NCBI RefSeq assembly: GCF_002305895.1 | Contig: NZ_CP022203.1 | Span: 7,660,001-7,724,000 of the forward strand | Origin: Corallococcus macrosporus DSM 14697 | GTDB lineage: Bacteria; Myxococcota; Myxococcia; Myxococcales; Myxococcaceae | Reading direction: 5' to 3' | DNA: 64,000 bases | Shown: piece after piece, positions 1-64,000 of the stretch | How the letters are laid out: each line of letters opens with the position of its first letter | Numbering within the stretch: position 1 is the stretch's first letter | The notes under the pieces: model-generated | Seen by the model: the letters and a program-made list of their open reading frames with translations, nothing else | What the model was told of the DNA's origin: nothing | The model's database searches: none | Program-made: the position numbers and the translations under genes

Positions 1-1218
1 GCGGCCTCCATTCTCCAGCGTGATTTCCTTCGAGTGCCGCAGGTCCCTGGCCCAGCACCGCGCCAGCTTGCGGACGAAGGACGCGTCGTGGATGACCAGC
101 GAGCCCTCCTTCAGCTTGTTGAGCGACAGCGAGTCCATGTTGGTGGAGCCCACCACCGCGAGCCAGTCGTCCACGAGCAGCGTCTTGGAATGCATCATCG
201 ACGGCTGGTACTCCCAGATGCGCGCGCCCGCGGCGAGCAGCCGCTCATACGTGGAGCGCTGGGACGCCCGCATGATGGGCACGTCATGGTTGGGCCCGGG
301 CCCCAGGATGCGAATCTCCACGCCCTGACGGCACTTCTCCTCCAGTTGCTCCAGAATCGAATTGGGCGGAGAGAAGTACGCGTTGGCAATCCAGATGCGC
401 TCGCGCGCCGCGGCAATCACGATGCGAATCATGCGCTCCGCGTCGGTGAGGCCCAGCTTGCCCGCGCTGTCGATGAAGCCCGCGGCGCAGGGGCCGGAGT
501 CCTCCAGGTCCTCGGGGAACGCGCTCGGCGGAATCAACCCGCCCCCCGCCTCCTGCCAGTGCCGGGAGAACGACAACTGCATGCGGCGCACCTCGGGGCC
601 CTCGACGCGGATGTGCGTGTCGCGCCACTCGTCGGGCTTCAGGCCGTCCCCTTCCCATACCCGCCAGATGCCGAAGCCGCCCGTGTACCCGATGCGCCCG
701 TCGACAATCACGAGCTTCTGGTGGCTGCGCCCCAGCAGACGGCCCAGCACCTTGCCCGCCAGGAGCCGGTAGTAGTGGACCTCCACCCCGGCCTCGGTGA
801 GCACCTGCTCCACCTTCTGGTCGAAGTCCCGGTCGCCGCGAATCTCCTCGCTGCCCACCGGGTCCACCACCACGCGGCAGGCCACGCCGGCCCGCGCGCG
901 CTCCACCAGCGCCTCCACCACGCGGTCCGACAGCTCACAGGGCCGCCAGATGTACACGAGGATGTGGACGCTGCTGCGCGCGGCGCGGATGTCCTCCAGC
1001 ATGCGCTCGAAGACGGCGCTGTTCTCCAGCAACTCCAGCGAGTGTCCGGGAATCAGCCCCACGCCGGTGGACTGGTACAGCGCGAACGAGAAGGCGTCCG
1101 GCCCGGGCGGCAACGCGAAGGGCCCTTGCATCTCATGGCGCGCGCGCTCCGCGCTGCCCGAGTAGCCCAGCGCCCCGGGCTTGGGAATCAGCTCCTCCAG
1201 CTCCTGCATTTCATCCAT
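1..1218 (-). CDS. Phospholipase D / cardiolipin synthase-like protein (3' end cut by window edge)
   Basis: The minus-strand frame is open from an ATG at 1218 to the left edge, giving 406 codons without a stop. It has the two HxKxxxxD motifs that define the phospholipase D superfamily: H166-x-K168-x4-D173 (HQKLVIVD) and H343-x-K345-x4-D350 (HSKTLLVD), the second followed by GSTNMD. In this family the two His residues catalyse phosphatidyl transfer, either between phospholipids to make cardiolipin or to water. The protein has no membrane segment in its first 80 residues, unlike classical ClsA, so it resembles soluble ClsB/ClsC-type proteins more. A second ATG three codons downstream is an alternative start. 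The exact substrate cannot be told from sequence. It may be a cardiolipin synthase or another PLD-type hydrolase. Confidence 0.88.
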   Translation of the reverse strand, partial: MDEMQELEELIPKPGALGYSGSAERARHEMQGPFALPPGPDAFSFALYQSTGVGLIPGHSLELLENSAVFERMLEDIRAARSSVHILVYIWRPCELSDRVVEALVERARAGVACRVVVDPVGSEEIRGDRDFDQKVEQVLTEAGVEVHYYRLLAGKVLGRLLGRSHQKLVIVDGRIGYTGGFGIWRVWEGDGLKPDEWRDTHIRVEGPEVRRMQLSFSRHWQEAGGGLIPPSAFPEDLEDSGPCAAGFIDSAGKLGLTDAERMIRIVIAAARERIWIANAYFSPPNSILEQLEEKCRQGVEIRILGPGPNHDVPIMRASQRSTYERLLAAGARIWEYQPSMMHSKTLLVDDWLAVVGSTNMDSLSLNKLKEGSLVIHDASFVRKLARCWARDLRHSKEITLENGGR

Positions 1219-1360
1219 ACGGGCAAGCTAGGGATGCCCCCCTCCGCCTGGAATGGCGCGCCTGCCCGCCTGCCTCGAGCGAGCCCGCACGCTTCCCGTT
1301 GCCGCGGAGCGCCATGCTGGCCACACTGCGCCCGTCCTTTCGCATCCAGGAGCGCCGACC

Positions 1361-3694
1361 ATGGTGGATGACACCCGACCGACAGCCCACGAGCTGCTGT
1401 CCCTTCCTCGACTCGCTCCGCTCGTGCCCATGCTGTACGTGGCCTGGACGGACGGAGAGCTCACGTCGGACGAGCTCCGCGCCATGGGCTCCGCCGCCCG
1501 CGCGCAGCCCTGGTTGGATTTGCGCTCCAACACCGTGCTCGCGCGCTGGTTGGACCCGCTGATGCCGCCCAGCCCCGGCGAGCTGGCCCAGGTGCGCGAG
1601 CACATCCGCCGCACCGCGGAGCGCCTGTCACACAGCGGACACAAGAACCTGGCCGAGCTGGGCGCGCAGCTCGCCCAGGTGGGCAACGGCGACGAGGGAC
1701 TCCCCGCGCCCATGCCGGAGCTGACGCGCGCCCTGTCGCAACTGGAGGCGGCCCTGGGCGTGTCCGGCAGCGAGGCGGTGCGCTCGCTCGTCCCGGCCGC
1801 GTCCCCCACCCGCTTCGAGCAGCGCGAGCCCACGTCCTTCGACCCCGTGGCGCTGCGCGCCGTGCTGGACCGGACCTACCCGGAGACGCGCGCCCAGGTG
1901 CGCCAGTGGCTGGCGGACCCGGCCTACCGCTACACGGACACCCGCGACACCGCGAAGTACCGGGACCAGGTGCTCGCCTGGCTCAAGGCCCTGGCCGACC
2001 AGGGCCTGGGCCGCATCGCCTTCCCCCAGGACAACGAGACGGGCTCGGACCTGGGCGCCTTCATCACCGCCTTCGAGACGCTGGCCTATTTCGACCTGAG
2101 CCTCGTCGTCAAAGCCGGCGTCCACTTCGGCCTCTTCGGCGCCAGCATCCTCTTCCTCGGCACCCAGAAGCACCACCAGCAGTACCTGCCCCGGGTGGCC
2201 TCGCTGGAGCTGCCCGGCTGCTTCGCCATGAGCGAGCTGGGCCACGGCTCCAACGTCCGGGACGTGGAGACGGTGGCCCGCTACGACGCGGAGACCGGCG
2301 AGTTCGTGGTGCAAACGCCCTCGGAGACGGCGCGCAAGGAGTGGATTGGCAACGCCGCGCGGCACGGGCGCATCGCCACCGTGTTCGCCCAGTTGGAGGT
2401 CGGCGGCCAGGCGCTGGGCGTCCACGCGCTGCTGGTGCCGCTGCGCGACGAGGCCGGGCGCGTGCTGCCCGGCATCCGAATCGAGGACTGCGGCGAGAAG
2501 ATGGGCCTCAACGGCGTGGACAACGGCCGCATCTGGTTCGACCACGTCCGCGTCCCCCGGGAGAACCTGCTGGACCGCTTCGGCCAGGTGAACGCGCGGG
2601 GCGAGTACACCAGCGCCATCACCGGCGACTCCAAGCGCTTCTTCACCATGCTGGGCACGCTGGTGGCGGGCCGGGTGAGCGTGGCCTCCGCGGCGCTGAG
2701 CGCCGCCAAGAGCGGCCTCACCATCGCCGTGCGCTACGGCGACCTGCGGCGCCAGTTCGGCCCCGCGGGTGACAAGGAGTTCCGCCTGCTGGACCACCAG
2801 GCCCACCAGCGGCGCCTGCTCAAGCCCCTGGCCAAGACGTACGCCATGGACTTCGCGCTCGAGCACCTCGTGGAGCGCTACGTGAAGCGCACCGAGGACG
2901 ACGCGCGCGAGGTGGAGGCGCTGGCGGCCGGCCTCAAGGCCTACAGCACCTGGCACACCACCGCCGTCCTCCAGGAGGCGCGCGAGGCGTGCGGCGGCCA
3001 GGGCTACCTCGAGGCCAACCGGCTGGCGGCGCTGAAGGCGGACACGGACGTGTTCACCACCTTCGAGGGCGACAACACGGTGCTGATGCAACTGGTCGCC
3101 AAGGGCCTGCTCACCGGCTACAAGCAGCGCTTCGAGGACGACCGCGTCTTCGCCGTGCTGAAGCTGCTGACGGACCGCGCCACCAGCATGATGGACCGCA
3201 ACCCCTTCGCCGCCCGGCGCACCGACAGCGACCACCTGCGCGACAACGACTACCACCTGCGCGCGCTGCGCTTCCGCGAGGAGGAGCTGCTGGCCACCGT
3301 GTCCAGGCGCATCCGCAAGCGCCTGAGCGCGGGCGTGGAGGCCTTCGAGGCCTTCAACCAGGTCCAGGTCCATCTGCTGGAGCTGGCCCACGCCCACGTG
3401 GAGCGGCTGGCGCTGGAGCAGTTCCTCGCGGGCGTGGCCGAGGTGAAGGAGCCCGGCCTGAAGACGGTGCTGGGGCGCCTGTGCGACCTCTACGGCCTGT
3501 CCTGCCTGGAGGCCGCCAGCGGCTGGTTCCAGGAGCACGGGTGGCTGGAGGGCACCAAGGCGAAGGCCATCCGCAAGGAGGTGACGCGGCTGTGCGCCGA
3601 GCTGCGCCCGGACGCGGTGGCGCTGGTGGACGCGTTTGGAGTACCGGACACCTGCCTCGCCGCGCCCATCGGCCTGGGCCACCTGTCGCCCTGA
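1361..3694 (+). CDS. Acyl-CoA oxidase/dehydrogenase-like flavoprotein with TerB-like N-terminal extension
   Basis: This 777-residue protein is predicted to oxidise the alpha-beta bond of acyl-CoA, the first step of fatty-acid beta-oxidation. It resembles peroxisomal acyl-CoA oxidases more than the ~380-residue bacterial dehydrogenases. Around residues 287-345 it has the oxidase-type CFAMSELGHGSN block and a WIGNAA motif. At 544-549 it has CGGQGY, followed near residue 569 by FEGDN, whose Glu is the expected catalytic base. The first ~100 residues are extra. They contain YVAWTDGELTSDE, which resembles the metal-binding loop of TerB-type helical domains. The ATG at 1361 is chosen because the protein-like sequence begins there and an AGGAG-like site lies upstream. 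The open frame extends further 5' to 1253, but that part is not protein-like. Function as oxidase versus dehydrogenase is inferred. Confidence 0.88.
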   Translation: MVDDTRPTAHELLSLPRLAPLVPMLYVAWTDGELTSDELRAMGSAARAQPWLDLRSNTVLARWLDPLMPPSPGELAQVREHIRRTAERLSHSGHKNLAELGAQLAQVGNGDEGLPAPMPELTRALSQLEAALGVSGSEAVRSLVPAASPTRFEQREPTSFDPVALRAVLDRTYPETRAQVRQWLADPAYRYTDTRDTAKYRDQVLAWLKALADQGLGRIAFPQDNETGSDLGAFITAFETLAYFDLSLVVKAGVHFGLFGASILFLGTQKHHQQYLPRVASLELPGCFAMSELGHGSNVRDVETVARYDAETGEFVVQTPSETARKEWIGNAARHGRIATVFAQLEVGGQALGVHALLVPLRDEAGRVLPGIRIEDCGEKMGLNGVDNGRIWFDHVRVPRENLLDRFGQVNARGEYTSAITGDSKRFFTMLGTLVAGRVSVASAALSAAKSGLTIAVRYGDLRRQFGPAGDKEFRLLDHQAHQRRLLKPLAKTYAMDFALEHLVERYVKRTEDDAREVEALAAGLKAYSTWHTTAVLQEAREACGGQGYLEANRLAALKADTDVFTTFEGDNTVLMQLVAKGLLTGYKQRFEDDRVFAVLKLLTDRATSMMDRNPFAARRTDSDHLRDNDYHLRALRFREEELLATVSRRIRKRLSAGVEAFEAFNQVQVHLLELAHAHVERLALEQFLAGVAEVKEPGLKTVLGRLCDLYGLSCLEAASGWFQEHGWLEGTKAKAIRKEVTRLCAELRPDAVALVDAFGVPDTCLAAPIGLGHLSP

Positions 3695-3757
3695 GGTGAA
3701 CGTTTGGGCCAGGCAGGCACTGTACGCCTGCCTGCCCATGCGCAGCTTCCGGGTGCC

Positions 3758-4270
3758 ATGACACGACACGTGACGATTCTGCTGTGTGCCCTCGGGTGGC
3801 TGTCTGGCTGCGCCACGATGTCCCCCGTGGAGCGCGCGGCCGCCGAGGAGGCCCGGAACAAGCAGCGCGTGCAGCAGCTCACCGAGGAGCTGTACAACCT
3901 GCGCAAGCTGGACCGCATCCCGGAGTTCATCGCCGAGGACTTCGTGGACCGCTCCCAGGGCGCGCCCCTCAACGCGGTGGGGCCCGCCTTCATCCGTCAG
4001 CAGGCGGAGGCCAGCTTCCAGCGCTTCCCCGAGCTGAAGTTCGACGTCCTCCACCTGGTGGCGGACGGAGACCTGGTGCTCGTGCACTGGAAGGCCACCG
4101 GGCCGGACCCCCAGCACGTGGACGACGCCGGCGAGCCCCGGCCCCTCCTGCTGCAAGGGCACTCCCTGTACCGGCTGCGCGACGGCAAGGTGGTGGAGTC
4201 CTGGGACATCACCGACCGCCTGTCGCCGTTGCTGCAGCGCGGCTACAAGGTGGTGCCGCCCACCCTGTAG
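3758..4270 (+). CDS. Lipoprotein with SnoaL/NTF2-like domain
   Basis: This is a 170-residue predicted lipoprotein. It starts with a short charged N-terminus, a hydrophobic stretch and the lipobox LSGC. The mature part begins with a charged helix, followed by a pattern of helices and strands (near PEFIAEDFVDRS, LVLVHWKATG and YRLRDGKVVESWD) typical of the SnoaL-like/NTF2 fold seen in small cone-shaped binding domains. SnoaL-like proteins of this kind often have no known substrate, and no catalytic residues can be named here. The ATG at 3758 is chosen because it gives a normal signal peptide; the frame is open further upstream. The gene converges with its neighbour, leaving only 3 bp between the stops, so there is no room for a dedicated terminator. 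Confidence 0.75.
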   Translation: MTRHVTILLCALGWLSGCATMSPVERAAAEEARNKQRVQQLTEELYNLRKLDRIPEFIAEDFVDRSQGAPLNAVGPAFIRQQAEASFQRFPELKFDVLHLVADGDLVLVHWKATGPDPQHVDDAGEPRPLLLQGHSLYRLRDGKVVESWDITDRLSPLLQRGYKVVPPTL

Positions 4271-4273
4271 TGC

Positions 4274-4900
4274 TCAGCCGCCAGGCGCGCGGAACACCGT
4301 GCCGTCCTGGCCTTCCACCACCAGGCTGGCGTCATCCGACGGCGACACCCGGAGCGCCGCGCGCGGCAGCCCCTTGCGGTCCCTGAGCACCAGGCCGGGC
4401 GAGCCATGCTCGTCCGCGCCCAGGATGGCCCGGGGCCGCCCGTCCCCGTCGGACAGCTCCAGCCGCGACGAGCCGTCCACCTGGAGGCCCACCGCGAACA
4501 ACTCCCCGCCGCCGGGCTTGGACAGCGTCAGGCGCGGCGCCGCGTCCGAGTACACCATCAGCTCCGCCAGGGACTGGCCCTCCGCCGTGGAGAAGCGCAG
4601 CCGGGGCGAGCCGTCCTCGCCCACGCCCAGCAGCGCCCGGGGCCGGCCTTCACCATCCCGCAGCACCAGGCCCGCGTTGCCCTGCGCGTCGGTGTCCAGC
4701 GTGGCCCGCGTCTGGCCGCGCGCGTCCGTCAGCACCCACCGGGAGGCCACCAGCGTCCCGGAGGACGGCGCATCGCCCCGCAGCGCCGCCACGCCCAGCC
4801 CCAGCCCCGCCAACGCGAGCGCGGCGAACGACACCCCCCGCCACCGCCGGCAACTGCGCTCCAGCCGCGCCAGCCGTGCCTCAAGCGACTCCGAATCCAT
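4274..4900 (-). CDS. Single-pass membrane protein built of ~23-residue tandem repeats
   Basis: This 208-residue protein is of unknown function. An N-terminal charged helix (about residues 1-20) is followed by one transmembrane segment (about 24-42). The rest consists of about six degenerate repeats of 22-23 residues with the pattern LxLxDxxGxxRAxLgxxxxGsp, for example LVLRDGEGRPRALLG and LELSDGDGRPRAILG. The regular strand-turn-strand periodicity suggests a beta-solenoid or stacked-hairpin domain outside the membrane. The start at 4900 is supported by an AGGAGG site 7 bases upstream. The gene is convergent with the preceding lipoprotein and divergent from the M48 protease. No catalytic motif is seen. 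Confidence 0.72.
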   Translation of the reverse strand: MDSESLEARLARLERSCRRWRGVSFAALALAGLGLGVAALRGDAPSSGTLVASRWVLTDARGQTRATLDTDAQGNAGLVLRDGEGRPRALLGVGEDGSPRLRFSTAEGQSLAELMVYSDAAPRLTLSKPGGGELFAVGLQVDGSSRLELSDGDGRPRAILGADEHGSPGLVLRDRKGLPRAALRVSPSDDASLVVEGQDGTVFRAPGG

Positions 4901-5046
4901 TCGAACGCCTCCTCGCGAAGAGAAGCTAACGGAACGGGGGCCGCCGCGCGCGCCCGACTGTCCAGCAGTGACGGCCCGCTCACGCCCACCGTGGCTCCTC
5001 GGCCACCGCGGCCCTACCTCGCATCCACCACTACCAGGAAGGCCCC

Positions 5047-6483
5047 ATGACTTCACGACTCCGGCTGCCGCTGATACTGGCCCTGCTCTCGCTGACGACC
5101 TGCGTGCGCAACCCCGCCACCGGCAAGCGCATGCTGTCGCTCGTCTCCCAGGATGACGAGATTGCCCTGGGCAAGCAGAGCGCGGAGGAGGTGCGCGGGT
5201 CCATTGGCCTCATCCAGGAGCCCCAGGTGCAGGAGTACGTCGCCCGGGTGGGCCTGCCCATGGCGAAGGCCTCCGAACGCCCGGAGCTGCCCTGGACGAT
5301 TCAGGCCGTGGATGACCCGGTGGTGAACGCCTTCGCCCTCCCCGGGGGCCCCGTCTTCGTGACGCGCGGGCTGCTCACCGCCCTCAACTCCGAGGCGGAG
5401 CTGGCCTCCGTGCTGGGGCACGAAATCGCCCACATCACCGCGCGGCACTCCGTGGAGCAGCTCTCCCAGGCGCAGCTCGCCCAGGCGGGCCTGCTGCTGG
5501 GCAGCGTGCTCAGCGAGGACGTGGCCCGCTTCGGGGGCCTGGCCGCCGCGGGCCTCCAGCTCCTGTTCCTCAAGTACGGCCGCGACGACGAGCGCCAGGC
5601 GGACGAGCTGGGCTTCAAGTACATGTTGAACGCCGGCTACGACGTGCGCCAGGCCGCGGACGTCTTCGCCACCCTGGACCGCGTGGGCAAGGCCGCGGGC
5701 GGGCAGAGCCTCCCCGCGTGGCTGTCCACCCACCCCGACCCGGGGGACCGCGTGGAGGCCGCGAAGGAGCGCGCCGCGAAGGCCAACGTGGACCTCAGCC
5801 AGCTCAAGGACGGCCGCGAGGCGTACCTCGCCATGCTCCAGGGCATGGCCTACGGAAATGACCCGCGCCAGGGCTTCTTCCAGGGCAACGTCTTCATGCA
5901 CCCGGGCCTGCGCTTCCAGCTCACCTTCCCGCAGGGGTGGAAGACGGCGAACCAGCCGCAGCAGGTGGCCGGCATCAGCCCCCAGGAGGACGCCATCGTC
6001 GGCCTGGTGCCCACCGGCAACATCGCCCCACAGGAGGCGATGCAGCGCTTCCTCGCGCAGGAAGGCATCCAGCCGGTGAGCGCGGCCCCCGCGGGCTTCC
6101 CGCAGGGCGCCACCTTCTTCCAGGCGCAGACGGAGCAGGGCGCCATCGCGGGCGTCACCGCCTTCGTGTCCCAGGGTGGCACCACGCTCCAGCTCCTGGG
6201 CTACACCGGCGCGCAGCAGCTTGGCGCCTACGAGGACGCCTTCCGCGCCGTCTTCTCCAGCTTCGGCGAGCTGACGGATGCCTCGGCGCTGGCCGTGCAG
6301 CCCGCGCGGATTGAGCTGGCGAAGGTGCCGTCCCCCATGACGCTGCAGCAGTTCAACGAGCAGAACCCGTCCACCATCTCCGTGGAGGAGCTGGCCCTCA
6401 TCAACGGCGTACAGCCCGGGGACACCCTGCCCGCGGGCCGGACGGTGAAGCGCGTCACGGGGGGCGTGCGGTCCACGCCCTGA
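5047..6483 (+). CDS. M48 family zinc metalloprotease, putative lipoprotein
   Basis: This 478-residue protein belongs to the BepA-like M48 peptidases, which act on misfolded outer-membrane proteins in the periplasm. The zinc motif HEIAH is at 125-129. The third ligand is probably E182 in ERQAD. The N-terminus is a signal peptide ending in LTTC, a plausible though non-standard lipobox. After the protease domain there is a ~200-residue region with a repeated strand pattern (FQLTFPQGWKTAN onward). The last ~40 residues resemble a LysM-like wall-binding motif (TISVEELALINGVQPGDTL), although this is weak. The gene reads away from the repeat protein at 4274-4900, and a hairpin follows the stop. Substrate unknown. 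Confidence 0.9.
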   Translation: MTSRLRLPLILALLSLTTCVRNPATGKRMLSLVSQDDEIALGKQSAEEVRGSIGLIQEPQVQEYVARVGLPMAKASERPELPWTIQAVDDPVVNAFALPGGPVFVTRGLLTALNSEAELASVLGHEIAHITARHSVEQLSQAQLAQAGLLLGSVLSEDVARFGGLAAAGLQLLFLKYGRDDERQADELGFKYMLNAGYDVRQAADVFATLDRVGKAAGGQSLPAWLSTHPDPGDRVEAAKERAAKANVDLSQLKDGREAYLAMLQGMAYGNDPRQGFFQGNVFMHPGLRFQLTFPQGWKTANQPQQVAGISPQEDAIVGLVPTGNIAPQEAMQRFLAQEGIQPVSAAPAGFPQGATFFQAQTEQGAIAGVTAFVSQGGTTLQLLGYTGAQQLGAYEDAFRAVFSSFGELTDASALAVQPARIELAKVPSPMTLQQFNEQNPSTISVEELALINGVQPGDTLPAGRTVKRVTGGVRSTP

Positions 6484-6488
6484 GCCGC

Positions 6489-6511
6489 GCTCCGGCGCGC
6501 CTCGCCGGAGC
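6489..6511. terminator. Hairpin between convergent genes
   Basis: A perfect 9-bp stem (GCTCCGGCG / CGCCGGAGC) with a 5-base loop lies just after the M48 protease stop and before the stop of the convergent lipoprotein. There is no U-tract, as is common in high-GC genomes. It may serve both directions. Confidence 0.55.
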
Positions 6512-6523
6512 ACGGGACGCCCC

Positions 6524-7363
6524 TCAGGAGTCGATGTCGCTGTCGCCACGCTCCGGCGCGCGGTAGCTGTCCTCGCTCCGGTCCTGGCGGCGGTCCGTCT
6601 CCTCCACGTAGTCGGTGGGGATGATGTCGGGACCGCGGCGGACGGGGCGGCCCGCACCGAACAGGAAGCCCAGCTTGAACTGAGCGAAGCCCCCGTTGAA
6701 GCCCGCGATGGCCTCCGAGTCGGTGCTGGTGGAGTTCACCTCGCCCACGACGGGGAAGGAGATGCCCACCTCGGGCATCAGGCGGAACCCCTCCGTCACG
6801 CGGAGCGCGTAGCCCACCGAGGCGCCGACGCTGAGGATGTTGACGGCGGCGCCGTCATTGCCCACGTTGCCGGCGACGCGCGTCCAGATGGCGCGAGGCC
6901 CCAGCACCAGCTCCGAGCCGCCCTTCGTCTTGAAGCCCACCAGCAGCGGGACGGCGACGTTCAGGTAGCTCGACGAAGCGTCCTCGCCGTCCTCCGACGT
7001 CCCCGTGCCGATGGACGCGCCCGAGATGGACGGCGCCAGGGAGATGGCCTTCACCGGGTCATTCGGCTGGGTCAGCAGGAACTTGCTCTGCAACTCCGCC
7101 AGCGAGGACCCCAGCCGGACGCCCAGGTCCACGCGCTCCGACACGCCGTAGCGAACCGCCAGGTCGAAGTGGGGCACGTACCCCGAGGCCTCCACGCCCT
7201 CATCCCCACCCAGGACCGCCGCGCCCATGACCCCCGGCTCGATACCCACCTGGAAGCGCCCCGCCCCCAAGGTGTCCGCCGTCTGGACGTGGCTCACCGA
7301 CGCGCAGCCCGTCCCCAGAATCCCAATCAACGCAGATACAGCAGCAACAGAACGACGAAACAT
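6524..7363 (-). CDS. Outer-membrane beta-barrel-like lipoprotein
   Basis: This is a 279-residue predicted lipoprotein with a signal peptide ending in LGTGC. After the Cys the sequence alternates hydrophobic and polar residues in strands separated by Gly/Asp/Asn turns (RFQVGIEPG, FDLAVRYGVSERVDLGVRLG, VSVGASVGYALR-like stretches). This pattern is typical of an outer-membrane beta-barrel of 10-14 strands. The C-terminal ~45 residues are highly charged and disordered, ending without a terminal aromatic residue, so it is not a classical BAM-recognised porin tail. The ATG at 7363 is chosen because a GGAGGGG site lies directly upstream; an in-frame TTG four codons earlier is less likely. It is transcribed divergently from the DUF3293 gene. 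Function unknown. Confidence 0.72.
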   Translation of the reverse strand: MFRRSVAAVSALIGILGTGCASVSHVQTADTLGAGRFQVGIEPGVMGAAVLGGDEGVEASGYVPHFDLAVRYGVSERVDLGVRLGSSLAELQSKFLLTQPNDPVKAISLAPSISGASIGTGTSEDGEDASSSYLNVAVPLLVGFKTKGGSELVLGPRAIWTRVAGNVGNDGAAVNILSVGASVGYALRVTEGFRLMPEVGISFPVVGEVNSTSTDSEAIAGFNGGFAQFKLGFLFGAGRPVRRGPDIIPTDYVEETDRRQDRSEDSYRAPERGDSDIDS

Positions 7364-7427
7364 GTTCCCCTCCAATGCCTTTCATTCCGCTCCGGAACGC
7401 GGCGAGGCATGGACGACGAACGGAATC

Positions 7428-7449
7428 GAACATTCACACTGAATCGTTC
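7428..7449. promoter_or_regulatory. Inverted repeat in divergent promoter region
   Basis: The 130-bp gap between two divergent genes is AT-richer than its surroundings. It contains an imperfect dyad: GAACATTCA, three bases, then TGAAT-C-GTTC. It could be a regulator-binding site for either gene. No regulator is assigned. Confidence 0.3.
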
Positions 7450-7495
7450 GAAACCCGATTTTCCCCGGCGGGCACGCGCGAGCATCATGCGGCGC

Positions 7496-7951
7496 ATGAG
7501 CCACCACGAACGCGAGCGGTTGGCGAAGGCCTACACGGCGACGCGCTACGTCATCCGGCCCCATCCCAGCACGGGAGGTGTCGAGCAGATTCTGCGGGCG
7601 GGCGCCCTGCACCCGGCGCTGGACGCAACGCTTGCGGCGCGCGGCCACCGCGAGTGGGCCTTCCTGACGGCGTGGAATCCCGGCTCGCAGTGGCGGAGCG
7701 AGGAGGAGAACCGCCGCGCCCAGGAGCGGCTGGAGGCGCAGCTCGTCGCGGGGGGCTGGGTGGTGGCGCCCGCCCTGGGCCAGGCGGAGGATGGGGGTTG
7801 GTGCGAGCCGAGCCTCTTCGTCCCGGGCCTCCCGCGCGAGGAGGCCGCGCGCTTCGGCCGCGCCTACGGGCAGGTGGCGGTGCTCGTGGGGCGCGCGAGC
7901 GCCCACGCGGAGCTGCTGTTCTGCGAGGAGGCCCACGCTCCGGCGCCGTGA
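7496..7951 (+). CDS. DUF3293 family protein
   Basis: A 151-residue soluble protein. It matches the DUF3293 pattern: an N-terminal YVIRP-type strand, the FLTAWNPGS block at about residues 54-62, an EENRRAQERLEAQL helix, a Gly-rich strand, and a C-terminal EPSLFVPG block. No enzyme activity has been established for this family as far as I know. Two in-frame ATGs (7487 and 7496) are possible, and neither has a strong ribosome-binding site. There is no signal peptide or membrane segment, so it should be cytoplasmic. It is not clearly part of an operon. Confidence 0.8.
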   Translation: MSHHERERLAKAYTATRYVIRPHPSTGGVEQILRAGALHPALDATLAARGHREWAFLTAWNPGSQWRSEEENRRAQERLEAQLVAGGWVVAPALGQAEDGGWCEPSLFVPGLPREEAARFGRAYGQVAVLVGRASAHAELLFCEEAHAPAP

Positions 7952-8089
7952 CGCCCCGCCCTTCAAACGGCGCGGCGGCCGCTCATGCGGGCGGCGAGCG
8001 CGGGCCCCGTGAGCGCACGGCCCGAGCCAGGGCTTCCACCGCGCTGGGGGCGCCCAGGTCAGGGCCGCGAGCGAGGGACTCCTCGCCGC

Positions 8090-8509
8090 TCAGGGAATGG
8101 GCCCCCGGGGCTGACCGGCCGCCGGCACGGGGCCGCTGCCGCCCACCGCCCCGTCCCCTGTGTTCTCCGGGATGACCTCAATCTCGCGGGCATTGACCAC
8201 CCGGCGCGCCAGCTCGTCGAACTCGACCTCCAGGATGCGGCCCGGCTGGTCCGCGAGCCCGAACCGGATGCGCCAGAAGTTGGGGCGAATCTCCACCGCC
8301 TCTCCAGCTTCGGCGAGCACCAGCGCGTTGTTGCGGGCGTATTCCTCGCCGGCCTGCACGACGTCCCGGGCGCCCAGCTCCGTCTGCACGGCGGCCGAGC
8401 TGGGGGGCGCGGGGGGACGGCCGGTGGGGCCCGTCGCGCAGGCCATGGAGGCCAGGATGGCGCCGGGCAAGAGGAACCGCGGGACGATGCGAAGTCGGAT
8501 CGGCGTCAT
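8090..8509 (-). CDS. Small putative lipoprotein, unknown function
   Basis: A 139-residue protein with an N-terminal signal peptide ending in SMAC, a loose lipobox. The mature part begins with a Pro-rich linker, then a compact region with strands near AVEIRPNFWRIRFGLA and ILEVEFDELARRVVNAREIEV. The tail is Gly/Pro-rich. No family is recognised. The ATG at 8509 gives the expected signal peptide; the open frame extends 37 codons upstream but is Arg-rich and unlike protein there. It lies downstream of clpP on the same strand with a ~130-bp gap, so co-transcription is possible. Confidence 0.65.
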   Translation of the reverse strand: MTPIRLRIVPRFLLPGAILASMACATGPTGRPPAPPSSAAVQTELGARDVVQAGEEYARNNALVLAEAGEAVEIRPNFWRIRFGLADQPGRILEVEFDELARRVVNAREIEVIPENTGDGAVGGSGPVPAAGQPRGPIP

Positions 8510-8641
8510 ATGCCCATGTTGAGCACGCTTCGTGCCACATGCAGGCAAGGGAGCCGGAAATCGTCCTGCGCTGAACCTGCGTCCGGCGCGGCGCCCGCGT
8601 GGCGCCACGCCGCCCCGCACGGAGACGGGGCGGGAAGGCCC

Positions 8642-9253
<612 letters not shown>

Positions 9254-9360
9254 GACGCCCCTACCCTAATCGCCCTCGCGCCGCCGCGCCCGCCCCTTCT
9301 TCCCGGAGCGTGCGCTGCCCCACGCTTCGCCGCCACCGCCTCCCTGCTCCCCAGGGGGGC

Positions 9361-10761
9361 CTACCCCTCGTGGCCCGTCATGTCCTCCGGGCGGACCCAC
9401 TGGTCGAACTGCTCGGGCGTCACCAGGCCCAGCGCCACGGCCGTCTCCTTGAGCGTCGTGCCGTCCCGGTGGGCCGTCTTGGCGATTTTCGCCGCGTTGT
9501 CGTAGCCGATGTGGGGGTTGAGCGCCGTGACGAGCATCAGGCTGCGCTCCAGGTTCTCCTGGATGCGGGCCCGGTTGGGTTCAATCCCCACCGCGCAGTG
9601 CAGGCGGAAGCTGCGCATGCCGTCCGCCAGCAGCCGGCAGCTCTGGAGCACGTTGTGGGCGATGAGCGGCTTGAAGACGTTGAGCTGGAAGTTGCCGGAC
9701 GCCCCGCCCACGCTCACGGCGACGTCGTTGCCCATCACCTGGGCGCACAGCATGGTGAGCGCCTCGCTCTGGGTGGGGTTCACCTTGCCCGGCATGATGG
9801 AGCTGCCCGGCTCGTTCTCCGGGATGAGGATTTCCGCCAGCCCCGAGCGCGGCCCCGAGGACAGCCAGCGCACGTCGTTGGCCACCTTGAAGAGCACCAC
9901 CGCCAGCCCCTTGAGCGCCCCGTGCGCCTGCACCAGCGCGTCGTTGGCGGCCAGCGCCTCGAACTTGTTGGGCGCGGTGACGAAGGGGTGGCCGGTGAGC
10001 CGGGCCAGCGCCTCCGCCACGCGCTCGGCGTAGCCCCTGGGCGCGTTGAGGCCGGTGCCCACCGCCGTGCCGCCCAGGGCCAGCTCCGAAAGGTGCGGCA
10101 GGGTGCGCTCCAGGTGGGCCTTCGCGTGGTCCAACTGGGCCACGAAGCCGCTGAGCTCCTGCCCCAGCGTCAGGGGCGTGGCGTCCTGGAGGTGGGTGCG
10201 GCCCACCTTCACCACGTCGTGGAAGGCGCGGGCCTTGTCCGCGAACACGTCGCGCAGCGCCTTCAGCTCCGGGAGGACGTGCCCGGTGATGGCGGCCACG
10301 GCGGCCACGCTCATCGCGGTGGGGAAGACGTCGTTGGAGCTCTGCCCCTTGTTGACGTCGTCGTTGGCGTGGACCTTGCGGCCCTCGCCGCGCTCGCCGC
10401 CCAGGAGCTCCGAGGCGCGGTTGGCCAGCACCTCGTTCGTGTTCATGTTCGTCTGCGTCCCGCTGCCCGTCTGCCAGACGCTCAGGGGGAACTCCGCGTC
10501 GTGCTGGCCCGCCAGCACCTCGTCCGCGGCCCGGATGATGGCCTCCCCCTTCTCCCTGGGCAGCGAGCCGTTCTCCACATTCACCGTCGCGGCGGCCTTC
10601 TTCACCAGCACCAGGGCGCGGATGAGGGCCAGCGGCATGCGCTCGGTGGAGATGGCGAAGTTCTGGAGGCTGCGCTGCGTCTGGGCGCCCCACAGCCGGT
10701 CGGCGGGGACGTCGATGGGGCCGAAGGTGTCTTTCTCGGTGCGAACGTTCTTCGTGCTCAC
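9361..10761 (-). CDS. fumC: Fumarate hydratase class II
   Basis: This 466-residue enzyme of the fumarase/aspartase superfamily catalyses the reversible hydration of fumarate to malate in the TCA cycle. The three conserved regions are present: [28 protein letters not shown] and the signature [11 protein letters not shown] near residues 316-326, whose Ser is the catalytic base. Length and sequence match FumC rather than aspartase. The GTG at 10761 is chosen because a GAGGAG site lies 7 bases upstream; the open frame continues far upstream across the PspC gene but not as protein. Its product, malate, links it to the malate synthase gene nearby, though the two are on opposite strands. Confidence 0.95.
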
Positions 10762-10856
10762 GCGCGGGCTCCTCGAAAAAAGCGGAGCCCTTCGAATAAC
10801 AGGCCGGAGTCCCCAGGCAGGGCTCCGGCGTGATTTTCTTCGTTGGACGCTGAGCA

Positions 10857-11219
10857 CTACACCCGGCGTTCGACGCGCGGCGACGAGGCGCTGGCCCCCG
10901 CGTTCCCCCAGCCGGCCAGCCAGTCGTACGTGCGCCGCAGCGGCGCGGTGCCCGTCGCCGACGGCGGCGTGAAGGCCCACAGCAGCAGGTACACCAGCAG
11001 CGCGGTGCCCCCGGACACCGCCAGCGCCACCACGAAGCCCACGCGCACCAGCGCCGCGTCCACGCCGACCTCCCGCCCCAGCGCCGCGCACACGCCCGTC
11101 ACCAGGCGCCCGTCCACGCCCCGGTGCATCGGCTCCGCGCGCGCGCCGCAGCGCGGGCACCTCCGGACCTCCAGGCTCACTTCCTCCGTGCAGGTGGCGC
11201 AGCGTCTCTTGGCGTCCAT
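10857..11219 (-). CDS. PspC-domain membrane protein with N-terminal zinc ribbon
   Basis: A 120-residue protein. The first 30 residues hold two CxxC pairs (RCATC and RCPRC), a likely zinc ribbon. Residues ~38-95 form a PspC-like domain: the [18 protein letters not shown] block typical of the family, followed by one long hydrophobic segment (about 70-90). PspC domain proteins are inner-membrane stress sensors in the phage-shock response. No pspA or pspB is next to this gene. The ATG at 11219 follows a GGGAG site. It is divergent from aceB. Confidence 0.82.
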
Positions 11220-11267
11220 CACGTCTCCCTTCTGGGCCCGATCCCACTTGGCGTCCACGGCCCTCAT

Positions 11268-11467
11268 TCCTACCTACGCGCCCTGGCGCGCCCCATTGCA
11301 TCCGCCTCGGGGGCGATTTGTTGATTTACAGATTTAACTCCTCGGCTGTTGACACAGTTACAGGCAAGCAGGCAAAGATTCACGCAGCACTTCCTTTTTG
11401 CACTCTCAGGACTCATTTTCCGAGCCGTCCCAGTAGATTTACAACGCACCAAGCCAAAGGAGCCCCG
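11268..11467 (+). promoter_or_regulatory. AT-rich leader and promoter region of aceB-aceA
   Basis: The 200 bp upstream of aceB are clearly lower in GC than the coding DNA. A perfect TTGACA (11349-11354) is a candidate -35 box, but no good -10 box lies 16-18 bases downstream; the closest is AAAGAT at 19 bases. An AAGGAG site at 11457-11462 serves the aceB ATG. The same region must hold the promoter of the divergent PspC gene. Confidence 0.4.
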
Positions 11468-13093
<1,626 letters not shown>

Positions 13094-13151
13094 ACCCTTT
13101 CTGAAGCTCGCAGCAGCAACCCACCACCTTTACCGTAGCGAGGAGCCCACG

Positions 13152-14438
<1,287 letters not shown>

Positions 14439-14464
14439 GCCCGGGCGCCTCCTGAGGGCCTGGC

Positions 14465-14519
14465 CAAGGCCGCGGCTGACGGGTTGTACGCCCGTAAGTC
14501 CGCGGCCTTGCTGCGTTTT
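14465..14519 (+). terminator. Intrinsic terminator after aceBA
   Basis: An 11-bp perfect stem (CAAGGCCGCGG / CCGCGGCCTTG, 14465-14475 and 14500-14510) encloses a second inner 5-bp stem (ACGGG / CCCGT). A short T-run (14516-14519) follows. It is the clearest rho-independent terminator in the window. Confidence 0.85.
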
Positions 14520-14619
14520 CGCACCTCGCGCGCAACTTCGCCGGGCGGCCGGGCGATAATGGGGCTTCGAGAGGTCCGACACGTGCGTGGTGCGCGTCCC
14601 GGGCCGAGACGGAGCCGAC

Positions 14620-15027
14620 ATGACGCGCATCAACTCCTTCACCGGTCCCATGATTCAGCCCGCCACCACGCAGGCGCAGACCCGCGCCGCCAGCACGAGC
14701 TTTGGCGCGCTGGTGAACCCCATGGCCCCGGCCAACCGGCCGGGAGACCCGCTGATGGTGTCGGGGGGCGCGGTGGTCGCCTCCGCGCTCGCCTCGGTGG
14801 GCAGCTCGCCGAACAACGGCCTCCTGAACTCCTACCTGTCCGCCGTGGGCCGCGGGCCCATCTCCGAGGACGGCACGCGGGGCCCGGCGTCCCAGGCCCC
14901 CGCCGGCTCGGAGCAGGCGCAGCAGGAGCAGGTCCTCATGGAGCTGGCGGAGATGTCCGCCGCGACGCTGTCCAACTCCATCCTGCACATGGGCAACAAG
15001 ATGAAGGTGGACCTGGACCGGGAGTAA
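14620..15027 (+). CDS. Hypothetical protein, 135 aa
   Basis: No family recognised. The protein is rich in Ala, Ser, Gly and Pro for its first ~100 residues, with one mildly hydrophobic stretch (GGAVVASALASVGS) that is too polar to be a confident membrane segment. The last 35 residues form an amphipathic helix (QQEQVLMELAEMSAATLSNS) followed by a charged end. It has no signal peptide. The ATG at 14620 is preceded by a GGAG-like site. It is flanked by the aceBA terminator and by a convergent small gene. Confidence 0.6.
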   Translation: MTRINSFTGPMIQPATTQAQTRAASTSFGALVNPMAPANRPGDPLMVSGGAVVASALASVGSSPNNGLLNSYLSAVGRGPISEDGTRGPASQAPAGSEQAQQEQVLMELAEMSAATLSNSILHMGNKMKVDLDRE

Positions 15028-15040
15028 TCCGGCCGGGCCC

Positions 15041-15283
15041 TCAGCCCTTCTTCTTGTCGCTGTCCGCGTTGTAGGCGTCGCGCTGGCCCCGCTGGAGCTC
15101 GGGGCCGTCCCTCCACGGCAGCTCGACGTCGGTGCGCTGGCCGCCGTTCTGCTCGGTGACATCGTTGAGGAACTCGGAGCGGCCCTCGGCGGGGACGCTC
15201 TCGCCGTCCTCCTCCGGGTCCTTCTGCTTCTTGGGGTCGAGCGGGATGCCGGCGCCGCGCTTGAGGTAGTCCTTGGGGTCCAT
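15041..15283 (-). CDS. Small acidic hypothetical protein, 80 aa
   Basis: A short, very hydrophilic protein with many Asp, Glu, Lys and Gly residues, ending in DSDKKKG. It is probably disordered. The ATG at 15283 is preceded by a GAGGGG site; an earlier in-frame ATG at 15310 is possible. No domain is recognised. It is on the same strand as the next small gene, with a ~70-bp gap. Confidence 0.5.
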   Translation of the reverse strand: MDPKDYLKRGAGIPLDPKKQKDPEEDGESVPAEGRSEFLNDVTEQNGGQRTDVELPWRDGPELQRGQRDAYNADSDKKKG

Positions 15284-15351
15284 GCCCCTCAAGGTGGCGA
15301 TGATGGCCACCCGCGCGCAGGGAGCGGGCAGCCGGACGGGCCCCTGGTGGC

Positions 15352-15690
15352 TCAGTTGAGGTACTTGGGCCGGGGCGGCTCGGCCGGCGGCTGCTTCATC
15401 CGCTCCAGGCCCTGGCGGGTGAGGACGAAGCGGACCACGCCGGAGCCCCGCTCCGTCTCGATTTCCGCCTCGAAGGCCGGCCCGGCGATGCCGCCGAAGG
15501 ACACGTCCTTGCGCAGGTTCACCACCCGGCCGCTCACCATGTCCCCGGCCACCTCCTTGGCGCCCTCACCGCGCTGGTGCAGCTCGAAGGCGACCTGGTG
15601 CAGCGTCATCGCCAGCGAGGGCGTCAGCGGCTGGTTGCTGAAGAGGACGGAGATGAGGAGCCAGTAGGGAGGTGCCGGGTCGGTGGACAT
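15352..15690 (-). CDS. Hypothetical protein, 112 aa
   Basis: No family recognised. It looks like a small folded cytoplasmic protein: an N-terminal hydrophobic helix (PPYWLLISVLFSNQP), an amphipathic helix (LAMTLHQVAFELHQRG), then three or four beta strands with charged turns (FEAEIETERG, GVVRFVLTRQGLERM). There is no signal peptide. Starts at ATG 15690. It follows the sitA6-sitI6-like pair on the same strand but is separated by ~65 bp, and no link with the toxin is seen. Confidence 0.6.
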   Translation of the reverse strand: MSTDPAPPYWLLISVLFSNQPLTPSLAMTLHQVAFELHQRGEGAKEVAGDMVSGRVVNLRKDVSFGGIAGPAFEAEIETERGSGVVRFVLTRQGLERMKQPPAEPPRPKYLN

Positions 15691-15756
15691 CGCGTCCCCA
15701 TCCTAAGCGCCTCGTGCGGCGCGGGCCCGTGGAAGTGACGGCCATGCCGCGCGTGC

Positions 15757-16485
15757 CTAGCGGGTCGGCAGCTCGCGGAAGGTGATGCCCTCCAAGCCCA
15801 GGCGCTGGACCGCCTCCTTGAAGCGCTCGGTGCCCACCATCACGGTGGCGAAGTTGCCCACGCGGAAGAGGTCCCGGTCCGTGGGCAGCGAGGCCGCGTC
15901 GAGGATGGGGTCGTCTGGCAGCGTCATTCCGAACCGGCCACAGGTGGCACAGGGCGGCTGCTGATCCGGCGGGTAGCAGTCCGGGTGCAGTCGCCCTCCG
16001 GGCTCAAGCTGAAGCTCCAAGAGCTCCGGAGGGTCCTTCTGCCGAAAGCGCAGCTCCGTCTTGCAGCCCACGAGACCGCGAACGCCCTCTGCCTGGAGTT
16101 GTTCCAGTGCATCCCAGCGAACCACGAGCAGCATGCTCCCCTGCGTCTCGAAGGCGGCGAATCGTCCCGAGGCGGCTCCCACCAAGGGACCGAACGAAGT
16201 CCCTGGAGGCAGCGGCGCGCCAGGCGGGGCCAAGGGGCGGACCATTTCACGCAGTCTCACGAACTCCTCGAACGGCTCGGGCCGGGCCTTCAGGAACTCA
16301 CCCTGCGCAGGCAGCATCGACAGATCGACAGCGGGGTACTGATGGCCCGAAGAGGACCAGGTCACCCCACAGCCAGGACATCCCGCCAACCCAGGCAGCG
16401 CCCACTTGTGCGCGGCATGGAAGCTCCCGTTGATTCGGGGCCACGTCGTACTGTCCTGGGAGAGTTCAAACAGGCGAAGGGTCAT
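15757..16485 (-). CDS. sitI6: SitI6-like double-CXXCG immunity protein
   Basis: A 242-residue cytoplasmic protein with two CXXCG motifs, CPGCG near residue 36 and CATCG near residue 180. This is the signature of the Myxococcus double-CXXCG paralogous family, members of which are SitI6-type immunity proteins against Sit toxins. The motifs probably bind a zinc ion. Its ATG (16485) overlaps the stop of the upstream toxin gene as ATGA, so the two are translationally coupled, as expected for toxin and antidote. The DNA here is somewhat lower in GC than neighbouring genes, which suggests transfer. The family assignment rests on motif and gene order. Cognate specificity is inferred. Confidence 0.85.
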   Translation of the reverse strand: MTLRLFELSQDSTTWPRINGSFHAAHKWALPGLAGCPGCGVTWSSSGHQYPAVDLSMLPAQGEFLKARPEPFEEFVRLREMVRPLAPPGAPLPPGTSFGPLVGAASGRFAAFETQGSMLLVVRWDALEQLQAEGVRGLVGCKTELRFRQKDPPELLELQLEPGGRLHPDCYPPDQQPPCATCGRFGMTLPDDPILDAASLPTDRDLFRVGNFATVMVGTERFKEAVQRLGLEGITFRELPTR

Positions 16486-17123
16486 GTTCCTGGCCTGGAA
16501 TAGTACGGACGAATCGGCCCACCTATCAGTTGGAAGCGATAGATGAGCGCCCCCGCGTGCTTGAAAATCTCTTCAGGGCTCGCCCCGTTGTTTCGCCGCA
16601 TGTATGCACGCCACGCTTCGTTCCAAGCGCCGCCAGCGCCTGACCCACCATGAATGCGCCGATGGAGTTCGAGCGGAATCGGCATGGTGTAGTCGTGAAT
16701 CTTGACGCCCCGCTGCAGGAACCACCCGGCGAGCTCGGGGGCCTGGGGGAAGATGTGGTGCTTCTCCCAGCGCCCGGGCGGTAGCCGATGTGACGGCGGG
16801 ATGACTCGCTCTGGCGCCCCGTTCCAGTTGGGGAACACCATGACGGCGCCACGAGGTAGCTGCTGCCCGCTACCCCAGCTCCGCCGAGGGCCCCGGCCCG
16901 GAGCCGCCGCCGCCGCGGGTGGACGCGCGGGCGGGAAGCGCGCCAGCTCTATCTCCCCGGGCAGGTCCGCGCAGCGGTAGAAACCGCAGGCCTCTCCCAG
17001 ACACAGCAGGGAGACACACTGGTCCTCGTGAGGAGTCGAGCACTCCAGCTCCGCCTCGTCCCAGGCCTGCTGCATGGGAGGCTTGACCGAGGTGGAACAC
17101 CCCAGCCACAGCACGGCGAGCAC
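16482..17123 (-). CDS. sitA6: SitA6-like polymorphic toxin lipoprotein
   Basis: In Myxococcus, SitA lipoproteins are passed between cells by TraA/TraB outer-membrane exchange and kill recipients lacking the matching SitI. Here the N-terminus has a lipobox (WLGC), a Cys-rich spacer (CSTPHEDQCVSLLCLGEACG), a Pro/Ala linker and a C-terminal His-rich domain. That domain has KHHIFPQ, then ELHRRIHGG and a WNEAW block, which resembles an HNH/GHH-type nuclease. The only usable start in frame is GTG 17123, giving a signal peptide with no charged residue, because a TGA at 17148-17150 closes the frame upstream. Residues decoded just upstream of the GTG (PGRWLPV) look like the missing n-region, so a frameshift is suspected. 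No sitB gene precedes it. Confidence 0.8.
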   Translation of the reverse strand: MLAVLWLGCSTSVKPPMQQAWDEAELECSTPHEDQCVSLLCLGEACGFYRCADLPGEIELARFPPARPPAAAAAPGRGPRRSWGSGQQLPRGAVMVFPNWNGAPERVIPPSHRLPPGRWEKHHIFPQAPELAGWFLQRGVKIHDYTMPIPLELHRRIHGGSGAGGAWNEAWRAYMRRNNGASPEEIFKHAGALIYRFQLIGGPIRPYYSRPGT

Positions 17124-17200
17124 CGGAAGCCATCGGCCCGGAGGGGCTCACCTCCCACGAAACCGGGGCCTCCAGCCCGTCTTCCCCGGACCGCCCGGCC

Positions 17201-18484
17201 CTACCCGGCGCGGGGACGGCGGCGTGAGGCGATGCCCTCGGCGAGGGCGACCTGCTGCTTCCAATGCCCATACAGGCGGCCCTGGGACGCCAGCCGGTCC
17301 AGCTTGCGCTGCGTCGCTTCATCCACCGCCCCGGGCGGCGCATCTCGGAACGGCGTCCCCGGCAGCGGCATGAAGGTATGTCCATGCACGCGAGCCCCCA
17401 GCGCCGCCAGTTGCTCCATCAGCGCCACCGTGGCGTCCACGTCGGCGGGCTCCTCCCCGGGCAGTCCCAGGATGAAGTCCACGTTGGGCACGAAGCCGCA
17501 CTCCACCGCGATGCGGGTGGCGCGCACCACCGTCTCCACGTCGTGCCCCCGGCGCGTGCTCTGGAGGATGCGCTCGGAGCCGGACTGGCCGCCGATGATG
17601 AGGTTGTCGTTGTGGACGTAGCGCTTGAGCAGCGCCAGCGCCTCCGGCGTGACGTGCTCGGGGCGGACCTCCGAGGGGAAGGTGCCGTAGTAGATGCGCC
17701 CGTCGGGCGCCATGGCCTCCTTCACCGCGGCGAGCAGGGCCTCCACCGCGTCCAGGTTCACCGACTCGTCGGCGGTGCCGTAGGACATGGACGTCGGCGT
17801 GATGAAGCGGACGTCGCGCCGGCCCGAGCGCCGCAGCTCCCGCGCCCAGTGCGCCACGTTGGCCACGGAGCGATGCCGGAACCGCGCCTTGCTCATGAAC
17901 GGCGTCTGGCAGAAGCGGCACGCGTAGATGCAGCCGCGCGTGATTTCGATGGCGCCGTACTGCCCGTTGCGCGCCGCGAAGGGCGGGAAGTCGTCGAGCA
18001 GCACGCCCTCACCCCGGCCGTGCTGCACCAGCTTTCCGTCCTTCAGGTACGCGACGCCGTGCGTGTCGCGCGGCTCCTCGCCCCGCAGCACCCGGCCGAG
18101 CAGCGCGCGCAGGGAGTGCTCACCCTCGCCCACCGCCACCAGGTCGAAGCCCGCCTGGAGCGTCTGGAGCGTCTCCGCCGTGGCGTGCACGCCACCGGCG
18201 ATGCACAGCACCTCGCGCCCCTCCAGCCGCTCACGCACCCACGCCAGCTCCTCCGCCGCGGGGGCGAAGCTGGCCGAGTAGAAGGACCACGCGGCCACCA
18301 CCGTGTCCCCGGCGTCCACGCGCTCGCGAAGCGTGTCCAGCAGCGTCTCGCGGCTGCGCGGGAAGTGGAGCGTCACGTCCGCCAGGGCCGGGTCCGACTC
18401 CACGGCCCCCGCCAGCACGGTGAAGGCGTACTTGCCCGGGTACTGGTAGCTCAGGACGAGCGAAACACGGCGGGTCGGCTGCAT
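17201..18484 (-). CDS. B12-binding-domain radical SAM protein (MJ1487-like)
   Basis: A 427-residue protein with an N-terminal cobalamin-binding-like Rossmann domain (SLVLSYQYPGKYAFTVLAG onward, with GGVHATAE) and a radical SAM core. The iron-sulfur motif CxxxCxxC is C185, C189 and C192 (RGCIYACRFC). Later core elements include IIGGQSGSERIL and the FILGLPGEE strand. The family is found in archaea and some bacteria, and its reaction is unknown to me; methylation or ring chemistry are the usual options for B12-radical SAM enzymes. The ATG at 18484 begins the conserved region directly. The gene follows the serine hydrolase gene on the same strand with a ~75-bp gap. Confidence 0.85.
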   Translation of the reverse strand: MQPTRRVSLVLSYQYPGKYAFTVLAGAVESDPALADVTLHFPRSRETLLDTLRERVDAGDTVVAAWSFYSASFAPAAEELAWVRERLEGREVLCIAGGVHATAETLQTLQAGFDLVAVGEGEHSLRALLGRVLRGEEPRDTHGVAYLKDGKLVQHGRGEGVLLDDFPPFAARNGQYGAIEITRGCIYACRFCQTPFMSKARFRHRSVANVAHWARELRRSGRRDVRFITPTSMSYGTADESVNLDAVEALLAAVKEAMAPDGRIYYGTFPSEVRPEHVTPEALALLKRYVHNDNLIIGGQSGSERILQSTRRGHDVETVVRATRIAVECGFVPNVDFILGLPGEEPADVDATVALMEQLAALGARVHGHTFMPLPGTPFRDAPPGAVDEATQRKLDRLASQGRLYGHWKQQVALAEGIASRRRPRAG

Positions 18485-18560
18485 GCAGGATGGGCTTTAT
18501 GCCACAGGGCCCGCGGCGCAAGCACCCAGGCAGGCCGCCGGGACACACGCCCCGCGTCAG

Positions 18561-20171
18561 TCAGGGAGAAGGCACCAGCGAGAGTGCCAGCGCGTTGAAG
18601 GCAGGGAACTCCATGACGTCCGGCGGCACCCGCCCGTCCGGCAAGGCCATGCGCACCACCACCAGGTCCTGCTCCGGCACCACCAGCAGGAGCTGCCCGA
18701 AGGAGCCTCGCGCCGAGTAGCCCCGGGGCGCCCCCTCCACCTGCGTCCGCAGGGGAACGCGGGCGCTCTTCTCCATCAGCTCCCGGATGCCCGCCATCCC
18801 TCCCAGCCGCGCGGAGAGCACCTGCATCAAATCCGCCGAGGCCATCGGCTTGCCCACCACGTCCTCGAGGCGGGACAGCGACGCCTCCGGCATGCCGTTG
18901 CGCCGCGCCTCGTTCACCAGGTCCTGGCCGAGCACACGGAGCGACTTGTCGTAGACGAGCCACCACAGCAACCCCGCCGTGGGGTTGTGGGGCTGCGATG
19001 GCGCGGCGGTGCACTCCTGAATCCAGGCCTCGCTCAGGATGCGCTTGCCCTGCCAGGTGCCTCGCTGGAGCAGCAACTGGCCCACCTTGGCGAAGTCCAC
19101 CGGGTGCAGGCGCAGGCCGGACATGCCCAGCGGATTGCCGGCCGGGTCCTTCTGCCAGAACACGTCCCGGATGCCGAGCGGCGCGAAGAGCCGCCGCATC
19201 AGGTAGGCGTCCAGCTTCTCGCCCGAGGCGCGCTCCACCACGCCCGCCAGCAGGTTGGTGGCCTTGTTGTTGTAGAAGAACCGGCTGCCCGGCACGTCCA
19301 CCACGTGGGCGTCCAACGCGTAGCGGACGAAGTCCCGCGACTGGTAGATGTCCATCGCGCTCGCGTTCGCCTCCAGCCCGGAGGTGTGGCTGAGCACGTG
19401 CCGCAAGGTGACCTGGCCCTTCAGCCCGGCCTTCCATTCCGGGAAGAAGGTGGAGACGGGCACGTCGGCGGAGGCAAGCTTCCCCTCGTCGATGAGCAGC
19501 CCAATGGCCAGCGCCACCACGGCCTTCGTGGCGGACATGGACTCGATGCGCTGCGTCTCGCCGCCGAAGTACCACTCCCCCACCAGCTTGCCGTGACGGA
19601 GCACCACCAGGGCCGCCGAGCCCGCGTCCTCGGCCGCCTTCACGAAGGCCGCGAGCGCCGGCTCCGACAGTCCCGCCTCCGCGGCCGTCACCGTCTCCAG
19701 ACCCGCGCCCACGTTGCCCGCGACGCGCGCCTTCAGCGCGTTCTCCCGGGCCCGCGCCACCAGCGCGTCGTAGCCCGGCATCCGGCGCAGCGGCGCCAGG
19801 GACTTGTCGTGCAGCAGGTCGCCCGGCGAGCTCATGCCCCGCTCGACGGCGCGCTCCAGCCAGGTGAAGGCCGCGGCGTCATCCCCCACGCCCAGCGAGG
19901 CATAGGCGGCGAACCAGGCCACTTCGTCCGTCTGGTGGCCGCCGTCCCACAGTCGCTGCAGCTCGGAGCGGGCGGCGTCGAAGTGCCCCGCCTCCATCGC
20001 CCTGCCTGCCCGCTGGAGTCCCTCGCGGCGTTGAGCCTCTGGGTCGGCAGGCGCCGCCGCGGGAGGCGGCGCCGCGGGAGGCGCCGCCGCGGGAGCCGGA
20101 GGCGCGGTGACCGGCTGCGCGTGGGCGCAGGCCAGCAAGGTGCAGAGCGGGAGGAAGAAGCTGGGTCGCAT
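18561..20171 (-). CDS. Serine hydrolase (beta-lactamase/class C PBP fold) lipoprotein
   Basis: A 536-residue protein. The signal peptide ends in LLAC, a good lipobox, followed by an Ala/Pro-rich linker. Residues ~50-140 have a TPR-like helical pattern. The C-terminal ~380 residues form the beta-lactamase class C/esterase fold: the nucleophile motif S213-A-T-K216, the YNN motif (FFYNNKATN) and a downstream RGSFGQ segment in place of the KTG triad. Such proteins are D-aminopeptidases, esterases or PBP-like enzymes, and the true substrate cannot be told. The ATG at 20171 is chosen over an upstream ATG because it begins the signal peptide. Confidence 0.85.
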   Translation of the reverse strand: MRPSFFLPLCTLLACAHAQPVTAPPAPAAAPPAAPPPAAAPADPEAQRREGLQRAGRAMEAGHFDAARSELQRLWDGGHQTDEVAWFAAYASLGVGDDAAAFTWLERAVERGMSSPGDLLHDKSLAPLRRMPGYDALVARARENALKARVAGNVGAGLETVTAAEAGLSEPALAAFVKAAEDAGSAALVVLRHGKLVGEWYFGGETQRIESMSATKAVVALAIGLLIDEGKLASADVPVSTFFPEWKAGLKGQVTLRHVLSHTSGLEANASAMDIYQSRDFVRYALDAHVVDVPGSRFFYNNKATNLLAGVVERASGEKLDAYLMRRLFAPLGIRDVFWQKDPAGNPLGMSGLRLHPVDFAKVGQLLLQRGTWQGKRILSEAWIQECTAAPSQPHNPTAGLLWWLVYDKSLRVLGQDLVNEARRNGMPEASLSRLEDVVGKPMASADLMQVLSARLGGMAGIRELMEKSARVPLRTQVEGAPRGYSARGSFGQLLLVVPEQDLVVVRMALPDGRVPPDVMEFPAFNALALSLVPSP

Positions 20172-20410
20172 GGGCGCTCCATGGGGCGGTGGCAATGAAG
20201 CGCCACGCGTTCGGAACGCTGATATGGCACGGCACGCGCGTCACCGCGAGCCGTCATCCGCGCTCGCCGTGACGCGATGGGTGCGGCAGGCGCGAAGCGG
20301 GGGCCCCACGGCCGCGACGCAGGCCCATCGAGCCCGCGCGGCGGTCCGCGCGGACGCAGCTCGACCCGAGGGCGCGCACATGCCCCGCGCATGCGCGCCA
20401 ACTTGGACGC

Positions 20411-21478
20411 TCAACGGCTCCGGCGCCGGTAACCCGCCAGGCCCATCAGCCCCAGCAGCGAGAAGGCCGCCACGGAGCCGCCCGTGCTGCTGCACCCCGG
20501 CTGCGCCGCCACGCCATCCTCCGACGAAATGCCTCCCGGCGTGGGCACGTTCGGCCCCTGCGGCGTCCCTGAGTCCAGGGAGGACGCCGGGGTCCCCGCG
20601 TCCTGCTCCGGCTCCCCGGGCATGCCCGCGTCCCCGGGGTCCACGCCGCCCGCGTCCGCCGCGGTCCCCGCGTCCTCGGGCGGCTCCGGGTCCACGGGGC
20701 CACCCCCGGCATCCACCGGGGCGCCCGCGTCCGGCGTTCCAGCGTCCACGGGCGGTGGCGGCGGCTCCACGGGGAGCACGTCCGACAGCTCCGTCGCCTG
20801 CATGAAACCGTCGTGGTAGACGACCCCCACGGGCCGCACCGTGTCACTGCGGTAGAGGCCGAGCTTCAGGTAGTTGCGCTGCCCCGAGTACATCGTCATC
20901 GCGCCGCGCCTGGGCAGCACCCGCTCCTTGTTGTGCCACAGCTCGACGAAGCCCACCTTCGGGTCCGGCGACCACTTCGCGTGCAGGATGAACTCGTGCC
21001 ACACGCCCCGGGTGAGCTTCGTGCGCCAGGGAATCTCCGCCGTTCCGGGGAGCGACAGCCGAATCTCCTCCCCCTTCACGTAGAACTCCACCGGCGGGGA
21101 GCCGCAGCACCCGTCATGGTGCCACTGGGTGAAGAGCTGCCAGGTGTCCGCGCTGGGGAAGTCGTTCGCGAACATCACCTTCCAGCGGTAGTAGTACTCC
21201 GAGCCCACCGCCTCCCGGCTCATGTACACGAGCTCATTGCGGTTGCCGCTGGCGTTGATGGGGTCATCCCCCTGATACACCGTGGCCTTCAGCGCGTATT
21301 GGCCCTCGGCCACCGGGGACGTCACCACCTGGAGCCGGTTCGCATTCACCATCTGCGTGCTGGAGTACTGCGAGCGGTCACCCGTCTCGAAGTCCCCCCG
21401 CCACACCACGCCTGCCGAAGCGAGCCCGGGGACACACCACACCGCAAGCCATACGGGGACAAAGGCTCTCAAAGACAT
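20411..21478 (-). CDS. Heparin-lyase-I-like polysaccharide lyase with MYXO-CTERM anchor
   Basis: A 355-residue secreted protein. The signal peptide ends near GLASAG. The next ~220 residues have a jelly-roll pattern typical of the heparin lyase I-like/alginate lyase-like family (GDFETGDRSQYSS, YYRWKVMFANDFP, FTQWHHDGCCGSPP and the WHEFILHAKWSPDPKVG block). A long Pro/Asp/Ala/Gly spacer follows. The last ~28 residues are a MYXO-CTERM signal: a Cys (QPGCSS), a hydrophobic helix and an RRRSR end, the signal processed by myxosortase to display proteins on the cell surface. The ATG at 21478 is preferred because it starts the signal peptide. The lyase substrate is not known. Confidence 0.82.
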   Translation of the reverse strand: MSLRAFVPVWLAVWCVPGLASAGVVWRGDFETGDRSQYSSTQMVNANRLQVVTSPVAEGQYALKATVYQGDDPINASGNRNELVYMSREAVGSEYYYRWKVMFANDFPSADTWQLFTQWHHDGCCGSPPVEFYVKGEEIRLSLPGTAEIPWRTKLTRGVWHEFILHAKWSPDPKVGFVELWHNKERVLPRRGAMTMYSGQRNYLKLGLYRSDTVRPVGVVYHDGFMQATELSDVLPVEPPPPPVDAGTPDAGAPVDAGGGPVDPEPPEDAGTAADAGGVDPGDAGMPGEPEQDAGTPASSLDSGTPQGPNVPTPGGISSEDGVAAQPGCSSTGGSVAAFSLLGLMGLAGYRRRSR

Positions 21479-21783
21479 CCTCGCGAAGGTCTGGAATGCA
21501 ACGACTGACACACCGTATCGCAAACCATTCCCTGCTTCATTCCCCGGGCAGAACCTTCCCACTGGCCTGGCAACCCGGCGGCCAGCCATGCAAGCCCCTG
21601 GATGTTTCACGTTGTGTTTCACGACGGGCGCGGGCGCCTGACACACTCCGGCCGTCCTTGCAAGCCACTCGCAACACGTCGCGTCATCAACACGGCGAAC
21701 AACCTTCAAGCTGACTGGCGGCAGGTGTGGGGTATGGTCTCTCCTTTCCGGCGCTCCACCACAGGAGCGTCCCGAGTGTCCCC
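21479..21783. other. Divergent intergenic region, no gene seen
   Basis: 305 bp between the divergent lyase and astA genes. It is AT-richer than coding DNA and should hold both promoters, but no clear -35/-10 pair or operator was found. No credible ORF. Confidence 0.4.
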
Positions 21784-22809
21784 ATGCTTGTCCTGCGTGA
21801 CGTCCAGAAGACCGACCTGCCCGGGCTGAAGCGGCTCGCGGCCGTGCTGAACACGGTGAACCTGCCGAACAACGAAGAAACGCTGTCGGCCATCGTGGAC
21901 ACGTCGGTGAAGAGCTTCGCGGGCAAGGTGAAGAACCCCTTCGAGCGCGAGTACCTCTTCGTGCTGGAGGACGTGCGCAACAGCCTCATCATCGGCACGT
22001 CGATGATCATCGCGCAGCACGGCACCTACGAGGCCCCGCACATCTACTACGAGGTGAGCGAGCGCGAGCACTACTCCGCGTCCCTCTCCCGTCACCTTCG
22101 CCACAAGGTCCTCTCCATCGCCTACAACTACGAGGGCCCCACGGAGGTGGGCGGGCTCGTCGTGGACCCGCCCTACCGCGCCACGCCGGACAAGCCCGGC
22201 AAGCAGCTCTCCTACGGGCGCTTCCTCTTCATCGCCATGCACCGGCGGCTGTTCCGTCCCCGCGTGCTGGCGGAGCTGCTGCCGCCGCTGCTGCCGGACG
22301 GCCGCAGCCTGCTGTGGGAGGCCTGCGGCAAGAAGTTCACCGGCCTGACCTACCAGGAGGCGGACCGCCTCAGCCGGCAGAACAAGGAGTTCATCAAGGA
22401 GCTCTTCCCCGCCTCGGACATCTACGCGTCGCTCTTCCCCACGCGCGTGCAGAAGGTGCTGGGCGAGGTCGGTCCGCAGACGCGCGGCGTGCAGCGCATG
22501 CTGGAGCGCATCGGCTTCAAGTACATGGAGCGCATCGACCCGTTCGACGGCGGCCCCCACTTCGAGGCCGACACCGCCGACATCAGCCTGGTGCGCAAGT
22601 ACCGGACGCTCAAGGTGGCGGACGGGGACTTCGACCTGCAGGGCGATGACGTCCTCGTCGCGGTGGAGAGCGACGCCGGACGCAACCGCTTCCGCGCCGT
22701 GCGGTGCCAGGCGCGCCTGGAGAACACCCAGGCCTTCCTGCCCGCCCGCGCCAAGGAGGTGCTGGACGTCCAGGCTGGCGCGAAGGTGTCCGTCATCCCC
22801 TTCGAGTAG
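21784..22809 (+). CDS. astA: Arginine N-succinyltransferase
   Basis: A 341-residue enzyme of the GNAT-like AstA family. It transfers succinyl from succinyl-CoA to arginine, the first step of the ammonia-producing AST pathway of arginine catabolism. Family-specific features are the N-terminal MLVLRDVQKTDLPGLKRLA block, the GTSMIIAQHGTY strand, GGLVVDPPYR and the DIYASLFP segment. Length matches the family. No astB, astC, astD or astE gene lies nearby, so the rest of the pathway would have to be elsewhere. The ATG at 21784 begins the conserved part directly. Confidence 0.9.
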   Translation: MLVLRDVQKTDLPGLKRLAAVLNTVNLPNNEETLSAIVDTSVKSFAGKVKNPFEREYLFVLEDVRNSLIIGTSMIIAQHGTYEAPHIYYEVSEREHYSASLSRHLRHKVLSIAYNYEGPTEVGGLVVDPPYRATPDKPGKQLSYGRFLFIAMHRRLFRPRVLAELLPPLLPDGRSLLWEACGKKFTGLTYQEADRLSRQNKEFIKELFPASDIYASLFPTRVQKVLGEVGPQTRGVQRMLERIGFKYMERIDPFDGGPHFEADTADISLVRKYRTLKVADGDFDLQGDDVLVAVESDAGRNRFRAVRCQARLENTQAFLPARAKEVLDVQAGAKVSVIPFE

Positions 22810-22818
22810 CGCGTCGCC

Positions 22819-23844
22819 TCACGGCCGGCGCACCACCCGGTGCGCCCCGCGCAGCAGCGACAGCCAGCGCGCCCCCGCCTCCAGCGCCGGGCCCTGCGCC
22901 TCCGCCAGGGCAATGGGCAGGTGCGTGCGCGGCGTCACCGGGTCCAGGGACGTCGGGTCCAGGTCCAGCGTCCCCCCCGCCGCCAGCGCCACGCGCACCC
23001 AGGCGTGAGGCCGCGCCGGTCCGCCGTCCACCACCAGCAGCCCGTGCACCACGGCCACCTTCACGCCTCGCGCGCGGGCCCCCGCGGCGAAGCGCAGCGC
23101 GTGCGCCAGGCACCCGCCTGCCTCCCCCTCGCCGCCCTCGCGCCAATCCGCCCCGCCAGGCCGCTTCTCCGGAAAGGCCGCGTGGACCTCGGCCGCCAAC
23201 GCCCGCGCCGCCGCCGCGTCCCACGGCGTCTGGCCGTCCAGACGCGCCGGCACCGCGAGCGGCGGCTCCAGCGACAGCGCCCCTCCTCGCCCCTCCACCG
23301 GCAGCCCGTCCGCGAAGAGCTCCGGCGGCGCGCGCAGCCGCTCCCCGGGCGCGGCCACGGTGAAGCGCGAATCGCCGACCTCCAGCGCCTCCATCCGGCC
23401 GTCGGCCCCGTAACGTGCCTGGAAGGCCGCTCCCATCAACGTTCCCTCCGCGCGCTGGCCGTCCACCCGCGTGACGCAGTGCGGGCCCTCGCGCCCCGTC
23501 AGCTCCTCCCGCCCCACCACGCAGCCCACGGCGGGCGCTCGTCTCCAGAGCCACAGCGCCTGCGGCACGGCCCGCGAGCCCCGCACCCGGCCCTCACCAT
23601 CCAACGCCAGGGCCTGCTCCCGGCGGCGCTCTCCAGCCCGCCCTGCGCGGGTGTGCAGGTGCTGGCTGACGTAGGTGAAGCGGCCCGGCTCGAGCTTCAG
23701 CGTCACCGTCCCCACCGGCACGCCGCGCCAGGAGAACACATAGCGCGTCACCTCCTCCCGATTCGCTGACGGCGAGCCGGCCCTGTCAGGATTCCCAGAC
23801 TTCACTGGAAGCGTGAGGAGCAGCAGGGTGAGCAGGGCGGCCAC
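22819..23844 (-). CDS. Exported transglutaminase-like superfamily protein
   Basis: A 341-residue protein with an N-terminal hydrophobic segment that looks like a signal peptide or anchor. The first ~200 residues contain beta strands (TRYVFSWRGVPVGTVTLKLE). The C-terminal third has the Cys-His-Asp arrangement of transglutaminase-like cysteine proteases: GGCLAHALRF, then RPHAWVRV, then LDLDPTS. Such domains in bacterial envelopes act as peptidases or scaffolds. The start is GTG 23844. It is divergent from the chemoreceptor-like gene. The substrate is unknown. Confidence 0.75.
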   Translation of the reverse strand: MAALLTLLLLTLPVKSGNPDRAGSPSANREEVTRYVFSWRGVPVGTVTLKLEPGRFTYVSQHLHTRAGRAGERRREQALALDGEGRVRGSRAVPQALWLWRRAPAVGCVVGREELTGREGPHCVTRVDGQRAEGTLMGAAFQARYGADGRMEALEVGDSRFTVAAPGERLRAPPELFADGLPVEGRGGALSLEPPLAVPARLDGQTPWDAAAARALAAEVHAAFPEKRPGGADWREGGEGEAGGCLAHALRFAAGARARGVKVAVVHGLLVVDGGPARPHAWVRVALAAGGTLDLDPTSLDPVTPRTHLPIALAEAQGPALEAGARWLSLLRGAHRVVRRP

Positions 23845-23906
23845 GGCCCCATTGTGCGGCGTTTTGAGGACCCGCGCGAGAAGGCGGAGTAGCGTGCCAG
23901 TCCTTC

Positions 23907-26900
23907 ATGGGCGCCAAACGGTACCTGTTCACGTTCGGCCTGGCGGCAGGGCTGGTCTCCGCGCTCCTCCTGGGGGGGCTGCTGCGGGCCGTGTCCGGGG
24001 GCCGCTGGCGAATGCCACCTGGGCGGTGGTGCTGCTCGCCACGCCCGCGCTCTACCTGGCAGGCGGCTACCTCGCGTGGTTCCGCTGGGCGGCGCTGCGG
24101 CGGAAGGTGCGCCGGCAGGTGATGGCACGGCTGGCGGAGGGTGACCTCACCACCACGGTGGGCCCGCGCTATGAAGGCCACGAGGACGTACGCCGGCTCA
24201 TCCTGTCCCTGCGGCGCGCGCTGGCCCAGGTGCAACGGGTGACGGCCAACCTGCACCGCACCAGCACGGACGTGAGCGGCCAGGCCCGGATGCTGCTGGA
24301 GGCCGCCCGGCGGCAGGGCGGCGCGGTGGAGCGGACCCTGGAAGCCGTCAGCGGCATGGGCGGCAGCCTCCAGGTGGCCGGCAAGCGGGTGCACCAGTTG
24401 GAGGTCTTCGCCGTCGACACCACCGGCGCGCTGCTGGAGATGACGGAGCGGCTGGAGCAGGTGGTGGACTCGCTCGCGCAGGTCAACACCTTCGCGCACA
24501 ACACCACGTCGCTGATGCAGGCCATGGCGGAGCGGATGGCCAACATCGCCGCGTCCGGCGACGAGCTCGGCCGCTTCGCCAGCGAGGCCGAGGACTTCGT
24601 CGCCGCGGTCGAGGGCGGAATCGACTCGGTGCGCCGCCGCGCCAACGAGACGAATCAGCTCGCCATCGCCGTCACGGCCACCGCTGAGCGTGGCGAAGTG
24701 CTGGTGGGTGACAGCGTCAAGGGCATGTACCGGGTGGAGGAGACAGTCCGGAAGGCCGCCGAGCTGATGGAGATGCTGGGCACGCGCTCGACGGAAATCG
24801 GGCGCATCGTCGACGTCATCCAGGAGATTGCGGACCAGACGAACCTGCTGGCCCTCAACGCCGCCATCATCGCCGCCCAGGCGGGCGTGCAGGGGCGCCC
24901 CTTCGGCGTGGTGGCCAACGAGATTCGCAACCTGGCTGAACGCACCACGCGCTCCACCCGCGAAATCGGCGCCATGGTGGCGGGCGTGCGTGACGCCGTG
25001 CAGACGGCGGTGGCGCTGGTGCAGGAAGGCCGCGAGCGAGCCACCGCCGGAGTGGCCCTGGGCGACCGCGCCGCGGAAGCCCTGGTGGAGATTCGCACCA
25101 TCACCCAGCGCACCTTCACCGCCGTCGAGGCCACCGTGGCGGAGACGCAGCGGCTGGAGGCCCAGGGCGCCACAGTGGTGGAGGCCAGCCGACGCGTCGC
25201 CCTGCGGGTGGAGGACGTCACGCGCATGGCCATCGAGCAGTCCGGCCATGCGCGCGAGCTGCTGCGCCAGACGCAGGAGATGGCCCGCGTGGGACAGGGC
25301 GCCTCGCAGAAGGCGGAGGCCCAGGCGCGCACCGGGCGGGACCTCTCCGAATCGGTGGTGCGGCTGAGCGCCGCACTGGAGGAACTGCGCTCCGCCAACG
25401 TGGTGCTCACCAAGGCCGATGCGTCCATTCGCGAGGAAGTGGCGCAGGTGCGCGAGGACGCGCGCCGGGTCATCCGAATTGGAGACGACCTGACGCGCAC
25501 GGTGGACCAGTTGGGCCACGAAGCCGAGGGCCTCGAAGCCGAGGTGTACCACTTCAAGCTCCCAACGCCCCACTCTGGAGGAACGCTGCGCGTAGGGATG
25601 CACCAGGCCGCGTCCCTGCGGCACCGGCAGGCGGTGGACCCGCTCTTCAGCGTGGAGAACCAGGTCTCCGAGCTCACCGCGTGCGTGTTCTCCACGCTGG
25701 TACGCAGGGAGGACGGTGGGCTGGAGCCCGACCTGGCCGAGCGCTGGGACGCCGACCCTTCCGCGCGCCGCTACCGCTTCTATCTGCGCCGCGGCGTCAC
25801 CTTCCACGACGGCACGCTGCTCACGGCGGGTGACGTGAAGCGCCACCTGGAGCGCCTGCTGGACCCGGCGCTCCGGTCCCCCGACCGGAGCCTCCTGGAG
25901 GACGTGGAGGGCGCATCCGATTACGCCGCGGGCATGGCACGCGACGTCTCGGGCCTGGAGGTCCTGGACGACCACACGCTGGAGATCCGCCTGCGCGAGC
26001 CGAAGGCCTTCTTCCTCCAGTTGATGGCGCTCACCGCCACCGCGGTGGCCCGGACAGACGCCAACGGGCGGCTGGTGGGCACCGGGCCGTTCCGGCTCCT
26101 CTCCCTGGAACCCGAGCGCGTGGTGTTGGAGCGCAACCCCTCCTACTGGCGCTCCGGAGGGCCGCTGGTCGAGCGGCTGGAATTCCTGCTGACCGGCTCA
26201 CGCAGGGAAGCGGTGACGCTGCTGAAGCAGGGGGCGGTGGACCTGGTGTCCTTCCTCGACACGGAGCACGTGGAAGTGCCCGGTCTGGAGGCCTTCCAGG
26301 TGGCCGCGAGCACCACGCCGTCCACCGCCTTCGTGGTGCTCAACCACCGGGAGCCCCCCTTCGATGACGGACGTGTGCGCCGAGCCCTCCGCGCGGGCAT
26401 GGACGTCCAGGCGATGGTGGCCCAATTCCACCCGGGCGCGCGCGTGGCGCGCTCGCTGACGCCGCCCGAGCTGTTGGATGACGCGGACATGGGGCCCGCC
26501 CCCGTGCCCAACGTCGCCCTCGCCGAGCAACTGCTGCGCGAGGCCGGCCTGCGCCGGCTGCGGCTGACGCTGCACCGTCCCACCGGGCATGACCACTCCG
26601 CGGAGGATGCGGTGCTCTTCCGTCCACTGCTTCAGGCAGGGCTGCTGGAGTTGCGCTACGTGGAAATGTCGCGAGAGGAATACACGGCGCAGGTGACAGA
26701 GGGACGGCTCCCCGCCTTCCGCAACCGCTGGCTGGCCGACTACCCGGACCCAGACACCTTCCTGAACTTCCTCCTCAACTCCAGCGCCCAGACTGTTTTC
26801 CCCATGGGCTACCACAACCCGGAGCTGGACCGGCTCACGGCCGAAGCCCGTGTCTCCATCGACCCCGAGCTGCGGCGCCAGCTCTACCTGCGCGCGGAGA

Positions 26901-27052
26901 AGTTGTTCCAAGAGGACTGCCCGCTCATCCCGCTGTACCACGACCGCGCCCACGCAGCCGCAACACCCGCTGTGCAGAATTTGCGGCTGCACCAGACACC
27001 GCCCCAAGTGCGCTTCGAAGACCTGTGGGTGGACCCGAACGCAGCCACCTGA
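23907..27052 (+). CDS. Chemoreceptor (MCP) signalling domain fused to a C-terminal SBP_bac_5 solute-binding domain, apparent frameshift
   Basis: About 1,048 codons once joined. The ATG at 23907 begins a signal-anchor-like helix (RYLFTFGLAAGLVSALLLGG) in frame 3. The rest is in frame 2, and one missing base in the G7 run 23972-23978 would join them smoothly. A second membrane helix follows (TWAVVLLATPALYLAGGYLAWF), then a HAMP-like linker and a long MCP coiled coil. The hairpin tip (about 24823-24945) reads NAAIIAAQAGVQGRPFGVVANE. The hyperconserved Glu, Arg and Glu of canonical tips are here Ile, Gln and Val. From about 25576 to the end lies a full SBP_bac_5 domain (GGTLRVGM, LAERWDADP, VTFHDGTLLTAGDV, DPDTFLNF, PLIPLYHDR), the binding protein of peptide ABC transporters. 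With both membrane helices near the N-terminus, the binding domain should be cytoplasmic. Ligand unknown. Confidence 0.88.
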
Positions 27053-27078
27053 CAAGCGGCGGCCAGGCGCCCCACCAG

Positions 27079-27106
27079 GGGCCGGGGCCGTCGGAGGTCC
27101 CGGCCC
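27079..27106 (+). terminator. Hairpin downstream of the MCP-SBP gene
   Basis: An 8-bp perfect GC-only stem (GGGCCGGG / CCCGGCCC) with a 12-base loop, 27 bp after the stop codon. No T-run. A likely transcription terminator. Confidence 0.5.
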
Positions 27107-27151
27107 GACATGTCGCGCCCCTTGAGCCTCCGTGCCCCAAGGTGGCATCGC

Positions 27152-27186
27152 GATGCGCAGGCGACACGTCAGTCCGCCTGCGCATC
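27152..27186. repeat. Perfect 12-bp inverted repeat
   Basis: GATGCGCAGGCG (27152-27163) and CGCCTGCGCATC (27175-27186) flank an 11-base loop. It lies between the convergent MCP-SBP and TetR genes. It could be a second terminator, this time for the TetR transcript, or a protein-binding site. Confidence 0.6.
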
Positions 27187-27471
27187 GCCGCGCCTGAGGC
27201 ATCTGCTCGAAGCGCCGCGCCCACCCATCCCGTCCCCCGATACCGTCCGCACCACAAGAGGAGCCAGGGCCTTCACCAGGAGTGGCACACGTGCACCGAG
27301 GCGACGGAGATGGCGTTGTGTTCTGGGGCAGGCATGGAAACCCAGCATCCCGCCGCCCCACACGCTCGCGCTGGCCCGAAGCCGGATGCGCCGCGGGCAA
27401 ACACCCGGCAACAGCGCCACCGCCGTCGCGCGATTCAAACGAATCACCACACACCCCCACTGCAACAACGC
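27187..27471. other. Intergenic stretch without a credible gene
   Basis: Several ORFs cross this DNA on both strands, but none has a recognisable domain or a plausible start. It is treated as the non-coding 3' flank of the TetR gene. Confidence 0.4.
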
Positions 27472-28135
27472 TCACGCACGGACTTGGGAGAACTTCTCGC
27501 TGAGGCAGCCCTTCGTCAGGAGGGGGAATGCCGCCACCTCGTGGGTTGTCGGGCGCCTCCGGAGCGAGCGCCCGCCAGAGGGCCTCTCCGGTAATCTGGA
27601 CGTCTTCTTCACGCATCCCCTCGCCCTGGCCCGCCCGGCGCACGAGCTCCGCGAGGACTCCCCACACCATGCACTCGTGAATCCACGTGCGCCCCTTTGG
27701 GAAGGCCCCCTCCCGCTCGCCATGTCCGAGCACCTCCAGCACCTGCGCGCGCGTCCGCCCGTCATGCTCCCCCGGCGTGTCCGCGTCTGGATGGGGGTGG
27801 AGGAAGGTGAAGCCCACGAGGTGGGGCTGCAGCAGCGCCCAGGTCGCCAGCTCGCGCCAGAAGGCGAGGAAGACGTCGCGAAACCCCTGCCTCAGCGGGT
27901 CGCCGTCCGCCATCTGGTAGGCGACGAAACAGGCATAGGACAGGTCGCGCTCGGTGAGGGCCCGTATCGCCCTCGCGATGCCCTGCTTGCTGCCGTAGTA
28001 GCGGTACAGCGAGCCCACCGAGAGCCGCGTGGCACGGGCCAGCTCCGCGGCCCGCACGTTGTCCAGACCCCGCTGGGCCAGCAACTCCGCCGCGTCACAC
28101 AACCTGGATTCGCGCAACTGCGCCAACGTGTACAT
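27472..28135 (-). CDS. TetR family regulator with uncertain, probably frameshifted C-terminus
   Basis: The ATG at 28135 begins a normal TetR DNA-binding domain: ALREF-like N-terminal helices, the helix-turn-helix LARATRLSVGSLYRYYGSKQG at about residues 31-51, then ARAIRALTERD. The ligand-binding region continues to about residue 195 (GEALWRALAP). After this the frame has no stop until 26198, running antisense through the end of the MCP-SBP gene as low-complexity sequence. The neighbouring frame from about 27555 reads PTTHEVAAFPLLTKGCLSEKF and ends with a stop at 27472. That gives a TetR of normal length (~220 aa) if one indel is assumed. The target is unknown. The gene's own upstream region is the repeat-bearing DNA at 28.2-29.2 kb. 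Confidence 0.6.
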
Positions 28136-29416
28136 CCGCCCTCCCCCGTCCACCCCTGCGCCACGACGCCTTCAGTGACGTTCGTGCGACGATGACCTAT
28201 CTACAAGGTGGGTCTGACATGGCCGAACGCGCGGAGTGCATCGAGTCCTGATGCCTGAGTCGTCCCCCTTGGCAGCGCTCTCGCACTGGAATGAACGTTC
28301 CTTCCAAGACGACAGGCTCCGGCAGCGAGAGCGGGAGCGGCCGGGACTCCAGGCCCGAACGCCCCAGACTCCGGTAGCAAATTCGCTGCGATTGAGACCG
28401 CGCCGCGACCGGAACGCGCGACCCCTCCCCCGACGGAGGGCAGGGCAAGGCGCGAGAGGGACTCACTCGACGCGCGATCGTCGTCCGGCTCCGGGGTTGA
28501 GTGCGTGCCCCCCTATAGATTCACGACGAGTGCGCCCGTTCTTCCGTGGCGACAGGCGCAATGGGGGCCTCAGTGAGCTGACGCGTAGACGAGCTCAAGG
28601 ACAGGAACGCGGCCGACGGAGGCTCGAAGCACCAGCATCTGCGAATGAAGATGGCAGCCCACGTCTGCGCCTCCCAACCACGAGTCGGACCTGACTCGCT
28701 GTATGGGAAGCCTGGACCCTGCGGACTGGCGGAGCTCCGCTTCGACGACCTGGTCCCGCTCGAGGATGCCCCACTCCCGCCTGGAAGGGCTGCCCTTTGG
28801 AAGCTGTTCTCGCGGAATGAACATTCCTTCCACGGCCGTCCTTGAATGAAGGGGAGCGGTCGGTCCGGCGTGAGGCCCCACTCCCACGCTATAGGAATGG
28901 CCGCCGAAAGCTGTTTTCGTGAGACGAACGTTCCTTCCACGGCCGTACTTTGATGAAGGGGGAAGTCCATCCAGCGCGTGTCCTCGTCTCACTCCAGGAC
29001 GAAAGGAACCGCCCTCCCGACGCTGTCCTCATGGAATGAGCGTTCCTTCCACCGCTTCGCGCCAATCGACCGGTGAATGGCTGACGGAGATTCCTTTCGT
29101 TGACGTGACGACAGGGCTGGCGGACTGAGACGCGCTCGGAATGAGCGTTCCTTCCACGACCGCACGCCCGAGGCCGGCACGAGCGAGGCATGGCGCCTTG
29201 CTGGGGGCGGCTCTTCCAACGGTTGCGGAATATCAAAGGCACGCCACTCACAAACGATGGGACGTGCTTCAGGCTGGGTGAGGACCCGGCCGTGGCCTTA
29301 CTGGCGACCTTCATGGGCGTCCGCATTCGTGCCCGGATTGGATTTTCGCTGGTGGCTCCGGGTTGGCGGAGAGAGCCCGGGTACTTGACGCGAAAGCTGT
29401 CCGTTGGGCGCGGGCC
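28136..29416. other. 1.3-kb non-coding region with repeated palindromes
   Basis: No ORF here is convincing on either strand. The possible products are Arg/Ser-rich and repeat the translation of the palindrome (WKERSF, VEGTF), which shows they are by-products of the repeat. Base composition is more even than in the coding DNA. The region separates the TetR gene from a large lipoprotein gene whose stop is at 29417. It would contain the TetR promoter at its left end. Confidence 0.6.
28288..29156. repeat. Five copies of an 18-19-bp imperfect palindrome, partly in ~105-112-bp units
   Basis: Consensus GGAATGARCGTTCCTTCCA, an imperfect dyad of half-site GGAAtGAAC facing GTTCcTTCC. Copies start at 28288, 28814, 28921 (first bases diverged to GAGAC), 29033 and 29138. 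Spacings of the last four are 107, 112 and 105 bp. The gap between the first two is 526 bp, about five units. Homology extends beyond the core: CTGTTCTCG-like sequence before and CGGCCGT(a/c)CTTtgATGAAGGGG after the second and third copies, so these are diverged tandem units and not just scattered sites. All five are in the same orientation. Spacers are too long and too variable for CRISPR. Confidence 0.8.
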
Positions 29417-31693
29417 TTACGGCGGCTCGCTGCGGGTGCGTGCCGAGCTGCCATGACGCTGAGGCCAACCACGGTCTTCCACCTTGAAGTCCTTGCCCAA
29501 ACGGTACACTTCCAAGCGCCACACGCCGTTCCGACTCAAGACGACATACAGGTGCTGCTCCTGGAAGGCGGCACCTGCCACGTATGGACGTTCAGGGAGC
29601 GGGCAACTGCCTACGCGTGCGCCTCGCGCAAAGAATTGAATCCAGGTCTGGCGGCCTTCTGGCAGCGCAGCGTCGGCAAGTACCCCCACCGCGTCCCCTT
29701 GGAGCAAAGCGGCCTCGTACACCGCCCCCGGGGCCGTGTCGTTCGGAAGCGCATCCACCTCCCACACCACGTGCCCGGACTCCGGATTCATGGCACGGAG
29801 CACCACGCGCTCTTCCTGCATCGAGCAGGGGATACCGTCTGTCCGCGCGCACGCACGAGCGAAGAGATGCCCAGGCAGTCCCGCCGGAGGCAGCAACGCG
29901 GGCTCCGCGATGGGAATTCGTGCCGCGGCTCCGTCGTCCCCATCCACGACCAGGACTGGCGCACCGCCATCCAAGGGCACCAGGGCGCGGGCCCCCACCA
30001 ACAGCCGCCCCCCTGCGATTGCCAGGGAGGCGCCCCCATCCGGGATGCCACCGTCCACCATCGCGCTCAACATCAACTCCGTGCCCCCATCCGCAGCAGA
30101 TGCCGCGTGGAGCCCCTTCGAGCGAGTACCCGCCTTCGCGTCAGGGATGGCAGGGACGTCGTTCGGCTTCGGGTTGCCGCTGCGCGCTCCGGTGAATGCA
30201 CGGCGTGCGTCTCGTACGGCGTCGCCACCGGCGGCCTCGTCCACTCGTGCCAATCGCCCATCGGCCGTGTAGAGGTAGGCCACGCCCTCGGCGTCCAGTC
30301 CCAACCGGGCCTCGCCTCGCCAGGCCTCCACCGGCGATACACCCAACCGCGTGCCCGCATCCGCGCCTCCCGCCAGCCATACCAGCCTCGCCGAATCGGG
30401 TGCGGAGCCTCCGTCTTCCACGCTTCCCGCATCCGGCATGCCCCGCCACGCGACATACGCGAGGACGTCCTCCTCGCGTGTGAGCGCGACGTGGCTTGCG
30501 ACCGATGCGCCCTCGCCCGCTCCCAGCGAGTTCCAGGAGGCATGCCAGAGGCGAGCCCCCGTTCCGCGCGGCGCGTAGGCCTCCATGCCATCTGGTGCAT
30601 GCACCACCACCCCGGCATCCGATACGGCCAGCAGCGTCCTCGCTCCGCCATCCGGATATGGCGCCGCGTAACGCAGCAGGCCCGAGCGCGTGTACGCGAC
30701 CAACTGGCAGCCCGCGTCCCCACCACAGACGGAGGTGAAGATGGCGTCTTCCGACACGAGCAACACGGCCCCGCGCCCGTCCTCCACCGGCGCTCCCTCC
30801 AGGTCCAGGCTGAGCTCCGGCTCAAGCTCCACAGGGGCCGGACGCTGGCAAACGCCTCCCTGGCAGGTGCCTTCGCCCTGGCACGCCGTGGCGGGAGCAC
30901 AGACGAAGCCCTCAGGCGGAGTCACCGCCCGGCATGTCCCACTGAAGCAGAGGCGCGCCGTCTGGCAATCCACCGGGCCGCAAGGACTGAAATCGTCAGC
31001 ATCCACCGCCGTGCAGCCCTCGTCCCGGTCGCACACGCCCACCTTGCAGGGGCTCTCCGGTGCGGGACACGCCGCCTGCGTCGTCACACACCCCTGCGTT
31101 GGCGAACACGCATCCACCGTGCACGGATTGTCGTCATCACACGTCCTGGGGCTGCCCACACAGGCTCCCGCCTGACAGCGTCCGTCCACGAGGCAGCGGC
31201 TGTCCGGCGTGCACGCGGCACCTTCCTCCAGCGGCGTCTCCACGCACATCCCCGACGCCACGTCGAAGCGGGACTCATGGCAGGGCCGCTCCGGGCACGG
31301 CGCGGGCCGGATGCCCATGCCGATGAGGCGGACGGACGCCGTCAGTCCCGCGCCCGACAACACCAGCGTCCCCTCCGAAGGCCCATGGCCCGCGGTGAAC
31401 ACGACCTCCACTTCCGTGGCGCCACCGCCGGGCACAACCGCTTCAGACGTCGCCAGGGCGAAGGGGCCTTGCACGGACGCCGCCACCGTCAGGCTCGTCC
31501 GGCCGGTGGCCAGCACCGTCACCGCGCGGCGAGCCTGAGCCCCCTCCAGCACCCGGCCAAAGTCCAGCACGGTGTCCCTGGGGCGGAAGCCCAGGCGCGA
31601 GCCTCCCGTTCCCGAATCTCCCGGCTGGCACCCGCCCATGCCGAGCGCGAGCGCCAGCAGCAGGGGACCCCAGGAACGCGTACGCGGATGCAT
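29417..31693 (-). CDS. Large lipoprotein with Ig-like, Cys-rich and beta-propeller-like parts
   Basis: A 758-residue protein of unknown function. The signal peptide ends in the lipobox GMGGC. Residues ~35-130 resemble the HYDIN/choice-of-anchor-D Ig-like domain (DFGRVLEGAQARRAVTV, VVPGGGATEVEVVFTAG). Residues ~135-295 are Cys-rich, with repeats of the type CxxGxC and C(T/D)DDNPCTVD, common in myxobacterial surface proteins. The rest has repeated strands with DGG turns and AYLYTADGRLARVDE-type segments, suggesting a quinoprotein-like beta propeller. No catalytic motif. Probably exposed on the outer membrane surface. The ATG at 31693 fits the signal peptide. Confidence 0.75.
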   Translation of the reverse strand: MHPRTRSWGPLLLALALGMGGCQPGDSGTGGSRLGFRPRDTVLDFGRVLEGAQARRAVTVLATGRTSLTVAASVQGPFALATSEAVVPGGGATEVEVVFTAGHGPSEGTLVLSGAGLTASVRLIGMGIRPAPCPERPCHESRFDVASGMCVETPLEEGAACTPDSRCLVDGRCQAGACVGSPRTCDDDNPCTVDACSPTQGCVTTQAACPAPESPCKVGVCDRDEGCTAVDADDFSPCGPVDCQTARLCFSGTCRAVTPPEGFVCAPATACQGEGTCQGGVCQRPAPVELEPELSLDLEGAPVEDGRGAVLLVSEDAIFTSVCGGDAGCQLVAYTRSGLLRYAAPYPDGGARTLLAVSDAGVVVHAPDGMEAYAPRGTGARLWHASWNSLGAGEGASVASHVALTREEDVLAYVAWRGMPDAGSVEDGGSAPDSARLVWLAGGADAGTRLGVSPVEAWRGEARLGLDAEGVAYLYTADGRLARVDEAAGGDAVRDARRAFTGARSGNPKPNDVPAIPDAKAGTRSKGLHAASAADGGTELMLSAMVDGGIPDGGASLAIAGGRLLVGARALVPLDGGAPVLVVDGDDGAAARIPIAEPALLPPAGLPGHLFARACARTDGIPCSMQEERVVLRAMNPESGHVVWEVDALPNDTAPGAVYEAALLQGDAVGVLADAALPEGRQTWIQFFARGARVGSCPLPERPYVAGAAFQEQHLYVVLSRNGVWRLEVYRLGKDFKVEDRGWPQRHGSSARTRSEPP

Positions 31694-31761
31694 GGCCGCG
31701 ACTCAAGCGCGCGACCGCGAGCCCCTGCAATGCAACGGCGAGGCGCCGTCCTGGGACGAAC

Positions 31762-32382
31762 TCAGGGCCCCGGCGCGGGGGCACGGCGCCGAGCCAACAT
31801 CCGGATGCCCACGCCGATGGCCCCGATGACGACCAACCCCACCACCGCGTACTGGTACCGCGCGACGAGCGCCGTCAGCCGCTCCAGGTTGCCGCCCACC
31901 GCCGCGCCCAACCCCAACACCAGCCCGGTGTGTGCCATGGCGGACACCGCGCCCAGCGCCAGCGCGTTGAACCGGGGCATGCGCGAGGCCCCCGCGGCGA
32001 CGAAGATGAGCCCCCGGATGCCCGGCAGGAAACGGTTCACCAGCAGCAGCCATGGCCCATTCACACGCATGCGCGCTTGAACCTGCTCCAGCCGCGCATG
32101 GGTGATGCCGAAGAAGCTGCGCTCGGGGTGGGCATCAAAGCGCTTCGCCAACCAGTGGCCCACCGCGTAGTTGATGGCCGCTCCCGCCACGCTGCCCACC
32201 GTCACCACCAGGAAGACGAGCATCCACGGCTGCGAACCACGAACCGCGTACACGCCCCCCAGGAGGGTGATGGTGTCCCCGGGAAAGGGCGGCACGACGT
32301 ACTCCAGCATCGCCGCCACGCCCAGGACCAGCAGGCCCAGGGGCCCCAGGGCCGAGATGAGCTGGTCGATGTATTCCACCAT
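31762..32382 (-). CDS. DedA family membrane protein
   Basis: A 206-residue inner-membrane protein of the DedA/SNARE-associated family, members of which are proton-driven lipid-carrier (undecaprenyl phosphate or phospholipid) flippases or are needed for envelope integrity. Visible features are the re-entrant PPFPGDTITLLGG block near residue 31, the amphipathic FFGITHARLEQVQARM segment, and the family signature NRFLPGIRGLIFVAAG at about 116-131. About five hydrophobic segments are seen. The C-terminus is Arg-rich and cytoplasmic. The ATG at 32382 fits. Confidence 0.88.
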   Translation of the reverse strand: MVEYIDQLISALGPLGLLVLGVAAMLEYVVPPFPGDTITLLGGVYAVRGSQPWMLVFLVVTVGSVAGAAINYAVGHWLAKRFDAHPERSFFGITHARLEQVQARMRVNGPWLLLVNRFLPGIRGLIFVAAGASRMPRFNALALGAVSAMAHTGLVLGLGAAVGGNLERLTALVARYQYAVVGLVVIGAIGVGIRMLARRRAPAPGP

Positions 32383-32517
32383 CCGGGCGTGCGACCTCCA
32401 GCGAGCCGTGCTCCGTCGGATTTAGGTCGGACGCCGCCAGGACGAAAGGTGCATCCGCACCAGCCCCGCTGACGGTGAACATCCCTCAGGGGACGCGAGT
32501 TGCCGGCCAGCGCCGCT

Positions 32518-33594
32518 TTACGTCGTCGCCGGTGGAGGGGGCTCGGGAGGCCGCGGCATCACCGTGCCCCCGTACTGCGTGGCCGCCAGCGTGCCACACG
32601 CCGCCCCGATGTCCTTGCCCCCCGAGTACCGCCGCGCCACCGGCGACTTGAGGATTTGAAGGTGGTCCCTGAACGCGCTCAGCTCCTCGGCCGTGGGCGG
32701 CAGGTACTTCCCGGTGGGGTCCGTCACGTCGATGAGGTCCACCTTGATGCGGATGCCCTCGAAGGCGGCCTTCAGCGCCTCGGCGTCCTCACGGCCCATG
32801 TTGAAGCCGCTGATGGCCACGTAGGCGATCATCGCCCGCTCGCGCCGCACCTCGCTGTACTCGCGGATGGCGGCGATGAGCTCCGGCAGCGGGTGCGTCT
32901 TCTCAATCGGGAGCACCTGGGCGCGCTTCTCCGCGATGGCGCTCGTCACGGAGAAGGCCAGCCGGTAGGGGTGCCCTTCACGAACGTAGCGGCGGATGGC
33001 CGGCACATGGCCCGCCGTGGAGAAGGTAATCGCCTCGCCCGCGATGGAGAACCCGGCCGGGTGGCGCAGGATGTCCGCCGCCCGCAGCGTCTCCTTGTAG
33101 TTGAGGAGCGGCTCCCCCATCCCCATGAAGACGACCCCGCGCACCGGCCGGTCCGCCTCCGCCCGCACCTGGAGCACCTGGTCCAGAATCTCCCAGGTCT
33201 GGAGATTCCTTTTGAAGCCCAACTTCCCCGTCATGCAGAAGTCGCACGCCAGCGCACAGCCCACCTGGCTGGAGACGCAGATGACGTACTTCTCGTCGAA
33301 GATGGGGATGCGGACCGCCTCGATGCGCCCGCCCAGCGGCGAGTCGAAGAGGTACTTCACGAAGCCGTCGTCCGCCCGACGGCGCTCGACGATTTCCAGC
33401 TTCGGCATCTGCGCGTGGGCCCGCAGGTGGTCACCCACGCGGCGAGGCACCTGCCGGGCCGAGGCGACGTCCTCGACGCCCTGAGCGCCATGGGCGAAGA
33501 CGGCCGCGAACACCTTGCGGACGGCGGCGGGGGACGGGGAGAGCGGCGCGAGCGCGGCCTCCAGCTCCGGCAACGACAGTGACTTCAGGTTCAC
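32518..33594 (-). CDS. rlmN: RlmN-type radical SAM 23S rRNA/tRNA adenine C2-methyltransferase
   Basis: A 358-residue enzyme that methylates C2 of A2503 in 23S rRNA and, in some bacteria, A37 of tRNAs. The radical SAM cluster motif is CALACDFC, just after SQVG. The second catalytic Cys is in the C-terminal GAACGTLA, and the GMGEPLLNY block is present. Its GTG start (33594) overlaps the stop of the upstream zinc-finger gene as GTGA, so translation is coupled. It is the third gene of a sigma factor / anti-sigma / RlmN chain. The ORF extends 46 codons upstream without protein character. Confidence 0.92.
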   Translation of the reverse strand: MNLKSLSLPELEAALAPLSPSPAAVRKVFAAVFAHGAQGVEDVASARQVPRRVGDHLRAHAQMPKLEIVERRRADDGFVKYLFDSPLGGRIEAVRIPIFDEKYVICVSSQVGCALACDFCMTGKLGFKRNLQTWEILDQVLQVRAEADRPVRGVVFMGMGEPLLNYKETLRAADILRHPAGFSIAGEAITFSTAGHVPAIRRYVREGHPYRLAFSVTSAIAEKRAQVLPIEKTHPLPELIAAIREYSEVRRERAMIAYVAISGFNMGREDAEALKAAFEGIRIKVDLIDVTDPTGKYLPPTAEELSAFRDHLQILKSPVARRYSGGKDIGAACGTLAATQYGGTVMPRPPEPPPPATT

Positions 33595-33899
33595 GAGGCG
33601 GACTTGATTTTGGAGCGAAGGAACTCGGTGAGCTTCTCGGAGACTTCCTTCGGCATCTTCGCCGCCAGCGCCTTCTTGCACAGCCCGGGCGTGGCCCGGT
33701 AGGTGCGCAGGAAATCCACACAGGGACTGCACCCTCGCAGGTGCTCACGCAGGTGCTGTGCGTCCTCGGGAGACATCTCTCCATCGAGGAATTCCAGCAG
33801 GAGGTTGATGGAGTCTTTGCAGTTGTACATCCGAACCTCGGCTGGCTGCGGCGCGCCCTCGTTCCTCTCGATGATGCCGAGCGCTTCGTCGCGTTTCAC
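33591..33899 (-). CDS. Zinc-finger (zf-HC2) putative anti-sigma factor
   Basis: A 102-residue soluble protein. The zf-HC2/ZAS motif is an early Cys (MYNCKD) and HxxxCxxC (HLRGCSPC). Such domains bind and inhibit an ECF sigma factor. The GTG start at 33899 overlaps the sigma gene's stop as GTGA. An internal ATG at 33830, directly before YNCKD and with its own GAGG site, would give a 79-residue form. No membrane segment, so unlike RsiW-type anti-sigmas it should be cytoplasmic and respond to a signal inside the cell. Pairing with the upstream sigma factor is inferred from gene order. Confidence 0.85.
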   Translation of the reverse strand: MKRDEALGIIERNEGAPQPAEVRMYNCKDSINLLLEFLDGEMSPEDAQHLREHLRGCSPCVDFLRTYRATPGLCKKALAAKMPKEVSEKLTEFLRSKIKSAS

Positions 33900-34510
33900 A
33901 ACTCGCGGCTGTCCCGGTTGTAGAAAGCGTCGATGGCTTCACGGAGCGCGAGCCGTGCCCGGTGCAACCGGCTCTTGATGGCGGGGATGGAGTCCCCGGT
34001 CGCTTCTGCAATCTGTTCGTAACTGAGGCCCTCCACGTCTTTCAAGAGGAAGACCTCCCGGTACCCCTCGGGCAGGCGGTCCGAGGCCTGCTGGATGGCG
34101 GTCCCCAGCTCGGCGTCCAGGGCCTTCTCCTCGGCGTCCCGGCTCCAGTCCGTCTGGGGGTAGTCCGCCAGGGAGCCCCGCTCGGTGAACTCCGGGCCCT
34201 GGAGCTCCTGCTCGGCTGCCTGGGCCACGCGCCGGTGGCGCAGGCGCATGAGCGCATGGTTGGCGGCGATGCGGTGCACCCAGGAGCCGAAGGCCGCGTC
34301 CCCCCGGAAGTCCTTCAGGTGTTGATAGGCGGACAGGAAGGTGTCCTGGGTGATTTCGGCCGCGTCGGCCTCCGAACGGGTCATCCGGAGCGCCAGGCCA
34401 TACACCTTGTCCCGGTGGGCATCCACCAGGGCCTCGAAGGCGGAAACGTCCCCATCCTGTGCACGGGAAAGGAGCTCACGGTCCTCTTCCCTGACGGCCT
34501 CGTCGGACAT
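33896..34510 (-). CDS. RNA polymerase ECF-type sigma factor (RpoE-like)
   Basis: A 204-residue sigma-70 group 4 protein. Region 2 is at about residues 22-90 (ALVDAHRDKVYGLALRMT, DTFLSAYQHLKDFRG, SWVHRIAANHALMRLR). Region 4 is near residues 140-190 (LPEGYREVFLLKDVEGLSYEQIAEA, then AIKSRLHRARLALR). The two regions are joined by an unusually long acidic linker. The ATG at 34510 fits. It is the first gene of a chain with the zinc-finger anti-sigma and rlmN. It may correspond to the motility-linked rpoE1 of M. xanthus, but this cannot be confirmed from the sequence. Confidence 0.92.
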   Translation of the reverse strand: MSDEAVREEDRELLSRAQDGDVSAFEALVDAHRDKVYGLALRMTRSEADAAEITQDTFLSAYQHLKDFRGDAAFGSWVHRIAANHALMRLRHRRVAQAAEQELQGPEFTERGSLADYPQTDWSRDAEEKALDAELGTAIQQASDRLPEGYREVFLLKDVEGLSYEQIAEATGDSIPAIKSRLHRARLALREAIDAFYNRDSREL

Positions 34511-34545
34511 GGCGGAGCGCACCCAACCAGCCAGGAAGCCCGCCG

Positions 34546-35130
34546 TCAAGCGGGCTTGCGGCGCCCCGGCGAAGGCCCCTTGCTGACGCGTTGACTGTCC
34601 CGGACCCACCAACGGAAGGGTTCGGCGGCCCACGGCCCGGCGTAGTCCACGCCGATGCGCGGCCCCCGGGACACGCCTGACTCGGGAACAGGCGTCCCGG
34701 CGCTCAGGTGCAGCGCCGGCGTGCACAGCCCCCGCCGGTTGTGCGCCCGGGTGAGGCCCAGCGCCTTGCACAGACGCCCCGGCCCGTCCGTGCGCGTCCC
34801 CGGGGGCAGCCCCTCCACCGGCTCCACCGCCCGCACCAGCACCGCCGCGCCCACGCCCGGTGCATCCGTCACCACGTTGAAACAGTGGTGCATGCCATAA
34901 ATCAGATAGACGTACGCCACGGCGGCCGGGCCGAACATGACCTCCGTGCGAGGGGTGAGCCCCTTGGAGGCATGGCACGCCAGGTCATGCGCCCCGATAT
35001 AGGCCTCCGTCTCCACGATGCGGCCCACCCGGCGCTGCCCGGCCTCCTCCACCACCAGCAGGGTGCCGAGCAGCTCCCGGGCGACCACCAGCGCGGGACG
35101 GGCGTAGAAGGACTCCGGCAACCAGTTCAC
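34546..35130 (-). CDS. DNA-3-methyladenine (alkyladenine) glycosylase, AAG/MPG family
   Basis: A 194-residue base-excision-repair enzyme that removes alkylated purines. It matches the AAG fold: ARELLGTLLV near residues 17-27, RIVETEAYIGAHDLACHA with the catalytic Glu, AAVAYVYLIYGMHHCFNVVT, and GPGRLCKALG. Length is that of bacterial Mpg. The start is GTG 35130. It lies 35 bp downstream of the sigma-factor start on the same strand and is divergent from malQ. The two could share a promoter region, but no ada or alkB gene is nearby. Confidence 0.93.
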   Translation of the reverse strand: MNWLPESFYARPALVVARELLGTLLVVEEAGQRRVGRIVETEAYIGAHDLACHASKGLTPRTEVMFGPAAVAYVYLIYGMHHCFNVVTDAPGVGAAVLVRAVEPVEGLPPGTRTDGPGRLCKALGLTRAHNRRGLCTPALHLSAGTPVPESGVSRGPRIGVDYAGPWAAEPFRWWVRDSQRVSKGPSPGRRKPA

Positions 35131-35237
35131 GCGTGGATGTTAACGGCCCTTCCGTTCGGAAAGCGAAGAACCCGGGTGCATCCGGAGAGCGTCAGCAGTT
35201 CCCACCGGCGCGGGGCTGGGGCAGATTGCATCGCACC

Positions 35238-36788
35238 ATGTCCACACCCGGCCGGCTCTCCGGTCTTCTGCTCCCGCTCTTCTCCCTCCGCGCCCAGACT
35301 GACTTCGGCATTGGCGACTTCGGTGCCCTGGAGGGCCTGTTCACCTGGATGAAGGCCGCTCGCCAGCGGATGCTGATGGTGCTGCCGCTGCTCCCCACCG
35401 CGCCTGGCGACCCGAGCCCGTACGCGACGCGCTCGGCCTTCGGCCTCAATCCCCTCTTCATCGACCTGCAGCGGCTGCCGGAGTTCACCGCGGCCGGCGG
35501 CGAGGCGGCCCTGTCCGACGCGCAGCGCGCCCAACTGGCCGAGGCCCGGTCGGCGCCGCGCGTGCGCTACGACCTGGTCTTCCCGCTCAAGGACGCCGCC
35601 TTCGCGCGCGCCTTCGACGTCTTCGAGCAGCAGCACTGGGCGCCGCGGTCCGAGCGGGCGAAGGCCTTCCGCCAGTGGCGCGACGCCCAGGGCGAGTGGC
35701 TGGAGAGCTACGCGCTCTTCACCGCCATCAGCGAGCAGGAGGACCGCCGCCCGTGGTGGGAGTGGCCCGAGCCGCTGCGCACCCGTCAGCCCGAGGCCCT
35801 GGCCCAGAAGTCCCGGGAGCTGGAGCGCCGCGTGCGCTACCACGCCTGGCTCCAGTGGGTGGCCGAGCAGCAATGGAACGAGGTGCGGACGCAGGCCCGC
35901 GCCAAGGACGTCCTCCTGTGCGGCGACGAGCCGTTCATCATTGGCCAGGACAGCGCGGACGTGTGGGCGCACCCGGACATCCTGCGGCGTGACGCCCGCC
36001 TGGGCGTGCCCCCGGATGACTTCTCCTCCACGGGCCAGGATTGGGGCCTGCCCTACTTCGACCTGGCGGCCATGGAGAAGGACGACTTCGCCTGGCTGAA
36101 GATGCGCGCGAAGAAGGCGGCCAGCTACTATGACTTGCGCCGGGTGGACCACGCGGTGGGGTACTTCCGCCAGTGGATTCGCGACGCGCAGACGCCCACC
36201 GGGCGCTTCATCCCCCCGGATGAGGAGAGCCACCGCCGCTTGGGGGAGAAGACCTTCCGCCTGCTCTCCGAGGGCGCCGGCATCGTCGCCGAGGACCTGG
36301 GCGTGATTCCGCCCTTCGTGCGCCACATCCTCGCGGAGCTCGAGCTGCCCGGCTACCGGGTGATGCGCTGGGAGCGCGACGACAACCACTACCGCGACCC
36401 GCGCCAGTTCCCCGCGGTGTCCCTCGTGACGACCGGCACCCATGACACCGACACCGTGGCCGAGTGGTGGGAGGGCGCGGGCGACCACGAGCGCCACGCG
36501 GCGGCGCGCTCCTGGCCGGAGCTCAACGGCGTGGCCATCACCCGCGAGTTCACCCCGGACGTCCACCGGGCCATGCTGGCCTCGGCGCTCAACGCCAACA
36601 GCGACTTGTGCGTGTTGCCCTGGCAGGACGTGCTCGGCACGCGGGACCGCATCAACCTGCCCGGCTCCATGAGCGACTCGAACTGGGCGTACCGCATTGA
36701 ACAGAACGTGAGCGACCTGCTCACGGATTCGCGCACGCGCGAGGCCGCCGAGCGGCTGGCCTGGCTCACCGCGTCCGCGCGGCGCTGA
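35238..36788 (+). CDS. malQ: 4-alpha-glucanotransferase
   Basis: A 516-residue enzyme of family GH77 that transfers segments of alpha-1,4-glucan between acceptors in glycogen or maltodextrin metabolism. The nucleophile Asp is D304 in RRVDHAVGY, the acid/base Glu is E352 in AEDLGVIPP, and the third carboxylate is in GTHDTDT. The N-terminus (GRLSGLLLPLFSLRAQTDFGIGDFG) matches the short bacterial/plant disproportionating enzymes, not the ~690-residue enteric MalQ. The ATG at 35238 starts the conserved region. A hairpin follows the stop. It has no glg or mal neighbours here. Confidence 0.94.
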   Translation: MSTPGRLSGLLLPLFSLRAQTDFGIGDFGALEGLFTWMKAARQRMLMVLPLLPTAPGDPSPYATRSAFGLNPLFIDLQRLPEFTAAGGEAALSDAQRAQLAEARSAPRVRYDLVFPLKDAAFARAFDVFEQQHWAPRSERAKAFRQWRDAQGEWLESYALFTAISEQEDRRPWWEWPEPLRTRQPEALAQKSRELERRVRYHAWLQWVAEQQWNEVRTQARAKDVLLCGDEPFIIGQDSADVWAHPDILRRDARLGVPPDDFSSTGQDWGLPYFDLAAMEKDDFAWLKMRAKKAASYYDLRRVDHAVGYFRQWIRDAQTPTGRFIPPDEESHRRLGEKTFRLLSEGAGIVAEDLGVIPPFVRHILAELELPGYRVMRWERDDNHYRDPRQFPAVSLVTTGTHDTDTVAEWWEGAGDHERHAAARSWPELNGVAITREFTPDVHRAMLASALNANSDLCVLPWQDVLGTRDRINLPGSMSDSNWAYRIEQNVSDLLTDSRTREAAERLAWLTASARR

Positions 36789-36799
36789 AGACGCCGTCC

Positions 36800-36825
36800 G
36801 CCCGAGGGCTCACAAGCCCCCGGGC
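36800..36825. terminator. Hairpin between malQ and a convergent lipoprotein gene
   Basis: An 11-bp stem with one mismatch (GCCCGAGGGCT / AGCCCCCGGGC) and a CACA loop. No T-run. It lies between the two convergent stop codons and probably works in both directions. Confidence 0.6.
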
Positions 36826-36838
36826 GTCCACCGCGCCC

Positions 36839-37147
36839 CTAATCGATGCACTTCACCTGGGCCGGGAAGCCGTCGAACAGGGCGCAGGTGCGGTTGGAGT
36901 TGACGCACTCCAGCCGCTCGCAGACGTCGTCGAAGACGCAGATGGGCGGCGAGCGGCCGAACTCCAGGAAGACCTCGGCGCAGTACTGATACGGGTTCAC
37001 GCAGCCGAACGAGCCGCAGTAGGGCGCGTCCGAGAAGCCCTCACCTTCCCTGGGGCGCACCGCCTCGTCCTCGGACACACCACACGAGGACGCGCAGACC
37101 GCGAGCACGGAGAACACCAGGCTTCTCATTCGCCGGGACAGAGCCAT
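36839..37147 (-). CDS. Small Cys-rich lipoprotein
   Basis: A 102-residue protein. The signal peptide has an Arg-rich start and ends in CASSC. The mature part carries about eight Cys residues in short loops (APYCGSFGCVNPYQYC, ICVFDDVCERLEC), which likely form disulfides outside the membrane. No family is recognised. ATG 37147 is chosen, and ATG 37129 is an alternative that still gives a signal peptide. It is divergent from tamA. Confidence 0.62.
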   Translation of the reverse strand: MALSRRMRSLVFSVLAVCASSCGVSEDEAVRPREGEGFSDAPYCGSFGCVNPYQYCAEVFLEFGRSPPICVFDDVCERLECVNSNRTCALFDGFPAQVKCID

Positions 37148-37303
37148 GGAGCCCTATCTTGGGCCAGCCGGGCGCGGCTTGCACGTCCTCGCGCGGGGGC
37201 AGTCCGGAACAGCGGACACTGGGAGCCGGCCCGACGTGCCGGTATGCGACAAACGCCTGCCATCCCGGACGGAAGAAGTGTTGGGGCCGCGAGCCTTCCG
37301 GCT

Positions 37304-39445
37304 ATGAAACCTCCCGTGGCCGCCGCCCTGCTCAGACACCTCCGCCTCGCCACTCCGCTCGCGCTGCTGCTCACCGCGGCCTGCGCCACCACCGGTACGC
37401 CGCCCTCCGGCCCCAAGGTCACCGACCTGGAAATCCAGGGAACGGACCAGGTGAGCGAGGGTGCCATCAAGGACCGCATCCTCACCACGGCGACGCCCTT
37501 CTGGGGCTTCTGGCCCTTTGGCGGCCCCAGCTACTTCGACGCCAACGCGTGGCAGGCGGACCTGCGCCGCATCGAGCGGTACTACCAGGCCCAGGGCTAT
37601 TACCAGGCCCAGGTCGTCAACGCCGACGTGAAGCCGGACGGCGAAGGCGAGGTGGCCATCGACGTCACGGTGCAGGAGGGCGAGCCCACCCGCATCAGCG
37701 AAATCCAGGTGACGGGCCTGGACACGCTGCCGGAGGAGGTCCGCGAGGAGCACCGGGAGTACGTGCTGGACGACCTGCCCCTGCGCGAGGGCGACGTCTT
37801 CAAGGAAGAGGCCTGGGAGGAGACCAAGGTCCGCGTCCAGGAGCGGCTGCGCGAGCTGGCCTACGCGGAGGCCGAGGTCGACGGCGAGGTCCGGGTGGAC
37901 GTGGACACCCGCCAGGCGGTGGTGGAGCTGCGCACCCGGCCCGGCATCCGCTACCGCTTCGGCAACACCTTCGTCGCCACGGACGCCAATCCCCAGGTGC
38001 CTCCGCGCCGCATCATCGAGCAGGTGACGGGCGCGCTGAAGAAGGGGGACTGGTACAGCGAGACGGCGCTGGCCAACGCGCAGGCGCGCGTCTTCCGCAT
38101 GGGCGTGTTCGGCGCGGTGAAGGTGAACCGCGGCGCCCCGGACCGCGAGTCCGGCACGGTGCCGGTGGTGGTGGACGTGCGCGAGGCGCCCTTCCGCTCG
38201 GTGCGCCTGGGCGGCGGCGTGGGCGTGGACGCGGCCCGGCAGGAGGTCCGCGCGGTGGGCGAGTGGACGCACCGCAACTTCGGCGGCGGGCTGCGCCGCT
38301 TCACCGTCCGCGGCCGGCTGGGCTACGCCTTCATCCCCAACGTGCTCGACTTCAACAAGAACGGCCCCGTCTTCGACGTCACCGCCGAGTACGAGCAGCC
38401 CCGCTTCCTGTTCCGGGACTTGCGGGCGCAGAACTCGCTCAGCGTGGAGAAGGGCCTGGAGCAGGCCTATGACTTCTGGGGCGGCAGGCTCCAGACGGGC
38501 GTCATCTGGCAGCCGCACCCGGACTTCTCCATCTTCCCCTCGTACAACCTCCAGGTGTACCGGCTCAGCGGCCGCGTCAGCGCCGACTCCCGCGTGCCGC
38601 CCATCGTGCTGGGCTGCAGCGGGGACCAGGACCAGTGCAACACGGCGCTCAGCTTCCTGGAGCTGGCCTTCACCTGGGACCGGCGCGACGACGTCATCGA
38701 GCCGCGAGACGGCTACTACCTCTCCCTCTCCCTCCAGAAGGGCGGCGGCCCGCTCTTCGGCGACTTCAACTACGTCCGCCTGCTGCCCGACCTGCGCTTC
38801 TACCGTTCGTTCGGCGAGGACAAGCGGCTCATCCTGGCGGCGAAGGTGCGCGCGGGCACGCTGAACCCCGCGGGCGGCGGCCAGAGCTCCATCGTCACCC
38901 GCTTCTTCTCCGGCGGCGGCACCTTCATGCGCGGCTTCAACGGCCAGCGCCTGTCCCCCCTGGCCGCCCTGCAGCGCACGGCGGACGTGGACGGCGACGG
39001 CGTCCCCGAAGTCGTCCAGACAGAGGAGTGGGACACCGTGCCCGTGGGTGGCAACAGCCTCTTCGAGACGTCCGTGGAGATGCGCTACCAGTTCACGGAG
39101 AGCCTGATGGTGGCGGCCTTCTATGACACGGGCCTGGTGGGCATCGAGGACTTCGCCCATTCGAATCGGCCCAAGCTCTTCGGCCCCCAGCACTACCACG
39201 CGGTGGGCATGGGCCTGCGGTATCTGACCGTCGTCGGGCCCATCCGCCTGGACATCGCCCGGCGGCTGAACATCGGCAGGGGATTGCCCGTCTCCACCCC
39301 GGGATACATCTATCCCGAGTCCGGAGGCTGCTTCGGCATCGGGAGCCGGTGGAGGCCCACCGGGCCGACGACGCCCAGCGGCGCGTTCGCGGGCGCTCCG
39401 GACGGGCAGTGCGCGCTGCACCTGTCGATTGGAGAGGCGTTTTGA
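37304..39445 (+). CDS. tamA: TamA-like Omp85 outer-membrane assembly protein
   Basis: A 713-residue protein. It has a signal peptide, two or three POTRA-like domains (about residues 38-330: KVTDLEIQGTDQVSEG, TRISEIQVTGLDTLPEE, IRYRFGNTFVATD) and a C-terminal 16-strand barrel of the Omp85/BamA type. The motif RGFNGQRLSPL in the L6 loop matches the family (V)RGF. TamA works with TamB to insert outer-membrane proteins and move phospholipids. The signal peptide ends in TAAC, close to a lipobox, so the mature protein may be acylated, which is odd for a barrel protein. Its stop overlaps the tamB start. Confidence 0.88.
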   Translation: MKPPVAAALLRHLRLATPLALLLTAACATTGTPPSGPKVTDLEIQGTDQVSEGAIKDRILTTATPFWGFWPFGGPSYFDANAWQADLRRIERYYQAQGYYQAQVVNADVKPDGEGEVAIDVTVQEGEPTRISEIQVTGLDTLPEEVREEHREYVLDDLPLREGDVFKEEAWEETKVRVQERLRELAYAEAEVDGEVRVDVDTRQAVVELRTRPGIRYRFGNTFVATDANPQVPPRRIIEQVTGALKKGDWYSETALANAQARVFRMGVFGAVKVNRGAPDRESGTVPVVVDVREAPFRSVRLGGGVGVDAARQEVRAVGEWTHRNFGGGLRRFTVRGRLGYAFIPNVLDFNKNGPVFDVTAEYEQPRFLFRDLRAQNSLSVEKGLEQAYDFWGGRLQTGVIWQPHPDFSIFPSYNLQVYRLSGRVSADSRVPPIVLGCSGDQDQCNTALSFLELAFTWDRRDDVIEPRDGYYLSLSLQKGGGPLFGDFNYVRLLPDLRFYRSFGEDKRLILAAKVRAGTLNPAGGGQSSIVTRFFSGGGTFMRGFNGQRLSPLAALQRTADVDGDGVPEVVQTEEWDTVPVGGNSLFETSVEMRYQFTESLMVAAFYDTGLVGIEDFAHSNRPKLFGPQHYHAVGMGLRYLTVVGPIRLDIARRLNIGRGLPVSTPGYIYPESGGCFGIGSRWRPTGPTTPSGAFAGAPDGQCALHLSIGEAF

Positions 39446-42400
39446 CGGAACCCACCCCGAGCGCCGCGCCTCCCCCACCCCGCCGGCCAGCGCGCTGGGG
39501 CCGCCGTGTCCTGTGGGGGCTGCTGGGCCTGCTGGGCCTCGTCGTGCTGCTCGTGGCGGGCGCGCTCGTGTTCGCCACCACGTCGCGCGGAGAGGCGTGG
39601 CTCGTCCAGAAGGCGCTCCCCCTGGCCAACGAGCAGCTCTCCGGCCGGCTGGCGCTGGGGCGCCTGGACCTGTCCCTGGGCGGCGTCATCCTCGAGGACG
39701 TGAAGCTGTATGACCCCGAGGGCGAGCTGGTGGCGGAGATTGCCCGGGTGGACGTGCGCGCGCGGCTGGCGGGGCTGGTGCGCCAGCACGTGGACCTCCC
39801 GTCCGCGCGCATCGAGCAGCCGCGCCTGTACCTGGCCCAGGACGAGCGCGGGCTGAACCTGCTGCGCGCGCTGGAGCCCCGCACGCCCAGCCCCGAGGAG
39901 CCCTCCACGGGCCGTGGCTCGCTGAAGCTGGACTTGCATCAGCTCGTGCTCGAGGACGGCTACGTCGACTTCCGCCAGGCGCTGCCCGAGGGCGGCGATC
40001 GGCGGGTGCGGTTGGAGGACCTGGATGCGCGGGGCTCGGCCCGCTACGCCGCCGCGACGCAGGGCGTGGGGGCGAGCCTGGAGGCCACCGCGAGCCTCGC
40101 CCGGCCCGTGCCAGGGCCCGTGCGGCTGGCGCTGAAGGCCAGCGGCGAGGAAGGCGCCTTCGAGGGCGACGTGGACCTGGAGGCCGCGGGGCTGGTGCTG
40201 GACGCCAGCGGCCGCGCGCAGCTCCCGCCCCAGACGCCGCCGGGCATGCCAGAGGGCCAGCTCCAGGCGGGGTTGACGCTGCGGCGCCTGTCCGCGCCGC
40301 CCGAGCTGCTGCGGGCCTTCGTGCCCACCTGGCCCCTGTTGGTACCGGTGTCCGCGGAGGGCACGGCCGGGCTGGACGGCGACGCGGCGCGGGTGGACGT
40401 CACCGCGAGGGCCGCCAGCGCCTCGCTCGCGGTCAAGGGCGGCCTGGACCTGGAGCGGCTGCGCACGGACGGCCTGTCCGTGAAGGCGCGCGACGTGGAC
40501 CTGTCGGAGCTGATGGCGCAGGGCCCCAGGACGCGCATCGCCGCGGACCTGGACGCGAAGGGCGGCGGCACGAGCCTGGAGACGCTGGAGGGCGAGGTGA
40601 AGCTCACCGTCTCCCCGTCCGAGTACCTGGGCCAGCCGCTGGGCCCGGTGGAGCTGGAGGCCAGCGCGAAGGAGGGGCGGTACTCGCTGATGCGGCTGCG
40701 GATGCTCGCGCCGGGCGTGGCCCTGCAGGCCCGGGGCGACGGCACGGCCGAGTCGGTGAGCCTGGAGGGCGGCCTCACCGCCGGCAACCTCGCGCTGCTG
40801 TCGCAGATGCTCTCCAAGCTGATGCCGGGCGTGGTGGCGCCCATGGCGGGCAACGGCACGCTGGACTTCTCCGTGAAGGGCCCGCTGCGCACGCCCGCGG
40901 TGAAGGTGGACGGCGGCTTCGCGGCGCTGCGGTACGGCGACGTGGCGGCGCAGGACGTGTCCCTGAAGCTGGAGATGCCGGACGTCAGCCGGCCCCTCAC
41001 GTCGAACGCCACGCTGGTGGTGTCCCGGCTGAGGGCGGCCGAGCGGAACCTGCGCGACGTCGCCGTCACGCTGGCCACGCGGGAGCGGGCGCTGGACGCC
41101 AGCGTGCGCGTCGCCGGAGACGTGGAGCTGGGGCTCACGCTCAACGGCCTGGTGGACGCGGACAACCAGGGCCTGGCCATCCAACAGATGGCGCTGTTCT
41201 GGCCGGAGGCCACCTGGACGCTCCAGGCGCCCACGCACCTGGGCTTCGGCGGAGGCACCGTCGAGGTGGCGCCCCCGCTGCGGCTCGCGTCGGAGGGGCA
41301 GACGCTGTCCCTCCAGGGCGCGATGCGCGGCCAGCGCGTCACCGCGCGCGTGGAGCTGGGCGCGTTCGACCTGTCGCGGCTGCCCAGGTCCTTCGTCCCG
41401 GAGTCCCTGGGCCTGGGCGGCCGGTTGACGGGCCACGCCGCCGTCAGCGGGAGGATGGCGCGGCCCGACGCGGAGGCCGACCTCCGGCTGGCGGACGGTC
41501 AGGCGCGCGGCTACGAGGGGCTCCAGGCGGAGCTGAAGGCGCGCTACGTGAAGGACCGCGCCACCGGGACGCTGGCGGCCCGCCTGCCCGTGGCGCGGCT
41601 CGCCGCCGAGTTCGACGTCCCGGTGCAGGGCGTGCTCAAGCGCCGGCGCGACGCGATGTCCGTGCACGTGAAGCTGGAGGACCTGGACGTCGCCGGCGCC
41701 ATGAAGCTCGCGGGCCAGCCGGAGAGCGCCAGCGGCCGGCTGTCCGGAACCCTGAAGGTGGAGGGCCCCGCGCGAGAGCCCCTGCTGGACTTCACCCTGC
41801 GCGGGCAGGACGTGCGCTACCAGACGCCGCCGCCGGGCTTCTCCCTGCCCCGGCCGCTGGCCTTCCAGCTCCGCGCCGCCTCGGACCGCGAGGACCGGAC
41901 GCTGGACGCGCGCCTGGACGTGGAGGGCCTGGGCCCCGAGACGTACGTGGCCGTGCGGACCCCCTTCACGGTGGGCGGGCTGATGGCGAAGCCGCCCACG
42001 CCCGACGCGCTCTTCGCCGCGACGCTGGGCGTGGAGGCCCGCGTGACGCGGCTCCCCCTGGATTTGCTGAAGGGCCTGAGCGGCGTGCAGCAGCCGGAGG
42101 GCACGGTGACGGCGCAGCTCGACTTCGAGGGCTCGGTGCTGGTGCCGCGGGCGACGCTGCGCGTGCAGGCCAACGCGGCGACGCTGAACGGGCTGCCGCC
42201 CATGAACGGACAGCTCGACGTCGTGGGCGGCGACCAGGACGTGAAGCTGACGCTGAACGCGCAGCGCCAGTCCGGCCCGTTGGCGCAGCTCGCCCTCAGG
42301 CTGGCCGCGCCGCTGGGCGCGCTCCAGGACCGCGAGGTGTACGGCCACATCCCCTTCGACCTCACCGGCCGCGTGGGCCCGGTGCCGCTGCAGGAGCTGC

Positions 42401-44178
42401 CCGGCCTGGCCCCCGCGGCGTCGCCGGTGGCGCAGGGCGCGCCGCCGCCGCAGGGCGGCCGGCCCACGGGCATCCAGGGCGTGCTGGCGATGGAGCTGGG
42501 CGCCCGGGGCACGCTGGACACGCCGCAACTGGAGCTCACCGCGGGCGTGCAGGACCTGGGCGTGGGCAACACGGGCCTGGGCCAGGTGCGGCTGAACTAC
42601 ACGTACAAGGACACCCGCTCCCGGTTCGACCTGCTGCTCACCGAGCCGGGGGGCGGCACCATGCTGGTGGACGGAGGCCTGGGCCTGGACGTGTCGCTGC
42701 CCGCCATCAACCAGGGCCTCAAGACGGACAACGCGCCGGTGGAGGTCGCCCTCAAGGCGCGCAACTTCAACCCGTCCTTCCTGTCGGGCACCGTGGAGAT
42801 GCTGCGCAGCATCGGCGGCGTGCTCCAGGCGGACGCGAGCGTCACCGGCACCCTGGGCGCGCCTGGCTTCAACGGCAGCCTGGAGTGGAAGGACGGCAAG
42901 CTGGGGCTGATGGGCCTGGGCGAGTACCGCGACATCCAGCTCGCCCTGAAGGCCAGCCGGGAGTCCGTCGCCATCACCACGCTGGCGGCCAAGGCGGGCA
43001 ATGGCTCGATGAACCTCAACTCGCCGCTGACGGCGGTGCGCAACGCCCGGGGCGAGTACGAGCTGTCCAGCCCGGGGACGTCCGACCCGCCGCTGGTGAT
43101 GCGCGACTTCCCCATCATCGTCGACGACCAGCTCATGGCGCTGGTGAGCCTGCGCGCGAAGGTGGAGGGCACGCTGTCCCAGCGCCTGGTCAACCTGCGC
43201 AACGTGGCCATCCCCGAGGCCACCATCGAGCTGCCGGAGGCCAAGCGCAAGGACCTCCAGGCGCTGGAGCGCCCCGGCGACGTGGTGCTGGTGCGCGACG
43301 GCGAGCCGCTGGACCCGAAGAAGCGCAAGGAGGAAGCCCAGGCGCGGGCCGCGGAGACTCCCGGCGGGGCCCCCGCGGAGGGCGCGTCCCCAGCGGAGGA
43401 CGCGGGGAGGGTGGGCGAGGACGAAGCGGCCTCGCCCCCCATGGTGTTCTGGGTGAACGTCAACGCGCCCCGCAACCTCTGGGTGAAGGGCTCCGACATC
43501 AACGCGGAGCTGGGGCTGTCGGAGGACTTCCGCGTCGAGTACACGGACGTGGCGCGCCTGTTCGGCGAGGTGCGCGTGCTGCGCGGACGCGTGGACGTGC
43601 TGGGCCGCCGCTTCGACATCCAGCGCGACAGCCAGGTGCGCTTCACCGGCCCGGCCGTGACGCCGTACATCAACGTCACCGCCGAGCACCGCAACGAGAG
43701 CGCCAAAGTCACCGTGTTCGTCACCATCCGGGGCCAGGGGCGCGAAATCACGCTCAAGCCCACCAGCGACCCGCCGCTGCCGGAGTCTGAAATCTACACG
43801 CTGCTGGCCACGGGCCGGCGCACGCTGGAGCGCAGCTCGGGGGCGTCCATGAACGCCAGCGCGCAGGCCGCGTCCGTGGTGGGCTCGCTGGTGGCCAACG
43901 AGGCGCGCAAGGCGCTGGCGGCGAAGCTGCCCCTGGACGTGGTGTCCATCGAGGCCGGCGACTCCGGCATCGCGGGCACCAAGCTGGAGGTCGGCACCTA
44001 CGTGACGGACAAAATCTACGTCGGCTACACCGGCCGGGTGGGCGCCAACCTCCAGCAGGGAGAGAACGCCAACGCGGTGCGCTTCGAGTACCAGTTGGGC
44101 ACGCGCTGGAGCCTGGAGGGCCAGTACGGCGACGCGCGCTCGGGCGGCCTGGACCTCATCTGGACCAACCAGTACTGA
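39442..44178 (+). CDS. tamB: TamB-like translocation and assembly module protein
   Basis: A 1,578-residue protein. The N-terminus is Pro-rich and cytoplasmic, followed by one membrane helix (about residues 22-44). A very long stretch of repeating beta strands follows, forming the AsmA/TamB-type groove that carries lipids across the periplasm. The C-terminal ~300 residues are the DUF490/TamB domain (VNVNAPRNLWVKGSDINAE, YINVTAEHRNESAKVTVFV, EIYTLLATGRRTLE). A Glu/Ala/Pro-rich insert is present near residues 1285-1335. The start is TTG 39442, overlapping the tamA stop as TTGA, with GGAGAGG upstream, so the two genes are translationally coupled. Length is slightly above the E. coli protein. Confidence 0.92.
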   Translation: MTEPTPSAAPPPPRRPARWGRRVLWGLLGLLGLVVLLVAGALVFATTSRGEAWLVQKALPLANEQLSGRLALGRLDLSLGGVILEDVKLYDPEGELVAEIARVDVRARLAGLVRQHVDLPSARIEQPRLYLAQDERGLNLLRALEPRTPSPEEPSTGRGSLKLDLHQLVLEDGYVDFRQALPEGGDRRVRLEDLDARGSARYAAATQGVGASLEATASLARPVPGPVRLALKASGEEGAFEGDVDLEAAGLVLDASGRAQLPPQTPPGMPEGQLQAGLTLRRLSAPPELLRAFVPTWPLLVPVSAEGTAGLDGDAARVDVTARAASASLAVKGGLDLERLRTDGLSVKARDVDLSELMAQGPRTRIAADLDAKGGGTSLETLEGEVKLTVSPSEYLGQPLGPVELEASAKEGRYSLMRLRMLAPGVALQARGDGTAESVSLEGGLTAGNLALLSQMLSKLMPGVVAPMAGNGTLDFSVKGPLRTPAVKVDGGFAALRYGDVAAQDVSLKLEMPDVSRPLTSNATLVVSRLRAAERNLRDVAVTLATRERALDASVRVAGDVELGLTLNGLVDADNQGLAIQQMALFWPEATWTLQAPTHLGFGGGTVEVAPPLRLASEGQTLSLQGAMRGQRVTARVELGAFDLSRLPRSFVPESLGLGGRLTGHAAVSGRMARPDAEADLRLADGQARGYEGLQAELKARYVKDRATGTLAARLPVARLAAEFDVPVQGVLKRRRDAMSVHVKLEDLDVAGAMKLAGQPESASGRLSGTLKVEGPAREPLLDFTLRGQDVRYQTPPPGFSLPRPLAFQLRAASDREDRTLDARLDVEGLGPETYVAVRTPFTVGGLMAKPPTPDALFAATLGVEARVTRLPLDLLKGLSGVQQPEGTVTAQLDFEGSVLVPRATLRVQANAATLNGLPPMNGQLDVVGGDQDVKLTLNAQRQSGPLAQLALRLAAPLGALQDREVYGHIPFDLTGRVGPVPLQELPGLAPAASPVAQGAPPPQGGRPTGIQGVLAMELGARGTLDTPQLELTAGVQDLGVGNTGLGQVRLNYTYKDTRSRFDLLLTEPGGGTMLVDGGLGLDVSLPAINQGLKTDNAPVEVALKARNFNPSFLSGTVEMLRSIGGVLQADASVTGTLGAPGFNGSLEWKDGKLGLMGLGEYRDIQLALKASRESVAITTLAAKAGNGSMNLNSPLTAVRNARGEYELSSPGTSDPPLVMRDFPIIVDDQLMALVSLRAKVEGTLSQRLVNLRNVAIPEATIELPEAKRKDLQALERPGDVVLVRDGEPLDPKKRKEEAQARAAETPGGAPAEGASPAEDAGRVGEDEAASPPMVFWVNVNAPRNLWVKGSDINAELGLSEDFRVEYTDVARLFGEVRVLRGRVDVLGRRFDIQRDSQVRFTGPAVTPYINVTAEHRNESAKVTVFVTIRGQGREITLKPTSDPPLPESEIYTLLATGRRTLERSSGASMNASAQAASVVGSLVANEARKALAAKLPLDVVSIEAGDSGIAGTKLEVGTYVTDKIYVGYTGRVGANLQQGENANAVRFEYQLGTRWSLEGQYGDARSGGLDLIWTNQY

Positions 44179-44187
44179 GGCACGGCG

Positions 44188-44213
44188 GGCTCCCGTCCTT
44201 CCGGGCGGGAGCC
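44188..44213. terminator. Hairpin after tamAB
   Basis: An 8-bp perfect stem (GGCTCCCG / CGGGAGCC) with a 10-base loop just after the tamB stop and before the convergent lipoprotein stop. No T-run. Confidence 0.55.
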
Positions 44214-44228
44214 GCCGCACACCCAGGT

Positions 44229-45275
44229 CTAGAGGCCGTACATCGCGAAGCAGGAGCCCGCGGGGCCCGCGCCGGAGATGGGCGCGGAGGGCGCGCTGAG
44301 CCACGAGCTGTTGGCGCCGCACTGGTGCCACTGTCCGTCGCCGCTGGACTGCACGCAGGTGCGCGCCGGCACGGAGCGGCCCAGCGTGGCGGAGGAGCAC
44401 CAGCCATAGGACGCGGTGCAGTTGCTGGGCTTGGTGGTGCTGCCGGACGTGAAGGCGCCGGACTGGCACTGCCGCCACATGGCGTCCGACGAGCTCTGCA
44501 CGCAGCCGAGCTCCGGCACGGTGGTGTCGGCCGTCTCGGAGTAGCAGCCGGAGGCGGCGCCCCAGGCATAGGCCGACTCGTAGCGGTGGTAGACGACGGA
44601 CACCAGCGACGAGCCGCCCACGTTGGTGCGGCCGCACTGGAGGGCATACGCGCCCACCCAGGGCGTGTACGTGTAGAGCGCCGCCGTGGCCTTGTTGGCG
44701 GGCCGCACCGAGCACGGGTCCGACGTGGACTTCAGCACGCCCACGCGCCACCCGGAGACGGTGGGACGGCCCGCGTCCAGGTCCGTCAGGTAGCCGCGCA
44801 GCTTCTTGGCGGAGCAGTCAATCTGCTTGCCGAAGCCCACGTATTGCGCGTCACAGCCGCTGGTGTCCGGACAGCCACAGCCGGTGGCCTTGGCCAGGTT
44901 GTTGGAGTTGCCGCTCTGGATGAGGCTGGACTCCACCTGGATGCGGGCCAGCATGTACAGCGGGCTGATGCCGAAGGCCTTGGAGCGCTCGACGATGAGC
45001 GCGGCGGCCGTCTTGTTGCCGAAGGCCGGATCCCGGTAGTTCGCCAGGTACGAGCCATTCTGCTGCAGGAAGGCCTGCACCTGCGCGGTGGTAATCCACT
45101 GGCTGCCGGTGATGTCGGTGTCCTCCAGCAGCCGGTGCATGTCGTACTTCGTGGTGGCCTCCAGCAGCACCTGCCCCGTCAACTCGTCGATGACGGGCGC
45201 GTCTTCCGCTTCAATCGGACCACAGCCCGCCGCCACCAGCGCGGGCACCAGGAACAACCACAATCGCGTCTTCAT
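44229..45275 (-). CDS. Lipoprotein with putative lysozyme-like domain and two Cys-containing C-terminal repeats
   Basis: A 348-residue protein. The signal peptide ends in the lipobox VAAGC. Residues ~60-240 contain an SLT/lysozyme-like pattern: ALIVERSKAFGISPLYMLA then RIQVESSL, where the Glu could be the catalytic residue. YTPWVGAYALQCG follows. The last ~110 residues hold two related units, GCVQSSSDAMWRQCQSGAF and TCVQSSGDGQWHQCGANSS, probably small disulfide-bonded binding modules. A peptidoglycan hydrolase is the best guess, but only the Glu context supports it. The ATG at 45275 follows a GAGGA site. It is divergent from the next lipoprotein gene. Confidence 0.68.
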   Translation of the reverse strand: MKTRLWLFLVPALVAAGCGPIEAEDAPVIDELTGQVLLEATTKYDMHRLLEDTDITGSQWITTAQVQAFLQQNGSYLANYRDPAFGNKTAAALIVERSKAFGISPLYMLARIQVESSLIQSGNSNNLAKATGCGCPDTSGCDAQYVGFGKQIDCSAKKLRGYLTDLDAGRPTVSGWRVGVLKSTSDPCSVRPANKATAALYTYTPWVGAYALQCGRTNVGGSSLVSVVYHRYESAYAWGAASGCYSETADTTVPELGCVQSSSDAMWRQCQSGAFTSGSTTKPSNCTASYGWCSSATLGRSVPARTCVQSSGDGQWHQCGANSSWLSAPSAPISGAGPAGSCFAMYGL

Positions 45276-45367
45276 CGCGTCCTCGGGGGATTGGGCCGCG
45301 GACCCGGGGAGCGGTGCGCACCGTCCAAGGGACCCGGCCAGGGGGAGGCCGAGGCTCCAGCCGCGTG

Positions 45368-45425
45368 AAACATTATTCAAGAATTTCTTATCTTTAATGC
45401 CTGACGGATTATTAATGCCCCGCTG
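45368..45425. promoter_or_regulatory. AT-rich divergent promoter region with a direct repeat
   Basis: The gap between two divergent lipoprotein genes includes the most AT-rich stretch of the area. TTAATGCC occurs twice in direct orientation (45394 and 45412), 18 bp apart. AAGAATTTCTT nearby is a near-palindrome. These could be regulator-binding sites. Confidence 0.35.
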
Positions 45426-45482
45426 AATCCGTCACCCAGGCCACACAGACAGTGCGCGCGCGTGAGGAGTAGCGTGCGGCAC

Positions 45483-46838
45483 ATGAGGCACATCCCCGCT
45501 CCAACGAGGCCGAGGCGACTTCTCTCCCTGACACTGGGACTGCTGCTGATGGCGGGCTGCGCCAGCTCGGATGACGGTGGCGACCCCAAGCCCTCGGGCG
45601 ACGCGGGCACGGGCGACGCGGGCACGGGCGACGCGGGCACGGGCGTCCCGGATGGCGGCGGGGGCCCGGGGCCCTCCGGCTGCCTCAACGAGGCCTTCCT
45701 GGCGTCCCTGGGGGAGCGCCGGCTGCTCGTGGGCGCGCAGATGCAGGACGACACCGCGGCCAGCGCGCCGTTCGACATCCACGCCCTCTACATCGCCGGG
45801 GGCCTGTTCGACTCGCCCAACGTCTGCACGTCCTGCACGTCGGGGTGCAGCGCGTCGGGCACGTCATGCCAGGGCGGGGGCTGCGCGTGGTGGGGCTGCT
45901 GGCAGGACACGACGCTGCCGCCCGGGGACTACGTGCGGGGCTTCGTCTCCCGGGCCCAGGGGCGCGGCCAGCTCCCGCTCATCACCTACTACCAGCAGCT
46001 GCTGGGCAGCGGGCTGGGTGAGGGCGAGCAGCAACTGAGCGCGCTCAATGACGTCTCGTTCATGCGGCGCTACCTCGCGGACTGGCGCTTCGTGGTGCAG
46101 CAGGTGGGCGACGCGCAGGCGCTGCTGCACCTCGAGCCCGACTTGTGGGGCTACGTGCAGTTCTTCCACGGCGACGCGCGCGGCGTCCCCGCCCAGGTGG
46201 CGAGCGCCAACGCCACGGACTGCGCGGGCATGGAGAACAACGCCGCGGGCCTGCAGCGCTGCATGATTGCCATGGCGCGCAAGTACGCGCCCAACGCGAA
46301 GGTGGGTGTGCACGCCAGTCCCTGGGCGACGCGGCTGGACGTGTACCTGAACACCCACGCGTCCTTCGACGTGGCCGGCGAGGCGCGCAAGGTGGCTGAC
46401 TTCCTGCTGCAGGCGGGCGCGGGGGACGCGGACTTCGTCGTGGTGGAGGCGTCCGACCGCGACGCGGGCTTCTACGAGTCCCAGGGCGAGCACGCGTGGT
46501 GGGACGCGACCAACGCCACCCGGCCCAACTTCCACCAGGCCTTCGCCTGGGCAAAGGCGGTTTCCGAGCGGATGAACAAGCCGAACCTGTGGTGGCAGCT
46601 CCCCGTGGGGAACATGGACCTGCCGGACACGAACATGCACTGGCGGGACAACCGCGTGGACTACTTCTTCTCCCACCCGGATGAAGTGGCCGCCGCGCAC
46701 GCGGTGGGCTTCTCCTTCGGCGCGGGTGAGGGGCGGCAGACGACGCCGGAGACGGACAACGGCCACCTCGTGGGCCGGGTGCGCGCCTACGCGGAGTCGG
46801 GCGGACAGGCGCCGTGCATCCCCACCCTGGCGCCTTGA
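45483..46838 (+). CDS. Secreted lipoprotein, possible TIM-barrel glycoside hydrolase
   Basis: A 451-residue protein. The signal peptide ends in the lipobox LMAGC. A linker holds three perfect 15-bp repeats (45600-45644) coding DAGTG. The main domain starts near GCLNEAFLASLGERR and shows alternating strands and helices like a TIM barrel. Conserved-looking patches are YYQQLLGSG, LHLEPDLWGYVQFF, KVGVHASPWATR, VVVEASDRDAGFY and WWQLPVGNMD. Acidic residues in LEPD and EASDRDAG could be catalytic, but no CAZy family is recognised. A GTG at 45474 with better Shine-Dalgarno spacing is an alternative start. Confidence 0.65.
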   Translation: MRHIPAPTRPRRLLSLTLGLLLMAGCASSDDGGDPKPSGDAGTGDAGTGDAGTGVPDGGGGPGPSGCLNEAFLASLGERRLLVGAQMQDDTAASAPFDIHALYIAGGLFDSPNVCTSCTSGCSASGTSCQGGGCAWWGCWQDTTLPPGDYVRGFVSRAQGRGQLPLITYYQQLLGSGLGEGEQQLSALNDVSFMRRYLADWRFVVQQVGDAQALLHLEPDLWGYVQFFHGDARGVPAQVASANATDCAGMENNAAGLQRCMIAMARKYAPNAKVGVHASPWATRLDVYLNTHASFDVAGEARKVADFLLQAGAGDADFVVVEASDRDAGFYESQGEHAWWDATNATRPNFHQAFAWAKAVSERMNKPNLWWQLPVGNMDLPDTNMHWRDNRVDYFFSHPDEVAAAHAVGFSFGAGEGRQTTPETDNGHLVGRVRAYAESGGQAPCIPTLAP

Positions 46839-46893
46839 GCGGCCGGCCCCTCCCTGCTTCGGCGTGACGCATCGTCCAGGCTAGGCTCGCGGC

Positions 46894-47832
46894 GTGCCCC
46901 CAAGCCCGCCGCTCCTGGATGACATGCTGCTCTTCACGGAGGTGGTGGCGGCCGGCGGCATCACCGCCGCGGCGGAGCGGCTGGGCCTGCGCAAATCCAC
47001 GGTGAGCCGCCGCCTCGCCGCGCTGGAGGAGCGGCTCGGCGTCCGGCTCGTCGAGCGCAACACGCGCGGACTCCGGCTCACGGAGGTGGGCCGCGACTAC
47101 CACGCCCACTGCGCGCGGCTGGTCGCGGAGGCCCGCGAGGTGAACCGCGCGCTCGGCGAGACACGCGTCACGCCGCAGGGCACGCTGCGCATCGCCACCC
47201 TCTCCCTGCTGGGCGAGCTGCTCACGCCGCTCCTGGCCGAGCTGCTCCTGCGCCATCCGCTGCTCCGCGTGGAGGTCTCGCTGGCGGAGGCGCACGTGGA
47301 CCTCATCTCCGAGGAGTACGACCTGGCGCTGCGCACGGGCCCGCTGGCGGACTCCGCCATGGTGGCCCGCCGGCTCGGCCGCCTCCGCACCGGCTACTAC
47401 GCCAGCCCCGCCTACCTCGCGCGGCAGGGGACGCCCCGGACCGCGTCGGAGCTGCGAGGCCATGCCTGCGTCCTGCTCGCCGCGCCCGGCACCGACGAGG
47501 TCTGGTTCTTCGGCGAGGGGCGCGGCGCGAAGAGCGTCCCGGTGACGGGCCGGCTGCGCGTCCCCAGCGTGCGGGCGGGACAGGCCGCGGCGCGCGCGGG
47601 CCTGGGCGTGGTGCGGCTGCCCGCCTCGCTCGTCGCCGACGACGTGCGCGGCGGACTGCTCATTCCGGTGCTGGAGGCGGAGACGCCACCGGGCATCCCC
47701 ATCTTCGCCGTCTATCCCAGCCGGCGGCAGCTCCCGCCCAAGGTGCGTGCCTTCCTGTCGCTGCTCGGCGAGCGCGGCGCCGCCCTCCCCTGGGACGGCG
47801 CCCCCGAGCCCGCGCCCGGCCGGAGCCGTTAG
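46894..47832 (+). CDS. LysR family transcriptional regulator
   Basis: A 312-residue regulator. The N-terminal winged helix-turn-helix lies at about residues 9-65 (FTEVVAAGGITAAAERLGL, then STVSRRLAALEERLG), followed by the linker helix and an effector domain of two Rossmann-like halves (RIATLSLLGELLTP; EEYDLALRTGPL). The start is GTG 46894. LysR proteins often control a divergent gene, but the upstream neighbour here is co-oriented. The thioredoxin gene begins ~120 bp downstream. The co-inducer is unknown. Confidence 0.9.
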   Translation: MPPSPPLLDDMLLFTEVVAAGGITAAAERLGLRKSTVSRRLAALEERLGVRLVERNTRGLRLTEVGRDYHAHCARLVAEAREVNRALGETRVTPQGTLRIATLSLLGELLTPLLAELLLRHPLLRVEVSLAEAHVDLISEEYDLALRTGPLADSAMVARRLGRLRTGYYASPAYLARQGTPRTASELRGHACVLLAAPGTDEVWFFGEGRGAKSVPVTGRLRVPSVRAGQAAARAGLGVVRLPASLVADDVRGGLLIPVLEAETPPGIPIFAVYPSRRQLPPKVRAFLSLLGERGAALPWDGAPEPAPGRSR

Positions 47833-47951
47833 GGGCCCTTCGCGCAACACAGCGTTCCCGCGGGGGCGCTCGCCCGCCCCATGCGCGGGCGCTACATCTG
47901 GGCCACACCCAGACCGGGCCCACACGCCCGGCCGCGACAGGAGGACACACC

Positions 47952-48281
47952 ATGACGACAGACGTCATCCCGCTCGACGACGCGCGCTTTCAACGGGAGG
48001 TGCTGGAGTCCCCAGCGCCCGTGCTGGTGGACTTCACGGCCACCTGGTGCCCGCCGTGCCGTGCCCTCGCGCCCGTGCTCGACGCCATCGCCGCCGACTA
48101 CCGGGGCCGGCTGAAGGTGGCCAGCCTGGACGTGGACGCCAACCCGGAGTCCGCCATGCGCTACGGCATCCGCTCCGTCCCGGCGCTGCTCCTCTTCAAG
48201 CAGGGCCAGGTCGTCCAGCAGCTCCTGGGCGCCCGGCCCCGGGCGAGGCTGGAGCAGGAGCTGCGGCCCCACCTCGGGTGA
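47952..48281 (+). CDS. Thioredoxin with WCPPC active site
   Basis: A 109-residue thioredoxin-fold protein. The active site is C33-P-P-C36 (ATWCPPC) instead of the usual WCGPC, which would change its redox potential. The cis-Pro follows in SVPALLLF. No signal peptide, so cytoplasmic. The ATG at 47952 has a strong AGGAGG site. The gene converges with the sorbosone dehydrogenase-like gene. It is probably an accessory thioredoxin beside the housekeeping one. Confidence 0.9.
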   Translation: MTTDVIPLDDARFQREVLESPAPVLVDFTATWCPPCRALAPVLDAIAADYRGRLKVASLDVDANPESAMRYGIRSVPALLLFKQGQVVQQLLGARPRARLEQELRPHLG

Positions 48282-48307
48282 CTCGGAAGGCCGCCCCTTC
48301 GCCGCGC

Positions 48308-49618
<1,311 letters not shown>

Positions 49619-49978
49619 GCGCCTTCTTTACGGAGGCGCCACCGCGAGGGAGCCCCCGCGTCCTCCCCGGCCCGCCACGGATGTTGAATGGTGAGAGCCA
49701 CGCGCCCCGGCTGCCCGGTGCCCGACACCGGGGCCGCGCCGGGTCGTTCGCCACCCGCCCATATTCTACCCACCGATAATTTTAGGCCCGTGTTGCAAAC
49801 ACTACACTCCTCGTGTATCCACGTATTCGCCCTGTGCATCGCGCGGGGCGCGGGTCGCCCCACATCTCGATCCCCCCTTCTCGTTCGGGGCGACTCGTAC
49901 CCACCGCGGACAGTCGCCCTCACCCGTGCCAGCCCCTTCCTGTCCGGGGCGGCCCGCACCTTCCCCTGACGCTTCGCC
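49619..49978. promoter_or_regulatory. 360-bp intergenic region with a palindrome (49790-49802)
   Basis: This gap precedes the sorbosone dehydrogenase-like gene and follows the last gene of the MoxR/vWA operon. An AT-rich core (about 49760-49810) holds the 13-bp palindrome GTGTTGCAAACAC and TAAAAT/TAGAAT-like boxes on the minus strand, suggesting a regulated promoter for the 48.3-49.6 kb gene. No gene seen. Confidence 0.4.
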
Positions 49979-52714
49979 TCAACGGTCCAGTCGGCGCCGG
50001 GCCCGGGCGCGCGCGGCGTCCAGCGCGGAGTCCACGCCGCCCTCGGCCGGCTTCGCTGGGGGTGCCGCCGTGTCGCTTTCGGGCGCGGGACGCTCGGCCG
50101 TCGTCCGAGGTGCCTGGACGGGGGGCGCCGCCGGGGACGCGGCCGAGGCCACGGACGTCGCCGGGGCTCGCGGCGAACGCAGCCGAGGCGCGGAGAGGAA
50201 GCGCCTCGCGGCCACCTCCGCCAGCAGCACGGCCAGCGCCAGGGCCACCAGCCACGGTGACAGGGCCACGCGGCCCAGGGACTCTGGGGCCTCCAGGAAG
50301 AGGCCCGTCATGGACAGGCGCTCCACGCCGCCGCCCACGGCCGCGAGGGCGCGCAGCAGCTCCAGTCCCGCCTTCGCCGAGCCGGGCTCGAACTCCGGCG
50401 CGTAGGGCAGCGTGACGGGCGGCGCGCGCAGCACCTTCGCCCCCAGCCGCACCACCGGGTGCCAGGTGCCGCTGCCCTCCAGCGGATACTCGGCGACGAG
50501 CCGGTCCTCGTCCTCCCACCGCATCGGGCGCTCCACGGGCGAGGCGCGGCCGTCGCCGGGCAGGAGCACCATCGTCGGCGCGGCGCCGGGGAGCGGCTCG
50601 CCCGGAGGCAGGTCCAGCGTCACGCGGAGCAGGTGTCCCCGCCGCTCGGTGCGCACCACCGCGTCCGCGACGGGGGCCGCGCCGGCCAGCGTCCAGCGCA
50701 CCATCCCCTCCAGCGTCGCGCGCAGGGACGCCCACGTCCGCAGCTCGCCGGTGTAGGGCCCGTCCACCTCCGCGGTGAAGGCCACCGTGCGGCCCGCGCC
50801 CCGCGGCCACATCGCCAGGATGGGCGCCCCGTGGGTGTCCAGGGTGCGCAGCGCCACGTTGGCGCGGGGCTTGAGGTAGGTGAGGTTGTAGCCGCCCACC
50901 TGGGGGAGCCCCTGCGCGGACAGCGGGCCGAGCAACGGCAGGTCCGGCGCGCCCTCCAGCGAGGCGGGCTCGTCCACGAAGGTGGCGCGCGCCACGGTGA
51001 GCGTCTCCTGGCTGAAGATGCGCGGCAGGCTCATCGCGTCCTCGGCGAAGTAGACGCGCCCGCCGCCCCGGCTCGCGACCTCGCGGAGCAGGTCCGCGTC
51101 CGGGTCCGAGGGCAGGCCGAGCCCGATGACGGACACCGTCACGTCCTGCTCGCGCAGGGTGGCCAGCGTGCGCTGGTAGTCATCGGGCGCCTCGGAGTCC
51201 GAGGCGTCGGAGAACAACAGGACGTGCCGCGTGGGCTTCTCGCTGCGGAGAATCTCCGCGCGCCCGGTGCGCAGCGCCTCGCCCACGTAGATGCCCCCGC
51301 CGCCGCTGAAGCCGCGCGCGACGTCGCCCAGGGGCAGCCCCTCCTCCACCGGGCTGAGCGGGAAGATTTCATGGGACGCCGTGTCCACCATGTGCACGGA
51401 GACCTCGTCCTTGGGGTTGAGCAGCGTCAGCGCGGCCACCACGCCCTCGGCGGCCAGCTCCATCTTCGTGCGCCCATCCGGGACGGTGACGCCCATGGAG
51501 CAGGAGGCATCCATCAGCACGCTCAGGGCCAGGGAGGCGCGGCGCTGCTCCTCGCGCATCTCCAGGGACACGGGCAACAGCGGCTCCACCGGGGAGCGGC
51601 GGAAGCCGCCCTCGCCGAAGCTGCTGCGTCCGCCCGTCATCACCAGCCCGCCGCCGGCCTCCTCGACATAGGCCGCCAGCGCGTTGAGCCCCGGCTCGCC
51701 GAGCGCGCTGGCGTCCACGTTCTCCAGCACCACGGCGCCCACGCCGTCCAGGTCATCCAGCGTGAGGCGGAACGGCGCGCGCACGTCGAGTTGCAGCCCG
51801 GACGCCGCGAGTGACTGCGCGAGCGTGCCCCCGGACTGGTTCGTGAGCAGCAGCACCCGCGGCGGGCCCTCCACGCGCAGCACGGCGACGCCCCGGTCGT
51901 TCTCCACCACGCCGTCACCAGGGGCGGCTACGAAGAGCTGGTAGCGGACCAGGCCGGGCGCCTCAATCAGGTCGCGCAGGGGGAGCACGTTGGGGCCGGG
52001 CTGGAAGTCGTAGGGCCCCTGGAGCAGCACGCGGCCGTTGCGCTCCAGGCGGACGGTGCCGGTGACGGCGGCGGAGGCGTGCACCACGGCGGAGAACTGG
52101 AAGGGCTCGCGTTCGGAGACGGCGGCGGGGACGTCCACCGAGACGACGGCCACGTCGAGCGGCGGCTCGGGGCGGGCGAGGTGACGCCAGTCCACGGCCA
52201 GGCCGCGCGCCGCGAGCCTCCGCGCGGCCCCCCGGGCATCCACACCGGTGGCCCGGCCATCGGACAGCACCAGGACGCGGCCGGTGCGCTCGTCGGGGAT
52301 GAGGGCGCCCGCGGCGTCCAGCGCGGCGGACAGGTCGGACGCCTCCTCGTCCACGGCGCGCGTGAAGCCGCCGAAGCCGCCGCGGCTGGACAGGGGCTGC
52401 TCGACGCGCGGCTCCCGGCCGAAGGTGACGACGCCCACGCGGTCTCCGGGACGGCGCTGCGACTCCAACAGGGTGATGAGCTCCTGCGCCGTGCGGTCCA
52501 CGTCGCGAGGCATGGACGCGGAGCGGTCCACCACCACGACGACGTCGCTGCCCGCATCGGCCAACCGCAGCTCGGGGCCGGAGAGCGCGCCGACGACGAG
52601 CACCAGCAGCGCGGCGCGCAGCCACATGGGCGGGCCCGGGCGCTGGCCATACCTCCAGAGGAAGAGGCCCAGCGGCAGCAACAGCACCCACGCCTGGGGG
52701 AGGGAGAAGCTCAT
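49979..52714 (-). CDS. Membrane protein with two vWA-type domains (Bat-like), last gene of the operon
   Basis: A 911-residue protein. Two hydrophobic segments open it (about 9-20 and 31-47). A first von Willebrand A-like domain follows, with the metal site D63-x-S65-x-S67. A GATase-like middle follows (VVLENVDASALGEPG, GGGLVMTGGRSSFGEGGF). A second vWA domain has D402-x-S404-x-S406 and TFVDEPASLEG afterwards. A final membrane helix lies at about 800-820, and the C-terminus is Ala/Pro-rich. Such proteins act with MoxR ATPases in maturation of envelope complexes. Together with the upstream genes it forms an operon. The ATG at 52714 is preceded only by a weak ribosome-binding site. Confidence 0.82.
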   Translation of the reverse strand: MSFSLPQAWVLLLPLGLFLWRYGQRPGPPMWLRAALLVLVVGALSGPELRLADAGSDVVVVVDRSASMPRDVDRTAQELITLLESQRRPGDRVGVVTFGREPRVEQPLSSRGGFGGFTRAVDEEASDLSAALDAAGALIPDERTGRVLVLSDGRATGVDARGAARRLAARGLAVDWRHLARPEPPLDVAVVSVDVPAAVSEREPFQFSAVVHASAAVTGTVRLERNGRVLLQGPYDFQPGPNVLPLRDLIEAPGLVRYQLFVAAPGDGVVENDRGVAVLRVEGPPRVLLLTNQSGGTLAQSLAASGLQLDVRAPFRLTLDDLDGVGAVVLENVDASALGEPGLNALAAYVEEAGGGLVMTGGRSSFGEGGFRRSPVEPLLPVSLEMREEQRRASLALSVLMDASCSMGVTVPDGRTKMELAAEGVVAALTLLNPKDEVSVHMVDTASHEIFPLSPVEEGLPLGDVARGFSGGGGIYVGEALRTGRAEILRSEKPTRHVLLFSDASDSEAPDDYQRTLATLREQDVTVSVIGLGLPSDPDADLLREVASRGGGRVYFAEDAMSLPRIFSQETLTVARATFVDEPASLEGAPDLPLLGPLSAQGLPQVGGYNLTYLKPRANVALRTLDTHGAPILAMWPRGAGRTVAFTAEVDGPYTGELRTWASLRATLEGMVRWTLAGAAPVADAVVRTERRGHLLRVTLDLPPGEPLPGAAPTMVLLPGDGRASPVERPMRWEDEDRLVAEYPLEGSGTWHPVVRLGAKVLRAPPVTLPYAPEFEPGSAKAGLELLRALAAVGGGVERLSMTGLFLEAPESLGRVALSPWLVALALAVLLAEVAARRFLSAPRLRSPRAPATSVASAASPAAPPVQAPRTTAERPAPESDTAAPPAKPAEGGVDSALDAARARARRRLDR

Positions 52715-52820
52715 TCGCGGCTCCAGCGCTTGGAAGCCTCGGCGACCTCAAGAGACCTGGAGGCAAAGCTCCGCTCGGCCGGCGCCGTCAGCGAACGCTC
52801 CGGCCGTGTCCATGACGGGT

Positions 52821-54601
52821 TCATGTCGTCCCTCCCGCACGCCCGGCTTTCGGAGAGGCCGCCGGCGTCTCCCGCCGCGTGAGATAGAAGTCCGCCACCA
52901 GCGCGGCGAGCAGCAGCACCAGCGGCCAGCGGGCCCGCCCCGGCGCGTTGCCTGCCGCGTCGTCGTCCCCCGCCTCGCGCGCGGGCACGTCCGCACGTCC
53001 GCGCCCTCGCAGGTCCGACTCACGGGCGTCCAGGGCCAGCACCTGCGCCGTGTCCACCACGTCCCCGTCGCGCTCCAGCGCATACGTCCCAGGTCCGCCC
53101 GGCGGCGGCAGCCTCACCTCCCCCGCGCCGAACACCGGCCGGCTGCCCCCGGCCCCACGAGCGCGTACCGCGCGCCCGCGAGCGTCACCACCGGCAACGG
53201 CTCGCCCAGCATCAACTGCCGCCGGGGAAAGCCCTCCCGCGTGCGCCGGGCCTCGCGCACCAGGTTGCTCAGCAACACCGGCCACGCCGACACCCGCTGC
53301 ACGTTGGAGCGCGACAGGTCCACGTTGAGGTGCACGCGCCCGTCCGCCTCCTCGGACAGCAGCACCGCGTCTCCCGCGCTCACCAGCGGCTTTCCCGGCG
53401 GATTGTCCCCCGCCGTCCACCGCACGCCCGAAAGCTGCACGTCGTCCAACAGCGGGTGCCCCTTCTCCGAGAAGAACGGCCCCACGAACGTGCGCGGCTT
53501 CCCGCCCGCGCCCACCGTCACGCGCGCATCCGACCCCGGCGGCCCCAGCAGCAGCACCGTGTCCGCGCTGCCCGCCTCCAGTTCGCGTGACACCTCCGGC
53601 GACACCGCGAGGAACCGCTCCACCGCCGCCCGCTCGGGAGCGCCCAGCCCTCGCGCCAGCGCCACGGCGATGGGCCGCCCGGGCGCGGGAGGCAGCCGCG
53701 CCCGGCCATCCTCCAAGAGCGCGTCATCCGGAAGCGACACCTCCACGTCCCCCGCACCCTGGAAGGTGAGCCGGAGCGTCGCGGTGCCGTCCTCCGGAAG
53801 ATGCACCCGCTCCACCCGCTCGGTGCCCGCCTTCGCGCCGGCCCCCGGCAGCGCGCTCAGCCGGACCTCCACCTCCTCCGGCCCCTCGCCGAAGCGCGCC
53901 ACCCGCAGCGTCACCGTGGCCGTGGAGCCCTCATCGCGCCGCTGCGCGGAGACCAGCGCCACGTTGCCCCGCGCCGCGCCCAGCGCCGTCCAGCGCACGG
54001 ACGCGGGCACCAGGGCCGGGGTCTCCGGCGGGACGTCCGTGAAGAACGCCACGCGCCGCCCCGCGCCCGCCAGCTCCTGCGCCCAGATGAGCGTGGGCAG
54101 CGGGTCATGGTCCGCGCCCTGCGCCTGGAAGGACTCCAGCGCCGCCAGGGCCCGGGAGGGCTCCGCCTCCGGTCCCGCGAGCATGCGCGGCGTCCCCCCG
54201 CTGGCCAGCAGCGTCACCTGCGTGGCCGCCTCCGACTCCACGCGCGCGGCCGCCTCACGCCGCACCGCCTCCAGCACCGTCACGCCCTCCGGTCCGCGCG
54301 CGGACATGGACAGGCTCCCATCCACCACCAGCACCAGGTGCCGGGTCCGCGCCGCGTCCCCCCACCGCACGTCCGCCAGGAAGAGCGCCGCGGCCACCAC
54401 CGCCAGCGCCTCCAGGAGCAGCGAGGCCTCCCGCGTGAAGCGCTCCCACCGGGGCCCCGCCTCGGCGCGAGGGCTGGGCCTGCGCCACAGGAACAGCGCG
54501 CTCACCACCACCGGCTTCTGCCGGCGCCGCAGGAAGTACGCCGCCACCAGCGGGATGAGCGCGCCCAGGGCCAGGAGCCCCCACGGGAAGCCGAAGCTCA
54601 C
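52821..54601 (-). pseudogene. BatA-like vWA membrane protein gene with one-base frameshift near its 3' end
   Basis: From GTG 54601 (strong GGAGGTGA site upstream) the frame codes 495 residues: the BatA-type N-terminus FPWGLLALGALIPLVAAYFL, a second hydrophobic stretch (60-77) and a vWA domain with D94-x-S96-x-S98. It ends at 53114 in a short Arg/Ala-rich tail. In the adjacent frame, from about 53150, protein-like sequence continues: GSRPVFGAGEVRLPPPGGPGT, then a membrane helix WPLVLLLAALVADFYLTRR, ending at 52821. This is where BatA-like proteins have their C-terminal anchor. Adding one base in the C5/C4 runs at 53146-53156 would restore the full ~593-residue protein. As read, the anchor is lost. 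Confidence 0.75.
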
Positions 54602-54659
54602 GCGTCACCTCCCGCGGCAAGCGGCCGGCGAACGGCGGCGGCGTCCCACCGGCGGCGCC

Positions 54660-55520
54660 TCATGACGCCCCCGCCGCGAGGAACAGGGGCCGCAGCGGCC
54701 CCGCCACCAGCGCGGCCAGCCCCTCCTGGGCCCGCGCGGTGAGCAGCGCGCCCCGGGCCCGCAGGGCCGCGCCCCGCAGGCCCCGCTGGTGCTCCGCGAA
54801 GCGCCGCGCGTACCCGGCCAGCACCTCGTCCGTCAGCAACTCCTCCAGCGCCGCGCCGCTCTCCGAATCCACCAGCCGGGCCCCCTCCCCGCCACCGGGG
54901 TCCAGGTCCTCCGCGTCCAGCACCTGCGCCAGGAAGAGCCCGGACGCGCCACGCCCCAGCCGCGCGCACAGCGCCGGCAGGTCCGCCTCGAAGAGGAAGT
55001 CACTCACCACCACCCGCAGCCCACACGGCCGCAGCGGCGGCAGGCGCCCCAGCGCCTCCGGCAGGCCCTCCCGCGCGTCGAAGTCCGCCGCCGCCAGGGC
55101 CGTCCTGCACGCTGGCCCCTGGACCCGCTCGGGCCGGGCGCCGGCCACCAGCAGCGTGGGCGTCAGGCCCTGCCGCGCCGCGACCTCCGCCGTCAGGAGC
55201 GCCACCTCGCGCGCGCACGCGGCCTTGCGCGAGGACAGCGCCATGGAGCGCGAGCCATCCAGCACCACCTCCACGCGCGGCGACACCTCGTCCTGGCGGA
55301 CGCGCAGCACCAGCTCGCCCGTGCGCGCCACCGCGTTCCAGTCCACCTGCCGCAGGTCATCCCCGGGCTGGTACGCGCGGAAGTCATGCAGCTCCAACGC
55401 GCTGCCCGCGGACGTGGCGCGCACCTCGCCCACGAGGCCCCGGTGGGGCCCCCGGGGCAGCGCCAGGGCCAGCCCCGGCACCAGCCGCGCGACGGCGGAC
55501 GCGTCCATGCGCTCGCTCAC
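54660..55520 (-). CDS. DUF58 family protein
   Basis: A 286-residue protein with the DUF58 signature FRAYQPGDDLRQVDW at residues 47-61 and GELVLRVRQDE next to it. A vWA-like metal site, D88-x-S90-x-S92, lies in the following strand. DUF58 proteins occur beside MoxR ATPases and vWA proteins in the Bat/aerotolerance type operon, and are thought to be their partners. The GTG start (55520) overlaps the permease stop as GTGA. No membrane segment is needed for the core; the protein may be peripheral. Confidence 0.9.
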   Translation of the reverse strand: MSERMDASAVARLVPGLALALPRGPHRGLVGEVRATSAGSALELHDFRAYQPGDDLRQVDWNAVARTGELVLRVRQDEVSPRVEVVLDGSRSMALSSRKAACAREVALLTAEVAARQGLTPTLLVAGARPERVQGPACRTALAAADFDAREGLPEALGRLPPLRPCGLRVVVSDFLFEADLPALCARLGRGASGLFLAQVLDAEDLDPGGGEGARLVDSESGAALEELLTDEVLAGYARRFAEHQRGLRGAALRARGALLTARAQEGLAALVAGPLRPLFLAAGAS

Positions 55521-57043
55521 GAGTCGTGGGCCCGCCGCTCACGCTCCACGAGCATCCGGTCCGTCGCGTACGCGGCCAGCAGCGCCACGGCGACGACGAA
55601 GCCCAACAAGTCCCAGGACATCTTCGGCCCGCCCGCCCCGTAGTCGTACGACGCGAAGTTCGCGACACCGACCAACGGGTTGAGCAGGTTGATGAGGCCG
55701 TCATCCACGTCATGCCCCAGCAGCACGGCCAGCAGCGGCGGCAACGCCGAGGCCAGCGCCACCGAGGCCACGAACAGCAGGCGCACCGCCACGGGCGTGG
55801 CCATCTGGTCCGGGCGAAGCCTCCGGCTCAGCCCCACCGCCAACGACAGGAAGAGCACCCCGTACGCGGGCAACACCACGGTGGCCATCTGCAGCGAGCG
55901 CCCCTTCAGCGGCAGGTCCGAGGACGCCCACTGCAAGCCCCAGAACAACGCGCCCCAGGCGGCCAGCAGGAACACCATCCAGCGGAAGCCTCGCAGCGCG
56001 CCGGGCCGCAGCACGGACCAGGGCCGCGTGGCCGCGCGCAGGGCACGCGCCTGCCCGTCCACGTCCGCCACCACGAACATGCCCACGAAGACGAGGTGGG
56101 CCCCGCCCAGGAGCCCGAACAGCTCCGCCACGAGGTGCGCCCGTCCCCCCAGCCACCAGATGGCGGTGCCGGCGGCCATGGCCAGCAGCACCTGCACGCC
56201 CAGCGCGCGGCGCGGCCCCCGCGAGTAGTCCTCCGTGGGGAGCGCCAGCCGGGACGCGGCGGCCTCGAAGAGCAGCCAGCCGTCCAGCAGCATCAACATC
56301 AGCGCGAAGAGCACCCCATAGGTGAACTCCGTGTCCCGCAGCAGCCGCTCGCCCGACTCGGTCATCGCGTAGGCGCCACCCAGCCCCTGCGCGAGCGCCA
56401 GCCCCAACGCGCCCAGCACACCGAAGTGGACGAAGGCGCGGCCCATGCGGCCATCCGCCAGCGTCGCCGCGCACACGCCGGCCACCGTGAGGAACACGAG
56501 CCACGCGCCGCCCAGGGCCAGGACGACCAGAATCGTGGACAGGGCGATGCCGTTGAGGAAGTAGCTGAAGAGCAGGAAGGGGCCCACCGCGGAGGCGTAC
56601 AGGGCCGCCTGCACCAGGAACGACGCCACCTTGCCCCGGAGGATGCGGCGGGAGCCCAGGCCGGTGAGCACCACCAGCACCCAGGTCTCGTCCTCGCGCT
56701 CACGCGCCAGGGAGCGGTAGGCGCTGTACGGGATGACGAAGAAGTGGATGAAGCCCAGGCAGAGGAAGAAGGAGAAGAAGTAGCCCCGGCCGTGGTGGGC
56801 GTAGCCCTGCCCGCGCGTCTCCACGTACGCGACCAGCGCCACCATCAGGCAGGCCAGCAGCAGCAGGCTGAAGCACACCCAGAAGACGCGCGTGCGCAGG
56901 CCCTGGCGGAGGTCCTTCACCACCAGCGGGTTGAGCCGGTCTCCCCAGCGCTGGGAAAGGGACTCCACCGCGGCGAGCCGGCCGCCCGCGGCCGACGGCT
57001 CCGGCGCCGGAGGGCTCATCGCCGTATCCACGGGCGCGCTCAC
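55517..57043 (-). CDS. ABC transporter permease, ABC-2-like
   Basis: A 508-residue inner-membrane protein with about 12 hydrophobic segments. The N-terminal cytoplasmic part (RLNPLVVKDLRQGLRTRVFW) resembles ABC-2 type permeases that start with NPLVxKDLRxxLR. The start is GTG 57043, overlapping the ATPase stop as GTGA. Its partner is the ATPase encoded just upstream. What it moves is not known. The permease-ATPase pair inside a MoxR/vWA operon recalls the GldFGA-like transporters of other phyla, but this link is only suggestive. Confidence 0.85.
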   Translation of the reverse strand: MSAPVDTAMSPPAPEPSAAGGRLAAVESLSQRWGDRLNPLVVKDLRQGLRTRVFWVCFSLLLLACLMVALVAYVETRGQGYAHHGRGYFFSFFLCLGFIHFFVIPYSAYRSLAREREDETWVLVVLTGLGSRRILRGKVASFLVQAALYASAVGPFLLFSYFLNGIALSTILVVLALGGAWLVFLTVAGVCAATLADGRMGRAFVHFGVLGALGLALAQGLGGAYAMTESGERLLRDTEFTYGVLFALMLMLLDGWLLFEAAASRLALPTEDYSRGPRRALGVQVLLAMAAGTAIWWLGGRAHLVAELFGLLGGAHLVFVGMFVVADVDGQARALRAATRPWSVLRPGALRGFRWMVFLLAAWGALFWGLQWASSDLPLKGRSLQMATVVLPAYGVLFLSLAVGLSRRLRPDQMATPVAVRLLFVASVALASALPPLLAVLLGHDVDDGLINLLNPLVGVANFASYDYGAGGPKMSWDLLGFVVAVALLAAYATDRMLVERERRAHDS

Positions 57044-58026
57044 GCCACCCTCCCCTTCGTCACCGTCATGAAGGCATCCTCGAGGTTGCGCTCCCGCGCG
57101 CTGAAGGCGCACACCGGCAGCCCCGCGGACACCAGCGCCGCCAGCAGCACCGCCGCCGCCGCGTCAATCCGCGCGGGGCCCGCGCCCGGCTCCAGCTCCA
57201 GCCGCACCCGCAGCGACTCGCCCTCCCGGGCGACGCGCGTCACGCGAGGCTGCTCCAACAGCAGCCGCTCCGCGCGCTCCCAGTCCGGGGCCCCCGCGTC
57301 TCCCACCGCCAGCCGCACCGTCAGCTCGGGCGTCACCGCCGCGCCCGACTCCTGCTGCTGGAGCAGGTCCGCCACCTTGCCGGTGGCCAGCAGGCGCCCC
57401 TGTTCAATGATGGCGCAGGTGTCGCAGATCTCCGCCAGCTCCGTGAGGATGTGGCTGGAGATGATGACCGCCTTGCCCTGGTCCGCCAGCGCGCGCAGCA
57501 GCTCGCGCAGCTCGATGCGGGCGCGCGGGTCCAGCCCGTCCGCGGGCTCGTCCAGCAGCAGCAGCGACGGGTCGTGCAGCAGCGTGCGCCCCAGCGCCAC
57601 CCGCTGCCGCATGCCCTTGGACAGCGCGGTCGTGAGCCGGTCCGCCAGCCCGGTGAGGCCGGTGAACGCCATCACCGACTCCACCCGCTGCCGGCGCGCC
57701 GCGCCCTTCAACCCGTAGGCGCGGGCGAAGAAGTCCAGGAACTCGAGGACGGTGACGTCGTCGTAGGTGCCATACCGGTCCGGCATGTAGCCGATGAGCG
57801 GCCGGACCCGGTCCGGCGCGTCCACCAGCGAGTGCCCGTTGAGCAGCACCTCGCCCGACGTGGGCACGTCCAGCGTGGCCAGGATGCGCAGCGTGGTGCT
57901 CTTGCCCGCGCCGTTGGGCCCGATGAAGCCCAGGATGCTGCCGGCCTCCAGGGAGAACGACACGTCATCCACCGCCCGCAGCGGCCCGTAGTCACGCCGC
58001 AGCCCCTTGACCTCCAGCAGGCTCAT
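57040..58026 (-). CDS. ABC transporter ATP-binding protein
   Basis: A 328-residue ATPase. Walker A is GPNGAGKST (about residues 36-44), the signature is LSKGMRQRV, Walker B is LLLLDEP, and the switch His is in ISSH. The C-terminal ~100 residues are an extra domain seen in ABC-2 type exporters. The start (ATG 58026) overlaps the stop of the upstream gene as ATGA. It pairs with the permease that follows. Confidence 0.94.
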   Translation of the reverse strand: MSLLEVKGLRRDYGPLRAVDDVSFSLEAGSILGFIGPNGAGKSTTLRILATLDVPTSGEVLLNGHSLVDAPDRVRPLIGYMPDRYGTYDDVTVLEFLDFFARAYGLKGAARRQRVESVMAFTGLTGLADRLTTALSKGMRQRVALGRTLLHDPSLLLLDEPADGLDPRARIELRELLRALADQGKAVIISSHILTELAEICDTCAIIEQGRLLATGKVADLLQQQESGAAVTPELTVRLAVGDAGAPDWERAERLLLEQPRVTRVAREGESLRVRLELEPGAGPARIDAAAAVLLAALVSAGLPVCAFSARERNLEDAFMTVTKGRVA

Positions 58027-59762
58027 GGCCGCACCTCCTCCGCCTGGCCGCGCACCAGATGGATGCCCGCCTCCAGCTCCACGTCGACGGCGGAGGACGG
58101 CGCCAGCCCCAGCCCCCCCAGCCGCACGACGAAGCCGCCGTCTGGAAGCGCGGCGCGGAAGTTCACCTCACCCGCCTCGAATCGCCCGTGGGCCAGCCGC
58201 GGCCGCTCCGCGCTCGTCAGCACCTGGTGCAGCGGTGTCTCGACCTCCCTCAAGTGCTCGCCCAGCGGCCCCTCCGCGCCATCCGCCAGCGCGGGCAGCG
58301 CATAACGCCGGTGCCCCAACTGGAGGACGCCCCCCTCCATCGGCGCCCCCAGCGCGTTCAGGACGCGGACGGCGTCCCCTTCCTTCCGCATGACGAGGCG
58401 CGCGCGCGACGGCAGCACGGCCACCTCGCCCCACTCGCGGTAGGTCCGCGGCGGCAGGAAGCCGTGGGTCACCGTCAGGCCGCCCGTCCAGTCCAGGTCC
58501 GCCAGCGCATCATCGTGGCTGTCCGGAGCGAGCAGCGCGCTCGTCACCGGGAAGCGCACCGGTCCGGAGGACACGTTGGCGTACCAGGCGGAGACGCCGA
58601 GCGTCACCGCCCGCGAGCGCTCCGAGTCCAACCACGTGAGGCTGTAGCGCGCGGCGTGCACGGCGAAGCCATCCACCAGCACCGACCACGCGATCAGCGC
58701 CAGGCAGGTGATGACCGACACCATGGGCACCGCCACCAGCACCGCGACGGGGCCCCGGCGCCGCGCCAGCATCAGCCCGCCCGGCCCCACCGCCAGCACG
58801 AAGACGAAGATGAGCAGCAGGAACCGCCCCACCGGGGCCATGGCATTGCCGAGCAGCGGCGGGATGCCGCCCGCGAGCGCGTTGCCCCGCTCCCAGCGAG
58901 GCGCCGCCCCCGCGGGCTTCACCACGCCCGGGATGACGTCCCCCAGCAGGCCGTTCACCACCTGCTCGCATTCCCGCGCGGAGCCGCACAGCCGCACGAC
59001 GCCAAAGCCATACGGGGCGGACGGCTCGGAGGCGTTCCTCGCGAGCAGCGGCAGGCGCTCCAGCACGTCACCCGAAGCGTGCGTCACGACGAGCCGCCCG
59101 CCCGACAGGGCGTAGGCCTCCAGCACCGTCCACACATCCGCGGGCAGGGAGGCCCGGTCACCGGGCACCACCACCACGGAGTAGCCCACGTAGGCCGGCA
59201 GCTCGCGCGGCGCGTCCTTCGGCTCGATGGCGCGAGCGGAGAACAGCGGGCTGCCGTTCGAATCCACCCGGGGCACGCCGGCCGTGTCGTCGAAGTCCTC
59301 GAGCGCCCCCAGCACCAGCACCGAGCCCCCGGAGGAGCTCTCCAGGTAGACATGCTTCGTCAACGGCACCTGGCCGGGCACCTCCACCCGCAGGTTCCCC
59401 ATCTGGAGCGAGGCGGGGACATGCACCCAGGCGACGAGCCGCTGCCGTGGCGCCACCTCGACGCTGCGCTCGGACGTGCGCGTCCCCGAGGTGCCCTGCC
59501 CCACGAAGGCCAGGCGGACCTGGAGGGGCACCGGCCCCGTGTTCTGCAACACGACGTCCAGGGGGGTGTAGCCGCGCGAGGGCCGCAGGGCGCCGCTCCG
59601 CAAGGAGACGCGCAGGTCCCCCTGCGTCCGCACCTCGTAGGTGCCGGAGGCGTCCCGGTACCCGTGGCCGGAGGGCGGCTGTTCGGTGACGAGCGAGGTC
59701 GCGGAGGCGCGCGCGGCGCCCAGGACGAGCAGGGCCAGCACCACCGTCCACACCCTACGCAC
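58023..59762 (-). CDS. Membrane protein of the MoxR/ABC operon
   Basis: A 579-residue protein. The GTG start (59762) lies inside the end of the moxR gene (8-bp overlap), giving a signal peptide (MRRVWTVVLALLVLGAARASA). The extracytoplasmic part has Ig-like strands (PLDVVLQNTGPVPLQVRLAF) and a Rossmann-like segment (SVLVLGALEDFDDTAG, VVVVPGDRASLPADVW, GGRLVVTHASGD). Two or three membrane helices follow (about 345-415), then another beta-rich domain. The arrangement recalls the auxiliary subunit of GldG/ABC-aux type exporters. Function inferred only from context. The open frame extends upstream in the moxR antiframe, but that part is not protein. Confidence 0.7.
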   Translation of the reverse strand: MRRVWTVVLALLVLGAARASATSLVTEQPPSGHGYRDASGTYEVRTQGDLRVSLRSGALRPSRGYTPLDVVLQNTGPVPLQVRLAFVGQGTSGTRTSERSVEVAPRQRLVAWVHVPASLQMGNLRVEVPGQVPLTKHVYLESSSGGSVLVLGALEDFDDTAGVPRVDSNGSPLFSARAIEPKDAPRELPAYVGYSVVVVPGDRASLPADVWTVLEAYALSGGRLVVTHASGDVLERLPLLARNASEPSAPYGFGVVRLCGSARECEQVVNGLLGDVIPGVVKPAGAAPRWERGNALAGGIPPLLGNAMAPVGRFLLLIFVFVLAVGPGGLMLARRRGPVAVLVAVPMVSVITCLALIAWSVLVDGFAVHAARYSLTWLDSERSRAVTLGVSAWYANVSSGPVRFPVTSALLAPDSHDDALADLDWTGGLTVTHGFLPPRTYREWGEVAVLPSRARLVMRKEGDAVRVLNALGAPMEGGVLQLGHRRYALPALADGAEGPLGEHLREVETPLHQVLTSAERPRLAHGRFEAGEVNFRAALPDGGFVVRLGGLGLAPSSAVDVELEAGIHLVRGQAEEVRP

Positions 59763-60753
59763 GCGGCACCTCGGGAATGGCCTGGAGCAGCGCGCGCACC
59801 ACCTCCGCCGCGCCGACCTTCTCCAGCGAGGCCTCGTAGGCGAGCACCAGCCGGTGATTGAGCGCGGACGGCGCGGCGGCCACCACGTCGTCGAAGCCCA
59901 CGTTGGGCCGGCCCCGCAGCAGGGCCAGCGCGCGCCCCGCGGCCGCGAGCGCGAGCGCCGCGCGGGGGCTGGCGCCATAGCGGACGAAGCGGCGCACGGC
60001 CTCGGGCGCCGAGGGCTGACGCGGGTCGGTGGCCTCCACCAGCCGGCCGATGAAGTCCGCCACGGGCCCCGGCAGGTGCACGCGGTCCGCGGCGGTGAAG
60101 AGGCGGCCCAGGCCCTCCGCGTCCAGCACGGGGGACAGCTCCGGCGGCGCGCCGCGCACGCGCGTGGTGAGCAGCGCGCGCAGCGTCTTCGCCCCCACGG
60201 GGGGCACCTGGATGCGGAAGAGGAAGCGGTCGAGCTGTGCCTCGGGCAGCGGATAGGTGCCCTCCAGCTCGATGGGGTTCTGCGTGGCGAGCACGAAGAA
60301 GGGGTCCGGCAAGAGGCGCGTCTGGCCCAGCACGGTGACGCCGCGCTCCTGCATGGCCTCCAGCAGCGCGGACTGCGTCTTCGGGCTGGAGCGGTTGATT
60401 TCGTCCGCCAGCACCAGGCTGGCGAAGAGCGGGCCCTCGCGGAAGACGAAGTCGCGGCGGCCCTCGCCCTCCAGCACGTAGGTGCCGGTGATGTCGCCGG
60501 GCAGCAGGTCCGGGGTGAACTGGATGCGGCGGAAGGGCAGCGACAGCAGCCGCGCCAGCGCCTTGCACAGCTCCGTCTTGCCCAGGCCCGGCAGGCCCTC
60601 CAGCAGCACGTGTCCCCGGGCGAGCACGGCCACCACCACCTGCTCGACGACGGACTCCTGGTCCAGCATGACGGTGTTCAGCCCATCCTTGAGCCGTGCC
60701 GCCACCTCCGCCGCTCCCTGTGCCTCGGCGGGACTGAGAAGCTCCGCTGCCAC
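59755..60753 (-). CDS. MoxR family AAA+ ATPase
   Basis: A 332-residue AAA+ chaperone. Walker A is GLPGLGKTE (about residues 53-61), Walker B is LVLADEINR, the family segment is SALLEAMQERGVTV, sensor 1 is ATQNPIELEGTYPLPEAQLDRF, and an Arg finger follows. MoxR ATPases drive metal insertion or assembly of vWA-domain complexes. The GTG at 60753 is chosen: it lies just after the upstream stop and has a GGAAGGGGG site. A longer start at 60786 would overlap the previous gene. It is the second gene of the operon. Confidence 0.93.
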   Translation of the reverse strand: MAAELLSPAEAQGAAEVAARLKDGLNTVMLDQESVVEQVVVAVLARGHVLLEGLPGLGKTELCKALARLLSLPFRRIQFTPDLLPGDITGTYVLEGEGRRDFVFREGPLFASLVLADEINRSSPKTQSALLEAMQERGVTVLGQTRLLPDPFFVLATQNPIELEGTYPLPEAQLDRFLFRIQVPPVGAKTLRALLTTRVRGAPPELSPVLDAEGLGRLFTAADRVHLPGPVADFIGRLVEATDPRQPSAPEAVRRFVRYGASPRAALALAAAGRALALLRGRPNVGFDDVVAAAPSALNHRLVLAYEASLEKVGAAEVVRALLQAIPEVPRA

Positions 60754-60754
60754 G

Positions 60755-62308
60755 TCATTGCCCCCTTCCAGACGACTCGCCACCAAAGTACCGCCTCACC
60801 ATGTCCCGGTTGCGGGGAAGCAGCGGCGCCGCGCCGGGCCCCGCCTTCGCATCGCCCCGCGCCTGGGTGCCCTGCGCGCCGCCCGGCCCCGCGGGCCCCG
60901 CCTGCCGCCGCGGGTCCGCGGCCCGCAGGCCCCAGAGCTCCTCGCCCTCGTCACCGCCGCGTCCAGGGGGCAGCGGCTCGAAGGCGAGCCGCCCCGGGTC
61001 CATCTCCGCCTCGCCGCCAAAGACGAGCGGCTGGCTGCCGCCTCCGCGCGACACGCCCGCGCCCCCGCGGACGTTGCGGCTCGCGTGGCCCTGCTGCCCC
61101 TCGCCGGGCCGACCCTCGCCTTCGGCGCCGTCCGCGCCTTCGCGTCCCGACTGTCCCTGCCCCTGTCGCCCCTGCCCCGCTCCGTCCCGGCCAGGGCGTG
61201 AGCGCCGCGCCTGGGCCCCGGCGCGGTCGCGGCCACTCGAATCGAAGCGGTTCTCCAGCGACTGACGCCTCCGCTCCAGGGCCTCGCGCAAGCTGGCAAT
61301 CTGGTCGGGGGAACCGGAGGCCCGCGCGCGAGCCTGGGCTCGCGCCTCACCGGAGCGGGCGCTCCGCGAGCCCCGCGGACCTTCGGCCCCCTGCGCCCCC
61401 TCGCCGGCCGCGTCCGCCCGCGCCGAGTCGCCGTTCCCAGCCTCGTTCGACTCACCGCCCTGCTGCCGCGCGCCCTCCCCATCCGCGCCGGCCTCCCGCC
61501 CCGTGGCGCCATCCTCCAGCGCCATCAACGCCTGCTCCAGCGCCTCGCGCTCACGCGTGGCCGCCTCCGCGCCCCCCGCGGCGCCCAGGGCGTCCTCCAG
61601 CTCCCCTGCGGCCTCCGCGGCCCGGGCCAGTTGCGCGGCGGCCTCCGCGGCCTGCCCGGCGAGCCGCGCCTCCAACGCATCGGCGGCTTCCCAGTCCCCC
61701 GCGTCGAAGCGGCCTTCCGCGACCTCCTCGGCCAGGCGCCGCAGCTCGTCCTCGACGGCCGCCTCCAGCACCTCTTCCTGGGCGAGCGCCTCCGCCCGCG
61801 CCTCGACGGCGGCCACCTTCGCCGCGGCGGCGGCATTCACGGGGCGGCTCCGCGGCGCGGGCACGGGCAGCAGGAAGCCCACCGCCGCGAACAGCACCGC
61901 GCCCGCGAGCGCGCCGCCCGGGCGCAGCCACTTCACCTCGGGGGGCTTCACCGCGCCCGCGAGCTGATTGACGGCCAGCTCCCACTCCCCCACCGGGCGC
62001 TCCAGCCGCGTGAGGAGCAGCCCGCCCGCGTTCGCCGACCGGTCCGCGAGCACCGCCGCGTGCTCCAACGACACGCCTCGGGAGCGGGCGCGCCAGAGCC
62101 ACGCGCCCAGCCCCAGGGCCAGCAGCGGCGGCAGGGCCCACACGAAGGCGCCGCGCAGGAGGAACCGGGCCAGCACGCAGGCCGTGGCGGTGGCCCACGC
62201 GGGGACCACGCCCGCCTCCGCCCACGCCACCGCGTTCAGACGCCGCTGCACGCGCCGGATGGGCGCGAGCACCAAGGCCTGGAAGCGGCGTTCTTCACTG
62301 GCAGCCAT
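60755..62308 (-). CDS. Membrane protein with coiled coil and long low-complexity tail
   Basis: A 517-residue protein, first gene of the MoxR/vWA operon. Hydrophobic segments are near residues 36-70 and 131-150. A Glu/Ala-rich coiled coil follows (about 155-265, EARAEALAQEEVLEAAVEDE). Then come ~150 residues of Gly/Ser/Arg/Gln-rich disordered sequence. A short ordered end (LLPRNRDMVRRYFGGES) closes it. It resembles DUF4175-like proteins found before MoxR genes, but I cannot confirm the family. The ATG at 62308 is probably where the operon starts. Confidence 0.7.
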   Translation of the reverse strand: MAASEERRFQALVLAPIRRVQRRLNAVAWAEAGVVPAWATATACVLARFLLRGAFVWALPPLLALGLGAWLWRARSRGVSLEHAAVLADRSANAGGLLLTRLERPVGEWELAVNQLAGAVKPPEVKWLRPGGALAGAVLFAAVGFLLPVPAPRSRPVNAAAAAKVAAVEARAEALAQEEVLEAAVEDELRRLAEEVAEGRFDAGDWEAADALEARLAGQAAEAAAQLARAAEAAGELEDALGAAGGAEAATREREALEQALMALEDGATGREAGADGEGARQQGGESNEAGNGDSARADAAGEGAQGAEGPRGSRSARSGEARAQARARASGSPDQIASLREALERRRQSLENRFDSSGRDRAGAQARRSRPGRDGAGQGRQGQGQSGREGADGAEGEGRPGEGQQGHASRNVRGGAGVSRGGGSQPLVFGGEAEMDPGRLAFEPLPPGRGGDEGEELWGLRAADPRRQAGPAGPGGAQGTQARGDAKAGPGAAPLLPRNRDMVRRYFGGESSGRGQ

Positions 62309-62598
62309 GAAGCGGCGAGTGTCGGCTACTCAGCCCACTCTCCACAAGCGAGGCGGCGCCCAGCCGTCGCGGCCCGCGTGTGAGCGGTCGCATCCCCTCG
62401 TGCATCGACGCCTCCTCTCACCGAACCCGGTCACTGCATCCCGCGCGGGAGGTGTCCACGGCGCCCCATGGACGCGAGGCTGCCTCCAGTGCCGGGATGA
62501 GCGGCAAAGACGGCCCGGGCCCCGTCCCACGGGACAGGCAGCGCCCGCCGCGGGGCGCCCACGAGGCAGGGCCCTTGCTGGTAGAACACCGCCTCCGG

Positions 62599-63423
62599 AT
62601 GCTCCTTGCCCGCCCTCCCGAGCTGGCGCCCCAGGCGCCCTGGCCCGACATGCCGCTGGTGGTGTGGCCCACCGCGCTCGCGATGTGGGGCCCTGGCGAC
62701 GCGACGACGAAGCACGCCCACCACGCCATGCACCTGGTGCTCCGCCGGCAGGGCCACCTGTCCGTCCGCGCGCAAGGCATGAAGACCGCCGTGCAGGCGG
62801 CGGGCGTGCTCGTGGGGCCGGACGTGCCCCACGCGCTCGACGCGCGCGGCGGCGAGGTCCTCATCCTCTTCGTCGAGCCCGAGAGCGACGACGGCGCCAG
62901 GCTCCAGGCCGCGCTCGATGGGCCGCTGCGCCTGTTCGACGGCGCGCGGCGCGACGCGCTCCTCGCGGACCTGCCCCCTTCGGGCGCGCTCGCCCACGAG
63001 GCGGTCGGCGGGTGGATGGAGGCCACGCTGGCCTCGCTGTCCGGCACGCCCGCCGCGCCCCAGCGCCTCCACCCGCGGGTGCGCAAGCTCCTGCGCCACC
63101 TGCGCGCGGCGGCGGCGCCGGAAGACACCTCGCTCGAAGCCCTGGCCCAGGTCGCCGGCCTGTCGCCCAGCAGGCTGATGCACACGTTCACCGAATCCGT
63201 TGGCGTCCCGTTGCGGCCCTATCTCCTGTGGCTCCGGCTCCAGCGAGCCGCGGGGGCCATCGCCGCGGGCCGGACCTTGGGAGAGGCCGCGCACGCGGCT
63301 GGCTTCTCGGACGCGGCGCACCTGACGCGCACCTTCCGGCGGATGTTCGGCACCACGCCGTCATCGCTCCAGCGCCGGGGCCCACGCGTCCAGGCGCGGG
63401 GCCGCGACGGCGCACCCCGCTGA
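62599..63423 (+). CDS. AraC family regulator with cupin-like N-terminus
   Basis: A 274-residue regulator. The N-terminal half has cupin-like strands (KHAHHAMHLVLRRQGHLSVRA, VLVGPDVPHALDAR). The C-terminal ~100 residues are the AraC double helix-turn-helix: SLEALAQVAGLSPSRLMHTF, then TLGEAAHAAGFSDAAHLTRTF with RRMFGTTPSSLQ. The start is not certain. ATG 62599 is the first that makes sense. Frames open to 62380 are not protein-like, and no ATG has a good ribosome-binding site. It may control the partial DoxX gene that follows after 280 bp. Confidence 0.82.
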   Translation: MLLARPPELAPQAPWPDMPLVVWPTALAMWGPGDATTKHAHHAMHLVLRRQGHLSVRAQGMKTAVQAAGVLVGPDVPHALDARGGEVLILFVEPESDDGARLQAALDGPLRLFDGARRDALLADLPPSGALAHEAVGGWMEATLASLSGTPAAPQRLHPRVRKLLRHLRAAAAPEDTSLEALAQVAGLSPSRLMHTFTESVGVPLRPYLLWLRLQRAAGAIAAGRTLGEAAHAAGFSDAAHLTRTFRRMFGTTPSSLQRRGPRVQARGRDGAPR

Positions 63424-63704
63424 GCCCCCACTCAGGGCCGCGGCCATTCACGGGACAGGCGCCCCTGAAGCGCGGGTGGCCGCCCCTGGCGCCGCTGCTC
63501 GTGAGCGCTCCCCGGCCTCAGCCAGCGCGGGAAGGGGCGGCCGCCCGCGCATCCCTCGACATCACCTCCGTCACGGAACACCGAGCACCGCCCCCGCGAC
63601 ATCGCAGCCAGTTCGTTCAAGCGCGAGCCCACCCCGGCGCCCCATCCTGAAGTCACCGCCACGGCGAGCCAGCACCCGCCACGAGCCCTTCAGAGGAGCG
63701 CCCC

Positions 63705-64000
63705 ATGTCCTTCGCCATCCTGCTGCTGTCCTTCTTCCTGCTGCTGCACCTTCCCCCGCTGCGGCGCAGGCCCGCGCTGGCCACGCCCGAGGCGCGCGCC
63801 GCCGTGGCCGCGGGGCTCTTCTTCATCGGCGCGGGCGTCATGCACTTCGTCATGCCCGCACGCTACGAAGCCATGATTCCGCCCCAGCTCCCCTCCCCCG
63901 CCTTCTGGGTCTTCCTCTCCGGCGCGGCGGAGGTCGCGGGGGGACTGGGCCTGCTGCTGCCGCGCACCCGCCGGCTCGCCGCCCTGGGCCTCATCACCCT
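63705..64000 (+). CDS. DoxX-like membrane protein (3' end cut by window edge)
   Basis: 98 codons to the window end. ATG 63705 has a GAGGAG site 8 bases upstream. The N-terminus is a membrane helix (SFAILLLSFFLLLHLPP). GLFFIGAGVMHFVMPARYEAM follows, the typical start of DoxX-type proteins, with PAFWVFLSGAAEVAGGLGLLL as the second conserved helix. DoxX proteins are small inner-membrane proteins linked to redox metabolism. Incomplete. Confidence 0.8.
   Translation, partial: MSFAILLLSFFLLLHLPPLRRRPALATPEARAAVAAGLFFIGAGVMHFVMPARYEAMIPPQLPSPAFWVFLSGAAEVAGGLGLLLPRTRRLAALGLIT

Follow-up and report, generated by a model that had tools for sequence, protein, structure and literature searches.

McpK-type fusions, in which a chemoreceptor carries at its C-terminus a peptide-binding domain of the SBP_bac_5 type that faces the cell interior, form a genuine receptor family, conserved in many genomes and under functional constraint. 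The member studied here lies on the forward strand of the window, a stretch of 64,000 nucleotides from Corallococcus macrosporus DSM 14697 (contig NZ_CP022203.1, positions 7,660,001 to 7,724,000), and is orthologous to McpK of Myxococcus xanthus (MXAN_6456). Taken as a whole, the evidence is best explained by a chemoreceptor of class 64H that is anchored in the membrane and has its sensor at the C-terminus, a reading that we regard as reasonably probable. In the textbook view chemoreceptors sense the outside and signal to the inside, and SBP_bac_5 proteins are exported. The McpK family reverses both, receptor and binding protein being inward-facing. For M. xanthus the mcpK gene and its solute-binding domain are already known, and the gene as such is not new; added here are the topology argument, the fixed register, class 64H, the range over two phyla and a changed prediction of the pathway.

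Domain architecture and identity of the gene

Pfam matches MCPsignal (PF00015, E 1.6e-30) and then SBP_bac_5 (PF00496, E 4.1e-65) in one open frame, the order that a first-pass annotation had read from the letters of the DNA. Its description of the C-terminal part as a full SBP_bac_5 domain is confirmed by coverage of the profile from position 2 to 365 of 368, by a PDB sequence search, in which peptide-binding proteins are closest to the SBP domain of McpK, and by the OppA fold found in a structure search; the reservation that this part might fail to match SBP_bac_5 does not hold. The Pfam match to MCPsignal, which spans only the middle of the hairpin (24680-25174), and the conserved tip QTNLLALNA..AQAG are those of a methyl-accepting chemotaxis protein. 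No SgrR-type N-terminal DNA-binding domain is detected by Pfam, the N-terminus being occupied by TM1-TM2. The features of the gene are compiled in Table 1.

Table 1. Features of the mcpK gene at 23907-27052 of the window.
Feature	Position	Strand	Basis or remark
N-terminus and TM1 (MGAKRYLFTFGLAAGLVSALLLGGLLRAVS)	23907..23996	+	translation; frame differs from the remainder in the window genome, same frame in relatives
TM1 helix 2-30			structure model
G tract, 5 G against 6 in relatives; frameshift in the TM1-TM2 loop	23997..24001	+	DNA alignment with L012
TM2 (WAVVLLATPALYLAGGYLAWF), then basic RWAALRRKVRR	24020..24082	+	hydropathy of relatives; model helix 36-77
HAMP-like segment (RLAEGDLT ... 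LSLRRAL)	24083..24226	+	GDL motif kept in the family; alignment with own-genome paralogue; no Pfam HAMP match
Antiparallel coiled-coil hairpin, ~32 heptads per arm	24182..25552	+	periodicity, model helices, arm lengths
Hairpin tip QTNLLALNAAIIAAQAGVQGRPFGV	24836..24910	+	
Receptor end AEVYHFKL and short linker PTPHS	25538..25576	+	alignment with own-genome paralogue L056
SBP_bac_5, OppA/DppA fold	25577..27049	+	Pfam, PDB sequence search, structure search
W-L-A-D-Y-P-D-P-D-T-F motif	26729..26761	+	alignment with OppA
First D of the motif, aligned with the OppA aspartate for the peptide N-terminus	26738-26740	+	
Stop codon	27050-27052	+	

McpK of M. xanthus has the same domain order, length (1048 aa) and synteny as the window gene at ~95% identity (L120). 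The published entry (Moine et al. 2014, PMC3945109) places an MCP domain at 246-463 and names a bacterial extracellular solute-binding domain; it lists the latter together with class 44H and leaves its role unexplained. The texts consulted on McpK mention neither cytoplasmic sensing nor the fixed spacing of 247 residues, nor do they report class 64H, an acidobacterial family or the frameshift of the window genome, and a literature search, outside which most subscription journals lie, found no paper treating a fusion of MCPsignal and SBP_bac_5. The identity with McpK, the frameshift, the exceptional length of the hairpin and the occurrence outside the myxobacteria also go beyond the first-pass annotation.

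Topology and nature of the binding domain

It is strongly supported that the binding domain of McpK faces the cytoplasm. Relatives of the window gene have two hydrophobic N-terminal helices separated by ~10-15 residues, in agreement with the almost missing periplasmic loop described from the window alone, and a strongly basic stretch follows the second helix. Two helices, a short loop and a basic segment after TM2 place both ends of the protein inside. In four acidobacterial members (L146, L150, L152 and L157) hydropathy shows no hydrophobic helix, and there is no signal sequence; in the first three a clear N-terminus runs directly into the GDL segment; in this branch, which lacks membrane helices, the SBP domains can only be cytoplasmic. 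The earlier proposal that the binding domain lies inside the cell is thus supported by the two-helix topology and, independently, by the homologues without TM helices.

The structure search matched OppA, DppA and MppA at Z ~36 (35-37) over residues 550-1045; it tests mostly the SBP part, and no novelty is claimed for the coil. Of 35 family members, 34 have the OppA-type ligand aspartate, within an almost invariant WxADxPDPDxF motif whose first D aligns with OppA Asp419, the residue that binds the peptide amine. The fold over ~480 residues and the ligand-amine aspartate motif are common to McpK and OppA/DppA; the latter, however, are exported and have ABC-transporter partners, and the McpK domain has neither. 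Directly before the SBP domain there is no signal peptide or lipobox but the coiled coil and a short linker, and no ABC permease or ATPase genes adjoin mcpK, whose neighbours encode a polysaccharide lyase, AstA, a transglutaminase-like protein and a TetR regulator. The other SBP_bac_5 genes of the genome above the cut-off (n = 2) both lie beside ABC permease genes.

The cytoplasmic chemoreceptor TlpD of Helicobacter pylori has its sensor, the small zinc-binding CZB domain, after the signalling hairpin. Likened by description only, TlpD and McpK both have a C-terminal sensor inside the cell, that of McpK being a two-lobed binding protein of 490 residues. SgrR and SgrR-like proteins (e.g. DsvR of V. 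cholerae, PMC13060122) resemble McpK in having a C-terminal SBP_bac_5 domain in a cytoplasmic signalling protein; their output is an N-terminal DNA-binding domain with no membrane anchor, whereas McpK has a chemoreceptor hairpin.

Two other views of the binding domain have to be weighed. It would be periplasmic if a third membrane helix existed, and TMHMM indeed gave three helices for McpK (PMC3945109). We consider this highly improbable, because no third candidate passes the hydropathy analysis in L012, L036, L046 and L052, the coiled coil runs from HAMP to SBP without a break, and homologues without TM helices exist. The domain might, on the other hand, no longer bind a small ligand and serve as a docking module for another protein, such as a cytoplasmic one or a subunit of a transporter, as the loss of ABC transporter partners and signal peptide could suggest. 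This is unlikely in our opinion: members from two phyla retain the complete two-lobed fold as well as the pocket motif WxADxPDPDxF, which is hard to understand without a ligand in the cleft.

Geometry and class of the hairpin

Among the 44 Myxococcota proteins measured, the coil is nearly free of indels (229-233 residues from GDL to tip), and the distance from tip to SBP is 247 residues wherever the start motif is readable. Acidobacteriota again have 247 residues, at 21-31% identity, the single exception being L159, with 248 and one extra residue in the tip; their distances from membrane helix to tip also vary little, with TM1 ~284 and TM2 ~256-263 residues from the tip. Hydrophobicity averaged over 35 sequences follows an uninterrupted period of 3.5 residues from residue 89 to 549 of M. 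xanthus McpK, and no such period was found within the SBP domain in the same average. The AlphaFold model has helices at 93-325 and 327-547; its SBP domain is confident and its outer coil of low confidence. Given the fixed spacing, the unbroken periodicity and the AlphaFold helices, the C-terminal arm most likely returns to the level of HAMP, with the SBP domain located by the membrane on its cytoplasmic side.

Receptors of the same genome calibrate the length of the hairpin: the arms of DifA (169-170 residues) are two heptads above those of the 40H type (153-155 residues), as class 44H requires. McpK, with arms of 232 and 239 residues, does not have the 44H length of DifA; its C-terminal arm exceeds 44H by 10 heptads (239 - 169 = 70 residues) and 40H by 12 (239 - 155 = 84 residues). 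This fits hairpin class 64H, as assigned from arm length. The paralogue L056 of the same genome, by layout and length probably McpJ, has arms of 237 and 239 residues, shares the tip motif with McpK and ends with AEVRRFRV exactly where McpK has AEVYHFKL ahead of the SBP domain. Unlike McpK, it combines HAMP with an ordinary periplasmic region and lacks an SBP domain. To judge from these sequences, McpK looks like a receptor of the L056 type to which an SBP domain, minus its signal peptide, was appended.

The fit to 64H contradicts the published class and pathway of McpK. In the 2014 study McpK was placed in phylogenetic group 1 and class 44H and was tentatively tied to Dif (PMC3945109), which would have it signal together with DifA, also classed 44H, through the Dif system. 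Such a partnership appears very doubtful. The arms of McpK surpass those of DifA by about ten heptads, the tip motifs differ (NATIEAARAG in DifA, NAAIIAAQAG in McpK), and in the hairpin tree McpK and the other fusions group with the probable McpJ (support 86/82). Receptors that differ in length are considered not to mix (PMC3945109), from which we infer that McpK is unlikely to belong to Dif and more probably goes with the long-hairpin group; the partner kinase most likely belongs to the McpJ/Mcp7-Che7 group rather than to Dif. For a known M. xanthus receptor the predicted pathway thereby moves from Dif to the long-hairpin group. Mcp7 itself was considered as a partner of equal length and rejected: its distance of 239 residues from GDL to tip is incidental, and Mcp7 is a soluble coil of ~400 residues per arm. 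The Mcp7 of the window genome (L057:299-2848) extends ~400 residues to each side of the tip, far beyond what the Pfam domain suggests.

At the tip of McpK an I/Q variant replaces the usual E/R residues, and the M. xanthus group has in addition V for E; with this variant tip, coupling of McpK to CheA is not certain. Decay to a degenerate receptor is ruled out as the origin of the I/Q tip, which is a trait of the subclass and present in L056 and the acidobacterial fusions. Judged by the E. coli consensus only, one strict methylation motif is found at residue 488 of M. xanthus McpK, where it is not clearly conserved, and no conserved CheR/CheB methylation sites of this consensus were found in the family. 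CheW domains occur at 24 places in the window genome, and CheW-domain proteins are present in 12 of 12 acidobacterial genomes tested. Every mcp but mcpC was deleted in M. xanthus (PMC3945109), and McpK appears neither in the list without defect nor in that with S-motility defects; by elimination, from a text that is not explicit here, the mcpK mutant was probably among those with altered fruiting. McpK-GFP was not among the ten clearly localised fusions of that study.

Distribution and genomic neighbourhood

A search with the family profile matched 92 of 195 Myxococcota genomes, including 88 of the 96 from the window's own family and a few from other families of the phylum. The acidobacterial sample contains 28 full-length fusions in 27 of 297 genomes (about a tenth), and among the named genomes scanned, this domain order occurs in Thermoanaerobaculia, Aminicenantes, Blastocatellia and Pyrinomonas as well as in others of the phylum. 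The domain order for which other myxobacteria were to be searched is therefore present as a one-gene fusion across Myxococcota and also in Acidobacteriota. Kept in more than 100 genomes, the join is no artefact of two genes that are separate in homologues. The McpK-type fusion is ancient and common to two phyla. A tree of SBP domains separates those of the fusions from free-standing SBPs by one branch, at modest support (80/68). Several genomes of one genus, g8, have two full-length copies of McpK (G115, G116 and G119).

The synteny at 20411-31693 of the window, comprising a polysaccharide lyase, astA, the transglutaminase-like gene, mcpK and an Ig/PQQ-type gene, is kept in Myxococcus, Corallococcus and Hyalangium; the TetR gene near mcpK was matched in one relative only (L106). 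At five acidobacterial loci (L143, L151, L154, L165 and L176) the fusion gene is divergent from an adjoining relA/spoT, an adjacency that fits a nutrient sensor and proves nothing. ACT-domain and DUF711 genes lie downstream of the fusion in L139, L142, L151 and L154, and in the Blastocatellia loci L146, L150 and L152 the fusion without TM helices divergently adjoins a DUF4388(PATAN)-DnaJ-TPR gene. A further, apparently cytoplasmic use of SBP_bac_5 is found in an open frame of 1986 aa (L170:528-6485) with a Ser/Thr protein kinase, AAA_16 and a C-terminal SBP_bac_5 domain; frames of 1800-2300 aa with C-terminal SBP matches recur in Acidobacteriota.

Proposed mechanism

On the basis of its domains, their spacing, the topology established by homology and the purifying selection acting on the gene, McpK is most likely a cytoplasmic sensor of peptides or amino acids that feeds a Che pathway, for which we infer the class of ligand and the direction of the signal. 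The two N-terminal helices would anchor the protein without providing a periplasmic sensor. The N-terminal arm would span ~33 nm as far as the tip, where CheA/CheW bind, and the C-terminal arm would retrace the full distance; the OppA-like domain would thus lie on the cytoplasmic side, next to the HAMP-like end of the bundle near the membrane. A bound peptide or amino-acid-type ligand may close the two-lobed domain. Because the SBP domain is joined to the end of the C-terminal helix in fixed register, closure would move this helix, and such a twist or shift could alter CheA activity at the tip. McpK would thus report intracellular nutrients, plausibly as the cell chooses between movement, feeding and development. 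The general model, a 64H family of two phyla whose hairpin is driven in fixed register, from the membrane-proximal C-terminal end, by a cytoplasmic OppA-like domain that couples the intracellular peptide or amino-acid status (in some Acidobacteriota beside relA/spoT) to a chemosensory pathway, is put forward tentatively.

An inward-facing binding domain suggests that these bacteria adjust their behaviour to nutrients already imported. McpK is a candidate in the old question of how myxobacteria read internal nutrients before moving or building fruiting bodies, and its family offers a defined system for how C-terminal input drives a hairpin.

A frameshift in the window genome

The ATG at 23907 is the natural start, as had been annotated, but 23907-27052 is not a single frame in the window genome. 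The frame of this ATG carries TM1 and then reaches a stop; TM2, receptor and binding domain lie in another frame. Alignment of the DNA revealed one missing base in a G tract between TM1 and TM2, which has six G in L012 and five here. The other same-genus orthologues examined read through an intact MGAKRY-TM1-loop-TM2 arrangement, with the exception of G003, in which a deletion lies elsewhere.

The deletion from G6 to G5 is either a sequencing error or a recent mutation. Compared with near relatives, dN/dS is 0.01-0.04 for the coil and 0.08-0.10 for the SBP domain, much as between intact relatives, and the 1013 codons 3' of the frameshift show no relaxation of selection; selection of this strength on the downstream codons indicates that the frameshift is recent or an assembly error. 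In a scan of the window against G006 only three other gene comparisons were possibly shifted, a count that leaves error versus mutation undecided. The one-base deletion between TM1 and TM2 could also mean that mcpK is a pseudogene here, the anchored receptor being abolished in this genome and the family functional elsewhere. We find this somewhat unlikely, given the unrelaxed selection downstream, the frequency of G-tract deletions as sequencing errors and a possible downstream start of translation that would keep TM2. With the copy frameshifted, intact McpK may be absent from the source strain. In one Myxococcus genome (G003, locus L051) an 11-bp deletion lies exactly in the linker and puts the SBP domain out of the frame of the receptor.
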